IMG/VR virus record: IMGVR_UViG_3300042946_000658
Location: 1-64,000 of that record
DNA: 64,000 nt
Strand: one strand, 5' to 3'
Source: a virus
Shown here one piece after another: positions 1 through 64,000 of this stretch. The stretch's first letter is position 1. Each line of letters begins with the position of its first letter. A model generated the notes under the pieces. The model saw only the letters and a program-made list of their open reading frames with translations. It did no database searches and was not told where the DNA came from. The position numbers and the translations under genes are program-made.

Positions 1-3000
1 CTAGTTCCACTTGAACCTGAAAGTCCTGTAGTTGTAACACACCAATAATAAACATCTGGTAATAAAGGTGCTCCAGTACCTGTTCCTCCAATATATGTAA
101 CACTAAAGGTAATTCCACCTCCACCAATTGTTGGGGTATTATTTAATTGATAAATGTAAGTTCCTGATGGTGTGGTAATTATTATTTCTGTACCAGCACC
201 AACATTACTCCAAAAACCGCTTCTATTTACACCATTATAATCATTAAATAAAGTCTTAATAGATGTTGCTAAAGTCCAATCGATATTGTTTACCACTTGA
301 GCCTGACCTTGAACTGTCGGTACACTTGTTATGTGGTCATAAGGGAAACAATTACCATCAATACCTGATGTTCCTGATGAGCCACTTGTTCCTGACGAAC
401 CTGATGTACCACTTGAACCTGAACTTCCGCTAGTTCCGCTTGAACCTGATGTTCCTGACGAACCGCTAGTACCCGAAGAACCTGATGTTCCGCTAGTTCC
501 TGATGAACCTGATGTTCCACTAGTACCTGATGAACCTGAAGTTCCGCTAGTACCCGAAGAACCTGATGTTCCTGATGAACCTGAAGTTCCGCTAGTTCCT
601 GATGAGCCACTTGTTCCTGACGAACCTGATGTTCCTGATGAACCTGAAGTTCCGCTAGTACCTGATGAACCTGAAGTTCCGCTAGTTCCTGATGAGCCAC
701 TTGTTCCTGACGAACCTGATGTACCACTTGAACCTGAACTTCCGCTAGTTCCGCTTGAACCTGATGTTCCTGACGAACCGCTAGTTCCTGATGAACCTGA
801 TGTTCCACTAGTACCTGATGAACCTGAAGTTCCGCTAGTACCCGAAGAACCTGATGTTCCCGATGAACCTGAAGTTCCGCTAGTTCCTGATGAGCCACTT
901 GTTCCTGACGAACCTGATGTTCCTGATGAACCTGAAGTTCCGCTAGTACCTGATGAACCTGAAGTTCCGCTTGTACCTGATGAACCACTTGTTCCTGAAG
1001 AACCTGACGAACCGCTAGTACCCGAAGAACCTGATGTTCCGCTAGTTCCTGATGAACCTGATGTTCCACTAGTACCTGATGAGCCACTTGTTCCTGACGA
1101 ACCTGATGTTCCTGATGAACCTGAAGTTCCGCTAGTACCCGAAGAACCTGATGTTCCCGATGAACCTGAAGTTCCGCTAGTTCCTGATGAGCCACTTGTT
1201 CCTGACGAACCTGATGTTCCTGAAGAACCTGAAGTTCCAGATGTTCCACTAGTTCCTGAAGAACCTGATGTTCCTGAAGTACCACTTGTTCCCGAAGAAC
1301 CTGAAGTACCACTAGTTCCTGATGAACCTGACGAACCTGAAGTTCCCGAAGAACCTGATGTTCCAGATGTTCCGCTAGTTCCTGAAGAACCTGATGTTCC
1401 TGAAGTACCACTTGTTCCCGAAGAACCTGAAGTACCACTAGTTCCCGAAGAACCTGATGTTCCAGATGTTCCGCTAGTTCCTGAAGAACCTGATGTTCCT
1501 GAAGAACCTGACGAACCTGATGTTCCCGAAGAACCTGATGTTCCAGATGTTCCGCTAGTTCCTGAAGAACCTGATGAACCTGAAGAACCTGAAGTTCCAT
1601 TTGTACCGCTTGTTCCTGAAGAACCTGAAGTACCACTAGTTCCTGATGAACCTGACGAACCTGATGTTCCCGAAGAACCTGATGTTCCAGATGTTCCGCT
1701 AGTTCCTGAAGAACCTGATGTTCCTGAAGAACCTGATGTTCCACTAGTTCCTGATGAACCACTTGAACCTGAAGTTCCGCTAGTACCTGATGAACCTGAT
1801 GTTCCGCTTGTTCCTGATGAACCTGAAGAACCTGAAGTTCCATTTGTACCGCTTGTTCCTGAAGAACCTGATGAACCTGATGTTCCACTAGTTCCTGAAG
1901 AACCACTTGAACCTGAAGTTCCGCTAGTACCTGATGAACCTGATGTTCCGCTTGTTCCTGATGAACCTGAAGAACCTGAAGTTCCATTTGTACCGCTTGT
2001 TCCTGAAGAACCTGAAGTTCCGCTAGTTCCTGAAGAACCTGATGTTCCTGAAGAACCTGATGTTCCTGAAGAACCTGACGAACCTGATGTTCCCGAAGAA
2101 CCTGATGTTCCAGAAGTTCCGCTAGTACCTGATGAACCTGATGTTCCGCTTGTTCCTGATGAACCTGAAGAACCTGATGTTCCACTAGTTCCTGAAGAAC
2201 CACTTGAACCTGAAGTTCCGCTAGTACCTGATGAACCTGATGTTCCGCTAGTTCCTGAAGAACCTGATGAACCTGAAGAACCTGAAGTTCCATTTGTACC
2301 GCTTGTTCCTGAAGAACCTGATGAACCTGATGTTCCACTAGTTCCTGAAGAACCACTTGAACCTGAAGTTCCGCTAGTACCTGATGAACCTGATGTTCCG
2401 CTTGTTCCTGATGAACCTGAAGAACCTGAAGTTCCATTTGTACCGCTTGTTCCTGAAGAACCTGAAGTTCCGCTTGTTCCTGAAGAACCTGAAGTTCCGC
2501 TAGTACCTGATGAACCTGATGTTCCGCTCGTTCCTGATGAACCTGAGCTACCTGATGTTCCGCTCGTTCCTGATGAACCTGATGTTCCGCTCGTTCCTGA
2601 TGAACCTGAAGTTCCATTTGTACCGCTTGTTCCTGAAGAACCTGATGTTCCGCTCGTTCCTGATGAACCTGAGCTACCTGATGTTCCGCTCGTTCCTGAT
2701 GAACCTGATGTTCCGCTTGTTCCTGATGAACCTGAAGAACCTGAAGTTCCGCTAGTTCCTGATGAACCTGATGAACCACTTGAACCTGAAGTTCCATTTG
2801 TACCACTTGTTCCTGATGAACCTGAGCTACCTGATGTACCAGAAGTTCCTGAAGAACCTGAAGTTCCGCTCGTTCCTGATGAACCTGAAGAACCTGAAGT
2901 TCCACTAGTTCCTGACGAACCTGAAGTTCCGCTAGTACCTGATGAACCTGATGTACCACTTGTTCCTGACGAACCTGATGTTCCTGACGAACCACTTAAA

Positions 3001-5675
3001 CCTGAAGTTCCGCTAGTACCTGACGAACCTGATGTTCCTGACGAACCACTTGAACCTGAAGTTCCGCTAGTACCTGACGAACCTGAAGTTCCATTTGTAC
3101 CACTTGTTCCTGATGAACCTGAGCTACCTGATGTTCCTGAAGAGCCAGATGTTCCATTTGTACCGCTTGTTCCTGATGAACCTGATGTTCCATTTGTACC
3201 GCTTGTTCCTGATGAACCTGAAGTTCCACTTGAACCTGATGTTCCTGAAGTACCATCAGCACCGCTTACACCTGATGTTCCGCTCGTTCCTGAAGAGCCA
3301 GATGTACCATTTGTACCGCTTGTTCCCGATGAACCTGATGTTCCGCTCGTTCCTGAAGAACCTGATGTACCATTTGTACCGCTTGTTCCTGAAGAACCTG
3401 ATGTTCCGCTAGTTCCTGATGAACCTGAAGTTCCGCTCGTTCCTGATGAACCACTTGAACCTGAAGTTCCATTTGTACCGCTTGTTCCTGAAGAACCTGA
3501 TGTTCCGCTCGTTCCTGATGAACCTGAAGTTCCGCTTGTTCCTGATGAACCTGAAGAACCTGAAGTTCCATTTGTACCGCTTGTTCCCGATGAACCTGAT
3601 GTTCCGCTCGTTCCTGATGAACCACTTGAACCTGAAGTTCCATTTGTACCGCTTGTTCCCGATGAACCTGATGTTCCGCTCGTTCCTGAAGAACCTGATG
3701 TACCATTTGTACCACTTGTTCCTGATGAACCTGAAGAACCTGAAGTTCCACTAGTTCCTGACGAACCTGAAGTTCCGCTAGTTCCTGATGAACCACTTGA
3801 ACCTGAAGTTCCATTTGTACCACTTGTTCCTGATGAACCTGAGCTACCTGATGTACCAGAAGTTCCTGAAGAACCTGAAGTTCCATTTGTACCACTTGTT
3901 CCTGATGAACCTGAGCTACCTGATGTACCAGAAGTTCCCGATGAACCTGAAGTTCCGCTTGTTCCTGATGAACCTGATGTTCCGCTTGTTCCTGATGAAC
4001 CTGATGTTCCGCTTGTTCCTGATGAACCTGAAGTTCCGCTCGTTCCTGATGAACCACTTGAACCTGAAGTTCCGCTAGTACCTGAAGAACCACTTGAACC
4101 TGAAGTTCCATTTGTACCACTTGTTCCTGAAGAACCACTTGAACCTGAAGTTCCATTTGTACCGCTTGTTCCCGATGAACCTGAAGTTCCGCTCGTTCCT
4201 GATGAACCACTTGAACCTGAAGTTCCATTTGTACCGCTTGTTCCTGAAGAACCGCTTGAACCTGAAGTTCCATTTGTACCGCTTGTTCCTGAAGAACCGC
4301 TTGTTCCTGAAGAACCGCCTGTTCCTGATGAACCTGAAGTTCCACTTGTTCCTGATGAACCTGAAGTTCCACTTGTTCCTGAAGAACCTGAGGAACCGCC
4401 TGTTCCTGACGAACCACTAGTTCCTGACGAACCACTAGTTCCTGAAGTTCCGTCAGCACCACTTACACCTGATGTTCCTGATGTTCCTGAAGAACCTGAT
4501 GTACCATTTGTACCGCTCGTTCCTGATGAACCACTTGAACCTGATGTACCATTTGTGCCGCTTGTTCCTGATGAACCTGATGTACCATTTGTACCGCTTG
4601 TTCCTGAAGAACCCGATGTACCATTTGTGCCGCTTGTTCCTGATGAACCTGAAGTTCCGCTCGTTCCTGAAGAACCTGATGTTCCGCTAGTTCCTGATGA
4701 ACCACTTGAACCTGAAGTACCAGATGAACCTGATGTTCCACTAGTACCATTGATACCACTAATACCAGATGTTCCTGAAGTCCCACTTGTTCCTGAAGAA
4801 CCAGATGAACCTGAAGTTCCCCCTGTTATTGTAACTGTTATTGCACCGTCACCATCATTAGTAACAGAAGCACCATTGAATGTTATACCAGTGACATTAC
4901 TTACGGTTGTAACTCCGTCTCCAACTGTTAAAGGACTACCTCCTCCTGAGGTAAATCCTGTAATTTGAATGTCGTCACCAAGTGAATTTGTTAATGTTAA
5001 AGTTTGTGTACCGGAATTATAAGTTCCACCTGTAATTGGCGCAGTAAATCCTGAAATTGTAATAGTACCACCTGTATTATTGTATAAATCTAAATCTGAA
5101 GTTCCTGAGAAATAAGTACCACCTGTAATTTGTACATCACTACCCCAAAATATTTGCCATCTGGCATTATTCTTAGTTACCCCACCAACACCTTCAATTG
5201 TTGAGCCTGTCCAAGCATCAAGAAGGGCCGCTCCTTGTGGCGTATCATCATAAACCTCATAACCACTACCTAAATCAATGATAGAACCAGCAGTTTCAGC
5301 ATCATCCCACATTGACGTAAATCCTGTCATCGTGTATTGGTACACAGTGTCTGTCTCTTGGACATACACCTGCATACCTAATCTTCTACGACCTGAAGAA
5401 ATACCATCGTTATTTAATGTTAGCGTGTTTGGTAATGAATAAGGTACGTTATAAGTTAAGTTAATAGGAATTGAGTTTCCTGAGTAGTAAACAACACCCC
5501 CATTAATTAAAATGTCATTTGGAATTATGAAATCTAGGTCAGATAAGGAGTAAACTTCCATATATCCACCAATTCCAAGTACACTAAAATTTGTACCGGT
5601 ATTATTTTCTCTAATGACTGAATCAGGAGTCTGAAGAATGGTTGTTGATACGGGGTTTTTATATTGAAAACTCAT
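1..5675 (-). CDS. Giant collagen-like tail fibre protein (3' end outside window)
   Basis: From ATG 5675 the reading frame is open for 1891 codons to the left edge, so the C-terminus lies outside. The first ~285 residues have ordinary composition with beta-rich repeats (for example ITGGTY and ISGFT). They are followed by about 1490 residues of Gly-X-Y triplets (GTS, GSS, some GTN, GLS, GVS, GAD) from 4820 to about 354, then a ~100-residue non-repetitive domain containing the stretch DGNCFPYDHI, then the start of another triplet stretch (LSGSSGTS). Frame continuity is supported because the codon phase set by the ATG matches the phase at both ends of the triplet tract. Phage Gly-X-Y proteins form trimeric fibre shafts, so a long tail or baseplate fibre is the natural role. 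Glutamine-rich ORFs in the neighbouring frame are shadows. A TATTTAT motif lies 17 bases before the start. Confidence 0.85.
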   Translation of the reverse strand, partial: MSFQYKNPVSTTILQTPDSVIRENNTGTNFSVLGIGGYMEVYSLSDLDFIIPNDILINGGVVYYSGNSIPINLTYNVPYSLPNTLTLNNDGISSGRRRLGMQVYVQETDTVYQYTMTGFTSMWDDAETAGSIIDLGSGYEVYDDTPQGAALLDAWTGSTIEGVGGVTKNNARWQIFWGSDVQITGGTYFSGTSDLDLYNNTGGTITISGFTAPITGGTYNSGTQTLTLTNSLGDDIQITGFTSGGGSPLTVGDGVTTVSNVTGITFNGASVTNDGDGAITVTITGGTSGSSGSSGTSGTSGTSGISGINGTSGTSGSSGTSGSSGSSGTSGTSGSSGTSGTSGSSGTSGTNGTSGSSGTSGTNGTSGSSGTSGTNGTSGSSGSSGTSGTNGTSGSSGTSGTSGVSGADGTSGTSGSSGTSGSSGTGGSSGSSGTSGTSGSSGTSGTSGSSGTGGSSGTSGSSGTSGTNGTSGSSGSSGTSGTNGTSGSSGSSGTSGTSGSSGTSGTNGTSGSSGSSGTSGTNGTSGSSGSSGTSGTSGSSGSSGTSGTSGSSGTSGTSGSSGTSGTSGSSGTSGTSGSSGTSGTSGSSGSSGTSGTNGTSGSSGTSGTSGSSGSSGTSGTNGTSGSSGSSGTSGTSGSSGTSGTSGSSGSSGTSGTNGTSGSSGTSGTSGSSGTSGTNGTSGSSGSSGTSGTSGSSGTSGTNGTSGSSGSSGTSGTSGSSGTSGTSGSSGTSGTNGTSGSSGSSGTSGTSGSSGTSGTSGSSGTSGTNGTSGSSGTSGTSGSSGTSGTNGTSGSSGTSGTSGVSGADGTSGTSGSSGTSGSSGTSGTNGTSGSSGTSGTNGTSGSSGTSGSSGSSGTSGTNGTSGSSGTSGTSGSSGSSGTSGSSGTSGTSGLSGSSGTSGSSGTSGTSGSSGTSGTSGSSGTSGTSGSSGSSGTSGTSGSSGTSGTSGSSGSSGTSGTNGTSGSSGSSGSSGTSGTSGSSGSSGTSGTSGSSGTSGTSGSSGSSGTSGTSGSSGTSGTNGTSGSSGTSGTSGSSGTSGTSGSSGSSGTSGTSGSSGTSGTSGSSGTSGTSGSSGTSGTNGTSGSSGSSGTSGTSGSSGTSGTSGSSGSSGTSGTSGSSGSSGTSGTNGTSGSSGSSGSSGTSGTSGSSGTSGTSGSSGSSGTSGTSGSSGSSGTSGTSGSSGTSGTSGTSGSSGTSGSSGSSGTSGSSGTSGSSGTSGTSGSSGTSGTNGTSGSSGSSGTSGTSGSSGTSGTSGSSGSSGTSGTSGSSGSSGTSGTNGTSGSSGSSGTSGTSGSSGTSGTSGSSGSSGTSGTSGSSGTSGSSGTSGTSGTSGSSGTSGSSGSSGTSGTSGSSGTSGTNGTSGSSGSSGSSGTSGTSGTSGSSGTSGSSGSSGTSGSSGTSGTSGTSGSSGTSGTSGSSGTSGTSGTSGSSGTSGTSGTSGSSGTSGSSGSSGTSGTSGSSGTSGTSGTSGSSGTSGTSGTSGSSGTSGSSGTSGSSGTSGTSGSSGTSGSSGTSGTSGSSGTSGSSGTSGSSGTSGTSGSSGTSGTSGSSGTSGSSGSSGTSGSSGTSGTSGSSGTSGTSGSSGTSGSSGTSGSSGTSGTSGSSGTSGSSGTSGTSGSSGTSGTSGSSGTSGSSGTSGSSGTSGSSGSSGTSGSSGTSGSSGTSGTSGSSGTSGTSGSSGTSGSSGTSGSSGTSGTSGSSGTSGSSGTSGTSGSSGTSGTSGSSGTSGTSGSSGTSGSSGTSGSSGTSGSSGSSGTSGSSGTSGSSGTSGIDGNCFPYDHITSVPTVQGQAQVVNNIDWTLATSIKTLFNDYNGVNRSGFWSNVGAGTEIIITTPSGTYIYQLNNTPTIGGGGITFSVTYIGGTGTGAPLLPDVYYWCVTTTGLSGSSGT
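354..4820 (-). repeat. Collagen-like Gly-X-Y triplet tract
   Basis: The tract is about 4.5 kb of degenerate 9-base units encoding Gly-Thr-Ser or Gly-Ser-Ser triplets, roughly 490 in a row. Higher-order blocks recur, such as segments containing SGTNGTSG and SGVSGADGTSG. It is low-complexity coding DNA, not a CRISPR array: there are no unique spacers. Confidence 0.9.
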
Positions 5676-5692
5676 TTCTTTTTTTTTATTTA

Positions 5693-5699
5693 ATAAATA
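5693..5699 (-). promoter_or_regulatory. TATTTAT motif upstream of collagen-like fibre gene
   Basis: The sense-strand motif ATATTTATTAAAT ends 17 bases before ATG 5675. It is one member of the recurring upstream motif set seen across the window. A promoter role is inferred. Confidence 0.4.
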
Positions 5700-5711
5700 T
5701 TTTTAATTTCT

Positions 5712-7925
5712 TTATACTAGCGTGCCTCCTCGGAAATACCAAGCGTTTCCGTTGTTAGTTATGGTCAATCCACCCGCAGGTTTTGTAACATATACTCTGT
5801 AAGTACCCGCAGGTATATTTGCTGAGCCTGTGTAGTTTATTATTAAACTATTATAAATTGAACTCACAACCGTATCAGTTGCCGGTGGGTTAGCATTACC
5901 ATTCAAGATTGTAGAATACTTTTGTCCGTTAGTCGCTCCCGTTGATACAAACCAAACATAGTACGCCACTTCAGTAGGATTTGGTACTGTCGCAGCAGGA
6001 ACTTGGATTGTTTGGAATCTATAAGCAACTATCGGGTTACCAAAAGCGTCATTACCACCACTTGTTGTTGAAATTGGCGCTGTGAATATTGCTGGTTCAG
6101 ATACACCCCATCCACTGTAGGCAATATAGGTGTTCATTTGTGTATTAAATGTCGCCTGTATTGTTGATGGTGAAGTAATGTTAAATCCTCTGAACGCACT
6201 TCCTTGTGCCAGCATATAGTTGTTTAACGCAGTTCTGATTGTTGCGTCGTTTCTATCGATGAACAAATACGCCTGTATTGGTTGTGCCGATGGAGTTGGT
6301 GTTGGAGTAGTTGTAGTGGTTGGCGTTGGTGACGCAGTATTAGTAGGTGTTTGAGTTGGAGTATTTGTTGCGGTTTGTGTTGGTGTTGGAGTCGATGTCT
6401 GTGTTGGAGTTGGTGTCTTTGTTTGTGTTGGTGTTTGTGTTGGTGTTGAAGTATTAGTTGCGGTATTTGTAGGCGTAGGAGTATTAGTCGCAGTTTGCGA
6501 TGGTGTTGGTGTTTGTGTCGGTGTTGGAGTCTGAGTTCTCGTTGGTGTTTGTGTTGGGGTCTGAGTTCTCGTTGGTGTTTGTGTTGGTGTTTGTGTTGGA
6601 CTAGCAGTAATAGACGGTGTTGGAGTGTTAGTCGATGTTGCGGTTTGTGTTGGGGTTGGCGTATTAGTTGCTGTTTGTGTTGGAGTATTAGTCGCAGTAT
6701 TAGTTGGAGTATTAGTTGCCGTATTAGTTGGCGTCTGAGTTGGAGTATTAGTGGCAGTATTGGTTGGTGTTTGAGTATTAGTCGCAGTATTAGTTGGCGT
6801 TTGCGTTGGCGTTTGAGTTGCAGTATTAGTTGGTGTAGGTGTTGGAGTCTGAGTTGCGGTATTAGTTGGAGTCTGAGTTGGACTAGCAGTAATAGACGGT
6901 GTTGGTGTCGGTGTGATATCAGATGTAACTGAAGGTGTAGGTGTATTTGTTTGTGTCGCAGTTTGTGTTGGTGTAACCGTATTAGTCGCAGTAATTGTAG
7001 GTGTCTGCGTAGCAGTTTGTGTTGGTGTATTAGTGGCAGTTTGAGTTGGTGTCGCGGTTTGAGTTGGTGTGTTAGTTGCAGTTTGTGTTGGTGTGTTAGT
7101 TGCAGTTTGTGTTGGTGTGTTAGTTGCAGTTTGTGTTGGTGTGTTAGTTGCAGTATTAGTTGGTGTTTGGGTAACCGTTGGTGTTTGAGTAGGCGTAGAA
7201 GTATTGGTCGGTGTTTGAGTAACCGTTGGAGTTTGTGTTGGAGTTGAAGTTTGTGTCGGAGTTTGTGTTCTTGTCGCTGTTTGTGTCGGAGTTTGGGTTC
7301 TTGTTGGAGTCTGTGTAGGTGTTGCAGTCCTTGTGTTAGTTGGGGTCTGTGTTGGTGTTGAAGTATTTGTTGCGGTGTTAGTTGGCGTGTGAGTGTTAGT
7401 TGGAGTCTGTGTTGGTGTTGAAGTTGATGTATTTGTTGGCGTAGGTGTTTTAGTTTGGGTTGCAGTATTAGTTGGTGTGTGAGTTTGGGTATTTGTAGGT
7501 GTATTTGTTGGAGTATGCGAAGGGGTATTTGTTACCGTATTAGTAGGTGTGATAGTCGGTGTTACAGATGGTGTCGCGGTAGATGTCGGGCTAACAGTTT
7601 GTGTTGGCGTACTTGTGGCACCTGGAGTCGTAGAAGTAGGTGTTGGTGTTGGCGTAGTTGTTGGCGTATAAGTTGGGGTAGGTGTTGGTGTTGGGGTGAA
7701 ATCAAAGCACACCACATAACCATCAATCATTTGTTGTCTGGTTATATCAGTGGCATATGCCGGCTCAGAAGTTGAATTTATGAATATATCAAATGGACCA
7801 ATTGCGTTAGAACTAGCTGGTATTCTAACAATATAACAAGATGGCCCGGTGACTGTAATCTGTTTTTGAACCTCAGTATTACACCCCGTTGCCTTATTGA
7901 CACAAATTATAGTTTCTAACGACAT
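5712..7925 (-). CDS. Virion protein with long Thr/Pro-rich stalk
   Basis: 737 residues in three parts. Residues 1-76 form a short N-terminal domain with cysteines ([14 protein letters not shown]). Residues ~77-545 are almost purely Thr, Pro, Gln, Asn, Ala and Ser in PTQTPTNT-like units. The last ~190 residues form a compact, probably beta-rich domain ([10 protein letters not shown] near its start, ending [10 protein letters not shown]). The stalk-plus-head layout suggests an extended fibre or adhesin protruding from the tail. No specific family is recognised. It lies directly upstream of the collagen fibre gene, and a TATTTAT motif sits 10 bases before its ATG. Similar Thr/Pro linkers occur in the 822-aa neighbour and at the C-terminus of the 2194-aa protein. 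Plus-strand Cys/Trp-rich ORFs over the stalk are shadows. Confidence 0.75.
6290..7697 (-). repeat. Thr/Pro-rich low-complexity coding repeat
   Basis: Degenerate units encoding PTPT, TQTPT and NTATNTPTQ run for about 470 codons within the 737-aa virion protein. At the DNA level they appear as recurring gttggtgttt and gtattagttg words. Such tracts are prone to length change by recombination. Confidence 0.85.
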
Positions 7926-7935
7926 TTTTTTTAAT

Positions 7936-7942
7936 ATAAATA
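7936..7942 (-). promoter_or_regulatory. TATTTAT motif upstream of Thr/Pro-stalk gene
   Basis: The sense-strand motif GTATTTATATTAA ends 10 bases before ATG 7925, in a gene-free gap of about 105 bases (7926-8030). The rest of the gap is AT-rich with no clear hairpin. Role inferred. Confidence 0.4.
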
Positions 7943-8030
7943 CATAGGTTTCCTTGTTTCAAAAATCGTTTTTAGTAAGTTTTTTTGAAAAGGGAAAAAT
8001 AATCCTCAAGATTATTAGTATTCATACATC

Positions 8031-8357
8031 TTAATCGACCGTAATACTATAATCACAAGACTCGGCAGTAACAGAAATTGTATAGGTGCAAGATGCGATT
8101 TCCACAGAAATATCAAATCCACATCCATAGCTACAATCAATAATTTCAAACTTTTTACATCCTCTGTTATCGATTAAAGTAACCATAACAGCAGGAGCAT
8201 TATTGAATAAACTTGGTGGATAAAAATTTGCTGCGGGAGGTATTAAACCTGTGTTGGTAATTGTACCAATTAATGATTCATTATTTCCATAAACATCAGA
8301 AACATAAACATATATTGGAGTTTCTCCCGTAACCGCTTCAATTCTTATCTGTGTCAT
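8031..8357 (-). CDS. Small Cys-containing virion-associated protein
   Basis: 108 residues from ATG 8357, which overlaps the upstream stop as ATGA, so this start is preferred over an in-frame TTG nine bases further upstream. The protein looks beta-rich and carries cysteine clusters (NRGCKKFEIIDCSYGCGF, then two more cysteines near the end). The repeated half-motifs CTYTISV and CDYSITV near the C-terminus suggest a small internal duplication. No family is recognised. Translational coupling to the SprB-repeat gene suggests the two products act in the same tail or fibre structure. Confidence 0.6.
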   Translation of the reverse strand: MTQIRIEAVTGETPIYVYVSDVYGNNESLIGTITNTGLIPPAANFYPPSLFNNAPAVMVTLIDNRGCKKFEIIDCSYGCGFDISVEIASCTYTISVTAESCDYSITVD

Positions 8358-10822
8358 TGTAGGCAAATAATGTCATAAACTATAAGTAACTCAACAGTAA
8401 TTTCTTGGTCAGTTAAAGGACCTCCTTGAGTTGCCTGAATAGTAATTTGATTGGTTAATGGGTTAACTGTAACATTTGAAACCCCGTTAATACTTTCCAA
8501 CATTGTGGTAATTGTGTTGTACCATAAATTATCACTTGGTACATCAACCAATGTTGTTCCTGTATAGAATGTTGTTGTTAAAATAGTGTTGAGTGGTTGA
8601 ACTTGGACTTTAGCGGTATAAATTGCGGTGTTAATCGAACAATCCGTATTACCTGATGTTAAGTCGTTAAATCCTTCAACTAATATTTGATTGATACCTC
8701 GTTTGGTTGGTGAAACGATATTGAAGGTTTCTGAACCCATTGTATAACATTGGAGTGATACATACGTCGCATCACAATCGATAATCGTTTGTGCTGCGTT
8801 TGAACAACCATTAGAGTCAGTTACAATCAATCCATAAGTACCACCCGTTAAACCTGAAACTGTTATCTGTTGTGGATTACCCGCAACATTATCAGACCAA
8901 TCAAATGTAAATGGTGGAACTCCACTAGAAATAAACGCTGTAATTGTTCCTTCATTACCAGTTCCACAAGACGTACTGTATAATGAGAACTGAACACTTG
9001 GCGTTGTTGTAATTGTGAATGGTTTGTATTGTGTACATCCTGAAGCATCCGTAACACTTAAAACGTGTTGACCAGGCGCAACATTATTAAACGTAACCGC
9101 AGTTAAAGGCGTATCAATAATTGTTTGAATACCGTCAATAGAATAATCATATGGACTTGTTCCACCTGAAGATAAAACAATATTAATACTACCATAAGGA
9201 TTTCCACAAGTAGAACCCGAAGTTTGTAATGCAATTGTAAATTTATCTTGTGTTAAAATGGTAACATCTTGTGTGAATAAACAACCCGAACTATCTTGAA
9301 CAAAAATTGTATAGTCACCTCCAGTTAAATCAGAATAGGTATACTGTGTAAAGTTAGATGATTGTGATGTGGTGTTACCTTGGTCATCAACTAATGTATA
9401 TGTATAGGGTGCAGTTCCACCCAATAAACTAACCAAGATTAATCCGTTGTTAGAATTACAATAAGAGTTTTGTGTTGATACATTAACGGATTGTATACCA
9501 TTAGGACTTGTTAAAGTTGTTTCTTGTGTGAATGAACAAAGACCAGCGTCCGTAACAGTAAATCCATAGTTACCACTACTTAACCCTGAAAGTGTATATG
9601 TCTGACTATAACTAATTTCTTGAGCCCCCGTAGACGCTGAATAATAGTATGGCGCAGTTCCACCAGTAATTGTTAAGGTTAATGAACCATTGGCATTGAA
9701 GCAACTCGGGGTTGTTGCAGAAAATGAACCAAACCCAACAGGTTCAACTCGGGTGACAATTCCTTGTTTGGTTAAACTACACCCGTTGTAGTCTGTAACC
9801 GTAACCGAATAAACACCTTCAGTTAATCCTGTTATACTGTCTGTGGTTTGTCCATTACTCCATAGGTAAGAATAGGGTCCTATACCCGTTTGTCCTGTAA
9901 CATAAATCTTACCAATATTGTTCTGACCACAAGCAGCGTTTGGTACCACATAGAGTCCATAATCGTAAGTAACCGAACTTTCGATTATGAAGTCTGAACT
10001 TCTACAAGTACAACCACCCAAGTCAACTGCCTCCAAGTAGTAAGTTCCCGCAGATAAACTTGAGAACACTACCGTGTTTGTGTTGACCGTTTGAGAAGCA
10101 ACAAAATCGTCATCAGTTGTATACAAATAATAATTAACCGAGGAATAAACACTTGAGCAAGTACCCGTCACCGCTCCATTGTCTGAACCACAAGTTGTTG
10201 ATTGTACGCCTGTGACTGTTGTACAACATCCTGAAGATACAGGAATGTTGATATAAAATTCATTATTTATTGGCAATGTAGAGTCGTTCGCTCTAACCAA
10301 GTAGTTTCCGGCTGCAAGTCCTGTCTTGTAATCTCCAAGACCTAAATTAGGACTATACCAATCAAAGGTATAAGGTGGAACTCCTCCTGTTCCAAATATC
10401 TGAACTGTACCCGTTCCATTGTCACAAGCTCCAGTTACCGACAGATAATAATCAAACGCCCCACCATTACCAAAAGGTCCTGATGGTGTAACACTCGGTG
10501 TAATACTTGGGGTAATTGATGGAGTCGGAGTTAGTGTTTGTGTTGGTGTAACAGTAACTGTTGGAGTTGGTGTTACGGTTGGTGTTGGCGTTGGTGTGGA
10601 TGTCGGACACGGAACCGATGCCTTACAAACCGCACAACTAGGATAATCAGGATTTAAGAACGTGTCAGAACCAGGTCCCGAAGTCGGTACCGAAGTTCTC
10701 GCATAACAAGTACTATTGTAAACAACACAATCGCCCAAACTAAAGTTTGTTAACTCAATCTCAAAAACTCTATAGTCTGAGGAGTCACAACAGTTTTGGA
10801 AAAAATAATAACCTAAAGCCAT
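8354..10822 (-). CDS. SprB-repeat virion adhesin
   Basis: 822 residues. A Cys-rich N-terminus (QNCCDSSDYR, CAVCKASVPC) leads into a short Thr/Pro linker (residues ~75-110). Next come about seven repeats of 75-85 residues with the pattern GG-x-PY-x-Y/F...GL-x-x-G-x-Y-x-x-x-V-x-D-x-x-GC, followed by a C-terminal domain of ~100 residues. The repeat matches the SprB repeat known from Bacteroidetes gliding-motility adhesins. A phage protein carrying it most likely forms an extended fibre or host-contact structure. The start overlaps the stop of the 992-aa gene by one base (TAATG), indicating an operon. Repeat identity comes from reading the motif; the function is inferred. Confidence 0.75.
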   Translation of the reverse strand: MALGYYFFQNCCDSSDYRVFEIELTNFSLGDCVVYNSTCYARTSVPTSGPGSDTFLNPDYPSCAVCKASVPCPTSTPTPTPTVTPTPTVTVTPTQTLTPTPSITPSITPSVTPSGPFGNGGAFDYYLSVTGACDNGTGTVQIFGTGGVPPYTFDWYSPNLGLGDYKTGLAAGNYLVRANDSTLPINNEFYINIPVSSGCCTTVTGVQSTTCGSDNGAVTGTCSSVYSSVNYYLYTTDDDFVASQTVNTNTVVFSSLSAGTYYLEAVDLGGCTCRSSDFIIESSVTYDYGLYVVPNAACGQNNIGKIYVTGQTGIGPYSYLWSNGQTTDSITGLTEGVYSVTVTDYNGCSLTKQGIVTRVEPVGFGSFSATTPSCFNANGSLTLTITGGTAPYYYSASTGAQEISYSQTYTLSGLSSGNYGFTVTDAGLCSFTQETTLTSPNGIQSVNVSTQNSYCNSNNGLILVSLLGGTAPYTYTLVDDQGNTTSQSSNFTQYTYSDLTGGDYTIFVQDSSGCLFTQDVTILTQDKFTIALQTSGSTCGNPYGSINIVLSSGGTSPYDYSIDGIQTIIDTPLTAVTFNNVAPGQHVLSVTDASGCTQYKPFTITTTPSVQFSLYSTSCGTGNEGTITAFISSGVPPFTFDWSDNVAGNPQQITVSGLTGGTYGLIVTDSNGCSNAAQTIIDCDATYVSLQCYTMGSETFNIVSPTKRGINQILVEGFNDLTSGNTDCSINTAIYTAKVQVQPLNTILTTTFYTGTTLVDVPSDNLWYNTITTMLESINGVSNVTVNPLTNQITIQATQGGPLTDQEITVELLIVYDIICLQ
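8765..10460 (-). repeat. Seven SprB-like protein repeats
   Basis: Each unit carries a TAPYTY or PPFTF-like strand, a GL(T/S)xGxY turn, a VTDxxGC end and one cysteine near its start. The units differ enough in sequence to look like old duplications rather than recent copies. Confidence 0.7.
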
Positions 10823-13800
10823 TAGTTACAATTGATACTTAAGTTTATGCAGACATTTAATTCTACCGAGTCTTGTAAATTCTGAGTCGCACAACTCAGA
10901 TTTGTTATTGTCAACTTATTACCGTTTAGGGTATAAGTAAAACCATATTGGAATAATTTGTATAAATTATCTATCAAGGTTGTTCTCCACATAAAGTTTG
11001 TTGGTGCATCGTTGATTCCATAACCCTGATAGAAGTATTGATTAATAATTACCTGTCCCCCAATTTTTAACTCCAAATACCACTGAGAATTAATTGAGTT
11101 CTGAATACACTGTGTCAGTGTTAAACCTGACTCTGTCAAGAAATTATCAACTCTGTTGTTCAATATGGACGTGAAACTTGAAACATTAGTATCTCCATTC
11201 AACCAAGGGTAAATAAAGAAGTCCACATACTCCGTATTACAATCGTAATCGAAAATGTTTGTTGTGATGAAACAAGGTTCAGCAGGAACAGGAATGATTT
11301 GACAACCCCTTTGTCTTCTATAAACATATTTCTGTCTGTGGAAAATAGAGTTTTCTAATCTTGTTCCTGAATTCCAAATTGTTGTGGCGGGTATCATATT
11401 TTCAATCAACTTCATCCAATATGGACCTAACGAGTTTACATATTCAATAAGTTTTTGATACGTGTATTTGTTGTTAGGTAATCCAACTGTCTGTTCTGAT
11501 TGAAGGTATTTCCAAAATATAGATTGCAGTGTTAGATATCCGCCAGTCTTACCGTCACTTGAATACATCCTATTACGAGTGTTAATCATATTCTGCCAAA
11601 AAGTCTGAGCAAATTCAAAGAATGTTTTGCTCTGAGGTTGGGGGTCAATAAACGTATCATCAACACCATATGGGAATATGAAATCGGCAGTAAATCCTGA
11701 TGATGGAATTGGATAGTCGTATTTGTTTGACTGGTCCCAAACATCGTAAGTAAAACCTTGTCCAACGTTTAAGAATATGTCAACGTTTTTAACGTTAAGA
11801 ACTAGCTTATCGTTATCGGTATAGTAATATGAATTAAAACCACCTTCAACTGAAACTCTTAACTTATTGTCATCATCTAACCAAGATTTTTTATTATCAA
11901 CAACTTTAACAATTTTGAATCCCTCTTTCATATATGGGAATTGTTCAAATCTTTGAAGGTAAATTCCACCATAAGTGAAAGGTTGTAATTGTGTTTGGAT
12001 ATTGGTGTTGTCCCCCGTAAATGTTAAACCATTTAATTGTAATTCGTTAGGACTTCTGTGTTGTGGAGTTTGTTCATACCAACCAGCGCCTTCTTGGAAG
12101 AATGTTGAGTTTGTTCCCAATCCTGGTGTTGGTGCTTTAGGCCAACCAAAAATATCTACAGGATAATCATCCCTCAATATTGTCACATCATCATATTGTG
12201 TATTTGTTGTGTAGGCACTATACAAAACACCTTTCAATTTATAAGTGTTTGCACTATCTAAACTTGGTACCGTATTTACGTATGTTCCACCTGATAACTG
12301 AGCGAATTGCGTATTAAATTTCGCCATATCAATTCTTTGGTCAGCCAAGTAAACGTGCTCATTATAATCAATCAAAGCATCAGGCGCCCCAATTAATCTT
12401 AATAAGAATTCTACGGACCTTCTTGTTCCTTTAGATTTGAATAGGTAGGCAGAATTTAAAATAAGGTTTCTATAGAACTGATAGTTTAACTCTGTAGGTG
12501 TTAATGACGCCGCATAACCAGGGTATTCACTTATACCTGTATTACCAAATACAGAATCTAAAAAGTTTTCATTTGTAATTGGTGAGAAATTGTTAGACCA
12601 TCCTAAAGTTTTTGATAAGTTAACCAATAACTGTGATGGAATATCGTTTTGAGGAACATAATTAACGTTATTCATAAATGCCAGTGCATCAATGAATTGT
12701 TTTATTTGGTCAAAACTTCTACCATATAGTTGTAAAACTTTTTCAACTTTATGGTCCATAGTATCAAATTCTTTAATTGAATCCGTAACTAAAAATCTTG
12801 ATATTAAGTTTGTTTTGAATGAATCCAAATACTCAGCCATATCAGCCAACTTGGCAAGATAAGTATCAAAAGATGCCGACCTAATGTCTAAGTTCCAAGG
12901 ACCATCTTTTGGCCAAGTAACCGTGTCGTAAGCAGTATAAAACTGACCCGCATCGTTCTGTCTTGGGACTTGGAAATTTGCAGTGTATGGTGGTTGGATT
13001 TGTCTATTAAGTAAGAATTTCTCAATCTCATCAAAATTCTCTAAAAATACTTTGTCCGTAATATAGTCGTTTAACTTGACAAGGTAGTCGTCATATATTG
13101 TTGTTGCGGTTCCAAATGGTTGACCTGAAACAATCAGTTGAATCTGACCTGAACTTAAACTTTGTGCTGGTGTAAATCCGATTACTTGATAATCAATTCC
13201 AGAGAACGTTAAAGCGTAATTCAAATATGACTTTGTCATATCTCGATATTCCGACGCAATAATTTCACGAGCGGCTAAATTTGTTGTCGCACTTACCGAA
13301 AAATCTATTATAAACGGATTATTAATTCTTTCAACAGGGATTTTAAATATTGTTTCGTCTTCAACAGAATCATAAACAATATTTGTCGCCGTAGCGCCAG
13401 TTGTAAAATCTGTCATTAGATAATACACATCCAATGAAGCAGGAAAAAAATTAATTATCTTTTGGATTGATACTGAAAATCTTTTTGCCAAAGAACCATA
13501 CAACGAAAAGTTTAATACTTGGGAGACATCGTAATTAGGATACACTCTGAATTGTGTTGCCTGTATTCTTCTACTCTCATTTAAATCGTTGATGTCTAAC
13601 CCTTCCAAATTTATTGGTTCGGAAAAAGTTCCGATTGAAAAGGTTCTGTTAACTTTTTCGGTTACACTTGTTGTAAAGTCAAAAACAGCCGAGGTAAGAC
13701 CTCCCCCATCAACAACTTGGAATCCAACGATGTTGTCAAAAGCACCTGTTCCATTTCCTGGTCTTGGTGGGTAAAAAAACTTGTTGCTGTTAATTGCCAT
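10822..13800 (-). CDS. Large baseplate/tail protein with Tail_P2_I-like segment
   Basis: 992 residues. The region around residues 360-510 contains the sequences LFKSKGTRRSVEFLLRLIG and LVNLSKTLGWSNNF, which resemble the P2 gpI/baseplate wedge type of tail protein. The remainder is beta-rich and includes a Cys-containing C-terminal domain (QRGCQI, CFITTNIFDYDC). The position between fibre genes and the gp6/gp25-like wedge genes supports a baseplate wedge or fibre-attachment role. Start and stop both overlap neighbours by one base (TAATG), so it is translated within a tight operon. A T4 gp7-like or eCIS wedge role is possible but cannot be shown by eye. Confidence 0.6.
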   Translation of the reverse strand: MAINSNKFFYPPRPGNGTGAFDNIVGFQVVDGGGLTSAVFDFTTSVTEKVNRTFSIGTFSEPINLEGLDINDLNESRRIQATQFRVYPNYDVSQVLNFSLYGSLAKRFSVSIQKIINFFPASLDVYYLMTDFTTGATATNIVYDSVEDETIFKIPVERINNPFIIDFSVSATTNLAAREIIASEYRDMTKSYLNYALTFSGIDYQVIGFTPAQSLSSGQIQLIVSGQPFGTATTIYDDYLVKLNDYITDKVFLENFDEIEKFLLNRQIQPPYTANFQVPRQNDAGQFYTAYDTVTWPKDGPWNLDIRSASFDTYLAKLADMAEYLDSFKTNLISRFLVTDSIKEFDTMDHKVEKVLQLYGRSFDQIKQFIDALAFMNNVNYVPQNDIPSQLLVNLSKTLGWSNNFSPITNENFLDSVFGNTGISEYPGYAASLTPTELNYQFYRNLILNSAYLFKSKGTRRSVEFLLRLIGAPDALIDYNEHVYLADQRIDMAKFNTQFAQLSGGTYVNTVPSLDSANTYKLKGVLYSAYTTNTQYDDVTILRDDYPVDIFGWPKAPTPGLGTNSTFFQEGAGWYEQTPQHRSPNELQLNGLTFTGDNTNIQTQLQPFTYGGIYLQRFEQFPYMKEGFKIVKVVDNKKSWLDDDNKLRVSVEGGFNSYYYTDNDKLVLNVKNVDIFLNVGQGFTYDVWDQSNKYDYPIPSSGFTADFIFPYGVDDTFIDPQPQSKTFFEFAQTFWQNMINTRNRMYSSDGKTGGYLTLQSIFWKYLQSEQTVGLPNNKYTYQKLIEYVNSLGPYWMKLIENMIPATTIWNSGTRLENSIFHRQKYVYRRQRGCQIIPVPAEPCFITTNIFDYDCNTEYVDFFIYPWLNGDTNVSSFTSILNNRVDNFLTESGLTLTQCIQNSINSQWYLELKIGGQVIINQYFYQGYGINDAPTNFMWRTTLIDNLYKLFQYGFTYTLNGNKLTITNLSCATQNLQDSVELNVCINLSINCN

Positions 13801-14708
13801 TATCCTGTAATCGTCGTGAAGTTTTTAGTGAAATCAATGTTATTACCTCTATCTTGACGAACTTCATATAACAACGCATTAAATTGGTCACGAATTTCAA
13901 ACAAGTTGTATTGTTTGTAAATGTTGTTTTGACTATCATACATTGTGTATACACCGTCATCAATAGATTTGGTTTGGTTACCGTAAAGGGCAATTGCAAG
14001 TGATGAGATATCGTATTCAACAATATCAATTTCAACTGTCACAGGATTGAAGTAGGTATTTGTGATAATGATACCTTGTCCTGGCTGTCCAATAAATGGT
14101 GTTGCGTTAGGTTTATTTGTTGGTGATGAAGATGGTGTTACTGTTAGGAATAATAAATTTGTTACCCCATCAACATATCTATATCTAACCGCCTTTTGAG
14201 TTGTGTTTATTTGATTTGTAACCACAGGTTCACAATAAAAACAAGATGTAACAATTCTAAAAAAGTTTGGTATTTTAGAACCATCAGCATTCAAATACTC
14301 AATTCTAAAACCTATAAGACCTTGTGGTACAAATTTATTTCTATATTGTGAAGGCACGTTATTTAGGTCTACAATAATACCTTTTACGTTAGGTAATGCA
14401 CTAAGAACACCACAATCAGTAATTGTGGTTCTAATTTGTGCAGGTCTAATCATCAAAGTGTAGATTCCTATGTCAGTAAATTCATCTGCAGGTAATGTTA
14501 GGTTGTATAAACCTCCCAAAATCTCAACATTAGCATTTCCACCTGTTTGTTCATTATTGAAGTATGGTCTCAATATTGAAGGTGCGTCAAGGGTCTTGAG
14601 AACAAAATCCTCAGTCTCATCTCTCGATGGCGTGTAATTTAAGATTATCTCAACATCTTCGGGTGAGACATCTGCCGGTCTAATCGTTCCGTATGTTCCA
14701 ATTGCCAT
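13800..14708 (-). CDS. Virion structural protein, function unknown
   Basis: 302 residues starting MAIGTYGTIRPADVSPEDV. It looks like a soluble beta-rich protein with no signal peptide or membrane segment. A CFYC cysteine pair lies mid-protein. It is coupled by a TAATG overlap to the 992-aa baseplate gene downstream and preceded by a TATTTAT motif 18 bases before the ATG, so it seems to open a transcription unit of fibre/baseplate genes. No family is recognised. Confidence 0.6.
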   Translation of the reverse strand: MAIGTYGTIRPADVSPEDVEIILNYTPSRDETEDFVLKTLDAPSILRPYFNNEQTGGNANVEILGGLYNLTLPADEFTDIGIYTLMIRPAQIRTTITDCGVLSALPNVKGIIVDLNNVPSQYRNKFVPQGLIGFRIEYLNADGSKIPNFFRIVTSCFYCEPVVTNQINTTQKAVRYRYVDGVTNLLFLTVTPSSSPTNKPNATPFIGQPGQGIIITNTYFNPVTVEIDIVEYDISSLAIALYGNQTKSIDDGVYTMYDSQNNIYKQYNLFEIRDQFNALLYEVRQDRGNNIDFTKNFTTITG

Positions 14709-14726
14709 TTTTTAGTTCTTATTTTA

Positions 14727-14733
14727 ATAAATA
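14727..14733 (-). promoter_or_regulatory. TATTTAT motif upstream of 302-aa virion gene
   Basis: The sense-strand motif CTATTTATTAAAA ends 18 bases before ATG 14708. It is nearly identical to the copy in front of the 1688-aa gene (CTATTTATTAAAT). Confidence 0.45.
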
Positions 14734-14735
14734 GT

Positions 14736-15803
14736 TTATGCCTTTTTTTCTATGACAAAATATCCATATCCATAGTTAATCATATCACTTAAATTGTCTA
14801 CCTCACCAATTCTTCTAACAGGTTCATATGCAGCAATCTTACCCCTTTCAACATATACATCTGTTGTTATTTGTGGTTGGTCAACAGATTTCATCAGTAA
14901 TGGGTTTTTTATAATCGGTACCGCAGTGATATTATCCTCTGTAAAACCACTACTATTTTCAAAGTATATTGTTTGTCCGTCAACATAATCATAGTAATCA
15001 ACACCATTTACAGTGTATGCGGTATAAACAGGATTCATTTGAGTTATTGCCCCAATAATCGCACCTTTTTGAATTACAGGAACCCCAATAATATATTGAA
15101 CGTTTCCGTATTGTTCCAACATTTTTAATTGTGATGTTGTGTTACCAGAAACAACAAAAGGAACTTGTTCGTATGATTTTGTTTCTTGAGCCTCAATTGT
15201 GTTAATTGCGTCACCGCTAAAAATGTAATCATAACTAACAGGTGTTGCGGACCAACTACCACCTAATGGTTGGAAAAATGCTTTACCAAGTGGGTTGTAA
15301 ATAACCGTATTTGAGAAAGGAACCTTAACATCTTTTTTAACAGTATTAATTCCAAATGGATTAGTCTGTTTCATTGTTATGGTATAACCAGAAGAGAACA
15401 AAGGATATGTATGTTGAAGTGTCCCTCCATTAAAATTTTCAATCGGGCTATTGTCTCCCCAATCAATAGTGTATTGAGAAAATTCCAAGAATTTTTTTAA
15501 GTCTGATGAGGTGTTATAAACAGTAAACAAATATGGATTTGCAGTGGTTGATGAGAATACAAAGTTTGTCGTTACATCTGATTGAAAAGCTGCTCCATCA
15601 AAAGGACTATAATATCCCATTTCAATGGTAGTGTCAGTTAACATAATTGGGACGGTAAGTCCTGTCATTATTGACGTTCCATTTGGACCACCACTTAATA
15701 CTTGGGACATACCAGAATAAACCCCATAAGTTTCACCATTTACGGTAACTTGTGAAAGGTCAGACTTTATAAACTCAGGTGATACAACAAATCTATAATC
15801 CAT
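14736..15803 (-). CDS. Virion protein with PKD-like domain
   Basis: 355 residues. Around residues 105-145 is a PKD-type signature: YTIDWGDNSP, then LQHTYPLFSSGYTITM followed by NPFG. This matches the WGDGS...HTY...YTVTLT pattern of PKD beta-sandwich domains. Such domains serve as spacers or binding modules in extracellular proteins and are common in Bacteroidetes. The ATG overlaps the upstream stop (TAATG). The likely role is a fibre or baseplate decoration; the partner is unknown. Confidence 0.6.
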   Translation of the reverse strand: MDYRFVVSPEFIKSDLSQVTVNGETYGVYSGMSQVLSGGPNGTSIMTGLTVPIMLTDTTIEMGYYSPFDGAAFQSDVTTNFVFSSTTANPYLFTVYNTSSDLKKFLEFSQYTIDWGDNSPIENFNGGTLQHTYPLFSSGYTITMKQTNPFGINTVKKDVKVPFSNTVIYNPLGKAFFQPLGGSWSATPVSYDYIFSGDAINTIEAQETKSYEQVPFVVSGNTTSQLKMLEQYGNVQYIIGVPVIQKGAIIGAITQMNPVYTAYTVNGVDYYDYVDGQTIYFENSSGFTEDNITAVPIIKNPLLMKSVDQPQITTDVYVERGKIAAYEPVRRIGEVDNLSDMINYGYGYFVIEKKA

Positions 15804-16621
15804 TAGGGTGCAACATATTCATACCATTTTATCGGTGATGCCACCGTACCAACTCTTTCAAAAGTTATTGTATCATACATTGTGTATGTTTGAGTCGGGT
15901 AATCCAAAGCCACTAAATAATAAAAATTAAATAATGAGTTAGGGCCAAAACTATTGGTTACTTGTTCTGATTGTGGTCTATTAACAAATCTTGTAAATGA
16001 ACCGTCTTTTGCGTTCCAAAACTTACAAGAAACATAAAACTTATCTATATCCAAATATGTTCGTGATTTCAACCAATAAATAAAATAACCGTCTTTATCT
16101 CCAACCCAATCCAAAACATAACTTGGTTTCATAATTGAAACATCCTGACCTTGCATTACAGCAGGCATTTTCAAACCTTGGGTTACTGGTAAAATAACAG
16201 TTAAATAAATTGTTTGACCTTTATCACTTGGTGAGTTATAATAATCAAGTTTCCAAAATGAATTTTTAAAACCATTTGAAAAGTAATATACCTCATCCGT
16301 TGAGAAGTCATCGGCTCTGTAATCAACAATCCAGTTTTGTGTAGAACCTGTCCCACTTATTGAGCCACCCGAAAAGAAATAAAAATCATAATTTAAACTG
16401 GTGTCATAAACACCTAAATTAGTATTGTTAACATCGGTAACACCTGAATGTGAAAACCTATCAGTTTCAAAGTCTATAGGTCTACCAGCAACATCCCTAT
16501 CAATTTCAGTTTGAATTGCATTGATTTCATTTTCGGTGTCGAGAAGTTCCCAATCCAATTGAACAGGTATATTTAAAATCCTGTCACTATTACGTGGTAC
16601 GGTTAATGTTATTTTATTCAC
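15803..16621 (-). CDS. Virion structural protein, function unknown
   Basis: 272 residues if translation starts at GTG 16621, read within TGTGAATAA at the end of the 564-aa gene. This gives MNKITLTVPRNSDRILNIP and an 8-base overlap like that of the next gene pair upstream. A TTG at 16648 would add nine residues. The protein is aromatic-rich and beta-like, without membrane segments. It lies inside the overlapping baseplate/fibre operon. No family is recognised. Confidence 0.55.
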   Translation of the reverse strand: MNKITLTVPRNSDRILNIPVQLDWELLDTENEINAIQTEIDRDVAGRPIDFETDRFSHSGVTDVNNTNLGVYDTSLNYDFYFFSGGSISGTGSTQNWIVDYRADDFSTDEVYYFSNGFKNSFWKLDYYNSPSDKGQTIYLTVILPVTQGLKMPAVMQGQDVSIMKPSYVLDWVGDKDGYFIYWLKSRTYLDIDKFYVSCKFWNAKDGSFTRFVNRPQSEQVTNSFGPNSLFNFYYLVALDYPTQTYTMYDTITFERVGTVASPIKWYEYVAP

Positions 16622-18308
16622 AGTCGTCAATAATTGGTTGTGCTCCAATAGACACCCCTTGTATTATATCTTGATAATTACTTCCTTCTGGAATTAACTT
16701 GAATATAACACTCTCAAAAGGGTATTGAGCATTGTTTAAGAATGGGTAAATAACCCCTCTGTTATTATCATCAAACTCACCAACACTATACGGTTCTCTC
16801 CATCTGAAAAGATTATCAGATGATGAATAGAATGCATAATTAGGTACGTCTTCAGTTATATCAGGAACACCTGTTTCAACATAACTTGAATACACTTTGA
16901 GAGTTGTTGGATAGTGAACTTTGTAATAATATCCACCCGTATTTCCTGTTGGTGAATCAACAGTTTTAAACACATCTTGATTGAATTTTATCTTTTGAAT
17001 GTATGGTGATATCACTCTCTCAATTTGTTCATAATCATTCCACTCACAAAAATCACCATCAATTAAATCACCAATATTTAAAACATTATTATAATAAAAA
17101 GTCTCTGTTGAACCATTTGTTTTTGTGTGGCTTGAAACGGTTATGTTAGTATCTGAATATGAGTTGTTATCGTCCCACCAAGAATTAATATCTTTAGTTA
17201 TATTAAAAAACCATCCTTGTTTTAAACCACTATTATTAAATGGTTTATTAAAATAACCGCTATAACCCTTATTAACTATCGATAAAAATATTTCAGGTAA
17301 TGGTCTCTTTTGGTTATCAACAACACCATTCAAATCCAAGTCTTTTTTCATCGTAAAGTTATAATTTAACGATGATGTCTTTTTAGATACCCTATCTAAA
17401 TTATTAGGCGTAATTGATGAAAATTCGTATTGTCTAACATTTTTAAATGGGTTTAATTCAAAACCTGTTTTAGTAACATATATGTCTGATTCATTAGCCA
17501 ATACTTTGTTTCTTCTTACATAATACTTTGACTTAGTTTCTAAGTTGTCAGGATTGGCAATTCTTTTAAATGTCCCTAAGGTACCATTACTAAAAGTTGT
17601 ACCAGTGTATCCAACGTCAATTAAGTTAAAAATGTATTCACTACTATTTGACTTCGAATCACCTAAAGAAAATACGTTAAAAACTTTTTGATTTCCATTA
17701 TAGGTTAATGATAGTTCAACATAATCAGCAACCGTTAATCCGTGAGGCATAAAACATTGGAATGAGATTATATTTGCACCACCTTGTTTAGAATTAAATA
17801 CCACAAATGGTATACCATCTTGGGCTTGGAAATTTAGAGTGTTACCACTATAAGTCGCCTCCATATTTTTTGTATAATCATTTTCAGCTGCGTGAGTAAT
17901 GTAATAAGTCCAATTGTATGTGTACGCGCTCTGTGCAACATAAACAAAATGATTATCATTAACATATGGTCTAAAAAAATCAAACTCATAATATTGTGGA
18001 AACCCTTTCCATATCCCAGAAAGTTTTGACTGTACCGCGTCAACATAAAAAAGATTATATTGGAATGGTAAATAATCTGTGGTTCCAGTGTAGGTGTTGT
18101 CGTATATGTAATCAACTTTAAATGTTGGTCGATAAGTTTCAGAAATTTCTCTTTCGTCTTCATATAATTGTGCAAGACTAATTGATGTGTTTCTAACGAA
18201 TTGTATTAACTCTTTCTGCGTTTGATTTAAATCAATAGTAACTTGAGAGTCTAATATTGGTGCAGACTTAAAACTTAAACGTGATGGAACTATAGTAAAA
18301 TTATTCAT
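16614..18308 (-). CDS. Virion structural protein, function unknown
   Basis: 564 residues, rich in Tyr, Phe and Asn, with no signal peptide or hydrophobic segment. It begins MNNFTIVPSRLSFKSAP and ends ..PIIDDCE. Its start overlaps the end of the 1739-aa gene by 8 bases, and its end overlaps the next gene, so the set is translationally coupled. The long, beta-rich, Tyr-rich composition is typical of baseplate periphery or fibre-network proteins. No domain is recognised. Confidence 0.6.
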   Translation of the reverse strand: MNNFTIVPSRLSFKSAPILDSQVTIDLNQTQKELIQFVRNTSISLAQLYEDEREISETYRPTFKVDYIYDNTYTGTTDYLPFQYNLFYVDAVQSKLSGIWKGFPQYYEFDFFRPYVNDNHFVYVAQSAYTYNWTYYITHAAENDYTKNMEATYSGNTLNFQAQDGIPFVVFNSKQGGANIISFQCFMPHGLTVADYVELSLTYNGNQKVFNVFSLGDSKSNSSEYIFNLIDVGYTGTTFSNGTLGTFKRIANPDNLETKSKYYVRRNKVLANESDIYVTKTGFELNPFKNVRQYEFSSITPNNLDRVSKKTSSLNYNFTMKKDLDLNGVVDNQKRPLPEIFLSIVNKGYSGYFNKPFNNSGLKQGWFFNITKDINSWWDDNNSYSDTNITVSSHTKTNGSTETFYYNNVLNIGDLIDGDFCEWNDYEQIERVISPYIQKIKFNQDVFKTVDSPTGNTGGYYYKVHYPTTLKVYSSYVETGVPDITEDVPNYAFYSSSDNLFRWREPYSVGEFDDNNRGVIYPFLNNAQYPFESVIFKLIPEGSNYQDIIQGVSIGAQPIIDDCE

Positions 18309-21300
18309 CTGCCAAATATTTTTCCTTAAATTTATCTAAAGCGCTGGCACCATTTATTAATCCAAAATAAAAATGATTTGGTGCACCAACTAAAAATGTT
18401 CTTGGGTAATTACCAGCGTTTAATGATAATAATCCATTGTTATCTACATTATAGATATAACCACGAGCATATAAATCATTGGTAAGAGCGTTTGAACCTA
18501 AGAAGTATGTTGGACTGACAGGGTTGGTTCTACTAAGTGACTGATACTTGTATTGTTGTATATTTGAACCATCCGTTGCCCAGTTATTATTTTCACCTCC
18601 AAATATAGTATTAGAACCGCCAAATGTAGTTGTCCTCCACTGATAAAATGGAACCGTTTGTGATTTAATACCATAAACATATTGATACGCGTTTGCAGTA
18701 GGATTAGGTCTAAAATTTATTCTACCAGGTGTTATAAAGTCTTTATACTGAAGGTCTTCCGTTGTTGAAGAGAAAAACACCGCCATAACTGATTTAGAGC
18801 CCGGAGCACCTAAAATTTGAATCTCACTTGTTGATGTGTTACCAGTACTTTCATATGCGTCGGGTGAAAATTTAACAACACCAAATTCAGAATTTATTGA
18901 CATAAGTTGCGCCAAATCCCCATCAACTCTTCTTTCTTCTCTTGAGAATAATTGGTTAACAACACCATTAGGATTACCCAATGTTAATAATTTACTTAAG
19001 TATTCAGAATTTGAAATTCTACTAACAACAAAGAGGTTAACTAAGTCTGAAGTGTCCCCATAGCTTGACGGTGTGATTTGATTTATCACGTATCCTCTCA
19101 TACTTGGTTCTAAACTAAGCTCTGCGTAAATAAAATCTTTAGGTCCTAAGTTTATAACTGTTGTTGGGAATAATAAATTTCTAGTATTTAAAGAACCAGT
19201 CTCATTTAGAGGTGTTGGTATCTTACCAATAAATCTATTTATTGTTGCACTATATGGACTACTTCTCATATAGAAGTTAGCACTTGATTTATCATAGTAA
19301 ACAAACTCCTTACAATATAATATTTCATCCAAAGTGTTATCACTATTAAAAATAGGTCTTGTTTGAATTGGTACCGTAAACAGTGTTCCGTTTATCCAGT
19401 TATTTGTAAAAGTTTGAGCTAAAACTCCTCTACATAAAGCGTAAAAGAATCTAAATCTTAGACCCCATTCTTTAAACGCCAATAAATCTTTGCGAATGGC
19501 AGCTCCATTAATTTTTGGTCCGTCAGGCATAATCACATAACACCCTCTTTCAACAACATCAGTTGCGGGGCAGTTAGGGTTTATACTAAATGTTGTTCCT
19601 TGATTCTCATAACAACTTAGACTAACCATATTAGCACAATCAAAACTTTCTAAAACGTTTGTACTTGCTGGTAAATCTTGGATGTCAGGTTCTACAGTTT
19701 CAAATCCCGTTGAGAAGTTTTCAGTTGTAAAATCTTCACTGTCGGTGTTTAAAACATATATCGCAAAACCATTGTTTTGTTGTAATACAGGGACAATAGA
19801 ATCCCAACTTGACCCATCTAAATAATCCGAACTAGGTAGTCTATCAGTTCTCATAACATTATAAAACTTAGATTGAATATTGTTATTAAAACTTGTACCA
19901 GTAAATTTAGGTAATAGTGAAAAAGACAGGTATAATGAACTCGTGTTATTAGGTTTCTCAGATGATATTGTATAGTAGTAATCACCACCCGATAAATCTT
20001 CTGAGTTATCATATCTAGCCCAATTTGGTGTCGAAGAATAACTGTTGTTTACACTATTAGTTGTTAATGATTGGGCTCCGCTAAGTGTTGGTCTGTTAAA
20101 GAATCCGGTTACAAACGAAAAATTACTCGATGCGTTCGGACCATAAAAATAAGTTCCAAAATTAGTAGATTTATCTAAACTACTATAGTATCCAACATTC
20201 TCTGATGTAAAACCTGAAAAGTCATTACCCGCTCTAAAAAATTTAGATGGTATGAAAATCTCAGTTTGATTACTATGATTTTGAACTGAGATTGTTGATG
20301 AACTATTTAACGCTTGAATTGGTACATTTATTCTTGTTTCACCCGTAATAATAATATCATTTTCATTCGGAAACCCAAGTATTTTACCAACCCCATACTT
20401 GTTAGTATATTTCGGTGAATATGGGTCAACACCTCTTTGTAATATCAGAACATATTGATTATCAAAATCACTAAAGACATCTCGTGTCTTTAATGTTTTA
20501 GTTGATAAATCACTACCATCACTGTTACCAGGCCAAGCTAAAAGATTTCTAGCGTTGTATTTTATAATTGTTGATGAGTCTAACATTTCAACAAACCCCC
20601 CATAACTTATTGGTGGTGGACAGTTACCAACAACTGTTATACTACCTTGGTCTATAGTTGGTGGTTGACACGCACAAATATCCATACTAATAGGGTCGTA
20701 TCTTCCAAATCCATCATCAACTGTAGGACCTAACGATACTGTTTGAGGTGTGTTATTACAATCTATGTAGTTTATAGTTGTAGAAGTAGGTGCATTTGTA
20801 TACGGTTCTATTGTTGTTATAGTATATGTTTGACAAGTAGAACAACCTTGAGATGCACTCAAGTTAAACGCCTCACTCATTGTGATTGCAGTGATAACTT
20901 GATAATACTCAATATCCATAGGATATTTGTAATTCGTTTCGGTTGAACCTGTATTCAAATAGTAGGTAACACTACTATTTGTGAATTGACCTGTTGCGTA
21001 ATCAATCTGTATCGGTCCTGCAGATGGAAATAAAGTTTCTCCTGAGATACCAGTAATGTAAGCACCATCAAAAGTTTCTCCTGTGTATAGATAGTTAACG
21101 TCTTTACTGCTTTGTGGATTTACAAAAGTAAGTAATGTACCAGTTTCAAAATTAGTTGATGTTACAATTGTTAAGCTGTTGTCATAGTGATTTACACCCG
21201 TATTTCCGGTGTAGTTAAAACTGACACTCATTTTATTGATATCATCAAAATATTTTTTTCTTGTGTTGAATGTATTAATTCTCGCTCCCATAGGTATACT

Positions 21301-23520
21301 TGTTGAGTAAGCAAAGAATTTTCTTGGTACTAACTTCACATTTAACACCTCATATTTAGAATCAGGTAATCTACTAACTTCAGACTCGGTTGATTTAAAT
21401 TGATAAATTTCATTAACCTTCTCAACTCTAGTACCCATAGCTTGCGAAAAAGTTAATGCAACAACACCTTTGTTTGCTTCAGACAATTCTGTATCATCAC
21501 CCGTTTGATATGGTAATGAACCCTCATTTATTTTTTCAAAATACAATCCATTATTAGAAAATTGACTTAGTAATGAAAAAGGAACTGAACCATTATCATC
21601 TGAAGTATCACCAGGTTTACAATCACACGCAGTACAACCGGGGTATGTTATCATTGGTAATCTTATAGGACCAAATCTTTTTGATTTAAAATTTTGATAG
21701 TTTTGTATCAATCTTATACCTAAAATTAAAAGACCCGCTCCAACAGCCGCGGACAGAATCATTACACCTATCGCAGGAAAAGCCGCTCCTGCTTGAATAA
21801 AGAATGATACTGATAGATAAAAAATTAATCCGATTACAACAGGTGCTAATACCCCTGAAATTGCGTTCCAAAGAGACCCCAAAATATTCCATACTACGAT
21901 TTGTATTGAACCGAATAGTTGGACTATTTGCATCAATATTGCAAATAAGAAATATATTGCATCAAAGTTTTTAAAACCTTCATTTACGGGAAATTTATTA
22001 ACTGTTGACGCACATTCATCGTCATCAATTTCTTTAATACCAATAAATTTTGCACGATTAGTCCCTCTCTTATATTGGTCAATTAAAGATGATACTGTGT
22101 AGACTTTATTAAAATCAAACTCATAAAAAGTATCTTCACAATTTATTGCCGCAGCCAGTTTCTGATTTTGTATACTTGCAGGAACCGCCTTGTTACCTGT
22201 ATATCCCGACCATTCTAACCCAAAATAATATGAGCTTTGTAATTCACTTTCAACTGCGGCTGAAGTGGTATTATATGTCGGGTCTTGGAAAGGATTACTC
22301 CACCCATACTCCCTCACATTTGGAACTAAATAATATGGTCTTCTAACTTTTTCAGTTGCTTGAGGAGATTGTGCCCACTTAACTTTGAATCTATATTTTG
22401 CTTTAGTTGGTATTCCGACTGACGGGTCATTTGAAAAAATTCTGCTTCCGTCTTCAGCGGTTATCACGTAATTTAAATTCATTGGTAACTCAGTAACCCA
22501 AGTACCATCTTGGTCAATTACATTACCTGAATTTGGTAATCTATATTCTTCAAGTACAGGTCTACCTTGGTCATCTTGGAATATAGTTTGTCTCACAGAT
22601 AATATCTGACCGGGTCCTGATGTTAAATTACAAAGATTGCCTAAATTGTCTTTTGGTTTACAAGCGGATTGAATCATTCCTGGAGGTCCATCGTTACCAA
22701 AGAAAGGCGCAGCAACTCTAAACTTATCTATAGTTGAAACCATAGAACCAATAAAAACCGCTGTCGGTTCTATTTCAATATTTGCTTCTTGTCGTAAATC
22801 AAAATCAACTCTATTAACGGCAGCAAGACATTGATTTGGGTCACCCCAAAATGGACTAACGTCAATTACTTTCTGTAATGAAACTATTTGTGGTAATGTA
22901 TCAATATCTGTAGATGAGTTGAATCTATCTCCCCCAACTTGAGCTTCAGTTGCCCTACCCATTCTTATAAGGTCTTGAGGTGTGAGTGAGAACTCTCCGA
23001 TGTCACTCAAATCTAAATCCATCAATATTACTTGGTCTCCTGTAGGAACACCAAAAATCATATAGTCACCACTTTCATTTGTGGTTACAGTATATTTGTA
23101 ATATTTGTCATATAATTGAGCTGCGACAGGGTCTTTTAAAACATCTTCTCTTGTTGGGAATGTTCCTGTTGCGGCGTGTTTTACGTATTGAGGTTCATAA
23201 GGTAATAGATTATACCTATACCCATCAACGTTTTTATCGTTTGGTGTCGCGTATGAATAAATTTCATAAATTTGGTCATTCACAACATCTTCTTGTGTGA
23301 CAGGAATGAAAATTGATACTTTAGCGTTTGCTAATCCTAAACCACCATTGGCAATAACTCTACCCACAATAACTCCGTATTGTGAGCAGTCTCGACTATA
23401 AACGTCATTTTGTGAAATCTGTAATGATAAGATTTCTAAAAAATCAAAATCTTGTTCTAATTCTAAGGTGATATGTTTATCGACCCCAACTTCTGTTTTT
23501 ATCCTATATGACTTTCCCAT
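18301..23520 (-). CDS. Giant virion protein with internal hydrophobic block
   Basis: 1739 residues. Near the N-terminus, GVIVGRVIANGGLGLANAKVSIF with the later SGDYMIFGVPTG resembles a carboxypeptidase-regulatory-like/CNA-B beta-sandwich. Residues ~517-607 are strikingly hydrophobic, enough for three to four membrane helices (segments such as LFAILMQIVQLFGSIQIVVW and VVIGLIFYLSVSFFIQAGAA). A Cys motif (GCTACDCKPGD) follows, with more cysteines later. The C-terminal half is Ser/Asn/Tyr-rich and fibre-like. Position next to the gp6-like wedge gene suggests a baseplate or fibre-network component. A membrane-interacting or pore-like role for the hydrophobic block is inference. A TATTTAT motif lies 13 bases upstream of the ATG. 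Confidence 0.65.
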   Translation of the reverse strand: MGKSYRIKTEVGVDKHITLELEQDFDFLEILSLQISQNDVYSRDCSQYGVIVGRVIANGGLGLANAKVSIFIPVTQEDVVNDQIYEIYSYATPNDKNVDGYRYNLLPYEPQYVKHAATGTFPTREDVLKDPVAAQLYDKYYKYTVTTNESGDYMIFGVPTGDQVILMDLDLSDIGEFSLTPQDLIRMGRATEAQVGGDRFNSSTDIDTLPQIVSLQKVIDVSPFWGDPNQCLAAVNRVDFDLRQEANIEIEPTAVFIGSMVSTIDKFRVAAPFFGNDGPPGMIQSACKPKDNLGNLCNLTSGPGQILSVRQTIFQDDQGRPVLEEYRLPNSGNVIDQDGTWVTELPMNLNYVITAEDGSRIFSNDPSVGIPTKAKYRFKVKWAQSPQATEKVRRPYYLVPNVREYGWSNPFQDPTYNTTSAAVESELQSSYYFGLEWSGYTGNKAVPASIQNQKLAAAINCEDTFYEFDFNKVYTVSSLIDQYKRGTNRAKFIGIKEIDDDECASTVNKFPVNEGFKNFDAIYFLFAILMQIVQLFGSIQIVVWNILGSLWNAISGVLAPVVIGLIFYLSVSFFIQAGAAFPAIGVMILSAAVGAGLLILGIRLIQNYQNFKSKRFGPIRLPMITYPGCTACDCKPGDTSDDNGSVPFSLLSQFSNNGLYFEKINEGSLPYQTGDDTELSEANKGVVALTFSQAMGTRVEKVNEIYQFKSTESEVSRLPDSKYEVLNVKLVPRKFFAYSTSIPMGARINTFNTRKKYFDDINKMSVSFNYTGNTGVNHYDNSLTIVTSTNFETGTLLTFVNPQSSKDVNYLYTGETFDGAYITGISGETLFPSAGPIQIDYATGQFTNSSVTYYLNTGSTETNYKYPMDIEYYQVITAITMSEAFNLSASQGCSTCQTYTITTIEPYTNAPTSTTINYIDCNNTPQTVSLGPTVDDGFGRYDPISMDICACQPPTIDQGSITVVGNCPPPISYGGFVEMLDSSTIIKYNARNLLAWPGNSDGSDLSTKTLKTRDVFSDFDNQYVLILQRGVDPYSPKYTNKYGVGKILGFPNENDIIITGETRINVPIQALNSSSTISVQNHSNQTEIFIPSKFFRAGNDFSGFTSENVGYYSSLDKSTNFGTYFYGPNASSNFSFVTGFFNRPTLSGAQSLTTNSVNNSYSSTPNWARYDNSEDLSGGDYYYTISSEKPNNTSSLYLSFSLLPKFTGTSFNNNIQSKFYNVMRTDRLPSSDYLDGSSWDSIVPVLQQNNGFAIYVLNTDSEDFTTENFSTGFETVEPDIQDLPASTNVLESFDCANMVSLSCYENQGTTFSINPNCPATDVVERGCYVIMPDGPKINGAAIRKDLLAFKEWGLRFRFFYALCRGVLAQTFTNNWINGTLFTVPIQTRPIFNSDNTLDEILYCKEFVYYDKSSANFYMRSSPYSATINRFIGKIPTPLNETGSLNTRNLLFPTTVINLGPKDFIYAELSLEPSMRGYVINQITPSSYGDTSDLVNLFVVSRISNSEYLSKLLTLGNPNGVVNQLFSREERRVDGDLAQLMSINSEFGVVKFSPDAYESTGNTSTSEIQILGAPGSKSVMAVFFSSTTEDLQYKDFITPGRINFRPNPTANAYQYVYGIKSQTVPFYQWRTTTFGGSNTIFGGENNNWATDGSNIQQYKYQSLSRTNPVSPTYFLGSNALTNDLYARGYIYNVDNNGLLSLNAGNYPRTFLVGAPNHFYFGLINGASALDKFKEKYLADE

Positions 23521-23533
23521 TCAGGTTTTATTG

Positions 23534-23540
23534 ATAAATA
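23534..23540 (-). promoter_or_regulatory. TATTTAT motif upstream of 1739-aa gene
   Basis: The sense-strand motif CTATTTATCAATA ends 13 bases before ATG 23520, within the 93-base gap after the gp6-like gene. Promoter role inferred. Confidence 0.45.
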
Positions 23541-23613
23541 GTTATTTTGGAATTTTGAAAAGGAATTCCACACGTATTTAAAAAATAACCTAAACGTAAA
23601 TTAAATAAACAAG

Positions 23614-25452
23614 TTAAGAGAAGGAAACATTTTGGAAATTCTTAACACGAACCTTAATATCTTTTTGTGGGTATCTAATTTGATACACTTGGTTAGGTTC
23701 TGCAAATATGGTATCATCTACAGGTCTGATAATTTTTAACTCAGGGTCAGCATATGCCATCGAAGTTTGTGATGATGAATACTGTGCACCAACTTTGTTT
23801 TCAACTATTATTTCAGTTACCGTAATAACACCATTTTGGTTTTGAATAATACTTTTTAATTCTGATAGATATACATTCTGACCAAGTTGTCTTACTTGAG
23901 GGTTAAAGTAATCTCCAATTTTATTAACAACATCGGTAACAATTTGACCTGAGTTTTGAGACGCGTCTAATACAACAAAAACCTCCACAGCCAAATCTAT
24001 AACTTCGGCAGAACCAACAACTACATAATCATTCATCATTCGATAGTTTGATAAATAAGTTGCAACATTTTGTCGTAAAGTATTTGATACGAGTGGTGTT
24101 AATTTTCCTGAAGTATCATAAGACAATAAGTTAATTTGTATTTTGTTATTGTTTTCAGTGATTGATACTTTTGCCGGTGCACCAAACTGACTTGGCATTG
24201 TTCTTAAAATTGCTTCGTAGTCATTTACAGTAACCGCTCTTTTTTGTGCTGCAAAGTTATATGTAACATAGTTTCTAACTTCTTCAACATTTGGCGCATT
24301 AGCACCTCCAATAGCCGCTATCGGGTTGGTACATCTTAATGAATTAATCACACTACTGTTGGTTTGTTGTGAAGGACCATTAACAAAGAATGATACCGTT
24401 CCAACTTGGTTAATAACATTAACCCCCAAGTTAGTTGCAAGTCCACCACCAACTCTATACTGAACAAATAAGGTCGTATTAGGAACTAATGTTGAACCTA
24501 ATGAAAAGTTATTTGATAAAGTTTGTAGGTTAACTGGGACACCTAAATTGGTAAAGGCATTTAATTGGTCTTGTGCTGAGGTTGTTCCACCACCAAAGGT
24601 CATCTTACAGAAACCTTCAGGTGTAAATTCAGAAATGAATTTGTTATTAGTTTGTAGATACCTACCTACTTTAATACCCGGGTCGTCTGAAACTTTAGTT
24701 GGGTCTTCGATGAAGATTCTATCTTCAGCCAAAGCATCCACCTCATACCATCTATTCGCTAAACCTAAAAATTCCGCAGCTGTTGGTGTGTTTGTATAGT
24801 TTGTACCATTTTTCAATAATACACTTGTAATACCTAAAACATTCTTATCAGGTAAGAATAATTCATAGAACGGTTTTACATCGGCAGGTCCAATAACTTT
24901 TTTGAAAACTTTTGTTAATCCATTAACAACTTGTTCTCTTTTAGTAATCGTATAGTTAATCAAGTTTCCATTAGCGTCAAAGTTTGGAATCTTGAGTCTA
25001 TTAGGAAATCCTTGTGAGTTGTATGGTGAAGCGAAATCAATCTCGTATTGGTTTTCAAAAACAATACCCGCACCAAAAACTTGGGACCCTCTGTTTAGAA
25101 TACCCAAATATCTTTCATCTTCTTTGTCACCATATGCTGGTACAGTAATTGAGAAATCAACAACTGACACTGAAGGTCTTTGACCTGGAACTTTTAAACC
25201 ATATGTTCTGGCAATGTTATAAATTGATGAACGTTGTTGTGCATATTGTAATACAGTTTCTTGTATGCTTCTATCAATATGGTAATGTAGGTTATCGGCA
25301 ACCGCAGCATTCAAATCTAAGAATACTGAAAATACTGACGCGTCGTTGAAATCCTGTATTAATTCAGGATAATATGTTCTAACATAATTTTGTAACTCCA
25401 GTCTTATACTTTCGTAATCCCTTGAAGTGTATGAGATTTTATTATTTGCCAT
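23614..25452 (-). CDS. Baseplate wedge protein, gp6/baseplate J-like
   Basis: 612 residues. The N-terminus (ISYTSRDYESIRLELQNYV, then DFNDASVFSVFLDLNAAVADNLHYHID) is the typical opening of the T4 gp6/baseplate J family, which forms the wedge core linking inner and outer baseplate. Mid-protein sequence EVRNYVTYNFAAQKRAVTVNDYEAILR and a C-terminal beta domain also fit the family. Length is close to T4 gp6 (about 660). It follows the gp25-like gene by six bases, the usual wedge pairing in contractile tails. Confidence 0.88.
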   Translation of the reverse strand: MANNKISYTSRDYESIRLELQNYVRTYYPELIQDFNDASVFSVFLDLNAAVADNLHYHIDRSIQETVLQYAQQRSSIYNIARTYGLKVPGQRPSVSVVDFSITVPAYGDKEDERYLGILNRGSQVFGAGIVFENQYEIDFASPYNSQGFPNRLKIPNFDANGNLINYTITKREQVVNGLTKVFKKVIGPADVKPFYELFLPDKNVLGITSVLLKNGTNYTNTPTAAEFLGLANRWYEVDALAEDRIFIEDPTKVSDDPGIKVGRYLQTNNKFISEFTPEGFCKMTFGGGTTSAQDQLNAFTNLGVPVNLQTLSNNFSLGSTLVPNTTLFVQYRVGGGLATNLGVNVINQVGTVSFFVNGPSQQTNSSVINSLRCTNPIAAIGGANAPNVEEVRNYVTYNFAAQKRAVTVNDYEAILRTMPSQFGAPAKVSITENNNKIQINLLSYDTSGKLTPLVSNTLRQNVATYLSNYRMMNDYVVVGSAEVIDLAVEVFVVLDASQNSGQIVTDVVNKIGDYFNPQVRQLGQNVYLSELKSIIQNQNGVITVTEIIVENKVGAQYSSSQTSMAYADPELKIIRPVDDTIFAEPNQVYQIRYPQKDIKVRVKNFQNVSFS

Positions 25453-25458
25453 CTATTC

Positions 25459-25929
25459 TTAAATATTGATAATCACAAAATCACTTTGTGCAAATGCCGT
25501 ATTATCTACTGCATAATCTATTTTAACTTTTGCGGTATATTCTGATGTTCCTTTACCAGGTACTTTATAAACGTATTCGTTAGATTGCATTGGTAAATTT
25601 TCTCCTCGGGCATATTCAACTTCAACTGTAGGGTCCGCAGGTTCAATTGAAATATTGTTTATAATTAGGTTCGGCATAAATTGACTAACCGCATCCCTTA
25701 TGTCTGCCTCAATAGCATCAAAGGTTAAACCATCAAAAGGTTCAAAAATAAACTCATATATTCTAGTCCCAAAAGTTGGTAAGTAATACCTTGAACCCTT
25801 TCTTGTTAGAATCAAATGCAATAAATCTGAACGTATCTGATTATACTGCGTCTCTGTCAACAAAAGGTAATCACCCTGAGTTGAGTTTTCAAAAGGGAAA
25901 TTCAATCCATATGTTAAACCTTCAGCCAT
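25459..25929 (-). CDS. gp25-like baseplate wedge protein
   Basis: 156 residues. The core (LLHLILTRKGSRYYLPTFGTRIYEFIFEPFDG, then EADIRDAVSQFMPNLIINNISIEP) matches the GPW/gp25 family, which seeds sheath assembly on the baseplate and forms the wedge core with gp6. Length is near T4 gp25 (132). It sits immediately upstream of the gp6-like gene. A TATTTAT motif lies 31 bases before the ATG, and the nrdA terminator lies just beyond it, so this gene opens the baseplate unit. Confidence 0.88.
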   Translation of the reverse strand: MAEGLTYGLNFPFENSTQGDYLLLTETQYNQIRSDLLHLILTRKGSRYYLPTFGTRIYEFIFEPFDGLTFDAIEADIRDAVSQFMPNLIINNISIEPADPTVEVEYARGENLPMQSNEYVYKVPGKGTSEYTAKVKIDYAVDNTAFAQSDFVIINI

Positions 25930-25960
25930 TCTATACTAATATAAATTGTAATTATTTCTT

Positions 25961-25967
25961 ATAAATA
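25961..25967 (-). promoter_or_regulatory. TATTTAT motif upstream of gp25-like gene
   Basis: The sense-strand motif GTATTTATAAGAA lies between the nrdA terminator and ATG 25929, where a new transcription start is needed. This makes it one of the best placed copies. Confidence 0.5.
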
Positions 25968-25981
25968 CCTATAAAATAAAA

Positions 25982-26003
25982 AATCCCGACATAGTGTCGG
26001 GAT
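25982..26003 (-). terminator. Intrinsic terminator after nrdA
   Basis: The perfect 10-base stem AATCCCGACA / TGTCGGGATT with a 2-base (TA-type) loop is followed on the minus strand by TTTTATTTTAT. It lies 11 bases after the nrdA stop and closes the replication/nucleotide operon. Confidence 0.9.
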
Positions 26004-26014
26004 TAGTGTCTCGA

Positions 26015-28450
26015 TTAAGATGAACAACCAAAACATTCAAATTCACTATTCTCAGGTTTTGGTGGTAGATTCATATTCGAATAATCTACTTTTGGTGTTT
26101 CGGGTGTCGCAACCTTTGGTTTTTGAATTTTAGAAATGTCAACCGCCAAATGTTTAGCCCCCGTAGAAATCGCCTTTGTTCTTACATAGTAACACAAAGT
26201 TTTCAAACCTTTCCTCCAAGAGTGGAAATGTGATGATGTGATTTTTGATAGAGTTGGGTTACCCATATAAATGTTCATTGATTGTGATTGGTCAATAAAC
26301 GGACCTCTATCAGCCGCCATATCAATCAACTCTCTTTGTGAAATTTCCCAAATGGTTTTATATTTTGGAATGAGGTGTTCGATTCTCTTAACCTTTTTGT
26401 TATAACTTTTCTCCTCAGGGTCCAAGTAATTGTTAAAGTTAATGTTTTGAATAGAACCTTCGTTCAAGATAATTTCATTCTTCAACTCTTCACACCAAAT
26501 ACCAATTTTTTCAAAATCACTAATAAGATACTTGTTTACAATCATAATCTCACCGCCAACAACTCTTCTATTAAAGATTGCCGAGTGAGCTGGTTCTGTC
26601 ATTTCATATGAACCTGTAATCTTAGCCGAAGATGCTACAGGCATCTGAGCAGTAAACAATGAATTACAAACACCCCATTTTGCAACATCATCCTTTAATC
26701 CGTTCCAATCCCAAAATCCTGAAAGTTCTTCTTCTTTAAGACCCCACATATCAAACTGAAATACTCCTTGTGACATTGGTGAACCTTCAAAAAACTTATA
26801 TGGCTGGTACTGACCTGTTCTACACAATTCATTACTTTCACTAATAGCAGCGTAATAGATTGTTTCAAAAATATCTTTATTTAATTGACGTGCTTCCTCT
26901 GACGTGAAAATATAATCTAACAAGTAGAATACGTCTGCCAAACCTTGAGTTCCAATTGCAATTGCTCTCTGTTCCATTCCACCTTTTCTACCTTGTTCAG
27001 TTGAATAGTTATTAATGTCAACAACTTTGTTTAGAGCTCTAACAACTTTTCTTGTTTCATCGTGAAGAAGTCTCAAATCAAACTTACCATCTTTAATGAA
27101 ATTCTTAAGAACCATAGAAGACAAGGTACAAATTGCCGTTGTGTCCTCATCAGTGTATTGGTAAATCTCATTACACAAATTAGATTGTTTTACAACACCA
27201 ATGTTTTGGTGATTTGTTTTGTTGTTTGCATTGTCTTTAGAAGACAAATATGGAACACCCGTCTCAATTTGTGACTCAACAATTTTAGACCAAATTGTTT
27301 GTGCCGATACTTTCTTACCCAAACCTAAAGCAACTGCTTTGTTGTAGTTGTCTTCATATTCTTGACCATAACATTCTTGTAATGGTTTGACACCCGCCTT
27401 TAGAATATCATTAGGACAGAACAAATACCAGTCACCATTTGTTTCAACCGCTCTCATAAAATTATCAGGAATCCAAAGAGCGGTAAATAAATCACGAGCT
27501 CTTAATTCTTCAGCACCTGTGTTCTTCTTGATTTCTAACAAATCAATAATGTCTTTGTGCCAAGGTTCAATATAAATTGCCGCGCTACCAGGTCTACGAC
27601 CTTGTTGATTAAAATATCGTAATGATTCGTTAACAATCTTAAGATACTTTAATAGACCGCCTGCATATCCACCTGAAGAACTGATACGACTTTCTTTACT
27701 TCTAATGTTTGACATACACAAACCAATACCAGCAGCGTCTGAAGAGTATGTTGAGATGTCGTTTAACGTTCCTAACAAACCATCTCGTGAGTCGCTATTA
27801 TTATAATGTAACACACAAGAAGCCAACTGAGGTGTTTTAGTTCCTGAGTTAATCATAATTGGTGTTGCTGGTGAGATTAACTGATTTGAAAGTGAGTTGT
27901 AGTATTCAACCGCTTCTTCAAATGTTCTTGTAACCCACAATGCAACTCTCATATACATATGTTGTGGTCTTTCTACAACTTTACCTTCAGGTGTTTTCAA
28001 TAGATACATTTCTTGGAGAGACCTCCAAGCAAAATAATCAAAATTGTAATCATTCTCGTGTTTAATAACATCATCAATGTTCTTATCACCATACTTGTCA
28101 ATAATCTTGATTAACGCATCATTAACCACACCACTGTTATTTAACATTCTCATAGTTTCTGAAAAACTATCAGAAGTCTCTTTGTGGTATGAAGAGATTG
28201 CAACTGAAGATGCAAGTCTTGAGTAATCGTGGTGACTACCTGTGTATGAGGCAGCAATCTCATAAACCAACTTATCAAGCTCTTTAGTTGTAATATTGCC
28301 TTCAGTTGGTACTGAAGTTATAACTTTAATGAAAATTTCATCAGAGTTTACATTGAGACCTTTAGCAGAACGTTTAATTCTTAGATATATCTTCTGAGGA
28401 TTAAACGAAGCATCGTCTCCATTTCTTTTTTGGATTTTTAGTGACATCAT
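26015..28450 (-). CDS. nrdA: Ribonucleoside-diphosphate reductase, large subunit
   Basis: 811 residues. An N-terminal ATP-cone (MSLKIQKRNGDDASFNPQKI) is followed by the class I catalytic barrel. Visible catalytic features are the cysteine in PQLASCVLHY, the NLCNEI motif with the thiyl-radical Cys, the partner Cys in ICTLSS, the radical-transfer tyrosine pair in LCYYVRT, and a C-terminal redox pair ECFGCSS. All residues needed for an active enzyme are present. It reduces ribonucleoside diphosphates to dNDPs for phage DNA synthesis and partners with NrdB encoded 16 bases upstream. Two consecutive ATGs leave the start uncertain by one codon. A strong terminator follows. Confidence 0.96.
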   Translation of the reverse strand: MMSLKIQKRNGDDASFNPQKIYLRIKRSAKGLNVNSDEIFIKVITSVPTEGNITTKELDKLVYEIAASYTGSHHDYSRLASSVAISSYHKETSDSFSETMRMLNNSGVVNDALIKIIDKYGDKNIDDVIKHENDYNFDYFAWRSLQEMYLLKTPEGKVVERPQHMYMRVALWVTRTFEEAVEYYNSLSNQLISPATPIMINSGTKTPQLASCVLHYNNSDSRDGLLGTLNDISTYSSDAAGIGLCMSNIRSKESRISSSGGYAGGLLKYLKIVNESLRYFNQQGRRPGSAAIYIEPWHKDIIDLLEIKKNTGAEELRARDLFTALWIPDNFMRAVETNGDWYLFCPNDILKAGVKPLQECYGQEYEDNYNKAVALGLGKKVSAQTIWSKIVESQIETGVPYLSSKDNANNKTNHQNIGVVKQSNLCNEIYQYTDEDTTAICTLSSMVLKNFIKDGKFDLRLLHDETRKVVRALNKVVDINNYSTEQGRKGGMEQRAIAIGTQGLADVFYLLDYIFTSEEARQLNKDIFETIYYAAISESNELCRTGQYQPYKFFEGSPMSQGVFQFDMWGLKEEELSGFWDWNGLKDDVAKWGVCNSLFTAQMPVASSAKITGSYEMTEPAHSAIFNRRVVGGEIMIVNKYLISDFEKIGIWCEELKNEIILNEGSIQNINFNNYLDPEEKSYNKKVKRIEHLIPKYKTIWEISQRELIDMAADRGPFIDQSQSMNIYMGNPTLSKITSSHFHSWRKGLKTLCYYVRTKAISTGAKHLAVDISKIQKPKVATPETPKVDYSNMNLPPKPENSEFECFGCSS

Positions 28451-28466
28451 AATTCTACAAATTTAA

Positions 28467-29414
28467 TTAAAAATCGTCAGTAAACGAAATTGTTTCATTT
28501 AATTTAGCTTTTTGGTACTCCACAGTTCGTGATTCGAAGAAGTTACCTTTTGTTTCAACAGCAATCTGTTCCATAAATTTAAAAGGTTGTTCAACATTAA
28601 ACTCCTTCTTACATCCTAATTTAACCAATAAACCATCAACAACAAACTCAAGATATTGTTTCATAAGATTTGAATTCATACCAATTAATGAAACAGGTAG
28701 TGATTCAGTAATAAACTCTTTTTCAATCTCAAGAGCCGACAATAAAATCTCTTTAATTCTTTTTTCACTTGGTTTGTTTTCTACGTGATTATTCAACAAG
28801 TGAATTGCGAAATCACAATGTAGGTTTTCGTCTTTAAAAATCAAAGCATTTGCATTACATAAACCTTGCATAATACCTCTTGATTTCAACCAAAAAATAG
28901 AACAAAATGAACCTGAAAAGAAAATACCTTCAACCGCCGCAAACGCAACAAGTCTTTCTTGGAAAGAAGCATTTTTAATCCAATTCAACGCCCAATTAGC
29001 CTTTTTCTGAACTGCAGGTAATCTATCAATAGCGTTGAAACACTCATCTTTTTCATCAGGACTTGATACGTATGTATCAATCAATAATGAATACATTAAG
29101 GAGTGAATGTTCTCCATCATAATTTGAAAACCGTAAAAGAATTTTGCTTCAGGGTACTGAACTTCTTTAATAAAGTTTTCCGCCAAGTTTTCATTTACGA
29201 TTCCATCAGAAGCCGCAAAGAACGATAAAATATTTTTAATAAAGTATTGTTCATTCTCTGAAAGGTTCTCCCAATCTCGTATATCGTTTGACAAGTCAAC
29301 TTCCTCAGCAGTCCAAAAAGCTGCTTGGTGTTGTTTGTAATACTCCCAAATATCATTATACTGAATTGGGAAAATAACAAATCTGTTAGGGTTTTCTATT
29401 AATATCTTTTCCAT
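28467..29414 (-). CDS. nrdB: Ribonucleoside-diphosphate reductase, small subunit
   Basis: 315 residues, class Ia R2 type. Metal-ligand motifs are visible: [10 protein letters not shown] (Asp), [15 protein letters not shown] (Glu, His and the radical Tyr) and [11 protein letters not shown] (Glu, His). The C-terminal tail ISFTDDF matches the peptide that docks into the large subunit. The [14 protein letters not shown] wording is closer to eukaryotic and Bacteroidetes R2 proteins than to E. coli NrdB, as far as can be judged by eye. It makes the tyrosyl radical used by NrdA. It lies between the helicase and nrdA genes with 8- and 16-base gaps, in one operon. Confidence 0.96.
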
Positions 29415-29422
29415 AATTTAAA

Positions 29423-30802
29423 TTAAGCTTGTTTTTGTTGTTCTCTTTGTTTTCTCTTGTCCAAGAGTTCTTTAACTCTGTCTTTTCTCTTTTCTTCTTG
29501 TTGTTCTTCAAATCCTAAGAATGTTGTTGAAGACTCAGTGTCAATAATAATCAATTCATTATCGAACTTACAATTTTCAAACACAATACCGTCAGAACCA
29601 ATTCTTGACTTTGTGATTGCAATTGTTGCTAATTTCATTTCTTTTTGTTGTAATGTCTTCGCAACTGATATAATCACGTGACCTACTTGTGCCTTCTTGA
29701 TTGACCCACCCATTTGGTCTGTAGTTACAACTTCAGAAGATATTGATGAACGGTTACCTTGAGTTGCGGTCCAACCAGCAATATTCATTTCGTGACACAT
29801 TGCCTCAAAGTGTCTCATAACCGAACCTTCAGCCTTCCACTCATCATTTCTAAGATTGTCAGGAACAACACAGTCAATGTAATCCAAAGTAACCATATCA
29901 ATCTTAGTACCATCAGCAACCATCTTACGAATTTGATTTTTAATCTGATTCATAGTCATAGTATCTGAAGGTAACTTCTTCAATATTAGTTTGTTTGGCA
30001 TTGAGTTCTGTACTTCTTGTACCTTTTCAATAACCTCATCTTTTCTTGTTGCGAGATTATCAGGTTCAATACCAGTCCAAATGGTAAAATGTTTTCTCTG
30101 AATAATTTTTGGGTTATCCTCGAAGAATATTTGAAGTACGTTGTATCCCATATTGAATGCACTGTTTGCAATTTTGGTAAGAATAGTTGTCTTACCAACA
30201 CCTGTAGGTGCTAAGATAACACCAATTTCTCCTTTTGCCAAACCTCCTTTTAACAATCTGTCAATACCAGGTATTCCAATAGGAATTGGGTGTCTAAAAT
30301 CATCATTTAAGACATCATCTAAACCAGAGAAAATTTCAATGACACCAGTCTCTCTTTCACCCACTTGTAAAGCTTGTCTAACCAAACCTTCAACTTTATC
30401 ATACGATTCGAAGTCCCCCTCGTTGATAATCTTTTGGGCTTTATTCATTACCTTCTGTAACTCTTGTTGTTTACAGAATTTTAACGCCTTTTCTTGTACA
30501 AACACAGCACCTTCAAATGGTGCCTCTTGGACTTTTTTCAAAGTATCCAAGAGGATTTTTAATACCATTTCTACTGAAGTTTCCGCCTTAGCGATTTGTT
30601 CAAGAGTTTCAAAAGATGGTGTAGACTGGTATTTGGCATAATACTCTCTAACCATCGTAATGATAAGTTTAAAGTAATTGTTATCAAAATAGGTGGGCTC
30701 TATCACATCCACAATGGACTGTGCGAATTCTTTGTCTACGATAATTTGGTTGAGTAATTGTATTTGAAACGTGTTTCCTAGATATTCGAAATTCTTATTC
30801 AT
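29423..30802 (-). CDS. Replicative DNA helicase (DnaB/T4 gp41-like)
   Basis: 459 residues. An N-terminal DnaB-like domain (FQIQLLNQIIVDKEFAQSIV) is followed by a RecA-like motor with Walker A APTGVGKTT near residue 200 and a Walker B-type MVTLDYID. TQGNRSS and GGSIKKAQVGHVI fit the sensor and DNA-loop regions of gp41/DnaB helicases. Length is close to T4 gp41 (475). It would unwind the fork as a hexamer. A primase gene is not visible in this window. A TATTTAT motif lies 19 bases before the ATG, so this gene may have its own promoter within the operon. Confidence 0.92.
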   Translation of the reverse strand: MNKNFEYLGNTFQIQLLNQIIVDKEFAQSIVDVIEPTYFDNNYFKLIITMVREYYAKYQSTPSFETLEQIAKAETSVEMVLKILLDTLKKVQEAPFEGAVFVQEKALKFCKQQELQKVMNKAQKIINEGDFESYDKVEGLVRQALQVGERETGVIEIFSGLDDVLNDDFRHPIPIGIPGIDRLLKGGLAKGEIGVILAPTGVGKTTILTKIANSAFNMGYNVLQIFFEDNPKIIQRKHFTIWTGIEPDNLATRKDEVIEKVQEVQNSMPNKLILKKLPSDTMTMNQIKNQIRKMVADGTKIDMVTLDYIDCVVPDNLRNDEWKAEGSVMRHFEAMCHEMNIAGWTATQGNRSSISSEVVTTDQMGGSIKKAQVGHVIISVAKTLQQKEMKLATIAITKSRIGSDGIVFENCKFDNELIIIDTESSTTFLGFEEQQEEKRKDRVKELLDKRKQREQQKQA

Positions 30803-30821
30803 ATAGAGCTTTAGAGTATTG

Positions 30822-30828
30822 ATAAATA
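30822..30828 (-). promoter_or_regulatory. TATTTAT motif upstream of helicase gene
   Basis: The sense-strand motif ATATTTATCAATA lies 19 bases before ATG 30802, directly after the stop of the 150-aa gene. It is the only copy inside the replication cassette. Confidence 0.4.
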
Positions 30829-31281
30829 TTACTTACTTAGGTCATAACCCGCGTAATTGTATGTTAAATTTTCAACGGAAAATAATTCTGTAAAGTTACG
30901 AAGAAATTCCTTCAGGAAAGGTCTAACATCGACAGTGTAACGGATTTTTGGTGGGAAAAGTTTTCCATCAAAAATTCTGTGAAGTAATACATTGTCACCC
31001 AATTTTAAGAAAATGTTAAAGTTTTCCGCATCGTCGGTGTTTGACGTATTTAGGATTTCAGGGTCTTCAGCAATCGCATCTTGATTGTCCATCATATACG
31101 TTACTGTTTTCATCTTCAAATCATATTGAAGGGTTTCTTGAACGTATTTTAACATCTCAAGTGTCTGTACTGAACGATGTGCACTTGGGTTATAATTACG
31201 AACATTAAAGAATCTTTGAACAACAATGTTGTCGTTCAATGTTAGGAGGAGCTCCAATTTAACTACTTGTTCTTCTTTCAT
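30829..31281 (-). CDS. Unknown protein with internally duplicated domain
   Basis: 150 residues. The two halves align: LLTLNDNIVVQRFFNVRNY in the first and FLKLGDNVLLHRIFDGKLF in the second, each followed by a (V)xxLxMLKYVQ/VRPFLKEFL helix and a KTVTYM/ENLTYNY end. This shows a tandem duplication of a ~55-residue alpha/beta unit. No family is recognised. It lies between the RNase H-like and helicase genes, suggesting a replication accessory role such as a loader or modulator, but that is positional inference. Confidence 0.7.
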   Translation of the reverse strand: MKEEQVVKLELLLTLNDNIVVQRFFNVRNYNPSAHRSVQTLEMLKYVQETLQYDLKMKTVTYMMDNQDAIAEDPEILNTSNTDDAENFNIFLKLGDNVLLHRIFDGKLFPPKIRYTVDVRPFLKEFLRNFTELFSVENLTYNYAGYDLSK

Positions 31282-31287
31282 AAAAAA

Positions 31288-32295
31288 TTAATTAAGGGTT
31301 TGTTTGTGTTTTCTTTTTTCTTTTCTTGTTAGTTTCAATATTGGTTTGATAAAGTTTACAAATGAATCGTCATCTTTTGGAAGATACTTAAAGAACCCGT
31401 CATCATTCATCATCTGAATTATGTTTTTAGATGTACGACCTTCAGGGTCCAAAGACTCCTCATAAAATAACCTCACCATTTCCATTGCATCTTCAGAAAT
31501 AATTGGGTTATGTAAGTCAACGATTTGTTTGTTGGTCTTATAAAAATGTTCACCAAATTCTCCATTTTTTGTAACACCATTTAAAATATTTTTCAATACT
31601 TTGTTGTCTTTGTTTTGTTCTTGTAAAAGTTTTGCCTTTGTTAAAATATCGTCAACAGAAACGGGTTTTTCAAGCACCTCAGGGAACAATTTTAGAAAGG
31701 TTTTTTCACCCAAACTGTAGATACCAAATATGTTGTCAGACTTATCACCTAACATAACTTTTGAAACAAAAATATTTTCGTGAGGTATCCATTCTTTTTC
31801 CAAACGGACTTTGTCTCCTTTTTGATAAAGGTATTTTTGAATGGGTGAGTAGATGGATACCTTCTCACTCAAAAGTTGCATATAATCTCTATCAGATGAA
31901 AAAATTGTTTTGGTCTCCGTATCAGAAATGATACAATAGTATGCAACCAAGTCATCAGCTTCGTTATTATCAATATCGATTTGTCTAACGAAACATTCTT
32001 CCAAGTATTGTTTTACTCGGTTCTTTTGGAAGTAATATGACTGAAGTTTTTCCTCAGTCATATTATTCTTCCGATTTAGTTTGTAATCAGGATATAGTTC
32101 ACGTCTTTTGACTGAGTTGTTGTTACCGTCCCAAAAAACGATGACCTTGTCGTATTCGTTTTGTTCCAACTGTTTACGTAAGGTGTTGAGGAAGTGGAAT
32201 ACCCCTCCAATGTGATTTCCGTCAACATAAAACTCTCTGACTCCGTGGAATCCGATTTTAAATAAGTTATCTCCATCTACTAATAATGTTCTCAC
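31288..32295 (-). CDS. 5'-3' exonuclease / RNase H (T4 Rnh/FEN-like)
   Basis: 335 residues of the FEN/PIN-type nuclease family. Acidic active-site motifs are visible: LLVDGDN at the N-terminus, VFWDGNN, NNEADDLVAYY, FSSDRDYMQLL and VMLGDKSDNIFGI, the last at the start of the helix-hairpin-helix region. Length is slightly above T4 Rnh (305). It would remove RNA primers and flaps from lagging-strand fragments. It sits in the replication operon between UvsX and the duplicated-domain protein. All metal-binding acids appear intact. Confidence 0.93.
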   Translation of the reverse strand: MRTLLVDGDNLFKIGFHGVREFYVDGNHIGGVFHFLNTLRKQLEQNEYDKVIVFWDGNNNSVKRRELYPDYKLNRKNNMTEEKLQSYYFQKNRVKQYLEECFVRQIDIDNNEADDLVAYYCIISDTETKTIFSSDRDYMQLLSEKVSIYSPIQKYLYQKGDKVRLEKEWIPHENIFVSKVMLGDKSDNIFGIYSLGEKTFLKLFPEVLEKPVSVDDILTKAKLLQEQNKDNKVLKNILNGVTKNGEFGEHFYKTNKQIVDLHNPIISEDAMEMVRLFYEESLDPEGRTSKNIIQMMNDDGFFKYLPKDDDSFVNFIKPILKLTRKEKRKHKQTLN

Positions 32296-32312
32296 AAATT
32301 TGGGGTTTATGG

Positions 32313-33314
32313 TTAGTCCTCTTTTTCCTCACTCAAAGTGAAATCACCGTCTGTTCCGATTACTTCTTTCCAATAATCAGAGTATTCTTTTTTGTAACGC
32401 TCAATAGACGCTTTCTCTTCGGTAGTATCTTTTCCCGCCAAGAATCCGTGAGGTGTTACAATAATCTTACCATCTTCGTAACCCAAACCATTGATGTGAT
32501 TTTTCATTACAGAAATCTTGGTACGAGAAGCAAACTTAACAGTTCTCTTGTCTTTAGTCGCTGTAATCTTAGTTGTACCAGCACCTTTTTGATTTCCAAA
32601 TAAAAATACTAAAGAAGAGTTCAACCAAACAGATTCACCACCTTTAGCTTTAATTTTTGGTTGCCCAAAAGGATTATCAGGTAGTTCAACCCAAGGTTGA
32701 TTTACTATAACTAAAGTATTTTCATATTTTGAATCAGATTTACGAGAACCTGAAATTCTTTGGTTAATACCCATACCAATCTTATCAGATAAGGTTGCTG
32801 CGTTATGTTGTTTACCCCCTTTACCTTCATAAGTCATTTTAGATGGAATAGAACCAATAGAGTCCCACAAGAAACATAAACTGTAATCCAATTCACCCTT
32901 TTCTTGTGCATCTAACAATTGATTAATATAATCAGTGATTTGTTCAATGTAATCAAAGTTATTGTTAAAGATAAAGAAACCATCCCAATCTAATTCTCCT
33001 GTCTCTGTATCGACAATCTCATCACACTGAAGACCCATAATTTTTGCGTGTTCAAAGCTCCACTTCTGTTCAGTAATAATGAACACAGGTAGAATTTCTT
33101 TTTTCTGAGCATCAACTGCAGTCTTAATCATAGCGGTTGTTTTACCAGTGTCTGAGTGACCTAAGAACATATTGATGTGTCCAATCGCAGGACCAGGTAA
33201 ACCAACAGCATCCAAGAAGTCAGGACCACAGTCAAAAAACCTTTGGGGTTTGTATTTGGCTGAAGTAGAAAACTTCTTCTTTACTGAACTAAAATCATTT
33301 TTCTTGATTGCCAT
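32313..33314 (-). CDS. uvsX: UvsX/RecA-like recombinase
   Basis: 333 residues from ATG 33314 (MAIKKNDFSSVKK). An upstream in-frame extension to 33425 lies inside the 76-aa gene and is poorly conserved in character, so the shorter start is chosen. Walker A is GHSDTGKTT near residue 65; Walker B is in YSLCFLWDSIGS; the DNA-binding loop region includes GKGGKQHNAATLSDKIGMG. It promotes strand exchange and recombination-dependent replication with the gp32-like SSB. Length fits T4 UvsX (about 390) less some C-terminal sequence. Confidence 0.93.
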   Translation of the reverse strand: MAIKKNDFSSVKKKFSTSAKYKPQRFFDCGPDFLDAVGLPGPAIGHINMFLGHSDTGKTTAMIKTAVDAQKKEILPVFIITEQKWSFEHAKIMGLQCDEIVDTETGELDWDGFFIFNNNFDYIEQITDYINQLLDAQEKGELDYSLCFLWDSIGSIPSKMTYEGKGGKQHNAATLSDKIGMGINQRISGSRKSDSKYENTLVIVNQPWVELPDNPFGQPKIKAKGGESVWLNSSLVFLFGNQKGAGTTKITATKDKRTVKFASRTKISVMKNHINGLGYEDGKIIVTPHGFLAGKDTTEEKASIERYKKEYSDYWKEVIGTDGDFTLSEEKED

Positions 33315-33525
33315 AATTGTATTTGTAAAACATTTGTAATGTTTGTAATTTATCACTAGCATTTGCAAGTTTTTCAATAAACTTGTCCATTTCTTCAATG
33401 TGTTGTGGGTGTTCACCAATCCCAACAGGATTTTCCATATACACCATCAAAGTTGCTTCTGCCTCAGCAATTTCACTCTCATATTTCTTGATAAGTGATT
33501 CATACATTTTTTCTCTGATTTTCAT
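33295..33525 (-). CDS. Small coiled-coil protein upstream of uvsX
   Basis: 76 residues, MKIREKMYESLIKKYESEIA onward, predominantly charged alpha-helix with heptad-like spacing, and the sequence MENPVGIGEHPQHIEEMDKFI in the middle. Its end overlaps the uvsX start by 20 bases, so it is translationally coupled. The position between the SSB gene and uvsX resembles where T4-type phages keep recombination mediators, but no UvsY motif is recognised. Function unknown. Confidence 0.65.
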   Translation of the reverse strand: MKIREKMYESLIKKYESEIAEAEATLMVYMENPVGIGEHPQHIEEMDKFIEKLANASDKLQTLQMFYKYNYGNQEK

Positions 33526-33541
33526 TTTTTTTTAAATTAAA

Positions 33542-33582
33542 AAGGACACTCTCAAAGACAGTTTGACCTTGAGAATGTCCTT
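33542..33582 (-). terminator. Intrinsic terminator after gp32-like SSB gene
   Basis: A long hairpin pairs AAGGACATTCTCAAG (minus strand) with CTTTGAGAGTGTCCTT, with one or two mismatches and a ~10-base loop, followed by TTTAATTT. It lies 11 bases after the SSB stop. It would favour high SSB expression relative to the downstream recombination genes. Confidence 0.85.
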
Positions 33583-33592
33583 CACATTATTA

Positions 33593-34432
33593 TTAGAACG
33601 GCAAGTCCTCGTCAACTTGTGAACTTGCTTGTGGGTCTTCGTAGTTACTTGAAGATGAGCTACCTCCAAAAGATTCAGTGGCTTCTTCATCATTACTATA
33701 AACGTAACCACCTTTTTCAGAATCCCAACGTGGAACTTCACCTCGAGCAATCGCTTCCAAATATTCTACAGGTTTCTTAGAATATGCGTCTCTCCAAGTC
33801 AATTCATCTTCCAACCACTCTTTCATAACTTTTTTGTCTTCGTGAATCGGACAAGGGTCGTCATACATAATAGTTGAAACTGCGGTGTAGAAAGCACCTT
33901 TAGGAGTTTTTTGTTTGGTCAACTCAATGACAAGGTCACGTCCTTTTTCAGGGTCGGTGATGTCACCTTTGTTTCTCCAAATTGGAATAATTTTATCAAG
34001 GATACCGTCTTGTTTGTAGTTGTGTTTGAATCTCCAAAACTTAACACCGTCTTCAGGGTGGTCACGGTCAATAACTTTAACTACGTAGAACTTACGTGAG
34101 CGATATTGGTCCGCTAATTTCTTATCAGACTCTTTACCTGTTGAGATTAGTTCTTCGTAAACCTCAGTAAGTGGTGAACGTTCATTATCGTTCTTTCCTG
34201 GGTCATAGAACTTTTGCCATTTACCACCAACTTGAACTTCGTGGTACCAAGCTTCTTTGAATGGTGAACTTCCATCACCTGTGGGTAGAATACGGACTCT
34301 ACGCTGTCCTGAATTTGATTTTTCATCTAGGAGAAGTGTGAAATACTTTTTCAATCTTTCCTCTGAACTCATTCCTCCTCCACCGGATTTGGATTGTTCG
34401 TACTGTGCTAATACTGCGTCAAGTGAACTCAT
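33593..34432 (-). CDS. Single-stranded DNA-binding protein (T4 gp32-like)
   Basis: 279 residues. The order N-terminal basic segment (SSEERLKKYFTLLL), OB-fold core with GQRRVRILPTG, AWYHEVQVGGKWQKFYDPG and KFYVVKVIDRDHPEDG, then a Ser-rich linker and acidic tail ending VDEDLPF matches gp32-type SSBs (T4: 301 aa). The T4 zinc-binding His/Cys set is not evident; only one Cys (DDPCPIHED) is seen. It coats ssDNA and coordinates polymerase, helicase and UvsX through the acidic tail. It has its own promoter and terminator. Confidence 0.9.
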   Translation of the reverse strand: MSSLDAVLAQYEQSKSGGGGMSSEERLKKYFTLLLDEKSNSGQRRVRILPTGDGSSPFKEAWYHEVQVGGKWQKFYDPGKNDNERSPLTEVYEELISTGKESDKKLADQYRSRKFYVVKVIDRDHPEDGVKFWRFKHNYKQDGILDKIIPIWRNKGDITDPEKGRDLVIELTKQKTPKGAFYTAVSTIMYDDPCPIHEDKKVMKEWLEDELTWRDAYSKKPVEYLEAIARGEVPRWDSEKGGYVYSNDEEATESFGGSSSSSNYEDPQASSQVDEDLPF

Positions 34433-34461
34433 AAAAATTAAATGTTAAAAAATTAGTGTTA

Positions 34462-34493
34462 CAAATATAGGGTTTAAAAAATTACTAGTCAAA
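34462..34493 (-). promoter_or_regulatory. Bacteroidetes-type sigma promoter for SSB gene
   Basis: The minus strand carries TATATTTG (34462-34469), an exact match to the Bacteroidetes -7 consensus TAnnTTTG. A -33 TTTG lies at 34490-34493, spaced 20 bases from it. ATG 34432 is about 30 bases downstream. Spacing and sequence fit the host housekeeping sigma factor, suggesting early expression by host RNA polymerase. Confidence 0.7.
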
Positions 34494-34503
34494 TAAAATA
34501 AAA

Positions 34504-34525
34504 AGGGTCGTGTTACCACAACCCT
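34504..34525 (-). terminator. Intrinsic terminator after 219-aa gene
   Basis: On the minus strand, AGGGTTGTG and CACGACCCT form a stem with one internal mismatch, followed by TTTTATTTTATTT. It lies 33 bases past the stop of the upstream gene and just before the SSB promoter. Confidence 0.85.
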
Positions 34526-34557
34526 AAATGTAATCAAGAAATCATAAAAGTCAAAAG

Positions 34558-35217
34558 TTATCTACTCTTAAATCCTCTAAATTCGTCTTCTTCGTCGTCA
34601 TCAAATGTCTTCTTTATTTCAGCCGGATTTACATCTTCAACTTCATCCGATGTTAGAATATATTCGTGTTTACCTGATTTTTCAAAGTCTTCTTTCTTAT
34701 CGTCAAAAAAATCTGATAGTTTTTGATTAAATGGTCCTGAATCTAAACTTCTTAGTTGTAATTTTTCTTGCGGTGTCTTTTCTCTGTATTTTTCAATTTT
34801 CGTTTCAATACTATTAAGTTTTTCTACTAAACCGTCCATTTCACTTAATTTTGTTTCTAAATTTTGGATGTATCCAAAAAGTTGTTCAAAATACTTATCT
34901 TGCTTAGAATCTATTTTTTCAGTAGTTTTAACAATATCAGTAACGTCTATCTCCTCAGTGTTTGAATCACCCTCAGCAGATTCTCCCTCATCATCAATCT
35001 TTGTAACCTCATCATCAGTTGCAACATCTATTTTTTCAGGAGTTACAGGGGCCGCCTCAGGAGCTGCAGCATCCGCAGGTGCCGGTGGTAATGCCGCCGC
35101 ATCAAGAGCTGGTTCACCTGCCGCTTCAGGAGCAACAGGTAGTTCCTGTTCTGTGATATAATTGTTTATACTATGATATCTTTGTATTTCTTTTAGAATC
35201 TTTTTGTCAATACTCAT
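34558..35217 (-). CDS. Ala/Pro-rich, acidic coiled-coil protein; possible capsid-targeted protein
   Basis: 219 residues. The N-terminus is a ~25-residue amphipathic segment, KILKEIQRYHSINNYITEQE. It is followed by an Ala/Pro/Glu-rich region (residues ~26-60), an acidic stretch, a coiled coil (NLETKLSEMDGLVEKLNSIE) and a Lys/Asp-rich tail ending DDDEEDEFRGFKSR. ITE followed by Gln resembles the (L/I)xE cleavage sites used by T4-type prohead proteases, so it could be a packaged or scaffold-associated protein; this is inference. No family is recognised. It is followed by its own terminator and preceded, four bases away, by a 75-aa gene. Confidence 0.6.
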   Translation of the reverse strand: MSIDKKILKEIQRYHSINNYITEQELPVAPEAAGEPALDAAALPPAPADAAAPEAAPVTPEKIDVATDDEVTKIDDEGESAEGDSNTEEIDVTDIVKTTEKIDSKQDKYFEQLFGYIQNLETKLSEMDGLVEKLNSIETKIEKYREKTPQEKLQLRSLDSGPFNQKLSDFFDDKKEDFEKSGKHEYILTSDEVEDVNPAEIKKTFDDDEEDEFRGFKSR

Positions 35218-35221
35218 TTTC

Positions 35222-35446
35222 TTAACCGTTTAAAAGTTGTTTTATACCGTGTGGAGTCTCTACTCTAACTCTTCTGTTAGCAGTGACATCGTGTCCTGCT
35301 CTTTCAATAAGGCCATCTCTTTCTCTAACGATATAACAATCGCCAGTGTCTAAGTCACAAACTTGCTTGGTTCCGTCACCATTATCCTTTGATGACATTC
35401 TTACATTTTTACCAAGATACTGATTTAACATATTATTTAGGTCCAT
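35222..35446 (-). CDS. Small conserved-looking protein, function unknown
   Basis: 74 residues from ATG 35446 (MDLNNMLNQYLGKNVRM); a TTG two codons upstream is less likely. It contains a short beta-hairpin-like core, KQVCDLDTGDCYIVRERDGLIER, with two cysteines. A TATTTAT motif lies 14 bases upstream, so it heads a two-gene unit with the 219-aa protein that ends in the 34504-34525 terminator. No function can be assigned. Confidence 0.6.
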   Translation of the reverse strand: MDLNNMLNQYLGKNVRMSSKDNGDGTKQVCDLDTGDCYIVRERDGLIERAGHDVTANRRVRVETPHGIKQLLNG

Positions 35447-35460
35447 AACCAATTTTTCTT

Positions 35461-35467
35461 ATAAATA
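35461..35467 (-). promoter_or_regulatory. TATTTAT motif upstream of 74-aa gene
   Basis: The sense-strand motif ATATTTATAAGAA lies 14 bases before ATG 35446 in the short gap after the 2194-aa gene. It is almost identical to the copy before the gp25-like gene. Confidence 0.45.
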
Positions 35468-35487
35468 TCTATAAAATTCAAATAATT

Positions 35488-38400
35488 TTATTGTGGGGTC
35501 GTACTAGGGGTTGGGCTTGGAGTACAAGTAGGTGGAATGTTGTTTATTATATTTTGATTGTTAGCTGTTGGTGTAGGTGTTGGTGTGATTTTAAACACAG
35601 GTATTGTACTAACAAGTCCAAGATTCTTCGCCAACCTATTACCTTCAATTAAGTTGAATGACAACTGTGTATCTGAGGTTAAATCAGTTCCTCTATTTGC
35701 TGGCCAGTTTTGTAGATAGAAAGTTTCAATAGATTTGTTTTGAATATCCCCGACTCTATTTATCAATCTATCTCTCATAAATAACATAAATTCTACAGGG
35801 TCAACAAAATTAGCAACAGGATATGAAAGTGGTAATCCATTTAGATTTTCAATATCCATACAAGAATATGTTGGTTCAAAATAAGTTCTTAACTCACCAT
35901 AATTATAATCTAAAGTAATTCTTCCAAAGTTATTGTTTAAACCAATGAAGTTTTTACTGTCTTTGTTACCACTTGCAGCCCAAGATATTAAGAATATTAT
36001 AAATCTTAAGTTTTGATATCTTTCAATCTCAATAGCATCTGTAGACGTTGTACTAACATTTTGAATTAACAAGTCATAGAATTGTTTTGCCGTTAACTTA
36101 GTTTGAGTTCCACTTACTGATGTATATCCAGCTTGTTTATAAGGTGTTTCCAATACTTTTGAGTCACAAGAATTTTGTGCGGATTGTTGTGTATTAGAAT
36201 TTGTTGACACGTTTGCATTATTACCTTGGGTAGTTGTCGCATTGGTTCCCTTATCATCATCTTTCCTTTGAGTAACAGCGGTTATCAATTTACCAACCAA
36301 ATTTTGATTAATACTTTGTAATAAGTTTTCTGTGTATGGATACGACAACACACTTTGTCTAACACCCGTAAATTTGGTTTCAAACTGACCAGGTGTAATA
36401 GTGTGCGTAACATCAGTAATTAAGTAAGAACCATTAAACATCGGTACGTGTCTAAGGTTGAAATACATTGTTGGTTGAATCATCGCATTACCTAAACCAA
36501 CCACATCACATTGATATGACCTGTTCTGATAAATGTTATACAACGAGTTGTTTTGTGTTGCGGTATCTCTACCAGATGCTGCGTTGGCCATATTATTTAT
36601 GGTCCACACAGATTCAGCGGTCGCCTTACCGTTATCTTGTGACACTGAAAAAGAATAAAATATATTTTGGTTTCTAACCCCAATGTCTACCGTAAATCCA
36701 ACACATCTATTAGATAACGCCCAATCTGTTTTATTTGTTTGGTTTTCAACATTTGGGTTACCAACAGGATTTCTTAAGTCAAAAGTGTCGGTTCTAAATA
36801 AATAATTGTTAACACTCTTATCTGTAGTATCAATATACGATGATGGTCTATTGGCATAGAAACAAACTAATTTTGGTCCTGACCTTCTGTAGTCAACAGT
36901 TAGGTAAGTTCCCCACATTTCATTAGCAAAATCAATCGTGCTTGGTATATTAGGTACCGCGTTTAAAGTAGGTTCTTGTACATTATAAAAGTTAACATAC
37001 GCAGGCATTGGCATTATCGTAAAGTGATTATCGGTCAAAATACCTGCTAAAAATACAAACACACCCATATTAAGGTTGATTGTGTCTTCACTGATAATTT
37101 GTTTTAACTTGAAAATATCCACAACAACCTTATCTCCAATATTTCTTGACGCTCTGTCAAGGAACAACATATCTTCAAATAAGGTGTATCGTTTGTAATC
37201 AGTACCCGCAATCCACTTATCATTCAATGCTTTGAATGCTTCATATAAATCTACTTTAGCTTGTTTTGAATCAAACTTACTCTGTATTGTTTTTTCAGGT
37301 AATTCACTAATTTCGGGTAATCCCTTTCTTACATTTATTAGTGTGTTATCTAAACCAACGTTTTTAAATGCGTTATATGTGTTCAAATATCCTTGGAGTT
37401 GACCTGTAAATTCAGTGATAGTTAAATTTGGATTTTCAAGTCTTTGGGTGGCATACATTCTAATAACTTGTGATAACTCTGTAATATTTGCAGACGTAAA
37501 GTTAATATTAGACTGAACAAAAAAGTCGGTTATGTAAGAACCATTATTATCGTAAATAAGTTCAGGTATTGTTGAAAACCCAACTTCAAGTTGTAGTGTT
37601 CTCCACGCGTCAGGGTTTGACGCTATAGAGTTCTGCAAACTAACCGTACCACCATTGGTTGGCAAATTGTTCTGATATGGTCCAAATTGTAACGGATTGA
37701 TTACTTGAGATGTATTAGTAATATATCCGATATATGAGTCCACCGCTCTTCTGTTGTAACGAGTCGGGTTACCCATTCTCAATACAACGTCATATTCCAT
37801 AATGTTTTGGATTTGAGCAATCGAATTACTGAATTGACTCTGTATTATTGTTTCAAATAAATCTTCAGATGTGGCGCTACTTAATGGTATTTGAACACTC
37901 ATCAATGAACGCATCATCTTTTGGAAGTTTCTGTATGTTGTTTCCAAATCAGAAAACTGTTCAAATCCACCACCTACTGAAAGTGACGCACCAGGGTCAA
38001 TTACATTAGAATTTTCCTCATTGATATTAAAATTTGTTAACGCTTTACTGAAGTTTAAAAATTCATTTTCTAATATGTCCAATATTTGTTTGTCAAATAC
38101 TGAGAACACATCATCAATTTTTGAATATTCATTCGTCTGAATCAACTCAAATGGGACATTACCAAATAGATTGTTTTCATCAAACATATAACTTCCTGTA
38201 CCAGGTCGATATATTGTTTGGTTATCGTAATAACCGTAATTTGGTAAACTCCAAAATGCTCTAACCGAACCGTTAAATAACGCTTCATTATTATACAACT
38301 CTTGTGTTAATAATCCTGTAGTACTAAAACAAGCGTTGTTCACTTGGTTCATTTGTGACCCAAACGATGGTATTACATAATATTGATATGTTGGAGTTGT

Positions 38401-41400
38401 TGGTGGTTCATCACAAACAACTGTATTTGGAACTGATGGTGTAATACTATCAGGTAATAAAACACTATATGTTTTAATATCAATAACCCTTGTTTGTAAA
38501 TCCTTGGTTGTATTTTTATTAATATTTGATTCTGAAAGGTTTTGAATCTTTAAACCATTTTTAATGGACTCATTAATTTCACCATCAGTATATGCAGTAT
38601 ACAAGTCTTGAGAGTTGTAAAAGTAATTGAACTCATTAATCAATTTAGGGTAGAACCCTACCTGCATTGTGGTGTATTTAACATTATTGTCAACCGTTTC
38701 TGTTTGTAATGTTATTTTACCAACACCATTTAATGTATAAGTCTTGGCGGTGTTTTGATTAATAGGGTCGTAGTTTTGTTTGTAATCAAAATTACCCCAA
38801 CATCCACCTAAAATATCCTGATTGGTTTGTACTTGTGTTTTATATCTATGCCAAATCGCACCATATTTTAATACCCAAACATATGGAACCTTGTGTAACG
38901 CACCAAACTTTTTGAAACTTGCAAAAATATAATCTAAAGGTGTTGTCACACCAGCAAGATTTGTTTTATATCTGTCCTTAAATGTTGCGAGTGGTAGTGA
39001 GTTTAAGAATAAAAACGCTGCCGCGACATAAGGATATTGTTCTTTATTCTTTTCTTTAGCAACACCCTCCAATATTGCGTTAACAAAATAAGGTGTGTTC
39101 AACATAGAGGTTGTTGTTCTTACGGGTAAACCTGTTGTTGGGTAATCAACATAACCTTCTGTCGGTAACAAAGTTGCTGGTTGTCTTGTTATGTAAAACG
39201 TATTAACATTTGTTGTTAGTGCCGGTATTGCAGTGTTTAGATAGTTAAAGTTTGTTACAGGTCTGTTTGTATTATAATCATCAATACCCGTAAAATTTGA
39301 AATTATATTTTTTGGTTCGTAAACTTTATATGTGTTTGATGTGTTGTTTGCAACGTCAACCGAACCACCTAAAATATACTGACTTAAATTTTTAATGTTC
39401 CAATCCTGATTTGTAAACGGGAAAGTATCTACAATTTGTATTGGGTTTGTGCTAGTACTCTTTAAGAATTGTTGTAATTGTGGCGTTTGTGGTAATGAAA
39501 CAAAAGAGTTTGAAACAGTATTTGACAAGTATTTTGTACTAAGAATTGAAAACGGGTTCTGAGTATAATTCTTAAGATATGGTGTAATATAAATGTCTTG
39601 TATAAATTCACCCCAAAATAAACCAGTTCCTTGGTTTGAAAACGCTTCTAATGTTTGGGTAAAATTATTAGCAGTAAAAGGATATTCTTTTAACTTTTGA
39701 GTTAAGTATGGATTACTCAATCCTAAAGATTCTATAATGTTAGTACCTTCCGTAATACCAATAATGTCACCAACAAAAGTTTTAGACGTATTGTCATTTG
39801 TAACTCTACCAAATCCTGTATAAAATTGGTATATTAATTGTCTCTCATATATTTCATAAAAATATTTTAACTCTTCTTTATTAAGATAAGCTAACCCAAT
39901 ATTAGGGAATTCTAAAGCATTTAGATTTAATCTTTTTACTGTTGCAGCATCATTGTCTGCGGGAGGTTGTGAAATTGGTGGGTCATTTCTTTGCGCAGTA
40001 CCTTTTAAATATTCTTCAACAAATTCGACCTCAGGCCATTTGTCGTAAAGATACCCTTTTGATTGATTTACAAACGCAATATCACCAGGATATGTTAATG
40101 TATATCTTGGTTGGTCATCGGTACCGTTATTTTCAACAAAAACTTGTGGCCAAGGGTATACAGGTTGTTGGGAATTATCTATAAATTCTTGACTAGCGTT
40201 TGCTGTTAACGGAACGTAGTTGACATCATCAGGACTTTTTATAGAAGTACTATTGTTATTTAAAACAACATTTTTTCTCACAGGGTCTTGTCTAACAGAA
40301 TATGCCTGAATATGAACATCATCCATCAATCTGATAAACGCCTCTGTTGATGCCATAATCACCGCACTAATATTTCTAACTGTAGGTCTAAATCCAATTC
40401 CAGTATCAGCTCTTTCTACTTTATCAGCCAATTCAGCACTTAATTTGGTTTCCAATTCAGTAACTTTAGCGTCAATTTGAGATTCCATACTTTTTATTAT
40501 GGTGTCAAATCTATTGGCACCAACAAAAACATAAAAGTTTTTCTTAACTTCTTTCAATCCTTCGGGTGTCGCCTCTACCACTACACTAAAATATTGTTCA
40601 GCACTTTTTACAATAAATGCACTAATTTCTTCAGGTGTTGGGTATTTTATCGAGGTTCTGTCTATAAATGTTTTTTCCCAATCAATATTATCCAATTGAA
40701 AGTTTTCAATATAAATCGAAGGAGTTATTGGGTTTGGTATCTTAAAGTTTTGTTTTGCTTCAGCACCAAACGTACCGTTTTGTGCCAACTTAGTATTGTA
40801 TGTTTGTGTAATAGCACTTAACTCACTTTGAGCGGTAACTCTTTGTGATTGTGTTAGATTCTTTTTGAAGACATAAGCATACTGACCATCCTTTAAAACA
40901 AATGGTTTTGGGTCCAAAAATGTTGTAAACCAAGAATTTTTGGCGTCTCTGACACTTTTATAATATTGGTTAAGTGTTTTTTTATAAGATGTCGCATCCG
41001 TAATCGGCTGCATATCAACTTTCCTATATGAATTAATAATGTTCTGTTCAAATTGTTGTAATTTGTAACCTAATTCCATTATTGTTAGTTCAGGAAAATT
41101 CTTATCAATTAAACCTTTGGCTTTGTATTCAGAGTAAACTTCGTGCATTTTTTGTCTACCCCTCTCATTAACTCGAGTAACACTCAGGTTGTTTTGAGAT
41201 TGAGCATTTGACGGAATATTCTGACCCGCATTGTTCGCCGAATTATCATCTGCAGACTCTGTTTCAACAATAGAGTTTGTGTATGTAAATGTTTTAGAAT
41301 ACATATGGGGTAATGCAATCAAATGCCCCATCTGAATTTCATTTAAAATGTTATATTTGTATCCGTAAAATTTACAACTAACTTGGTAGTTACCACTCAT

Positions 41401-42072
41401 TGTATTAAATCTCGCCTCAAATGTGTGTAGATTTAATTGGTATCTAACCGCCTGTCCATAGTAACCCTTAAGTGTTAAATAAAATGGTGGATATGGTAAA
41501 TGAAAGAAGGCTGCATATGGTGACTGTTCTCCTTGTTCAAATAATGCTTTACCTCTAACATCTTCAAATTCAATCGATACTTCAGGTATAAAAGATGTTT
41601 TGGTGATTACCGAAATACTTGTAATACCTAACAACCCGGGGTCTATAGTCCTACCATTCTTGTCCGTAACTGTTGAACCTCGGTAAACTTTTCTCCCATA
41701 CTCTTCTACAACCTCTTCAGACCTTTGGAGTCTTGCTTTACCTTGATTTGAATTTAAACCTGTTAAATCATCGTAGTAACCCGTATTCATAAACTGGTCA
41801 CTGTTTGGTTTTAAAAAGTTAATAGATGCAATGGATATTGTTTCGGTTTGTGTCGTTGGGGATGCCCCTACGTTTAACCTTGTTCTTGGTAGTAGTTCAC
41901 ACTCTAAGTTGGCATACATTACCAAATTTTCGTGGTCAACTAATCTTTCTTCAATTACTGTTTGACCGTTTACACCACCACGCACAACTTTGTTAGGGTC
42001 AACAACAATGATATTGTCAAATGACTCTGCATAAATACTACCTGAATTATCCCCAAAAGAATTACCTGCCAT
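35488..42072 (-). CDS. Giant baseplate/hub-like tail protein
   Basis: 2194 residues. The N-terminal region has a structured tail-protein look (EDVRGKALFEQGEQSPYAAFF, then LTLKGYYGQAVRYQLNLHTFEARF). Near residues 1860-1920, YFNLRHVPMFNGSYLITDVTH and TPGQFETKFTGVRQ resemble the end of hub proteins of the gp27/late-control-D type. The C-terminus ends in a short Thr/Pro tail (TPTPTPTANN, CTPSPTPSTTPQ) like the stalks of the fibre proteins. It overlaps the gp53/LysM-like gene by 11 bases. A hub or inner-baseplate role is inferred. The length far exceeds any T4 baseplate protein (largest about 1000-1300 aa). Confidence 0.6.
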   Translation of the reverse strand: MAGNSFGDNSGSIYAESFDNIIVVDPNKVVRGGVNGQTVIEERLVDHENLVMYANLECELLPRTRLNVGASPTTQTETISIASINFLKPNSDQFMNTGYYDDLTGLNSNQGKARLQRSEEVVEEYGRKVYRGSTVTDKNGRTIDPGLLGITSISVITKTSFIPEVSIEFEDVRGKALFEQGEQSPYAAFFHLPYPPFYLTLKGYYGQAVRYQLNLHTFEARFNTMSGNYQVSCKFYGYKYNILNEIQMGHLIALPHMYSKTFTYTNSIVETESADDNSANNAGQNIPSNAQSQNNLSVTRVNERGRQKMHEVYSEYKAKGLIDKNFPELTIMELGYKLQQFEQNIINSYRKVDMQPITDATSYKKTLNQYYKSVRDAKNSWFTTFLDPKPFVLKDGQYAYVFKKNLTQSQRVTAQSELSAITQTYNTKLAQNGTFGAEAKQNFKIPNPITPSIYIENFQLDNIDWEKTFIDRTSIKYPTPEEISAFIVKSAEQYFSVVVEATPEGLKEVKKNFYVFVGANRFDTIIKSMESQIDAKVTELETKLSAELADKVERADTGIGFRPTVRNISAVIMASTEAFIRLMDDVHIQAYSVRQDPVRKNVVLNNNSTSIKSPDDVNYVPLTANASQEFIDNSQQPVYPWPQVFVENNGTDDQPRYTLTYPGDIAFVNQSKGYLYDKWPEVEFVEEYLKGTAQRNDPPISQPPADNDAATVKRLNLNALEFPNIGLAYLNKEELKYFYEIYERQLIYQFYTGFGRVTNDNTSKTFVGDIIGITEGTNIIESLGLSNPYLTQKLKEYPFTANNFTQTLEAFSNQGTGLFWGEFIQDIYITPYLKNYTQNPFSILSTKYLSNTVSNSFVSLPQTPQLQQFLKSTSTNPIQIVDTFPFTNQDWNIKNLSQYILGGSVDVANNTSNTYKVYEPKNIISNFTGIDDYNTNRPVTNFNYLNTAIPALTTNVNTFYITRQPATLLPTEGYVDYPTTGLPVRTTTSMLNTPYFVNAILEGVAKEKNKEQYPYVAAAFLFLNSLPLATFKDRYKTNLAGVTTPLDYIFASFKKFGALHKVPYVWVLKYGAIWHRYKTQVQTNQDILGGCWGNFDYKQNYDPINQNTAKTYTLNGVGKITLQTETVDNNVKYTTMQVGFYPKLINEFNYFYNSQDLYTAYTDGEINESIKNGLKIQNLSESNINKNTTKDLQTRVIDIKTYSVLLPDSITPSVPNTVVCDEPPTTPTYQYYVIPSFGSQMNQVNNACFSTTGLLTQELYNNEALFNGSVRAFWSLPNYGYYDNQTIYRPGTGSYMFDENNLFGNVPFELIQTNEYSKIDDVFSVFDKQILDILENEFLNFSKALTNFNINEENSNVIDPGASLSVGGGFEQFSDLETTYRNFQKMMRSLMSVQIPLSSATSEDLFETIIQSQFSNSIAQIQNIMEYDVVLRMGNPTRYNRRAVDSYIGYITNTSQVINPLQFGPYQNNLPTNGGTVSLQNSIASNPDAWRTLQLEVGFSTIPELIYDNNGSYITDFFVQSNINFTSANITELSQVIRMYATQRLENPNLTITEFTGQLQGYLNTYNAFKNVGLDNTLINVRKGLPEISELPEKTIQSKFDSKQAKVDLYEAFKALNDKWIAGTDYKRYTLFEDMLFLDRASRNIGDKVVVDIFKLKQIISEDTINLNMGVFVFLAGILTDNHFTIMPMPAYVNFYNVQEPTLNAVPNIPSTIDFANEMWGTYLTVDYRRSGPKLVCFYANRPSSYIDTTDKSVNNYLFRTDTFDLRNPVGNPNVENQTNKTDWALSNRCVGFTVDIGVRNQNIFYSFSVSQDNGKATAESVWTINNMANAASGRDTATQNNSLYNIYQNRSYQCDVVGLGNAMIQPTMYFNLRHVPMFNGSYLITDVTHTITPGQFETKFTGVRQSVLSYPYTENLLQSINQNLVGKLITAVTQRKDDDKGTNATTTQGNNANVSTNSNTQQSAQNSCDSKVLETPYKQAGYTSVSGTQTKLTAKQFYDLLIQNVSTTSTDAIEIERYQNLRFIIFLISWAASGNKDSKNFIGLNNNFGRITLDYNYGELRTYFEPTYSCMDIENLNGLPLSYPVANFVDPVEFMLFMRDRLINRVGDIQNKSIETFYLQNWPANRGTDLTSDTQLSFNLIEGNRLAKNLGLVSTIPVFKITPTPTPTANNQNIINNIPPTCTPSPTPSTTPQ

Positions 42073-42385
42073 AATAATAGAAATACGTGTCTACTGCGGA
42101 TTTATAATCTTGTAAAGATGTTATCAAAGGATATGGGACAGTTAATATTGCGCCATCAAATATGTTATTTTCTAAACCACCAAATTGAGGATTGGCTTGT
42201 AATATTAACCAACCAAAGAATGGGGTTCCATAATATTCCTGAGAGACCTTATCAAGTCTACTTCTTCCAACTTTATAAATGTATACTTTATCGGATGGTT
42301 TTGGTGAAATATTGACAAAGGGAACAACTGTTTGTTGTCCGTTTATCAAAAATTGGTTATATCTATTATAATACTGAAGTGCCAT
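42062..42385 (-). CDS. gp53/LysM-like baseplate wedge protein
   Basis: 107 residues. The sequence VYIYKVGRSRLDKVSQEYYGTPFFGWLILQANP with the following GAILTVPYP corresponds to the LysM-like fold found in T4 gp53 and small baseplate proteins of contractile tails: xDxIsxxxYGtxxxxxxIxxANP then G-x-x-L-x-I-P. Such proteins sit between the hub/tube end and wedge. It lies between the two giant baseplate genes, two bases after the 1688-aa gene. Confidence 0.75.
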   Translation of the reverse strand: MALQYYNRYNQFLINGQQTVVPFVNISPKPSDKVYIYKVGRSRLDKVSQEYYGTPFFGWLILQANPQFGGLENNIFDGAILTVPYPLITSLQDYKSAVDTYFYYYGR

Positions 42386-42386
42386 T

Positions 42387-45300
42387 TTATAATAATTGAA
42401 CTTTACCGATTACAACATCTGTTGTTATTTCTGTTGACCATACTGTCTTATTAGTATCCGAATTATTTTTCAAACCTAAAGACTTAATTAAATCTATTTG
42501 TGGTGGAACAGGTAATGTGTTTATAGTATATGTAAATAATCTACCTTTATTTATATCATTATATGGTGTGTAAATAACATATTTCTTTAACGGACCCGTT
42601 GCTAATCCATCCAAGAAAGTAGTTGCCGCATTATTTTCGTAATTGTAAATTGTCTTAATTGGTGTTTCGCTTGAGGGTCTTGGTCCTATCCAATAAGCGT
42701 CAAATTGTTCCCCAAAGTTAGTCGCCTGATTTCCAATAATAGTTGGATTGTTTAATATGTTAGCAATTAACGCATCTTTAAATGATTGATATAAATTAGA
42801 ATCAGTAACATCTTTATTCAAAATAAAATACTGTCTTCTGTTAGAATCATTCTCCCAAAATTCAGGGTATTTTAACAATGTTATTGGTTCAAAAACCGAA
42901 CCACTATCATAGTTTTCAGTATCACCAACAGATGGTATTAAAGATGATTCATATTGTTGATTATCAAACGTAAACTCTTCAGTATTTTCAATATCAAGTG
43001 TGAATTGGAAAAGACTGTCGGTTATTGTTGTCAAATCATCAGTTAATTCATTGTAAGTAGATTTTGTCGCCCCCGCATAATTTGCAGATACTTTATCCGT
43101 ACCTTCTATCTCATAAACAACAATGTTACCATTAGACTCTTTAAATCCATCAGTACCATCTTTTAAGTTAGGGTATGTAATAACATTAGTCCTATTTAAT
43201 TGTTGGATGTAAGAAGTTTGTGTGTTAACTAATTCGTTAATTATTGATGTTAAAGCATTTTGGAAACCACTTTGTTTATTTCTAATAAAACTAATATAAT
43301 TCTCTTTCAATTGCCTAATTGATTTGTTAGAGAAGTTTTTGGTTGGATTACTCATCCAAAGCATAAACCCTTCAAGATTATCATCAATATCATTTATAAA
43401 TTTAGAGAAAACAGAATCAACTGATTGTTGGATTGTTGATGGTTTACCAAAGATATACTTTTGTTCAATATTGTAATAAAAATCTCCATATTGATAATTT
43501 CTATTGTAAGCAATAATTTGTCTAACAGCATTATTATATTGTTTCAAAATATCCTTATTTTTATTTAATACTGTTGTAAAATAATTTTGTGTTGACCCAA
43601 CAAACTGCGTCATAAATTGTTGATAATCAATTGTACCTGTCGTCTCATTTTCACCAATTTCGGTTGTTAAAACTTTACCAATAGTCTCAGCGTTTGACTC
43701 AGTTTGTTCATCTTCAGTATCAGTTACTACAGGTGGTGGAACTTCAATACCTAAGTTTTTGATAAACTGTTGGTCTAAAATTTTATAACTATCATCAGTG
43801 GCGTCTGCTCTGTCGTCATAAATTTCAGTATTAGCGTAGAAGTTAAATGACAACGCATTTTGTAATTTATCAACCGCCGTTTTTAATCCTTGTCCACCAA
43901 CAAAATTGAATGATAATTGAATTTTAGCAATCATAGGTTGGACACCAATACCTTCAGGATTTAAATCTAATTGCTCATATGAAATACCTAAAGAATTTGG
44001 TATAATTTTAGAATGGTAGAAATCCCCAACTCTTAATATTAAGACAGGTGGCGCGCCAAACGCAGTGTTTACAGCATTATTGTATTCTAACGATGATGAC
44101 CCGTCAGTAGCGTTTTTAACCGTAGGTATTGTATCACCAGGTCTCATACACTGTTGTAAGAATGTTAGTCTACCGTTTAAACCTTCAGGTGTTATTGAAT
44201 GGAATGCAGGGTGAAAGAATTTTAATTTATCTCTAAGGTTGTCATAAACCATAGGGGTTTCTTGTCTAATCAATTCAAAATAGTCACACTCAGATAATAA
44301 TTTTCTTAAAACTCTTTTAGTGATATTATCTCTAAGACTTGTTGTTGTTTCAACAACTTGTTCTACAGTTGTTTTGGTTGAAACCTCTGTTGATATCTGT
44401 GATTGATATTTTGGTGATGATTGGTCAATAATTGGTGGTGTTTTTGGTACACTTGGGATATTGACATTAAGATTGAATTTAACCCTTCTACAAGACATCG
44501 CATTTACACTATAGATGGCTTCAGGTCTTGATAATCTATCAGCATCCAAATTAGCACAATTAAATGTCTCAAATTTCATATTATTTTGACCAACAGGTTG
44601 TACAGTTGTATTTTCACCTTTCGGTATTAATACTAAAGTTAATTGTTTTGTTACGTCAATAGCATTTGCCAATTGTCCAATAGAACGGATGTATTGAACA
44701 ACAGAATCCAATCTTCTTTGGGATAGAGCGTCGTTATAATTTACGGTTTGTGGTTTTGACGCACTACCTTCTAATATTAACTCAACTTTTGCGTCAGGAT
44801 TAATTTTTAAAGTTTCATCTAACTTATACAACATCTCCTGTAGTTTATTCTTATTAAACTCAATAACACTTGGGAAGAAGTTGTTTACCGCAGATGGGTT
44901 GGCACTATCTCTGTCATAAATTGCTCTCGTATTAGCGTTTGTATAAACAGAATAATAACTAGTATAATTTTCAACAGTTTGGTCTTTAAGTGGGTAATCG
45001 TTTTCAAAATACAAACCATAATTGTTAAAACTTTCCAAGTAAGTTTTAGTTTGGTCCGTATTGTTTGCCGTTTGTGACCCAATATTAGTATTACCACCAC
45101 CAGGAGTTCCATTCGCCCCTGTTGACCCATCACCTGTTTGTACCGTATTAACAAGATATCTTATCTCTTCAGTTGTAACATTTTTACTTTGGATTTTTTG
45201 TTGAATTTCAAATAAATCTTGTGTGTTGAATTGGTAGTATTTTTCAGCCAACTCATATAAGTCATATTTTTTACAACCTGCAAAGAACGAATCTAACAAC

Positions 45301-47453
45301 CCTTGAACTCTTTCTCTTGACTGTTCATTAGCTAATACTCGATTAACAATTAAGTTTAACACTGATGGGTGGTCGACAACAATTTGCCATTGTAGACTTC
45401 CAGTTCTTGATGTGTTGTTATATGTGTATACAGGTTCTACTCTACCAATAAAGTCAGTTGGTTTAAAGTTGGCTTGTACTTGCTCACTAAACTCTAAACC
45501 ATAAGGTGGGAACCACATAACTCGACCACCATTAGGTCCTCTCTCACACACAGGTAAATCTTGAACACTTAAACCAGGTCTGTTTGATGTTCTCCAAGCT
45601 AAGTTTTCAATAGAGAACATATATTTTTTAGCACCTTCAGGTGTGATATTTGTAGAGTCATTACCCTTCATTGGAGCAATGTTTAAGTTGTATGTATTGT
45701 CTAAAACAGAGTATGCAAACTTTCTACCTGAGGTTGTAATACCATCTTGTTTTTGTAAATCATTGTATTGTAAATAAGGAGTATCTTTTTGGAAAACTCT
45801 ACAATATTCCGCACCTCTTTCTTGTCCAGTTGCGCCAACATATCTAATAACTCTTGAACCTTTTGTAAGTTCTTTGTAACCATCATTAAAGACTTTAGAT
45901 ACTTGGTCAATAGCGTTTCCTACGTGTTGTAGTCTTCTACCACCTCTTGGTTGGGAATCAATAAGTCTTTGAGTTTGGTCTAAAATAGAACCATCCCTAA
46001 AATCATTATTAGTTGATTCTGTGTTCTGATAACCTAATGACGGGAAGTCAGGGTCATCAGCAATTATTTCACCACCTATACCAACTTTTTTACCAGCGTT
46101 ACCTCTATACTTAGGTGACACCCAAGTAAATCCTCCTAATATATCACCACCACTACTGTATGTCGGTCCGTTAGCCCCCAACTTAACAGCCTTACTCGGT
46201 CCTTCATATAACTGAGCGAGTTCTTGTGGACCATATACAGGTGCAGATATTTCTCTACCAAATTGGTCAACAGGTAAATCACCAGATGGTGAAAAAATAT
46301 CACCAGGTTCAGACTTAGGTGAACCAATATAATAATTCGAATCATCTTCTGTTCCACCAACTAAACCACCTCTTAACCTATCAAAGAATGTTCTGTTGTA
46401 TCCTGGCTTATATCTGTTGTAATCTAAATTACCAAATAATAAATTTTTTGTTCCTGTTCCTGTATTTTCTAAAAACAACACTGAACCCGATTTAGGTGAC
46501 CCTAATAATCTACCAAAAAATCTACCTAAACCTGAAAATAAATTAGCTTGGGAATATGCCCCCGCCAATTGTTGTGTTGTAAACCCTTGTTTAGAATTAA
46601 TTGATGGGTCCCAATATGAACCAGGTATAATTGAGTATGGGGCATAAGTCCCTGAAATCCTAGCAATAAAATCGGCCGCAGCACCTAAAACAGTTCCACC
46701 AACAGTAATTTTGTATACAGGTTCTAATATGGGTGTTCTACCCATTATTATATTCAATATACCTGTACCACCAGCAGCATTTAATATGTTTATACGGTCT
46801 AAAGTATTTTGTCTAATACCATCAGCAATTCGTTGTTCAAAACCATCTTTAAGTCTACGAGCACCTAATTGTGCAATAAACGAGTCTTGACTCAACAACC
46901 CATCACTACCTTGTGGGTCATTTCTTAAAAGGATTGAAGATGGTGAGTAAAAAGACGAAACAAATGTTGGGTATGGTTGATTGTTATAATACTTTTGTCC
47001 AGCTAAACTTGGGCTAACCGTATCAAAACTATCAAAAAACGGAGCAGAATCTAAAACCGCGTTTGAATTATTACCAAAAACATTTAATGGTTTCCAAGCA
47101 GGTGCAACACCGGGAAATCCTACCTGAGCAGCTTGTGGTCCTTCATCAACTAAATCAGCATCTTGGAATCCATATTCACCCTCATTTGAATTAGTATTGT
47201 TTAAGGTATTTGGATTGGCAACTTGTGTATAACCCCCATCAGCACCATATTGATTTAATGGATATAAATCGTTTGCAAAAACAGGAGTATCAATTAAAGC
47301 ATCGTTACTATCTACGGGTGATAAGTCTCTTTGTATAACTTCATAGTTCTGTGGAGGACTAAAAGCATAAGACTTTTTATATGGCACGAGATTCCTTACT
47401 ACTAATTTTTTTCTAAAAACTTCTGAGCTAGGAAAATCTAATGGACTTGGCAT
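42387..47453 (-). CDS. Giant baseplate/tube-initiator protein with OmpA-like domain
   Basis: 1688 residues. Around residues 635-700, MWFPPYGLEFSEQVQANFKP, FIGRVEPVYTYNNTSRTG and VDHPSVLNLIVN resemble tail-tube/baseplate initiator proteins of large myophages. Residues ~855-945 contain an OmpA-C-like segment: FFPSVIEFNKNKL, VELILEGSASKP, NDALSQRRLDSVVQYI and LTLVLIPKG. The LSQRRLDSV helix with its Arg is kept, but the peptidoglycan-contacting Asp of the GHTD loop is replaced (GSAS). The C-terminal half is long and Asn/Thr-rich. It precedes the gp53-like gene, and a TATTTAT motif lies 13 bases upstream. Peptidoglycan contact during penetration is an inference. Confidence 0.6.
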   Translation of the reverse strand: MPSPLDFPSSEVFRKKLVVRNLVPYKKSYAFSPPQNYEVIQRDLSPVDSNDALIDTPVFANDLYPLNQYGADGGYTQVANPNTLNNTNSNEGEYGFQDADLVDEGPQAAQVGFPGVAPAWKPLNVFGNNSNAVLDSAPFFDSFDTVSPSLAGQKYYNNQPYPTFVSSFYSPSSILLRNDPQGSDGLLSQDSFIAQLGARRLKDGFEQRIADGIRQNTLDRINILNAAGGTGILNIIMGRTPILEPVYKITVGGTVLGAAADFIARISGTYAPYSIIPGSYWDPSINSKQGFTTQQLAGAYSQANLFSGLGRFFGRLLGSPKSGSVLFLENTGTGTKNLLFGNLDYNRYKPGYNRTFFDRLRGGLVGGTEDDSNYYIGSPKSEPGDIFSPSGDLPVDQFGREISAPVYGPQELAQLYEGPSKAVKLGANGPTYSSGGDILGGFTWVSPKYRGNAGKKVGIGGEIIADDPDFPSLGYQNTESTNNDFRDGSILDQTQRLIDSQPRGGRRLQHVGNAIDQVSKVFNDGYKELTKGSRVIRYVGATGQERGAEYCRVFQKDTPYLQYNDLQKQDGITTSGRKFAYSVLDNTYNLNIAPMKGNDSTNITPEGAKKYMFSIENLAWRTSNRPGLSVQDLPVCERGPNGGRVMWFPPYGLEFSEQVQANFKPTDFIGRVEPVYTYNNTSRTGSLQWQIVVDHPSVLNLIVNRVLANEQSRERVQGLLDSFFAGCKKYDLYELAEKYYQFNTQDLFEIQQKIQSKNVTTEEIRYLVNTVQTGDGSTGANGTPGGGNTNIGSQTANNTDQTKTYLESFNNYGLYFENDYPLKDQTVENYTSYYSVYTNANTRAIYDRDSANPSAVNNFFPSVIEFNKNKLQEMLYKLDETLKINPDAKVELILEGSASKPQTVNYNDALSQRRLDSVVQYIRSIGQLANAIDVTKQLTLVLIPKGENTTVQPVGQNNMKFETFNCANLDADRLSRPEAIYSVNAMSCRRVKFNLNVNIPSVPKTPPIIDQSSPKYQSQISTEVSTKTTVEQVVETTTSLRDNITKRVLRKLLSECDYFELIRQETPMVYDNLRDKLKFFHPAFHSITPEGLNGRLTFLQQCMRPGDTIPTVKNATDGSSSLEYNNAVNTAFGAPPVLILRVGDFYHSKIIPNSLGISYEQLDLNPEGIGVQPMIAKIQLSFNFVGGQGLKTAVDKLQNALSFNFYANTEIYDDRADATDDSYKILDQQFIKNLGIEVPPPVVTDTEDEQTESNAETIGKVLTTEIGENETTGTIDYQQFMTQFVGSTQNYFTTVLNKNKDILKQYNNAVRQIIAYNRNYQYGDFYYNIEQKYIFGKPSTIQQSVDSVFSKFINDIDDNLEGFMLWMSNPTKNFSNKSIRQLKENYISFIRNKQSGFQNALTSIINELVNTQTSYIQQLNRTNVITYPNLKDGTDGFKESNGNIVVYEIEGTDKVSANYAGATKSTYNELTDDLTTITDSLFQFTLDIENTEEFTFDNQQYESSLIPSVGDTENYDSGSVFEPITLLKYPEFWENDSNRRQYFILNKDVTDSNLYQSFKDALIANILNNPTIIGNQATNFGEQFDAYWIGPRPSSETPIKTIYNYENNAATTFLDGLATGPLKKYVIYTPYNDINKGRLFTYTINTLPVPPQIDLIKSLGLKNNSDTNKTVWSTEITTDVVIGKVQLL

Positions 47454-47466
47454 CTTATTTTATTTA

Positions 47467-47473
47467 ATAAATA
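47467..47473 (-). promoter_or_regulatory. TATTTAT motif upstream of 1688-aa gene
   Basis: The sense-strand motif CTATTTATTAAAT ends 13 bases before ATG 47453 in the 37-base gap after the tape-measure candidate. Confidence 0.45.
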
Positions 47474-47490
47474 GAAACTATACTATTTTT

Positions 47491-49173
47491 TTATTGGTTT
47501 TTAACAATCGCTCTATTACCACTTTCAATAACTTGTTGGTAGATTTTGTTTTTAAACTCTGTTGAGTTTAGTATATCTTCAAATTCTTTTCTTGTCATTC
47601 CTGGAGATGTTTCAACTTGAAACTTAACAGTACCATTCATAGACACATCTTGTTGGATTTTAACATTTTTTTCCTTCAATCCAACACTATCCTGTATCAT
47701 TTTAATAGTTTTATTATACATTCCTTCAATCTCACTCTTAGGTTTGTTATCTCCCAAGTTAGCTAAGAATGTTTTCATCATTTCAGCTGACTTATCTTTA
47801 GTACCTTCATAAGCACTTTCAATAGCACTTAACGCTTCATCGATACTTTTAGCGTCTTTTTTCTGAGCCGCGTTATAAACCAAAGACCTAATATCATCAC
47901 CGACACCTTCAAACATTTTTCTAATGTCTTGGGAACTACCCATAGCACTAAAAGACGCCCCTTGCACGTCTTCTCCAACTCTTCTAAAACCTTCTAAGTT
48001 TCTAAATACTGAGGTTTGTCCAACAAGAGAAGCTGCTAATCCATCTGCCATAGATTTCAAATAATTAGTTTGAAGTTCGTCAAAAGATAATTGTTTTAAG
48101 GCGATTTCCTCCATAGTTTTTGGAGTATCTTCTTGTTGTTTTACAAGTTTTTCAAACTGTCCCTGAGATAGTTCTGAAAGTTTCTTATATCCTTCCTCAT
48201 CAGATACTTTAACAATATATTCACCACCCTCATCTCTTTTAGCTAAATTAGCGACTAAAGTCTTATCTTCATCAGATGCGTCAATACTAAAACTTATATC
48301 AGCTAAACGAGTATCTAAATCTAACGCAGCAATTGCAGCTTTTTTCAAGTTTTCTGCCCCCAATCCAGTTTCTTGACCAATTTCCTTTAACATTCTTAAC
48401 CCATATGGATTAATTTCAAATCTCTGCGTTTCTTCGTTGAACTGAGCATATGTTTTGGCCATATTGATAATACTATCTTGTAGTTTACCAGGGTCATTAA
48501 TCGAAGCATCCATTAATGCAAACGGGTCAACCAAAGTCCCCATTGTTACACCAAGTCTTTGAAATGTTGACGCCATTTTTATTGCCCCCTCAGGGTCCAT
48601 AACTGAGTCCGCGAATTCAGCCGTCTTATTCATATCATACCTCAACATAGACGCTTGAGCCGCCATTTTTGTTAAACCCATAACACCATCTTGGAAATTA
48701 AATCGGTTCATCATATCCATATTCTCTACAACGTCCTTCATAATTTCCCTAGCATTTAACCCTAAACTTTGGATATAACTTATACTATCAACGGTTCGTT
48801 CAGCGATTAAAGACGCTTCCATACCAGCTTTACCAAAAGATTCTGTAAGGTTTTGAACTTCTGTATCAAGGTATTTACCAGCGGCATAAAGTTCTGTGAT
48901 TGTTTCGGTAGTGGCAATCATATTTCTTCGAGACCCTTCAGCGACTTGGGCAATTACCCTACCAGCATCAGCTGCGGTACCACCAAGTCTTGTAACCTCT
49001 CTTACACTATCAGCAACACTTGTCGAAAACTCTGTAACCCTTGTTCTTGATTCACCAAAAGCGTTATTGGTTTTTGTAACAGCATCACTAATTTGGTTGA
49101 AAATATCAGCGGAAGTTTTTAAAGGTTTAAAAAACTTTTCTAAATTTTCAAATAATTCATCCATTTGACCCAT
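47491..49173 (-). CDS. Tape measure protein candidate (T4 gp29-like)
   Basis: 560 residues, mostly long alpha-helices, with Ala/Ser/Thr-rich helical N-terminal half (SDAVTKTNNAFGESRTRVTE, SVREVTRLGGTAADAGRVI). The length is near T4 gp29 (590). It lies directly downstream of the frameshifted tail chaperone gene, the standard location of tape measure genes. No membrane segment or lysozyme domain is apparent. An ATG at 49164 is an alternative start (MDELFENLEKF). A TATTTAT motif lies 17 bases upstream. The assignment rests on helix content, size and synteny. Confidence 0.7.
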   Translation of the reverse strand: MGQMDELFENLEKFFKPLKTSADIFNQISDAVTKTNNAFGESRTRVTEFSTSVADSVREVTRLGGTAADAGRVIAQVAEGSRRNMIATTETITELYAAGKYLDTEVQNLTESFGKAGMEASLIAERTVDSISYIQSLGLNAREIMKDVVENMDMMNRFNFQDGVMGLTKMAAQASMLRYDMNKTAEFADSVMDPEGAIKMASTFQRLGVTMGTLVDPFALMDASINDPGKLQDSIINMAKTYAQFNEETQRFEINPYGLRMLKEIGQETGLGAENLKKAAIAALDLDTRLADISFSIDASDEDKTLVANLAKRDEGGEYIVKVSDEEGYKKLSELSQGQFEKLVKQQEDTPKTMEEIALKQLSFDELQTNYLKSMADGLAASLVGQTSVFRNLEGFRRVGEDVQGASFSAMGSSQDIRKMFEGVGDDIRSLVYNAAQKKDAKSIDEALSAIESAYEGTKDKSAEMMKTFLANLGDNKPKSEIEGMYNKTIKMIQDSVGLKEKNVKIQQDVSMNGTVKFQVETSPGMTRKEFEDILNSTEFKNKIYQQVIESGNRAIVKNQ

Positions 49174-49190
49174 AGCGATTCTTTTTTTCT

Positions 49191-49197
49191 ATAAATA
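49191..49197 (-). promoter_or_regulatory. TATTTAT motif upstream of tape measure gene
   Basis: The sense-strand motif CTATTTATAGAAA ends 17 bases before ATG 49173, just after the end of the chaperone extension frame. Confidence 0.45.
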
Positions 49198-49211
49198 GGA
49201 CTACTTTGATT

Positions 49212-49367
49212 TTATGGTTTTTGATTATCCTCAATCCACTTATTTAAAAGATATTTTCTGTAAAAAATGGGCATAGACAAAAACTCCCCCCATCCTATAT
49301 GAAGAAGTTTTGCCATATAATAAAATTCGTCTAATTGAGTTTGCCTATGTTCAGAAGAAAGGGCGAA
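49212..49367 (-). CDS. Frameshift extension of tail assembly chaperone
   Basis: An open frame in the +1 (=-2) phase runs from the slippery site at 49366-49371 to a TAA ending at 49212 and adds 50 residues: ALSSEHRQTQLDEFYYMAK, then LLHIGWGEFLSMPIFYRKYL and a short tail. It fills the otherwise unexplained gap before the tape measure gene. The motif H-x-G-W-x-E-F-x-S-M-P-x-x-x-R resembles the C-terminal part of myophage chaperone extensions (T4 gp51-like). An internal ATG at 49316 could instead start a separate 35-residue product, but the conserved-looking part begins before it. Confidence 0.7.
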   Translation of the reverse strand, partial: FALSSEHRQTQLDEFYYMAKLLHIGWGEFLSMPIFYRKYLLNKWIEDNQKP

Positions 49368-50091
49368 AAAATTCAACCCCAAACCCAACATTCACTGTGA
49401 GCTTTTCTCCTGACGGGGCTATAACGACGCGACTTAAGTCTAATTTGGGTTCATTGTCATCCATAAATTTCTTTATGAATTTTGAGTCTGCTAAAGGCAT
49501 TTGTTCTGAGAACTTAGCAATTTCACCTTTATCAGTATTTCCATCCACTGAGACAATTTCTCTTTGGAGTCTTAAAGTTCTTCTTGGTGCGATTCTACCT
49601 TGGGGGTATGTATTTAACTGATTTGTTAATTCGATTGATTGTCCGAATGTAAGTGGTCTTAATTTAACATTTTTTCCTGACATTGGTAACATAACGGTCC
49701 AAGTTCCATCTTCATCGGGAGACTTTCCTTTATTGATATCCAATTCACTCAAATCAACATTTGTTTTGAATGGGTTACCTGTTTTTGGGTCAGTTACCGT
49801 AATTTCCATATCAGAACCAAAAGATGTATTACGTAAGAAAATTAAAATCGCTTCAACATCACCTTCCATTAATTCTTCAGGTCTAAGACCTGGTTCATAA
49901 ATTTTGGCTCTTAATAGATTCAATGTCATATCTCTACCACCAGCCATAAGAATATTTTCATCTGCAGCTGTTAGGTATCCGACTTTTACACTGTCTTTTT
50001 TATTTTTGTAAAAAATTCCTTTTGATGGTAGCGGTACCACATCGTGTGGTAATGAAAATTCCATCTGTCCATATTGTGCTGATTCATCCAT
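49351..50091 (-). CDS. Tail assembly chaperone (T4 gp26-like), frame-0 product
   Basis: 246 residues. The N-terminus, FSLPHDVVPLPSKGIFYKNKKD, followed by VGYLTAADENILMAGG is the LPSKG/LTA signature of T4-type baseplate hub assembly (chaperone) proteins, and VKLRPLTFGQSIEL fits the middle region. The frame ends GVEFFRPFF-stop shortly after a run of six T bases (codons GAA TTT TTT CGC at 49374-49363). A second product of about 292 residues is expected by frameshifting there. Chaperones of this type bind the tape measure protein whose gene follows. A terminator hairpin abuts its start. Confidence 0.8.
   Translation of the reverse strand: MDESAQYGQMEFSLPHDVVPLPSKGIFYKNKKDSVKVGYLTAADENILMAGGRDMTLNLLRAKIYEPGLRPEELMEGDVEAILIFLRNTSFGSDMEITVTDPKTGNPFKTNVDLSELDINKGKSPDEDGTWTVMLPMSGKNVKLRPLTFGQSIELTNQLNTYPQGRIAPRRTLRLQREIVSVDGNTDKGEIAKFSEQMPLADSKFIKKFMDDNEPKLDLSRVVIAPSGEKLTVNVGFGVEFFRPFF
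49363..49374 (-). other. Putative programmed frameshift site (U6C run)
   Basis: Frame-0 codons are GAA TTT TTT CGC. A Phe tRNA on TTT can slip +1 onto TTC, or slip -2 within the T run; either leads into the 50-codon extension frame. The -1 frame ends after 11 codons and lacks the chaperone-like motif. Confidence 0.65.
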
Positions 50092-50098
50092 AATAAAA

Positions 50099-50123
50099 AA
50101 CCGTAGAGTTTAGCTCTACGGTT
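50099..50123 (-). terminator. Intrinsic terminator after tail tube gene
   Basis: The perfect 10-base stem AACCGTAGAG / CTCTACGGTT with a 5-base loop is followed on the minus strand by TTTTTTATTATGG. The T run ends at the start of the chaperone gene. Placement after the tube gene fits the need for many copies of tube protein relative to chaperone. Confidence 0.9.
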
Positions 50124-50158
50124 AAATATAAATTGAAAAAAAAGTAAATAAACAATTC

Positions 50159-50647
50159 TTAATAAATTAACACACAACGGTCCATTCTAAGTGTTGTTGC
50201 AATGGTTGCTAATCCATCCTGACTGTAATTCAACTGGTTAAAGTTAACATCACTTAAGAATGTTCCATATAATATCCATTTTTCTACTACAACACCTGTT
50301 GGGTCTAACATCTCAAGGTCGACATCTTTTTTGTAACCCGCAGCATAACCCATACGACCAGTTACTGATTCCGCACATAAACGAACCCATTCCATCATAG
50401 CTTGTGCGGCTGAAGGTCCAATTGGGTCACGGAATGTTACCGGAATTGTCTGCCAGTTAAATCTACCCGCAACGAATGTAGATGTATTTAAAAACGGTAT
50501 TTCAACCGGATTAATTGTAATGTGTGGTCGAGCAGCGCTCTCAACAAACCATTCGTTGATACCCAAAGATGATGGGAACCTTAGAATGAATCGGTTCATT
50601 CTTTTAGGTTCGTAAGGTATCGGCATTTTCATTAATAAATCAGCCAT
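50159..50647 (-). CDS. Tail tube protein (T4 gp19-like)
   Basis: 162 residues, matching T4 gp19 (163) in length. Sequence features fit the family: an N-terminal PKRMNRFILRFPSSLGINEWFV segment, the WQTIPVTFRDPIGPSAAQAMM loop, the YKKDVDLEMLDPTG strand-turn and a C-terminal TIATTLRMDRCVL strand. It polymerises into the inner tube inside the sheath. Its gene is bounded by a terminator downstream and, 34 bases upstream of the ATG, by a TATTTAT motif. A 126-base gap before it holds no other gene. Confidence 0.93.
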   Translation of the reverse strand: MADLLMKMPIPYEPKRMNRFILRFPSSLGINEWFVESAARPHITINPVEIPFLNTSTFVAGRFNWQTIPVTFRDPIGPSAAQAMMEWVRLCAESVTGRMGYAAGYKKDVDLEMLDPTGVVVEKWILYGTFLSDVNFNQLNYSQDGLATIATTLRMDRCVLIY

Positions 50648-50681
50648 TGTTCTTTGTTTCTTTTACTTTGTTAATTTATCT

Positions 50682-50688
50682 ATAAATA
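50682..50688 (-). promoter_or_regulatory. TATTTAT motif upstream of tail tube gene
   Basis: The sense-strand motif ATATTTATAGATA lies 34 bases before ATG 50647 in the 126-base gap (50648-50773) between the HAD-like and tube genes. Nothing else is evident in this gap. Confidence 0.5.
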
Positions 50689-50773
50689 TACAATTTGTAG
50701 TTTTTTTACCTATTGACTTTTAAAGGTTAATTTTCTACTATTGCATTGTATCTAGTTCTAGTTTCCAGTTTAT

Positions 50774-51598
50774 TTAATATTGCTTTTTAATTCCTCCAGC
50801 TGTTGAATAAGTAGTTAATCCTTCTTCTTTGTCTTTAAAATATCCTTTAATTGCTTCTAGGTTTTTTAAATCATCATCGGAAAACCCTATTTTAGGTTCA
50901 GCAGGAATAAATTTATTTGCAATGTCTTTTTTGAGGGTCGCCCTACCTTTAAGTAAAGAAGCCATCGATTTAATATAATAAATAAAATCTTCTAAAGCTT
51001 TTATTTTTGCTTGTTCAGGGTTTTGAGCTCCTGACGCATCACCAAAACTTACAGGGTTATAACGATTCATTTCTAAATATGAACGTATAAGTTGTGTATC
51101 AGTCATTTTTTCTTCACCCGCAAACTCACGATATTTTCTTAAGTTCTTTAAAAGTTTTTCCTTATCTATACCCTGATAATTGTTTATGATGTAGTTGAAA
51201 ACTCCCTCTTTAATTGTGTTCGGGTTATGACCTCTTGCGGTGATTATCGCAAAAATGGACCCGTTGTTAACCGCTTCTACAAAGTCATCCCAAGCAGGAC
51301 CTGGTTTAGCTCTCATAGCATCTATTAAAAACTGTCCATCACCAGGTGTTCTGAAGTTTCTAAATGGGTCATCAGAAAATCCTACAATAGTCTCACCCTT
51401 GTAATCGAATTTTTCTTTTCCTATTTTACTTCTGTATTCGGCGAAATCATCTGTAGACATTTCTACATCATCACCATCTTCACTCTGTAAAATAATTTTA
51501 GTTGGCATATGGACAATGTTATCATCCCAGTCAAAAGCGTAATACTTAAGGTCTGGTGTCCCGTGTTTTGATATACCTTCTTTAAATTCTCTTTTCAT
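50774..51598 (-). CDS. HAD-like phosphatase/hydrolase
   Basis: 274 residues from ATG 51598 (MKREFKEGISKHG). A GTG at 51628 lies inside the upstream terminator hairpin and is less likely. HAD signatures are visible: motif I YYAFDWDDNIV (nucleophile Asp in DWD, residue ~23), motif II FAIITARGHN (~residue 130), and a late GDASG that could supply motif IV. The family uses Mg and an Asp nucleophile for phosphate transfer. It sits between the sheath and tube genes, where T4 has none, so a tail-related, nucleotide or DNA-end-processing role is open. Confidence 0.7.
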   Translation of the reverse strand: MKREFKEGISKHGTPDLKYYAFDWDDNIVHMPTKIILQSEDGDDVEMSTDDFAEYRSKIGKEKFDYKGETIVGFSDDPFRNFRTPGDGQFLIDAMRAKPGPAWDDFVEAVNNGSIFAIITARGHNPNTIKEGVFNYIINNYQGIDKEKLLKNLRKYREFAGEEKMTDTQLIRSYLEMNRYNPVSFGDASGAQNPEQAKIKALEDFIYYIKSMASLLKGRATLKKDIANKFIPAEPKIGFSDDDLKNLEAIKGYFKDKEEGLTTYSTAGGIKKQY

Positions 51599-51607
51599 AT
51601 TGGCAAA

Positions 51608-51630
51608 AAGTGGGGTGATTAACCCCACTT
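51608..51630 (-). terminator. Intrinsic terminator after tail sheath gene
   Basis: The perfect 9-base stem AAGTGGGGT / ACCCCACTT with a 5-base loop is followed by TTTTTGCC on the minus strand, 16 bases past the sheath stop. Confidence 0.88.
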
Positions 51631-51645
51631 ATAATTAGTAGTTTA

Positions 51646-54600
51646 TTAGATATTTTCAAACGAAGCTCCTGTTGGAGTAATGAAGAATTCGATATCGATG
51701 AATTCAAGTGCCTTCGTTGGTTTTAAGTAAATTTTACCTGTTAATGTATTTCTGTCTAAATCTTCAGGTGAAGAACTTACTGTTACACGGAAGTCGTAAA
51801 GACCTCTATCTCTTCTGATTGAATCCAAGATTGGGTTTACAGAATCCAAGAATTGTTGTCTTACGATTTCGTCGTTTTGTTCAAACAATAATCTTACAGC
51901 TACCGCTGAAATCAACTTACGAGCTTGTAGTAACAATCTTCTTACGTTCAATCTGTTCAATGCTGAATCAGAAACTTGTAGAGTTTTGTTACCCCAAATT
52001 ACTGTTCCTACGTCTGCGAAAGTTGCGATAGGGTTGATACGACCTTGGTAAAGAGTATCTCTATCTTCTTGAGTTAGTTTTAATCTTGCTTTGATTGAGT
52101 TTACAAGACCTCTTGTGTAACCCGCAGATGCGAACCAAGGGAATGAAATGTTATCAGTCAATGCTAAGTTTCTACAAACTTCACCTGTTGGGGGTAGATA
52201 GATTTGAGTGTTGTTAACAGTATCTCTTGTTAAAATCCAAGGATAGAACGTTGCTGTATAACTTGAGTCGATACCTGTTTGGTCAAGATTATCAACCGCT
52301 TCTTGAGGGTAAATAATTTCAAATTGACTGTTAGCGTCAGGTGTATACATATTGTAATCAGGTGTTGTTACAATGTAAACAGAGTCCGCTCTTTCGTTAG
52401 ACACCATTCCGATTGCCAATTCACACAAGTTAGAATTGTTAACATAATCGATACTTGCGGTTGCAAATACATTGATGTTTGTTGATTCAGGGTTGTTGAA
52501 CGACAAGATACCAAGTAAGTATGCGTAGTAGTCGGTGTTAGCAAAGTCTTGAGTGTTGTTAGCAACAACTATTCTTTTAAATGTACCGTCTCCTGTAGCG
52601 TTAGGGTATCTAACTGATGGGTAAGCACCTTGTAAGAAACCTGATGCACCTAATGCGAATCTGTCTTGGTTTGTTCTAAACTCTCTATAGATATCCCATC
52701 CGTCAAATCCACCTTGGAAACACATAGTGTATTTTCTTGAATATAAGAAGTAGTATGGGTTTTCTTGAGTTGTAGGTTCGTCAGAGAAATTAGCTACACC
52801 ACAAACAAACGCCGCTTGTCCACTAGTTACGAATGCATCACCGATAGTTACAATTGTTGCTCCTGAATCCATATGGAAACCTTGTGTTAAGTAATTCCAA
52901 GGTGCCGATTCTGTAGCCAAGTACCAGTTAGTAACAGGATTTTGTTTACCTTTGTATTGTAACAAGTCAGAATCAATACCTAAAGAACTTGAAAAACCTA
53001 AGTAAGTTCTTCTTACGATATCTCCTGATGAGGTTACAATGTTAGAACCACCTGCAGTTGTACCAAATGGTGGGTCAAATACTGTTTCACCTGGATAATA
53101 ATATTTGTTTTTGATTATTGCGAAAGGTGATGGATTTGATGCTGTTTCGTAAACTCTTGATTCTAAACCATAGAATCCACAAGGAAGTGCATCTATTACA
53201 TATTCGTCAGATAACTCAATCATAATATATGCCGAGTTTAAAGGATATTCACCATCTGATGAACCAACTTTTTTAGCTACGAAACTGTTTGAACCCGGGT
53301 CCATCGTACAGTTTGTGTATTTTTCATAAACAACAGGATTAGCATCTGTGTCAAAGAAATCACGAACTAAGATGTCAAATGTCATATTACTGAACGAAAG
53401 GTTAGCAATTGAAATTTTAACTTCTGTGTTAGCTGAGTTACCATCAGAGATAGAAACAAATCTAAATAATTTGTAAACCTTGTTACCTCTTAATTCAGAT
53501 ACAACATAAGGTGTTTTAGGTGTTTGATATCTATCAAGGTACCAAGCGATTGTCGTTGTAGATGAAGTATCTCTCGCTTCAGGTAAAGCAACCATTTCTG
53601 GCTGAATACCTCTAATGTAACCTTTATTATAACCATAGTTTAAAAGACCAGGGTAAGACTCCTCAACAAATACAGGAACTTGAGTTCTTGGTTTGAAGAA
53701 GTTTGTCACACCTAATACTTTTGTAATATAATTTGAATTATTTGATTGGAATGATACATCAAATGTAAATCCTGAACCTTGATAAGTTGCCCCACTCAAT
53801 TGGAATGTTGCAAAAGGACTTTGTGATATACCTGAGTATGCGCCTGTTGTAACCATTTGTAAATCTGTAAGACCTGTAACTTGGTAAGTCATACCGTGGT
53901 CGTTAGCGTCATAGATTGAAATACCTCTTGAACGTAGAGTTGCAACAACCAAGTTATTGTAATCTGTATAAGCAGTACCACTATAAGTGTAGATACTACC
54001 TGACAATGTTCCGTAGAATGTTCCCGAAGCGCCTGTAAAGTAATTTGAAACCGCATAATCCCAAGAATAACCTGAGTAACCATTACCTGTTGTTGGATTG
54101 AATGCTGCGTAGAACCAAGTGTCGTTGTTTCCGTCAGTTAAATCGTTAGCTTCCAAATCAATACTATCACAACCAAATTGGTTAGTTAAACCTGTAAATG
54201 TTCCATCAAGGTTTGTATAACCTGTTGTTGGGATTGCTCCGTAAACAACTGCAGTTGTTGCTGAAAGATTTGTATTACCTGATATACTTTGTACAAACGA
54301 TGTGATGTCTGAATTATAAGTTGATGTTGAACCATCCGCTAATGTATACTGAACATTCAACTCATTAGATAACACTGAAGGTAATGACGATGTGAATGTA
54401 ATCGTACTACCTGATGAATATCCACTAAAGTTTGCAGTAAAGTTTTGAGGGATAGCATATCCTGTGTCAATTCCAACAGTTGTTCCATCAACATTGGCAA
54501 TTAATCTAATTGACCAAGATGGACCAGCATCATACCCTGACAAACCTAAAATTCTTGTTACGAATAATTGGTTAGATTGTTGTAGGTAAGACTTTGCAAT

Positions 54601-54846
54601 GTAAGCCGCCTCATATTTAGGGATTTGAGTTCCGATAAATTTTACTGGTTCTGTTCCACCAAAAAATGTTTGGAATTCATCGTAATTTGTAATGAAGATT
54701 GGTTCGAAGGCTGGACCCTTTAAAGTCTCCCCAACTAATCCCAAAGTTGTAACACCTACGCTTTGTGCTACGAAAGATAAGTCTGTTTCTGAAGTATAAA
54801 CGCCGGGTGAGACGAAAACCTTTTGATTTGCTTGTGCTGTTGCCAT
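51646..54846 (-). CDS. Tail sheath protein (T4 gp18-like), oversized
   Basis: 1066 residues. The N-terminus (VFVSPGVYTSETDLSFVAQS, then GLVGETLKGPAFEPIFITNYDEF) and C-terminus (WGNKTLQVSDSALNRLNVRRLLLQARKLI region; then GKIYLKPTKALEFIDIEFFI) match contractile sheath proteins. T4 gp18 is 659 residues; the extra ~400 lie in the middle (about residues 120-600), Gly/Ser/Thr/Tyr-rich and probably surface-exposed domains on the sheath. It forms the contractile outer sheath. A terminator follows. A TATTTAT motif lies 37 bases upstream. Confidence 0.92.
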   Translation of the reverse strand: MATAQANQKVFVSPGVYTSETDLSFVAQSVGVTTLGLVGETLKGPAFEPIFITNYDEFQTFFGGTEPVKFIGTQIPKYEAAYIAKSYLQQSNQLFVTRILGLSGYDAGPSWSIRLIANVDGTTVGIDTGYAIPQNFTANFSGYSSGSTITFTSSLPSVLSNELNVQYTLADGSTSTYNSDITSFVQSISGNTNLSATTAVVYGAIPTTGYTNLDGTFTGLTNQFGCDSIDLEANDLTDGNNDTWFYAAFNPTTGNGYSGYSWDYAVSNYFTGASGTFYGTLSGSIYTYSGTAYTDYNNLVVATLRSRGISIYDANDHGMTYQVTGLTDLQMVTTGAYSGISQSPFATFQLSGATYQGSGFTFDVSFQSNNSNYITKVLGVTNFFKPRTQVPVFVEESYPGLLNYGYNKGYIRGIQPEMVALPEARDTSSTTTIAWYLDRYQTPKTPYVVSELRGNKVYKLFRFVSISDGNSANTEVKISIANLSFSNMTFDILVRDFFDTDANPVVYEKYTNCTMDPGSNSFVAKKVGSSDGEYPLNSAYIMIELSDEYVIDALPCGFYGLESRVYETASNPSPFAIIKNKYYYPGETVFDPPFGTTAGGSNIVTSSGDIVRRTYLGFSSSLGIDSDLLQYKGKQNPVTNWYLATESAPWNYLTQGFHMDSGATIVTIGDAFVTSGQAAFVCGVANFSDEPTTQENPYYFLYSRKYTMCFQGGFDGWDIYREFRTNQDRFALGASGFLQGAYPSVRYPNATGDGTFKRIVVANNTQDFANTDYYAYLLGILSFNNPESTNINVFATASIDYVNNSNLCELAIGMVSNERADSVYIVTTPDYNMYTPDANSQFEIIYPQEAVDNLDQTGIDSSYTATFYPWILTRDTVNNTQIYLPPTGEVCRNLALTDNISFPWFASAGYTRGLVNSIKARLKLTQEDRDTLYQGRINPIATFADVGTVIWGNKTLQVSDSALNRLNVRRLLLQARKLISAVAVRLLFEQNDEIVRQQFLDSVNPILDSIRRDRGLYDFRVTVSSSPEDLDRNTLTGKIYLKPTKALEFIDIEFFITPTGASFENI

Positions 54847-54883
54847 TTAGTTATTCTTTTCTAAAAATGAATTTATTTTTATC

Positions 54884-54890
54884 ATAAATA
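54884..54890 (-). promoter_or_regulatory. TATTTAT motif upstream of tail sheath gene
   Basis: The sense-strand motif ATATTTATGATAA lies 37 bases before ATG 54846, in the 124-base region shared with the divergent RHH gene. Confidence 0.45.
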
Positions 54891-54946
54891 TTTGATTAAA
54901 ACACAAAAAACTTGACTTTTGAATATGTATTTGTAAACGGTAAGAA

Positions 54947-54968
54947 TTTATTCTGCCTTTATTCTGCC
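54947..54968 (+). repeat. Tandem 11-base repeat, possible operator
   Basis: Two perfect adjacent copies of TTTATTCTGCC end two bases before the ATG of the ribbon-helix-helix gene. RHH repressors commonly bind tandem or inverted sub-sites of about this spacing, so autoregulation is plausible. The position would also block ribosome access or a nearby promoter. Confidence 0.55.
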
Positions 54969-54970
54969 TT

Positions 54971-55135
54971 ATGGACAAAACACCTCATAAAATAAAGAAT
55001 TTAAAGATTTCTGTTGAAGCACACACAATGTTAAAAAAACACTGTGAAAAACACGGTTTAAAGATTTATAAGTTTTTGGAAAACTTAATTGCCGAAAAGT
55101 GTAAAGAAAAAAAAGATATCTACGGAGAGGATTAA
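54971..55135 (+). CDS. Ribbon-helix-helix (RHH) DNA-binding protein
   Basis: 54 residues: MDKTPHKIKNLKISVEAHTM, then LKKHCEKHGLKIYKFLENLI and a short basic/acidic tail. The pattern beta-strand KNLKISV followed by two helices (EAHTMLKKHCEKHG and KIYKFLENLIAEKC) is that of small RHH (Arc/CopG-type) repressors, which bind DNA as dimers through the strand. It is the only plus-strand gene inside the 23-kb minus-strand tail block and converges with the connector gene, overlapping it by 4 bases. No Shine-Dalgarno is visible; a tandem repeat abuts the start. Confidence 0.75.
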   Translation: MDKTPHKIKNLKISVEAHTMLKKHCEKHGLKIYKFLENLIAEKCKEKKDIYGED

Positions 55136-56175
55136 ACCAACTTGGCAACAAAGTCTATATTTGCTTCTTGACCAACAGTTTCTTTATTAACCTCAATCAA
55201 AATAATATCATTTGTGTTGAGTTGGATTAAGTCTAAATCAGAACCATAGTAATCGCCATTTATGTAAACATCAAATGAATCAACATTTGTTGTACCCATT
55301 AAATTTAAATCAATTCGGTAATCAACAATATCACTTAAACTTGTATTACCCGATGTGTAAATAAAATTGAATGGAAATTCATTTGGGTTTGGTGGCATAA
55401 TCTCTGCTCGTTTAGCATTTGCCAAACTTGCATCAACTTCAAATAATTCTAATACTCTACTAACCGCGGGTTTTACTTGGAACTCTTCTTCGTCAATCAA
55501 GTAACCTAACATTGTAAAATCATAACTTTGGACATAATATTTTCTTTTGTCCAAATCCATAACAGAATTATCCGTAACGTTATCCATAATGATTGGAACA
55601 TACTGACCTTTAATAAAGGTATATGCCTGTCTTGATGAAAAAGTTTGCATCACATTTTTATTAAATGTGTTTAACTCTCTCATTCTATTACAGATTATTT
55701 TTACACTATATTTTATATCCACAGGAACAGGTTGGGGGATTGTATAAACATCATACCCTTTTACGTTTCCGTTCCAAGTAGGAACTGTAGCATAATAAAA
55801 TTGTTTTCTATTTGGAATAGTATACTGTGTGGATGGATTGGTTCCGTATTTAACTTCAGGATTTCTAACTGTTGTAATAAATGGTGGGTTCGTATTGAAG
55901 TCAGGGTCTTTGAAGTTCCAAGTTTCAGTAAACTGTGACCAATTTTGTGTTGTGATAATTTTATCAATAACAGGAACTGTTTTACCCTCAACAACAAGTT
56001 TTAAAGAATCCTTAACAAAATCGAGCATACCCCTATCCAAATCAGCGTGTAATACGGACTTTGGTAGATATGTCCCATCTTTTTGAATATACTCAAGAAG
56101 TTCTCGTCTTCTTTCGGATAAAATTTTTGGTGGAACTAAATCTATGTTTGGTTTTATTTGCTTTGGGAACCCCAT
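55132..56175 (-). CDS. Tail completion/connector protein candidate
   Basis: 347 residues from ATG 56175 (MGFPKQIKPNIDLVPPK); an in-frame TTG at 56190 overlaps the previous gene and is less likely. Distinctive sequence includes VPVDIKYSVKIICNRMRELN, VMQTFSSRQAYTFIKGQY and KRKYYVQSYDFTMLGYLIDE. The position upstream of the sheath gene and next to other candidate neck genes suggests a sheath terminator or neck protein comparable to T4 gp15, gp14 or gp3. The family was not identified with certainty. Confidence 0.5.
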   Translation of the reverse strand: MGFPKQIKPNIDLVPPKILSERRRELLEYIQKDGTYLPKSVLHADLDRGMLDFVKDSLKLVVEGKTVPVIDKIITTQNWSQFTETWNFKDPDFNTNPPFITTVRNPEVKYGTNPSTQYTIPNRKQFYYATVPTWNGNVKGYDVYTIPQPVPVDIKYSVKIICNRMRELNTFNKNVMQTFSSRQAYTFIKGQYVPIIMDNVTDNSVMDLDKRKYYVQSYDFTMLGYLIDEEEFQVKPAVSRVLELFEVDASLANAKRAEIMPPNPNEFPFNFIYTSGNTSLSDIVDYRIDLNLMGTTNVDSFDVYINGDYYGSDLDLIQLNTNDIILIEVNKETVGQEANIDFVAKLV

Positions 56176-56176
56176 A

Positions 56177-56590
56177 TTAGTTATTAACAATAAAAATTTT
56201 ATTTTTACGATTTACCATATCAACCGCATTGGCGTGAAATACTGGTTCTTCAGTATCTTTGTAAACAAATGAGTCATAAACATCGGGCTTATATGTTACA
56301 ACAATACCGTTTGGTTCTTTAGGGATATTTTCACAAGGGTATTGACAAAAATCTTCCAAGTAACCAATAACAAATGCGTGAACATTTTTTGATTTTTCAC
56401 GACGAACTCGGTCTCTACCACCCTTTCTAACTCTGAACTCCACATCACTTAATTTTACAAAGTCGGCGTGCATAATAACCTTACCATCAAACGTTACTGA
56501 AAAAGTATGTTTGTGTAGGTTATAATACACCATAACTCTTTTACCTAAAAAGGCAGATTCAAATTGTGATTCAGTAATTAGTATTTTCAT
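56177..56590 (-). CDS. Unknown protein with MKIxITExQ leader
   Basis: 137 residues. It begins MKILITESQFESAFLGKRV and has a basic segment (RVRKGGRDRVRREKSKN) and a short Cys pair (CQYPCENIP). The opening resembles the leader of the next gene upstream (MKIIITERQYNM). The compact alpha/beta composition gives no family assignment. It lies one base from the connector candidate, within the neck/tail operon. The ITE-S/Q motif could be a protease-processed tag, by analogy with T4 capsid-targeting sequences, but nothing proves it. Confidence 0.55.
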   Translation of the reverse strand: MKILITESQFESAFLGKRVMVYYNLHKHTFSVTFDGKVIMHADFVKLSDVEFRVRKGGRDRVRREKSKNVHAFVIGYLEDFCQYPCENIPKEPNGIVVTYKPDVYDSFVYKDTEEPVFHANAVDMVNRKNKIFIVNN

Positions 56591-56599
56591 ATATTATAA

Positions 56600-56896
56600 T
56601 TATTTTGAACAATAGTTATCGTAGGTGTGAATAAAGAAATCCCTAAATTGTGATTGATACCCATTGTCAATAAGATATTGATAGATATACTCATATAAAT
56701 CATCATTACCAATTTGTTCACATAATTGTTCGACAATATTTGCCATTGATGAATCAACATATTCTCTAATTTCATCTTTACTCCAATAATCACAAACAGA
56801 ATCACGGTCCAAGTCACTTATGTGTTCATCGACATACCCCAATCTTCGTTGTAGTCTTAACATATTGTATTGTCTCTCTGTGATGATGATTTTCAT
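56600..56896 (-). CDS. Unknown acidic helical protein with MKIxITExQ leader
   Basis: 98 residues: MKIIITERQYNMLRLQRRL, then an acidic helical body (DEHISDLDRDSVCDYWSKDE) ending DNYCSK. It shares its first nine residues, with conservative changes, with the 137-aa neighbour, while the remainder differs. The ATG overlaps the stop of the upstream gene (TAATG). Function unknown. Confidence 0.55.
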   Translation of the reverse strand: MKIIITERQYNMLRLQRRLGYVDEHISDLDRDSVCDYWSKDEIREYVDSSMANIVEQLCEQIGNDDLYEYIYQYLIDNGYQSQFRDFFIHTYDNYCSK

Positions 56897-57411
56897 TAAA
56901 ATCCGTCAAATTCATTTACCGTAACCGGGGTTGCGATAATTGTTCTGTAGAATGGTTTGTAACCACCATACGTATGTTTATTGTCTGAAGTAACCCTTCC
57001 ATCATCGGCTACAGAGAAATATCTAACCTTATCTTCAGTTAAATAATAACCCAAGTAATCACCAAACATTACATCAACACCAAGTTCATCAAGATAAGAT
57101 TGGTAAACAGAAAATTTCATATTACCAGGTTCCATTTGTTCAACCCTACTCTGACCTAAGAATTGTGTGGTAGGTGCCATAATTTGAACAAGACCCTTAA
57201 GTTCAACAGGGGGTAGGTATTTGATACCACCTTCCAAAGCTTCTCCATAAACATCATCAGTATTTGTTTTATATCTGTCGACTCTATAAAGGATTACGGT
57301 AAAGTTCATATCACCCTCTAACCACTCTGAACCCATTGCAATATCAAGGGCATAATCCTCACCACCAAAGAATTTACCTAATCTTGTAATTGGAACTAAT
57401 TTTTCTCCCAT
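56896..57411 (-). CDS. Neck/head-completion protein candidate
   Basis: 171 residues starting MGEKLVPITRLGKFFGGEDY. It has a beta-rich look with MNFTVILYRVDRYKTNTDDVYGEA and VELKGLVQIMAPTTQFLGQSRVE. Size and location, upstream of the connector and sheath genes and divergent from the helicase, suggest a neck or head-tail joining component (T4 gp14-like position), but no signature proves this. The ATG is only four bases from a TATTTAT motif, which is unusually close. Confidence 0.45.
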   Translation of the reverse strand: MGEKLVPITRLGKFFGGEDYALDIAMGSEWLEGDMNFTVILYRVDRYKTNTDDVYGEALEGGIKYLPPVELKGLVQIMAPTTQFLGQSRVEQMEPGNMKFSVYQSYLDELGVDVMFGDYLGYYLTEDKVRYFSVADDGRVTSDNKHTYGGYKPFYRTIIATPVTVNEFDGF

Positions 57412-57415
57412 ATTG

Positions 57416-57422
57416 ATAAATA
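57416..57422 (-). promoter_or_regulatory. TATTTAT motif in divergent intergenic gap
   Basis: The sense-strand motif GTATTTATCAATA lies four bases before ATG 57411 in the ~48-base gap to the divergent helicase gene. The closeness would give a nearly leaderless transcript, so its promoter role here is weaker. Confidence 0.3.
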
Positions 57423-57459
57423 CAATTATATTGATTATTATTATGTAAAATGCTTTTTG

Positions 57460-59214
57460 ATGGCAGAACCAAGAACAATAGAATCGAAGGCAATCAAGAT
57501 TTTAGAGGAATACCAAGGGGCCAATAACCACATTATTAACTTAAAAATTAAGTTAGAAAAAAACCCTAAATTTTTCCCTACAAGAAGCCAATGTGATTAC
57601 ATCTTTGAGAATAAAGATGTTGTACCTAAAGTTGCTCGTAAATGGGTGGTACTTGATTCATACTTTTCACAAAAACTTGCTGATGATAAATTCTTAATGA
57701 CCGTCCCCGAAAAAATGTGGGTGGAAAAGATTTTATGTGAAAGAGATAAAGCGTTTCATATTTGGGGAAAGTTTTTTGAATCCGATGAATTACAAGAATA
57801 TTGGGTTCCGAAGGCATCTATTATCAAAGACAATAAGGTTAATATTGGTGAAATAGATTATTCAAAATATTCTCATCGTCCTCCATTGGACCACCAAAAA
57901 ATTGCAATCGAACAATTATTAAGAAATAAGAAATACATTTTGGCTGATGATATGGGGTTAGGTAAAACTACCTCAACAATTATCGCATCATTAGAGACAG
58001 GTGCTAAAAAGATTTTAATTATCTGTCCAGCATCTTTAAAGATTAACTGGCAACGAGAATATCAACTTTACAGTAACAAAACAAGTTATGTTTGTGAAGG
58101 TAAAAACTACTCAAGTGAACACGATATTTTGATAATGAATTATGATATTATCAAAAATTTCCACGATACAAAAAACAAAGAAAAGTCTCAAATTTTTAAA
58201 GACAAGTTTGATTTAGTAATCATTGATGAAGCACACTACATTCAAAATGTCCAAGCTCAAAGAACAAAATTAATTAACGATATTGTTAAAGATGTTGATA
58301 GACTTTGGTTATTAACAGGTACCCCGATGACATCAAGACCAATTAATTATTTTAATTTGTTATCGTTGGTTGACTCTCCTGTTGCTAAGAATTGGATGGC
58401 GTATGTTGTCAGATATTGTGCAGGATATCAGTTCAAAGTAGGACCAAGAAAAGTTTGGAATGTAATGGGAGCGTCTAACTTGGAGGAATTAAGAGACCGA
58501 ACTACAACAACGGTTCTTCGTCGTTTAAAAGAAGACGTTTTAGATTTACCTGATAAAATCATAACACCAGTTTATTTACGACTCAAGTCAAAATTGTACG
58601 AGGAGGTAATGGGTGATTATTATAATTGGTATGAAAAAAATCCTGACGAGAGTAAAAACTTATCTCTTCAGTTTACAAAGTTAACTCAAGTTAGACAGGT
58701 TATCGCAGATGAAAAAGTTAACCACACAATTGAACTTGCAGAGAACATAATAGAACAAGGAAAAAAAGTTATCATTTTTTGTAATTTTACAAACTCTTTA
58801 GAAAAAATATGTGAACACTTTGGTAAATCTGCGGTGCGTCTTGATGGGTCAATGTCAAAAACGCAAAGACAAGATTCGGTTGACAGATTCCAAGAAGATG
58901 ACAAAGTAAAAGTGTTTGTCGGTAATATTAAAGCCGCAGGTGTGGGTATCACACTAACCGCAGCTGAAGCTGTTATTATGAACGATTTGTCATTCTTACC
59001 GTCTGACCACAGTCAATCTGAGGACCGAGCTTACCGATACGGACAGAAAAATAATGTTTTGGTTTACTACCCAATTTTTGAAAATACAATCGAAGGAATC
59101 ATCTATGACATACTCAATAACAAGAAAAAAATTATTGGAACCGTGATGGGTGATACTCAAGATGAAACAAATGTTGTTGAGGAAATTTTGAAAGAGATTA
59201 GTAGAATGAGATAA
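57460..59214 (+). CDS. SNF2-family DNA helicase/translocase
   Basis: 584 residues from ATG 57460 (MAEPRTIESKAIKIL); an in-frame TTG one codon earlier is possible. SF2/SNF2 motifs are complete: PPLDHQKIAIEQLL (Q-like), LADDMGLGKTTSTI (I), LIICPASLKINWQRE (Ia), FDLVIIDEAHYIQN (II, DEAH), WLLTGTPMT (III), VIIFCNF (IV), GITLTAAEAVIMND (V), HSQSEDRAYRYGQ (VI). It resembles SMARCAL1/annealing-helicase-type enzymes and may fill the recombination/fork-remodelling role of T4 UvsW. It starts the plus-strand unit and is two bases from the next frame. Confidence 0.92.
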   Translation: MAEPRTIESKAIKILEEYQGANNHIINLKIKLEKNPKFFPTRSQCDYIFENKDVVPKVARKWVVLDSYFSQKLADDKFLMTVPEKMWVEKILCERDKAFHIWGKFFESDELQEYWVPKASIIKDNKVNIGEIDYSKYSHRPPLDHQKIAIEQLLRNKKYILADDMGLGKTTSTIIASLETGAKKILIICPASLKINWQREYQLYSNKTSYVCEGKNYSSEHDILIMNYDIIKNFHDTKNKEKSQIFKDKFDLVIIDEAHYIQNVQAQRTKLINDIVKDVDRLWLLTGTPMTSRPINYFNLLSLVDSPVAKNWMAYVVRYCAGYQFKVGPRKVWNVMGASNLEELRDRTTTTVLRRLKEDVLDLPDKIITPVYLRLKSKLYEEVMGDYYNWYEKNPDESKNLSLQFTKLTQVRQVIADEKVNHTIELAENIIEQGKKVIIFCNFTNSLEKICEHFGKSAVRLDGSMSKTQRQDSVDRFQEDDKVKVFVGNIKAAGVGITLTAAEAVIMNDLSFLPSDHSQSEDRAYRYGQKNNVLVYYPIFENTIEGIIYDILNNKKKIIGTVMGDTQDETNVVEEILKEISRMR

Positions 59215-59230
59215 AAGTGTATCTTCCTGT

Positions 59231-59237
59231 TATTTAT
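59231..59237 (+). promoter_or_regulatory. TATTTAT motif upstream of SOD-fusion gene
   Basis: The plus-strand motif TTATTTATAAGGA lies 18 bases before ATG 59256. It is on the sense strand of a plus gene, showing that the motif orientation follows gene direction. Confidence 0.45.
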
Positions 59238-59255
59238 AAGGAAATATACCTTAAT

Positions 59256-60785
59256 ATGCAACACTTACAAGAATCAGTAGAAAGAGTTGAAAAACAAATT
59301 TTACAAGAACAAAAAAAAGAAGAGGTAAAAGTTTTAATTAACGAAATGAAGAAGATAGGTATTGAAGACCTACCTTATGCCTACACAGCCCTGAAAAGAT
59401 TTATTGACCCCGAAACAATGAATGTTCATTACAACAAACATTACAAGGGTTATGTAAATAAGTTAAATGACTTACTCTCTAAAAGAAAATCAAAAAACAA
59501 CGATTTAGAAAAAATCATAAGAAACATTTCAAAGTATCCAAAGGCAGTTAGAGATAATGCAGGTGGGGCGTTTAACCACGCATTGTTTTGGAATATGTTA
59601 TCACCAAAACCGATGAAAGTTGGTAATGATATTAAACAAAGAATCATAAAAGATTTTGGTAGTTTTGATAGATTCAAAAAAGAATTTGAAAAAATTGCAA
59701 CAGAAAGATTTGGTTCAGGTTGGGTTTGGTTGATTATTACTAAAAAAAATACTCTAAAGGTGATGTCCACTCCAAACCAAGACAATCCACTAATGAATGT
59801 TATTGAGGATGGGGGATTCCCATTGTTAGGTTTAGACTTATGGGAACACGCTTACTATCTAAAATACAAAAACAAAAGAGACGAATACATTAAAAACTTT
59901 TGGACCGCAGTTAATTGGGATTTTGTCGAGGGGTTATACAAGATGAGGTCTGAGACTCGTTTAACTGAAATAAAAGAAGTTAAAGGTTTAATCTTGGAAG
60001 GTAAATCTGAAAGTTGTTCTAAAGAAGAAAAAGATTTTTACCGAGTTTTATTTAGTGTTAATGAAAATGTTGTTGAGGTTTACAAGAACACAATTAATAA
60101 AATAATTAAAAGAAAATTTGCTGACAAGTGGTTCCCTTATTCTAAAGGTGAATTAGCGGGTGTATACAATTTAGAAAAAGAAGGTCGTTCAGATATAAAT
60201 TATTTAAACACAAACTACACCGTAATTTGTCCATTAATAAAAGATATTAATAAAGTTATTACTCGTTCAGGTCAAGAACCAATATCATTTGCGGTACCAC
60301 CACAAAATCAAGTTGCAGAAATGAAAAGACTCTGTAACTATATTGAAAAATATCAGGACAGAATTTTTGACCCAAAAAGTGCAACATTCCAAAATATGAT
60401 GTCGTTATTACTTCGTACAAATGAACAAGGGTCTAAACGAGAAGAATTTGCAAAAAAAGTAATTACCGAAAAAATACCAAATTCAAAAGTTGTTACAACT
60501 GCAGGGTCTGGTTCAGTCAAAGATGCCGTCCAAAAAATTGACTTAGAAGTTTTCATAAATGGTCAAAAAAATACTTGTCAGGTAAAGGGTTTTATGGAAT
60601 TAAAACCTGCCGATGGTAAAATAGTTATTATTGGTAGTGGTGAAGTAAGATACTATAATGTTGATTGGATGGTGTTTGTTAACATAAAAATGAGAAGAGT
60701 TGTTATCTTCAGAAACACACCAAATATTGTTATGGGGGAGTATGTTTTTGATGAGTCAGATTTGATTTACAACTTAAACCTTTAA
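59256..60785 (+). CDS. Mn/Fe superoxide dismutase fused to putative nuclease domain
   Basis: 509 residues from ATG 59256; an in-frame GTG at 59217 is less likely because a TATTTAT motif lies between. Residues 1-20 form a helical leader (MQHLQESVERVEKQILQEQK). Residues ~35-230 are a Mn/Fe-SOD with all four metal ligands: His58 (NVHYNKHYKGYV), His108 (FNHALFW), Asp194 and His198 (LDLWEHAYYL). Gln175 in STPNQDNPL is the Mn-type position of the outer-sphere Gln. Residues ~250-509 are another domain: KIDLEVFINGQKNTCQVKG fits a PD-(D/E)xK-like core (Asp...Gln-x-Lys), preceded by GSKREEFAKKVI. The SOD detoxifies superoxide; the nuclease assignment is tentative. Confidence 0.85.
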   Translation: MQHLQESVERVEKQILQEQKKEEVKVLINEMKKIGIEDLPYAYTALKRFIDPETMNVHYNKHYKGYVNKLNDLLSKRKSKNNDLEKIIRNISKYPKAVRDNAGGAFNHALFWNMLSPKPMKVGNDIKQRIIKDFGSFDRFKKEFEKIATERFGSGWVWLIITKKNTLKVMSTPNQDNPLMNVIEDGGFPLLGLDLWEHAYYLKYKNKRDEYIKNFWTAVNWDFVEGLYKMRSETRLTEIKEVKGLILEGKSESCSKEEKDFYRVLFSVNENVVEVYKNTINKIIKRKFADKWFPYSKGELAGVYNLEKEGRSDINYLNTNYTVICPLIKDINKVITRSGQEPISFAVPPQNQVAEMKRLCNYIEKYQDRIFDPKSATFQNMMSLLLRTNEQGSKREEFAKKVITEKIPNSKVVTTAGSGSVKDAVQKIDLEVFINGQKNTCQVKGFMELKPADGKIVIIGSGEVRYYNVDWMVFVNIKMRRVVIFRNTPNIVMGEYVFDESDLIYNLNL

Positions 60786-60790
60786 TAAAC

Positions 60791-60797
60791 TATTTAT
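60791..60797 (+). promoter_or_regulatory. TATTTAT motif upstream of gp13-like gene
   Basis: The plus-strand motif CTATTTATAGGTA ends four bases before ATG 60802. Spacing is too short for a normal leader. Confidence 0.3.
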
Positions 60798-60801
60798 AGG
60801 T

Positions 60802-61920
60802 ATGGCAGCAATTCCAGAACCAGAAAGAAGTAAAATTTATACGAGAATTAAACATCAGTTAGGTGCACCACTTAGAAGTGTTGAACTTGAAGATGAAATG
60901 ATGGACTCGTTAATGGAACTATCAATCCAAGACTATGAACAATATGTTTTAGATTGGTTAATAGAATCTCAATGGGTTAACTTGGTTAACCTTAATATGA
61001 GTGAAAAATCAGTTGCAAACGCACTAATTACAAGAACATTTAATCTTGAGGACCAATACACCTATGCATATTCAAAGATTGTTGGTCTACAAACAGTTGG
61101 TCCTTGGGTTCTTAAAAAAGATTACTTTATTCTTAGTGCCAACACACAAACTTATGAGATACCAGCAGGTCGTGAGGTAAACGAATTACTATGGTTTTCA
61201 AACCAACCTTGGCAAAACGTGGCTCTTTGGGGTACCGCTGATTTTGGTTTTGCAGGCGTAGGTCTTGGTGGTAACCAAGCGGGTTATGCACAATATGGTA
61301 ACGCAGGTTCGTACTTTATGATGAGTGGTTTTGACTACCTAATTAGATATCAAGAAGCAAATATTCTTAACCGAATCTTAGGTGGTTCATTAACCTATAG
61401 AATTACAGGATTACCGGACGGTAAAAAAATGGTTCATTTGTATAATACACCTGGTGGTAATTTTAACTGGAGTAACTATTCTGAATACGCAGGTAAAGCC
61501 GTATGGTATTGGTATTATGATGTTGATGGTGATAGTAGAAAAGATTGTTTAAGAGACAATCCTGACGTTATCAAATTACCTTCAGACGTTCCAATCGAAG
61601 ACTTAAGTTGGGAAGATTTAAATGCTCCCGCACAACAATGGGTTAGAAGATGGTTTACCGCTTACTGTAAAGAAACTTTAGCGAGAGTTAGAGGAAAATA
61701 CTCAGGTAATTTAAAAACCCCTGATAGTGAACTTGTAATGGATTATCAGTCACTTTTAACTGAAGCTAAAGACGAAAAGACTAAATTAGACGAAGAATTA
61801 AAAGCAAGACTTGAAAGATTACGTCCTGAAAAACAAATGGAAAAAGAAGCTCTAACGGCAGAAAACCTGAATAAACAAATGAAATTTAGGGCAATGCCTC
61901 GTCAAATTTATGTTATCTAA
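60802..61920 (+). CDS. Neck protein candidate (T4 gp13-like)
   Basis: 372 residues (T4 gp13: 309). The sequence runs MAAIPEPERSKIYTRIKHQL, a central Gly/Ala/Tyr-rich loop (GFAGVGLGGNQAGYAQYGN), and a helical C-terminal part with WVRRWFTAYCKETLARVRGKYSG, then PDSELVMDYQSLL and EELKARLERLRPEK. This helix block resembles the gp13-type neck proteins of T4-like marine phages. It would connect the portal to the tail. It is followed three bases later by a small virion-type gene. Confidence 0.6.
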   Translation: MAAIPEPERSKIYTRIKHQLGAPLRSVELEDEMMDSLMELSIQDYEQYVLDWLIESQWVNLVNLNMSEKSVANALITRTFNLEDQYTYAYSKIVGLQTVGPWVLKKDYFILSANTQTYEIPAGREVNELLWFSNQPWQNVALWGTADFGFAGVGLGGNQAGYAQYGNAGSYFMMSGFDYLIRYQEANILNRILGGSLTYRITGLPDGKKMVHLYNTPGGNFNWSNYSEYAGKAVWYWYYDVDGDSRKDCLRDNPDVIKLPSDVPIEDLSWEDLNAPAQQWVRRWFTAYCKETLARVRGKYSGNLKTPDSELVMDYQSLLTEAKDEKTKLDEELKARLERLRPEKQMEKEALTAENLNKQMKFRAMPRQIYVI

Positions 61921-61922
61921 TT

Positions 61923-62258
61923 ATGGCGGTTATTAAAAGTATTCCATCCCAAAGAATTATTAACGGACAAGTTCAAGAAACTTCCGAAATATCAATCGTA
62001 TCTGAAGCTTACTATGACACTGCAGGAGAATCTTGTGTTGTTGTAAAAAGTGTGGATAATTCTAAATTAAGATTAAATAGTACAACTACTGACCACGTAG
62101 TCGTTAAAGCATTAACTAAAGTTTTAGTTATACCTGATATTGGTAGAGTTGATGAAGCTTATGATGAGATTATGTTAGATTGGGGCGCTTGTGTTGAGTT
62201 TAGATTCTGTGCAGGTAATTGGTATATCTTATCATCAGATGGATTAAAACAATCTTAA
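61923..62258 (+). CDS. Small virion-type protein, function unknown
   Basis: 111 residues, a compact beta-rich protein (SEISIVSEAYYDTAGESCVV, VKALTKVLVIPDIGRVDEAY, GACVEFRFCAGNWYILSSDG). The pattern resembles small phage decoration or fibre-tip beta domains. No signal peptide or membrane segment. It lies three bases after the gp13-like gene, so it is probably virion-associated. No family assigned. Confidence 0.55.
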   Translation: MAVIKSIPSQRIINGQVQETSEISIVSEAYYDTAGESCVVVKSVDNSKLRLNSTTTDHVVVKALTKVLVIPDIGRVDEAYDEIMLDWGACVEFRFCAGNWYILSSDGLKQS

Positions 62259-62294
62259 TATTCAATTTTTTTAGATTAATCATATTTTTTTTCT

Positions 62295-62972
62295 ATGAGA
62301 ATAGAAAATATTAATGAAGTCCCAATTTTAATCCATACAATGGATGCCTACTCTACATATTGGGACACTTGGTACCATTTATTTAAAAAATACACTACAA
62401 ATCACGGACCAATTTACTTCTTAACTGAAGAAAAAGAACCTTCATTTGTTAATGAAGTTAACCACATTAAATCAGGTAAAGGTGAGTGGGGATATAGACT
62501 CAAAAAAGGTTTTGAACAAGTTCCTTCTGATATTCTATTTTATATGCAAGAAGACAATTGGGCGTATGCACCATTTGAATTTAAACAAGAATATTTGGAC
62601 AAGTTTTATGAACTTGATATACACTCATTGAGATTTCATAAATGTGCTTGGGGTGAAATCAATTATGTTTCAGTTGAAGATAATCTATTTAGGTATACTC
62701 AAAATTCACGGTATTTAATGGGACATCAAATGGGTCTTTGGGATAAAAATTTCTTTAAATCAAACGTGTTAGATACTGACAATCCTTGGAGTAGTGAGTT
62801 GGAAGGAACACCAAGATGGTATGATACTGACCATAGAATTTATCAATACGACATCGCTTGGTATTGGTCTACTTGTAGAAGAGGTGAATTACAGAATATT
62901 GGTAGAGAGATATTAAGTAATAATGGTATCACAGAATTTGATGATACCCCCATTCCACGTCAATCAAACTAA
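62295..62972 (+). CDS. Glycosyltransferase-like protein
   Basis: 225 residues. Features suggestive of a GT-A-type glycosyltransferase: VPILIHTMDAYSTYWDTWYH at the start, DILFYMQEDNWAYAPF with an acidic DxD-like site (QEDNW), and PWSSELEGTPRWYDTD. It may modify a virion protein or host surface sugar. Only motif reading supports this. It lies at the end of the plus-strand unit and converges with the S-subunit-like gene (4-base overlap). Confidence 0.55.
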   Translation: MRIENINEVPILIHTMDAYSTYWDTWYHLFKKYTTNHGPIYFLTEEKEPSFVNEVNHIKSGKGEWGYRLKKGFEQVPSDILFYMQEDNWAYAPFEFKQEYLDKFYELDIHSLRFHKCAWGEINYVSVEDNLFRYTQNSRYLMGHQMGLWDKNFFKSNVLDTDNPWSSELEGTPRWYDTDHRIYQYDIAWYWSTCRRGELQNIGREILSNNGITEFDDTPIPRQSN

Positions 62973-63250
62973 TTTATAGAAATATTACCTAAATCACTAA
63001 TCGTAATATTTTTTAATCTAGTTGTACCGTGAGATAACGACGCAATCTTACCTTGACTTACAAGGTATTGAAATACGTAGTAAAGATAATCAGGTATAAC
63101 CAAATCAGGACGAGTTACCGTAACTCCAATATGTTCAGGAGAAAACTCACGAGTAGGTGTTCCAACAGTTGTTTCATCTCCTTTACGAATTAACCAAAAA
63201 TCGGCTTCGGGATTGTTAACACTAAAGTCAACGATGTGTTTCAGTTTCAT
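62969..63250 (-). CDS. Type I restriction S-subunit-like fragment
   Basis: 93 residues. The sequence WLIRKGDETTVGTPTREFSP, then LVIPDYLYYVFQYLVSQGKI, SHGTTRLKNITISDL and ISIN resembles the second half of a type I S-subunit target-recognition domain, where a YLYYVFQ helix and a late NIxISDL segment recur. A full S subunit has two such halves plus HsdM and HsdR partners; none is visible here. It lies four bases from DNA polymerase. A small DNA-binding or decoy role is conceivable but unproven. Confidence 0.5.
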   Translation of the reverse strand: MKLKHIVDFSVNNPEADFWLIRKGDETTVGTPTREFSPEHIGVTVTRPDLVIPDYLYYVFQYLVSQGKIASLSHGTTRLKNITISDLGNISIN

Positions 63251-63254
63251 AATA

Positions 63255-64000
63255 TTAAATATGTTGTTCCCAACCTTCTTCGGCTAATTCATACATATAA
63301 TCAGGTTCAAGACCTCGTTTCTTCCAATAAGAAACTTCACCGTCAGACATTGTCATAACTTCTTCAAGTTCATCTTGGTCTCCATTACCCAAAGGTAAAC
63401 CATTGATAAGTTCACATTGAGCTGTGGTAAATAAACCTCTTTTTGATGGGTCAGCAACAATTAGACTCTTTCTTACTTCTTCTTTGAATACAACCATAAG
63501 CGGTTCAATACGTTTGTTGAACGTTGTAATTGCTCTCGCAACATTGTATTCGCCAGTCATCTCAGGGTTGTTCTCAAGGTCTTCAGGGTTCAACATATAA
63601 CAATTTAACGTCACAGTATCACCTTTCTTAACAACATCTCCGTGAGAAGCTCTTTGTCCGTTATTAACATACATAATCATATCCCCCAAGTTAACATTCA
63701 ATCCGTGATGAATTGCAAGTTCCATATGTGCTTGTCTTGACATCAGAGACCCCGCTTTTGTCTTCTGTGTGCAACGAAACTTGTAGTCCTGTAGTGTTTG
63801 TTTAACTTTAGCTTTTTGAGCGATTTTGGCCAAAGGAATTTGTTGGTCCCAAATCTTTTGTAGATACTCGTAATAATACTCCACAAATGATTTACCATCA
63901 CCCTTTAATAAAAGTTTAATACCCTTATCCAAAAACTCTTCGATGTAACCAGGTAGTTTCTTTGATTTGATTGTGTTACCAACCAATTTGATTTTACCTG
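63255..64000 (-). CDS. Family B DNA polymerase, C-terminal part (5' end outside window)
   Basis: The frame is open through the right edge, so the N-terminus lies outside. The visible ~248 residues, beginning GKIKLVGNTIKSKKLPGYIE and including the segments KAGSLMSRQAHMELAIHHG and GDMIMYVNNGQRASHGDVV, match the thumb and C-terminal part of phage family B polymerases (T4 gp43-like). It replicates the phage genome with the helicase, SSB and a clamp. Only the palm-distal part is seen; catalytic motifs A-C are outside. An apparent TTG start at 63986 is internal to the gene. Confidence 0.85.
   Translation of the reverse strand, partial: GKIKLVGNTIKSKKLPGYIEEFLDKGIKLLLKGDGKSFVEYYYEYLQKIWDQQIPLAKIAQKAKVKQTLQDYKFRCTQKTKAGSLMSRQAHMELAIHHGLNVNLGDMIMYVNNGQRASHGDVVKKGDTVTLNCYMLNPEDLENNPEMTGEYNVARAITTFNKRIEPLMVVFKEEVRKSLIVADPSKRGLFTTAQCELINGLPLGNGDQDELEEVMTMSDGEVSYWKKRGLEPDYMYELAEEGWEQHI

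Follow-up and report, generated by a model that had tools for sequence, protein, structure and literature searches.

A phage gene joining a Mn-type superoxide dismutase to a PD-(D/E)xK nuclease fold, a candidate precursor of internal head proteins

Results

The window analysed here is a stretch of 64,000 nucleotides, positions 1 to 64,000 of the 141,693-base virus record IMGVR_UViG_3300042946_000658 from IMG/VR. On its plus strand, 59256..60785 is occupied by an ORF that runs from an ATG at 59256 to a stop codon ending at 60785 and encodes 509 aa, in which a Mn-type superoxide dismutase (SOD; residues ~36-226) is joined to a PD-(D/E)xK nuclease fold (core ~391-509). The upstream neighbour on the same strand (57457..59214) matches PHROG 62, DNA helicase, with E 2.1e-110, and we read it as SNF2/UvsW-like; the downstream neighbour (60802..61920, plus strand) is a neck or head-tail adaptor gene (PHROG 211, head-tail adaptor, E 4.1e-11). 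The fusion gene sits between the helicase and neck genes in the loci that we read by eye, and locus L198 has one extra ORF between these two genes, beside its nuclease gene. Compared with other loci, the adjacent helicase ORF is extended by ~360-380 aa at L154:943-3897, L197:342-3188 and L199:1019-3907; in L154 it carries an intein-like insertion within the ATP-binding loop that ends in ...VTHN.

A first-pass annotation of this DNA had read the gene as a superoxide dismutase fused to a putative nuclease within one ORF and had suggested a search for the same fusion in other phages. That reading holds, and the fusion recurs: the best 80 of 596 confirmed stretches (598 candidates) from a first scan of viral contigs carry it. 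The viral-contig scans were each represented by their best 80 stretches, of 596, of 345, of 444 and of 242 confirmed. With identical ORFs merged before counting, there are at least 121 distinct fused ORFs of 484-563 aa from stop to stop (the query has 509 aa from its ATG). Locus L038 ends at its contig edge, and the fusion proteins of L002-L006 do not differ from the query (100% identity). The annotation had also considered that a sequencing artefact might have joined two genes. An assembly or sequencing artefact would suit contig L279, where the two halves lie in different frames, but the 121 distinct fused ORFs come from contigs of many metagenome datasets, and since the first scan alone gave at least 80 fused loci we reject a joining artefact, to which we assign a negligible probability. 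In L279:3900-5600 the SOD and nuclease frames differ at the linker; either the gene is naturally split there or this single contig has an indel.

The SOD domain (residues 36-226; 59361..59933, plus strand) was recognised by Pfam, by phmmer against the PDB and by Foldseek. The Pfam families Sod_Fe_N (residues 36-116, E 4.2e-23) and Sod_Fe_C (residues 125-225, E 6.5e-40) both score above cut-off, and the nearest NCBIfam model, SOD [Mn], gives E 8.2e-59 and lies below its own cut-off (198.9 of 363 bits). The nearest solved structure by phmmer is the Sphingobacterium Mn-SOD 6gsc (E 3.6e-59), to which the domain aligns with a Foldseek E of 3e-16 and 45% identity over 194 columns. H58, H108, D194 and H198, which we take to be the metal ligands (three His, one Asp), are each present in 121 of the 121 distinct fused ORFs, and so is Gln175 in the STPNQD stretch, which marks the Mn type; the annotation's claim that the four ligands and the Mn-type Gln are intact is thus confirmed. 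The domain resembles the bacterial Mn-SOD of Sphingobacterium sp. T2 (6gsc) in fold, in its four ligands and in the Mn-type Gln; unlike that enzyme, it is embedded between candidate protease sites of a precursor.

The nuclease part comprises residues 249-509 (60000..60782, plus strand), which an AlphaFold2 model divides into a helical region (254-390) and a PD-(D/E)xK core (391-509; 60426..60782, plus strand). The model of residues 237-509, made with a 27-row alignment, has a pLDDT of 88.6 and a pTM of 0.80, and its last ~120 residues match PD-(D/E)xK nucleases. The best Foldseek match of the core is I-Ssp6803I (2ost; E 1.4e-3, probability 1.00), followed by archaeal Hjc; ranks 1-16 are all nucleases by name, none of them with E <=0.001. 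By VIA, the core aligns with Hjc (2wcw; Z 9.0, rmsd 3.3, 102 aligned), SPARDA (9qcc; Z 8.6, rmsd 4.1, 110 aligned) and I-Ssp6803I (2ost; Z 8.3, rmsd 3.2, 104 aligned). The top seven VIA matches have Z of 8.0-9.0, middling by the tool's own note, and rows 1-30 are, as we take them from their names, nucleases of the PD-(D/E)xK fold. Structure prediction of this half, which the annotation had proposed, has therefore produced a fold match (best Foldseek E 1.4e-3, Z up to 9.0), and the model suggests a PD-(D/E)xK fold with a match of middling strength. E396, D423, D429, Q442 and K444 are each found in 121 of 121 distinct fused ORFs, so that the Asp...Gln-x-Lys core noticed earlier proves to be an invariant D429-x12-Q442-x-K444. 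With E396 they fit the superfamily's pattern of a helix Glu and an acidic residue followed, on the next strand, by (D/E/Q)-x-K.

The phage nuclease has a core fold in common with SPARDA DREN, I-Ssp6803I and archaeal Hjc, and a D-x(n)-Q-x-K arrangement in common with the first two, I-Ssp6803I likewise having a D...QxK site; it shows no significant sequence similarity to any of the three. It differs from known PD-(D/E)xK nucleases in its extra helical region (254-390), in being viral and in being candidate head cargo. For SPARDA DREN, the portion of the report available to us describes D...QxK as a Mg-binding active site with catalytic D41, Q60 and K62 (PMC12205087). Searches by sequence gave little for this half and assigned it to no curated family. 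No Pfam family scored above cut-off with the query and then with 27 nuclease parts; with E values up to 1 admitted, 31 families matched the 27 parts, the lowest E being 0.0056, and among them DUF6602 matched 7/27 (best E 0.012) and EcoO109I 1/27 (E 0.015) below threshold. PADLOC returned five families for the same 27 parts, the best being GajB (1/27, E 2.5e-4), and a PDB sequence search with the nuclease profiles gave one chance match each (E 0.47 and 0.73). A single-pattern scan for bacterial homologues of the nuclease in genome contigs gave 65 pattern matches, none of which was confirmed.

The rank of I-Ssp6803I as best Foldseek match would suit a selfish endonuclease of the homing type, with either it or the SOD gene having captured the other. 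Holliday-junction resolvases and SPARDA nucleases score within 1 Z unit of it, however, and in those relatives that were read by eye the gene is at a single locus, which makes such an origin very unlikely. We are highly confident that the fusion protein contains both domains with intact sites.

Compared in 1500 sampled pairs, the segments have median identities of 0.72 (SOD), 0.45 (helical region), 0.40 (nuclease core), 0.43 (linker) and 0.30 (leader). The median dN/dS values are 0.043 (SOD, 37 pairs), 0.084 (helical region, 39 pairs) and 0.065 (nuclease core, 37 pairs), drawn from 40 of 192 eligible pairs, the others of these 40 having been dropped for a dS >=1.5 or zero or for a failed estimate; these low values indicate that both halves are under purifying selection. 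At the level of sequence, the SOD metal site (121/121) together with the SOD dN/dS of 0.043 would argue for catalysis and against a bystander role.

Residues 1-30 (59256..59345, plus strand) form a helical N-terminal leader (model helix 2-32) that ends in (I/L)-x-E, a candidate capsid-targeting propeptide. Three conserved motifs on the plus strand are candidate prohead-protease sites: I28-N-E30/M31 at the leader's end (59337..59345), L236-T-E238/I239 (59961..59969) and, at the SOD-nuclease junction, I246-L-E248/G249 (59991..59999). According to the accessible part of one source, the T4 prohead protease cuts after L/I-X-E (PMC9026906). Such a motif is short and common, occurring in the first 35 residues of 50 of the phage's 126 predicted ORFs; its presence by itself was therefore rejected as evidence, and only its conservation was counted.

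That conservation is pronounced. In the nearer fused set, residue 30 is Glu in 86/86 with I/L at P3 in 85/86; with divergent members included, the figures are 112/121 and 101/121, the column not being Glu in 9/121 and P3 being V, K, Q or E in 20/121. Several of the divergent members whose E30 motif is off have another I-x-E or V-x-E nearby. E238 is Glu in 117/121 with I/L at P3 in 110/121, E248 is Glu in 121/121 with I/L at P3 in 120/121, and for both sites P3 is I/L in 86/86 of the nearer set. E248 is thus invariant though linker identity is only 0.43. Eleven columns hold Glu in at least 95% of the 86 fused ORFs, and those with I/L at P3 in at least 87% are E30, E238, E248 and E197, the last lying in the DLWEH metal motif of the SOD (I/L at P3 in 75/86). 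In the full-length model, which is weaker (pLDDT 78.8, pTM 0.50), pLDDT falls below 50 at residues 1-5, 19-42 and 236-249 only, and E30, E238 and E248 lie in the two low-confidence stretches that flank the SOD (19-42 and 236-249).

Three other ORFs (56177-56590 and 56600-56896 in the window, 134221-135456 in the record) start with MK(I/Y)(L/I)ITE followed by S or R. The first belongs to the Phage_L5_gp82 family (E 3.1e-29). This common seven-residue start, of which close variants occur in relatives, resembles a very short T4-like targeting peptide.

PHROG matches identify a phage with a T4-type head and a gp21-like prohead protease: the capsid protein is PHROG 138 (E 4.7e-67), the gp21-like head maturation protease PHROG 207 (E 1.8e-43), the portal PHROG 213 and the terminase PHROG 2. 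The propeptide of T4 gp23 has 65 residues in the part of the literature source consulted (PMC5694885). In a capsid alignment, LINE60/A of this phage aligns with FLTE65/A of T4 gp23, the cleavage position of the latter, and stands opposite IVSE59/A of Flavobacterium phage immuto and LISE60/A of Microcystis phage Mel-JY01; the E and A of the cut site are identical in all four proteins, and immuto has V at P3. LINE/A is present in 6/6 capsid proteins from carrier records (our phage's own and five others, two of them identical to it). The capsid LINE60/A and the fusion LINE30/M are the same motif. The earlier suggestion that the leader resembles a capsid-targeting sequence is thus borne out only indirectly: its end, L-I-N-E30, is a T4-type protease motif like that which ends the phage's own capsid propeptide.

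By capsid protein, the nearest isolates are Flavobacterium phage immuto (42%) and Microcystis phage Mel-JY01 (43%). Given these capsid relatives and a nearest solved SOD from Sphingobacterium, a Bacteroidota host is plausible. At the start of the window, two minus-strand ORFs may encode tail fibres: one of 1891 aa (1-5675), open to the record start, overlaps a region dense in repeats, and the other (5712-7925) encodes 737 aa with abundant (P/N)TQT repeats.

Upstream of the fusion gene, at 59231..59238 on the plus strand, lies TATTTATA, a candidate late promoter detected by 8-mer enrichment upstream of ORFs. It is the most enriched 8-mer in that position and has 21 copies in the record (for example at 59231, 60791, 109173 and 113560), 19 of which lie within 60 nt upstream of a same-strand ORF start. 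Read on the opposite strand, it is the core of the T4 late promoter, TATAAATA. It precedes the fusion, neck and portal genes, several ORFs read as tail genes, and the ORF between the protease and capsid protein, which is a scaffold by position alone and has no PHROG match. In this phage the exact motif does not precede the ORFs for capsid protein, protease and terminase, nor those that we read as ribonucleotide reductase, replicative helicase and RecA-like, nor the adjoining helicase gene. The sequence TATTTAT occurs within 60 nt upstream of 86/86 fused ORFs and 17/24 SOD-less ORFs (see below), against 101 of 5500 random 60-mers from the same loci, counts in which the rows are related and not independent. 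The fusion gene has this promoter-like motif in common with the portal and neck genes, and we infer that TATTTATA may be a late promoter and the fusion gene expressed late. (I/L)-x-E is found in the first 35 residues of 13 of the 19 ORFs behind TATTTATA versus 37 of the 107 others (Fisher p 0.0095). A 208-aa ORF behind TATTTATA (record 124766-125392; L085:766-1392) starts with MRDRIKQILQEQIDLKKIGIE, matches no Pfam family at E 0.01, and has QILQEQ and KKIGIE in common with the fusion leader.

Three viral-contig scans (best 80 of each) yielded 110 distinct nuclease-bearing ORFs, 86 fused and 24 without SOD. In the SOD-less loci read by eye the nuclease gene again lies between the helicase and neck genes, and these relatives have the leader and site directly before the nuclease; (I/L)-x-E stands just before it in 22/24, while L193 and L203 are without the strict motif. 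In L206 and L207, the leader is followed by a stub, INEMKKIEIEKL, corresponding to the upstream flank of the SOD, and then by KSIISE/GKSE; read from its sequence, the stub is an in-frame loss of the SOD between two sites. In L197, the SOD is a separate 241-aa gene with a leader and I-T-E/M, and the nuclease is a separate gene after it with L-T-E/K. A search for a SOD elsewhere in 16 hand-picked SOD-less records found none in 15 (six of them >150 kb, and any of which may be a fragment); the sixteenth is that of L197.

A tree of 66 of the 110 distinct nuclease parts and one outgroup, whose branch of 5.66 leaves the root unsure, places a SOD-less clade (17 alone, 1 split) among fused lineages with support of 100/100. 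The lineage with the stub lies elsewhere, with fused neighbours, and three changes suffice. The simplest story is an old fusion followed by at least two SOD losses; since the root is unsure, the direction of gain or loss rests on the stub of L206 and L207. By their sequences, the relatives would fit a cassette in which the SOD is present or absent as a unit.

These variants bear on two other accounts of the protein. One is that it is a bifunctional enzyme which remains inside the host during infection, an ordinary auxiliary SOD fused to a nuclease for co-expression and never packaged or cut. SOD genes do occur in other phages, such as PA5oct-type Pseudomonas phages and Vibrio phage 2.275.O; moreover, packaging is our own deduction, and (I/L)-x-E is short and common. 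Such an enzyme would have no evident need of an E248 kept in 121/121, with I/L at P3 in 120/121, in a variable, low-confidence linker, nor of a leader and site that are retained without the SOD and, with I-T-E, on the separate SOD gene of L197, nor would it call for a promoter-like motif in common with the portal and neck genes. We consider it unlikely. The other account is a structural or head-completion protein whose nuclease trims packaged DNA ends and whose SOD fold is a bystander or glue. The position between the helicase and neck genes in the loci read by eye and the late-type motif upstream would suit it, but the SOD metal site is kept in 121/121 at a dN/dS of 0.043, and 24 distinct ORFs of relatives have no SOD at all, with none elsewhere in 15 of the 16 records searched. 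Two weak tests against the T4 head completion protein gp4 also found nothing: hhalign gave a probability of 0.1%, and a search of the phage's own record, run without a positive control, gave no match. This account is less probable still.

We also examined the 'phages' collection, in which 31 records match and none spans 80% of the query. The SOD part alone is matched in 29/31, several being bacterial records or of unclear origin, and the nuclease part alone in 2/31, which are two copies of one 735-kb metagenomic phage; this phage was also the sole match in a tblastn search of the collection with two nuclease queries. Its homologue, L168, has the same catalytic residues (E396, D429, Q442-x-K444) and is without leader or site. 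As a lone query L168 found no match in viral contigs; when heading an alignment, it retrieved a single near relative, L252, together with many divergent fused ORFs.

Discussion

We propose, with a probability of about two in three, that the fusion is a late-expressed precursor of internal head proteins, which would be cut by the prohead protease so that SOD and nuclease are packaged and probably ejected. The helical leader would carry the precursor into the prohead core, where the gp21-like protease would cut at E30 and at E238/E248, each time behind an (I/L)-x-E motif. Cleavage would free a Mn-superoxide dismutase (~residues 31-238) and a PD-(D/E)xK nuclease (~249-509) in the maturing capsid, and both would stay with the DNA in the head and probably be ejected into the next host. 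There the SOD would clear superoxide as infection begins, and the nuclease might attack host or competing DNA or process that of the phage itself. All of this, from packaging, cleavage and ejection to the two activities and their targets, is what we infer, and not with equal assurance: cutting by the prohead protease in the head is probable from the sequence pattern, whereas ejection with an anti-oxidant role is a tentative suggestion. A nuclease that is active would need restraint while it shares the head with the phage genome, which counts against the proposal; restraint could possibly come from tethering until late cutting, from lack of metal or from DNA modification. The first-pass annotation had imagined a packaged SOD-nuclease that could shield entering phage DNA or counteract an oxidative or abortive defence of the host. 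Packaging still appears to be the likeliest fate, but the protein is probably a precursor that is cut and not a working fused enzyme, relatives having the nuclease alone or the two as separate genes. We somewhat favour a more general idea, a swappable cargo slot in T4-type heads, in which enzymes lying between prohead-protease sites are packed as a polyprotein and freed in the capsid, here SOD and nuclease.

The proposed precursor resembles the T4 internal head proteins (Alt, IPI-III), as the consulted portions of two sources describe them, in its T4-type head, gp21-like protease and leader ending in (I/L)-x-E, and in its candidate late-expression signal and putative host-directed cargo (PMC9026906, PMC5694885). 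Unlike Alt and IPI-III, the cargo here is SOD and nuclease in one chain with further candidate sites between; the leader has ~30 residues versus 10-20 in the T4 proteins. SOD and nuclease would thus be new cargo for T4-type internal head proteins. There is likewise a resemblance to phage polyvalent proteins (PMC5512222), which have several enzyme domains per chain and are likely packaged and injected; unlike those, the candidate cutting here is at a prohead-protease motif. The word superoxide is absent from the main text of the polyvalent-protein paper (PMC5512222).

SOD genes of phages are usually regarded as metabolic and as active in the course of infection. If the proposal is true, this would be the first case that we know of in which a phage head delivers an antioxidant enzyme, so that oxidative stress is disarmed ahead of all phage gene expression, and superoxide would already endanger the phage when its DNA enters. 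In a Campylobacter study, a T4-like phage reportedly plaques less well on sodB, katA or ahpC mutant hosts, which makes a need for packaged SOD plausible; with a plating efficiency of 61.2% the sodB effect is small, and a phage variant that fared better on the katA and ahpC mutants had no significant gain on sodB (PMC8540345). The polyprotein layout predicts new N-termini at residues 31 and 249, the relatives with and without SOD are a natural comparison set, and the precursor would, if the proposal is true, offer a natural blueprint for head cargo made up of several enzymes.

The annotation had known of no such architecture. In a literature search at the level of abstracts, with few subscription papers covered, we found no report of a SOD-nuclease fusion or of a packaged SOD. 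A UniProt entry in BFVD, A0A6J5L953 (uncultured Caudovirales phage, 501 aa), matches the nuclease model with a TM of 0.87 (query-normalised) and E 2e-24, and judged by name, length and structural match it is almost certainly the same fusion with its second half unlabelled. The sequence is therefore probably not new to databases, and the annotation's statement is right only in part; the entry is named 'superoxide dismutase' only, with the second half and processing sites unremarked. A second entry, A0A8D9CCA0 (BFVD, 1113 aa, uncultured marine phage), matches the nuclease model with a TM of 0.83 and E 1e-16 and is possibly another multi-cargo architecture.
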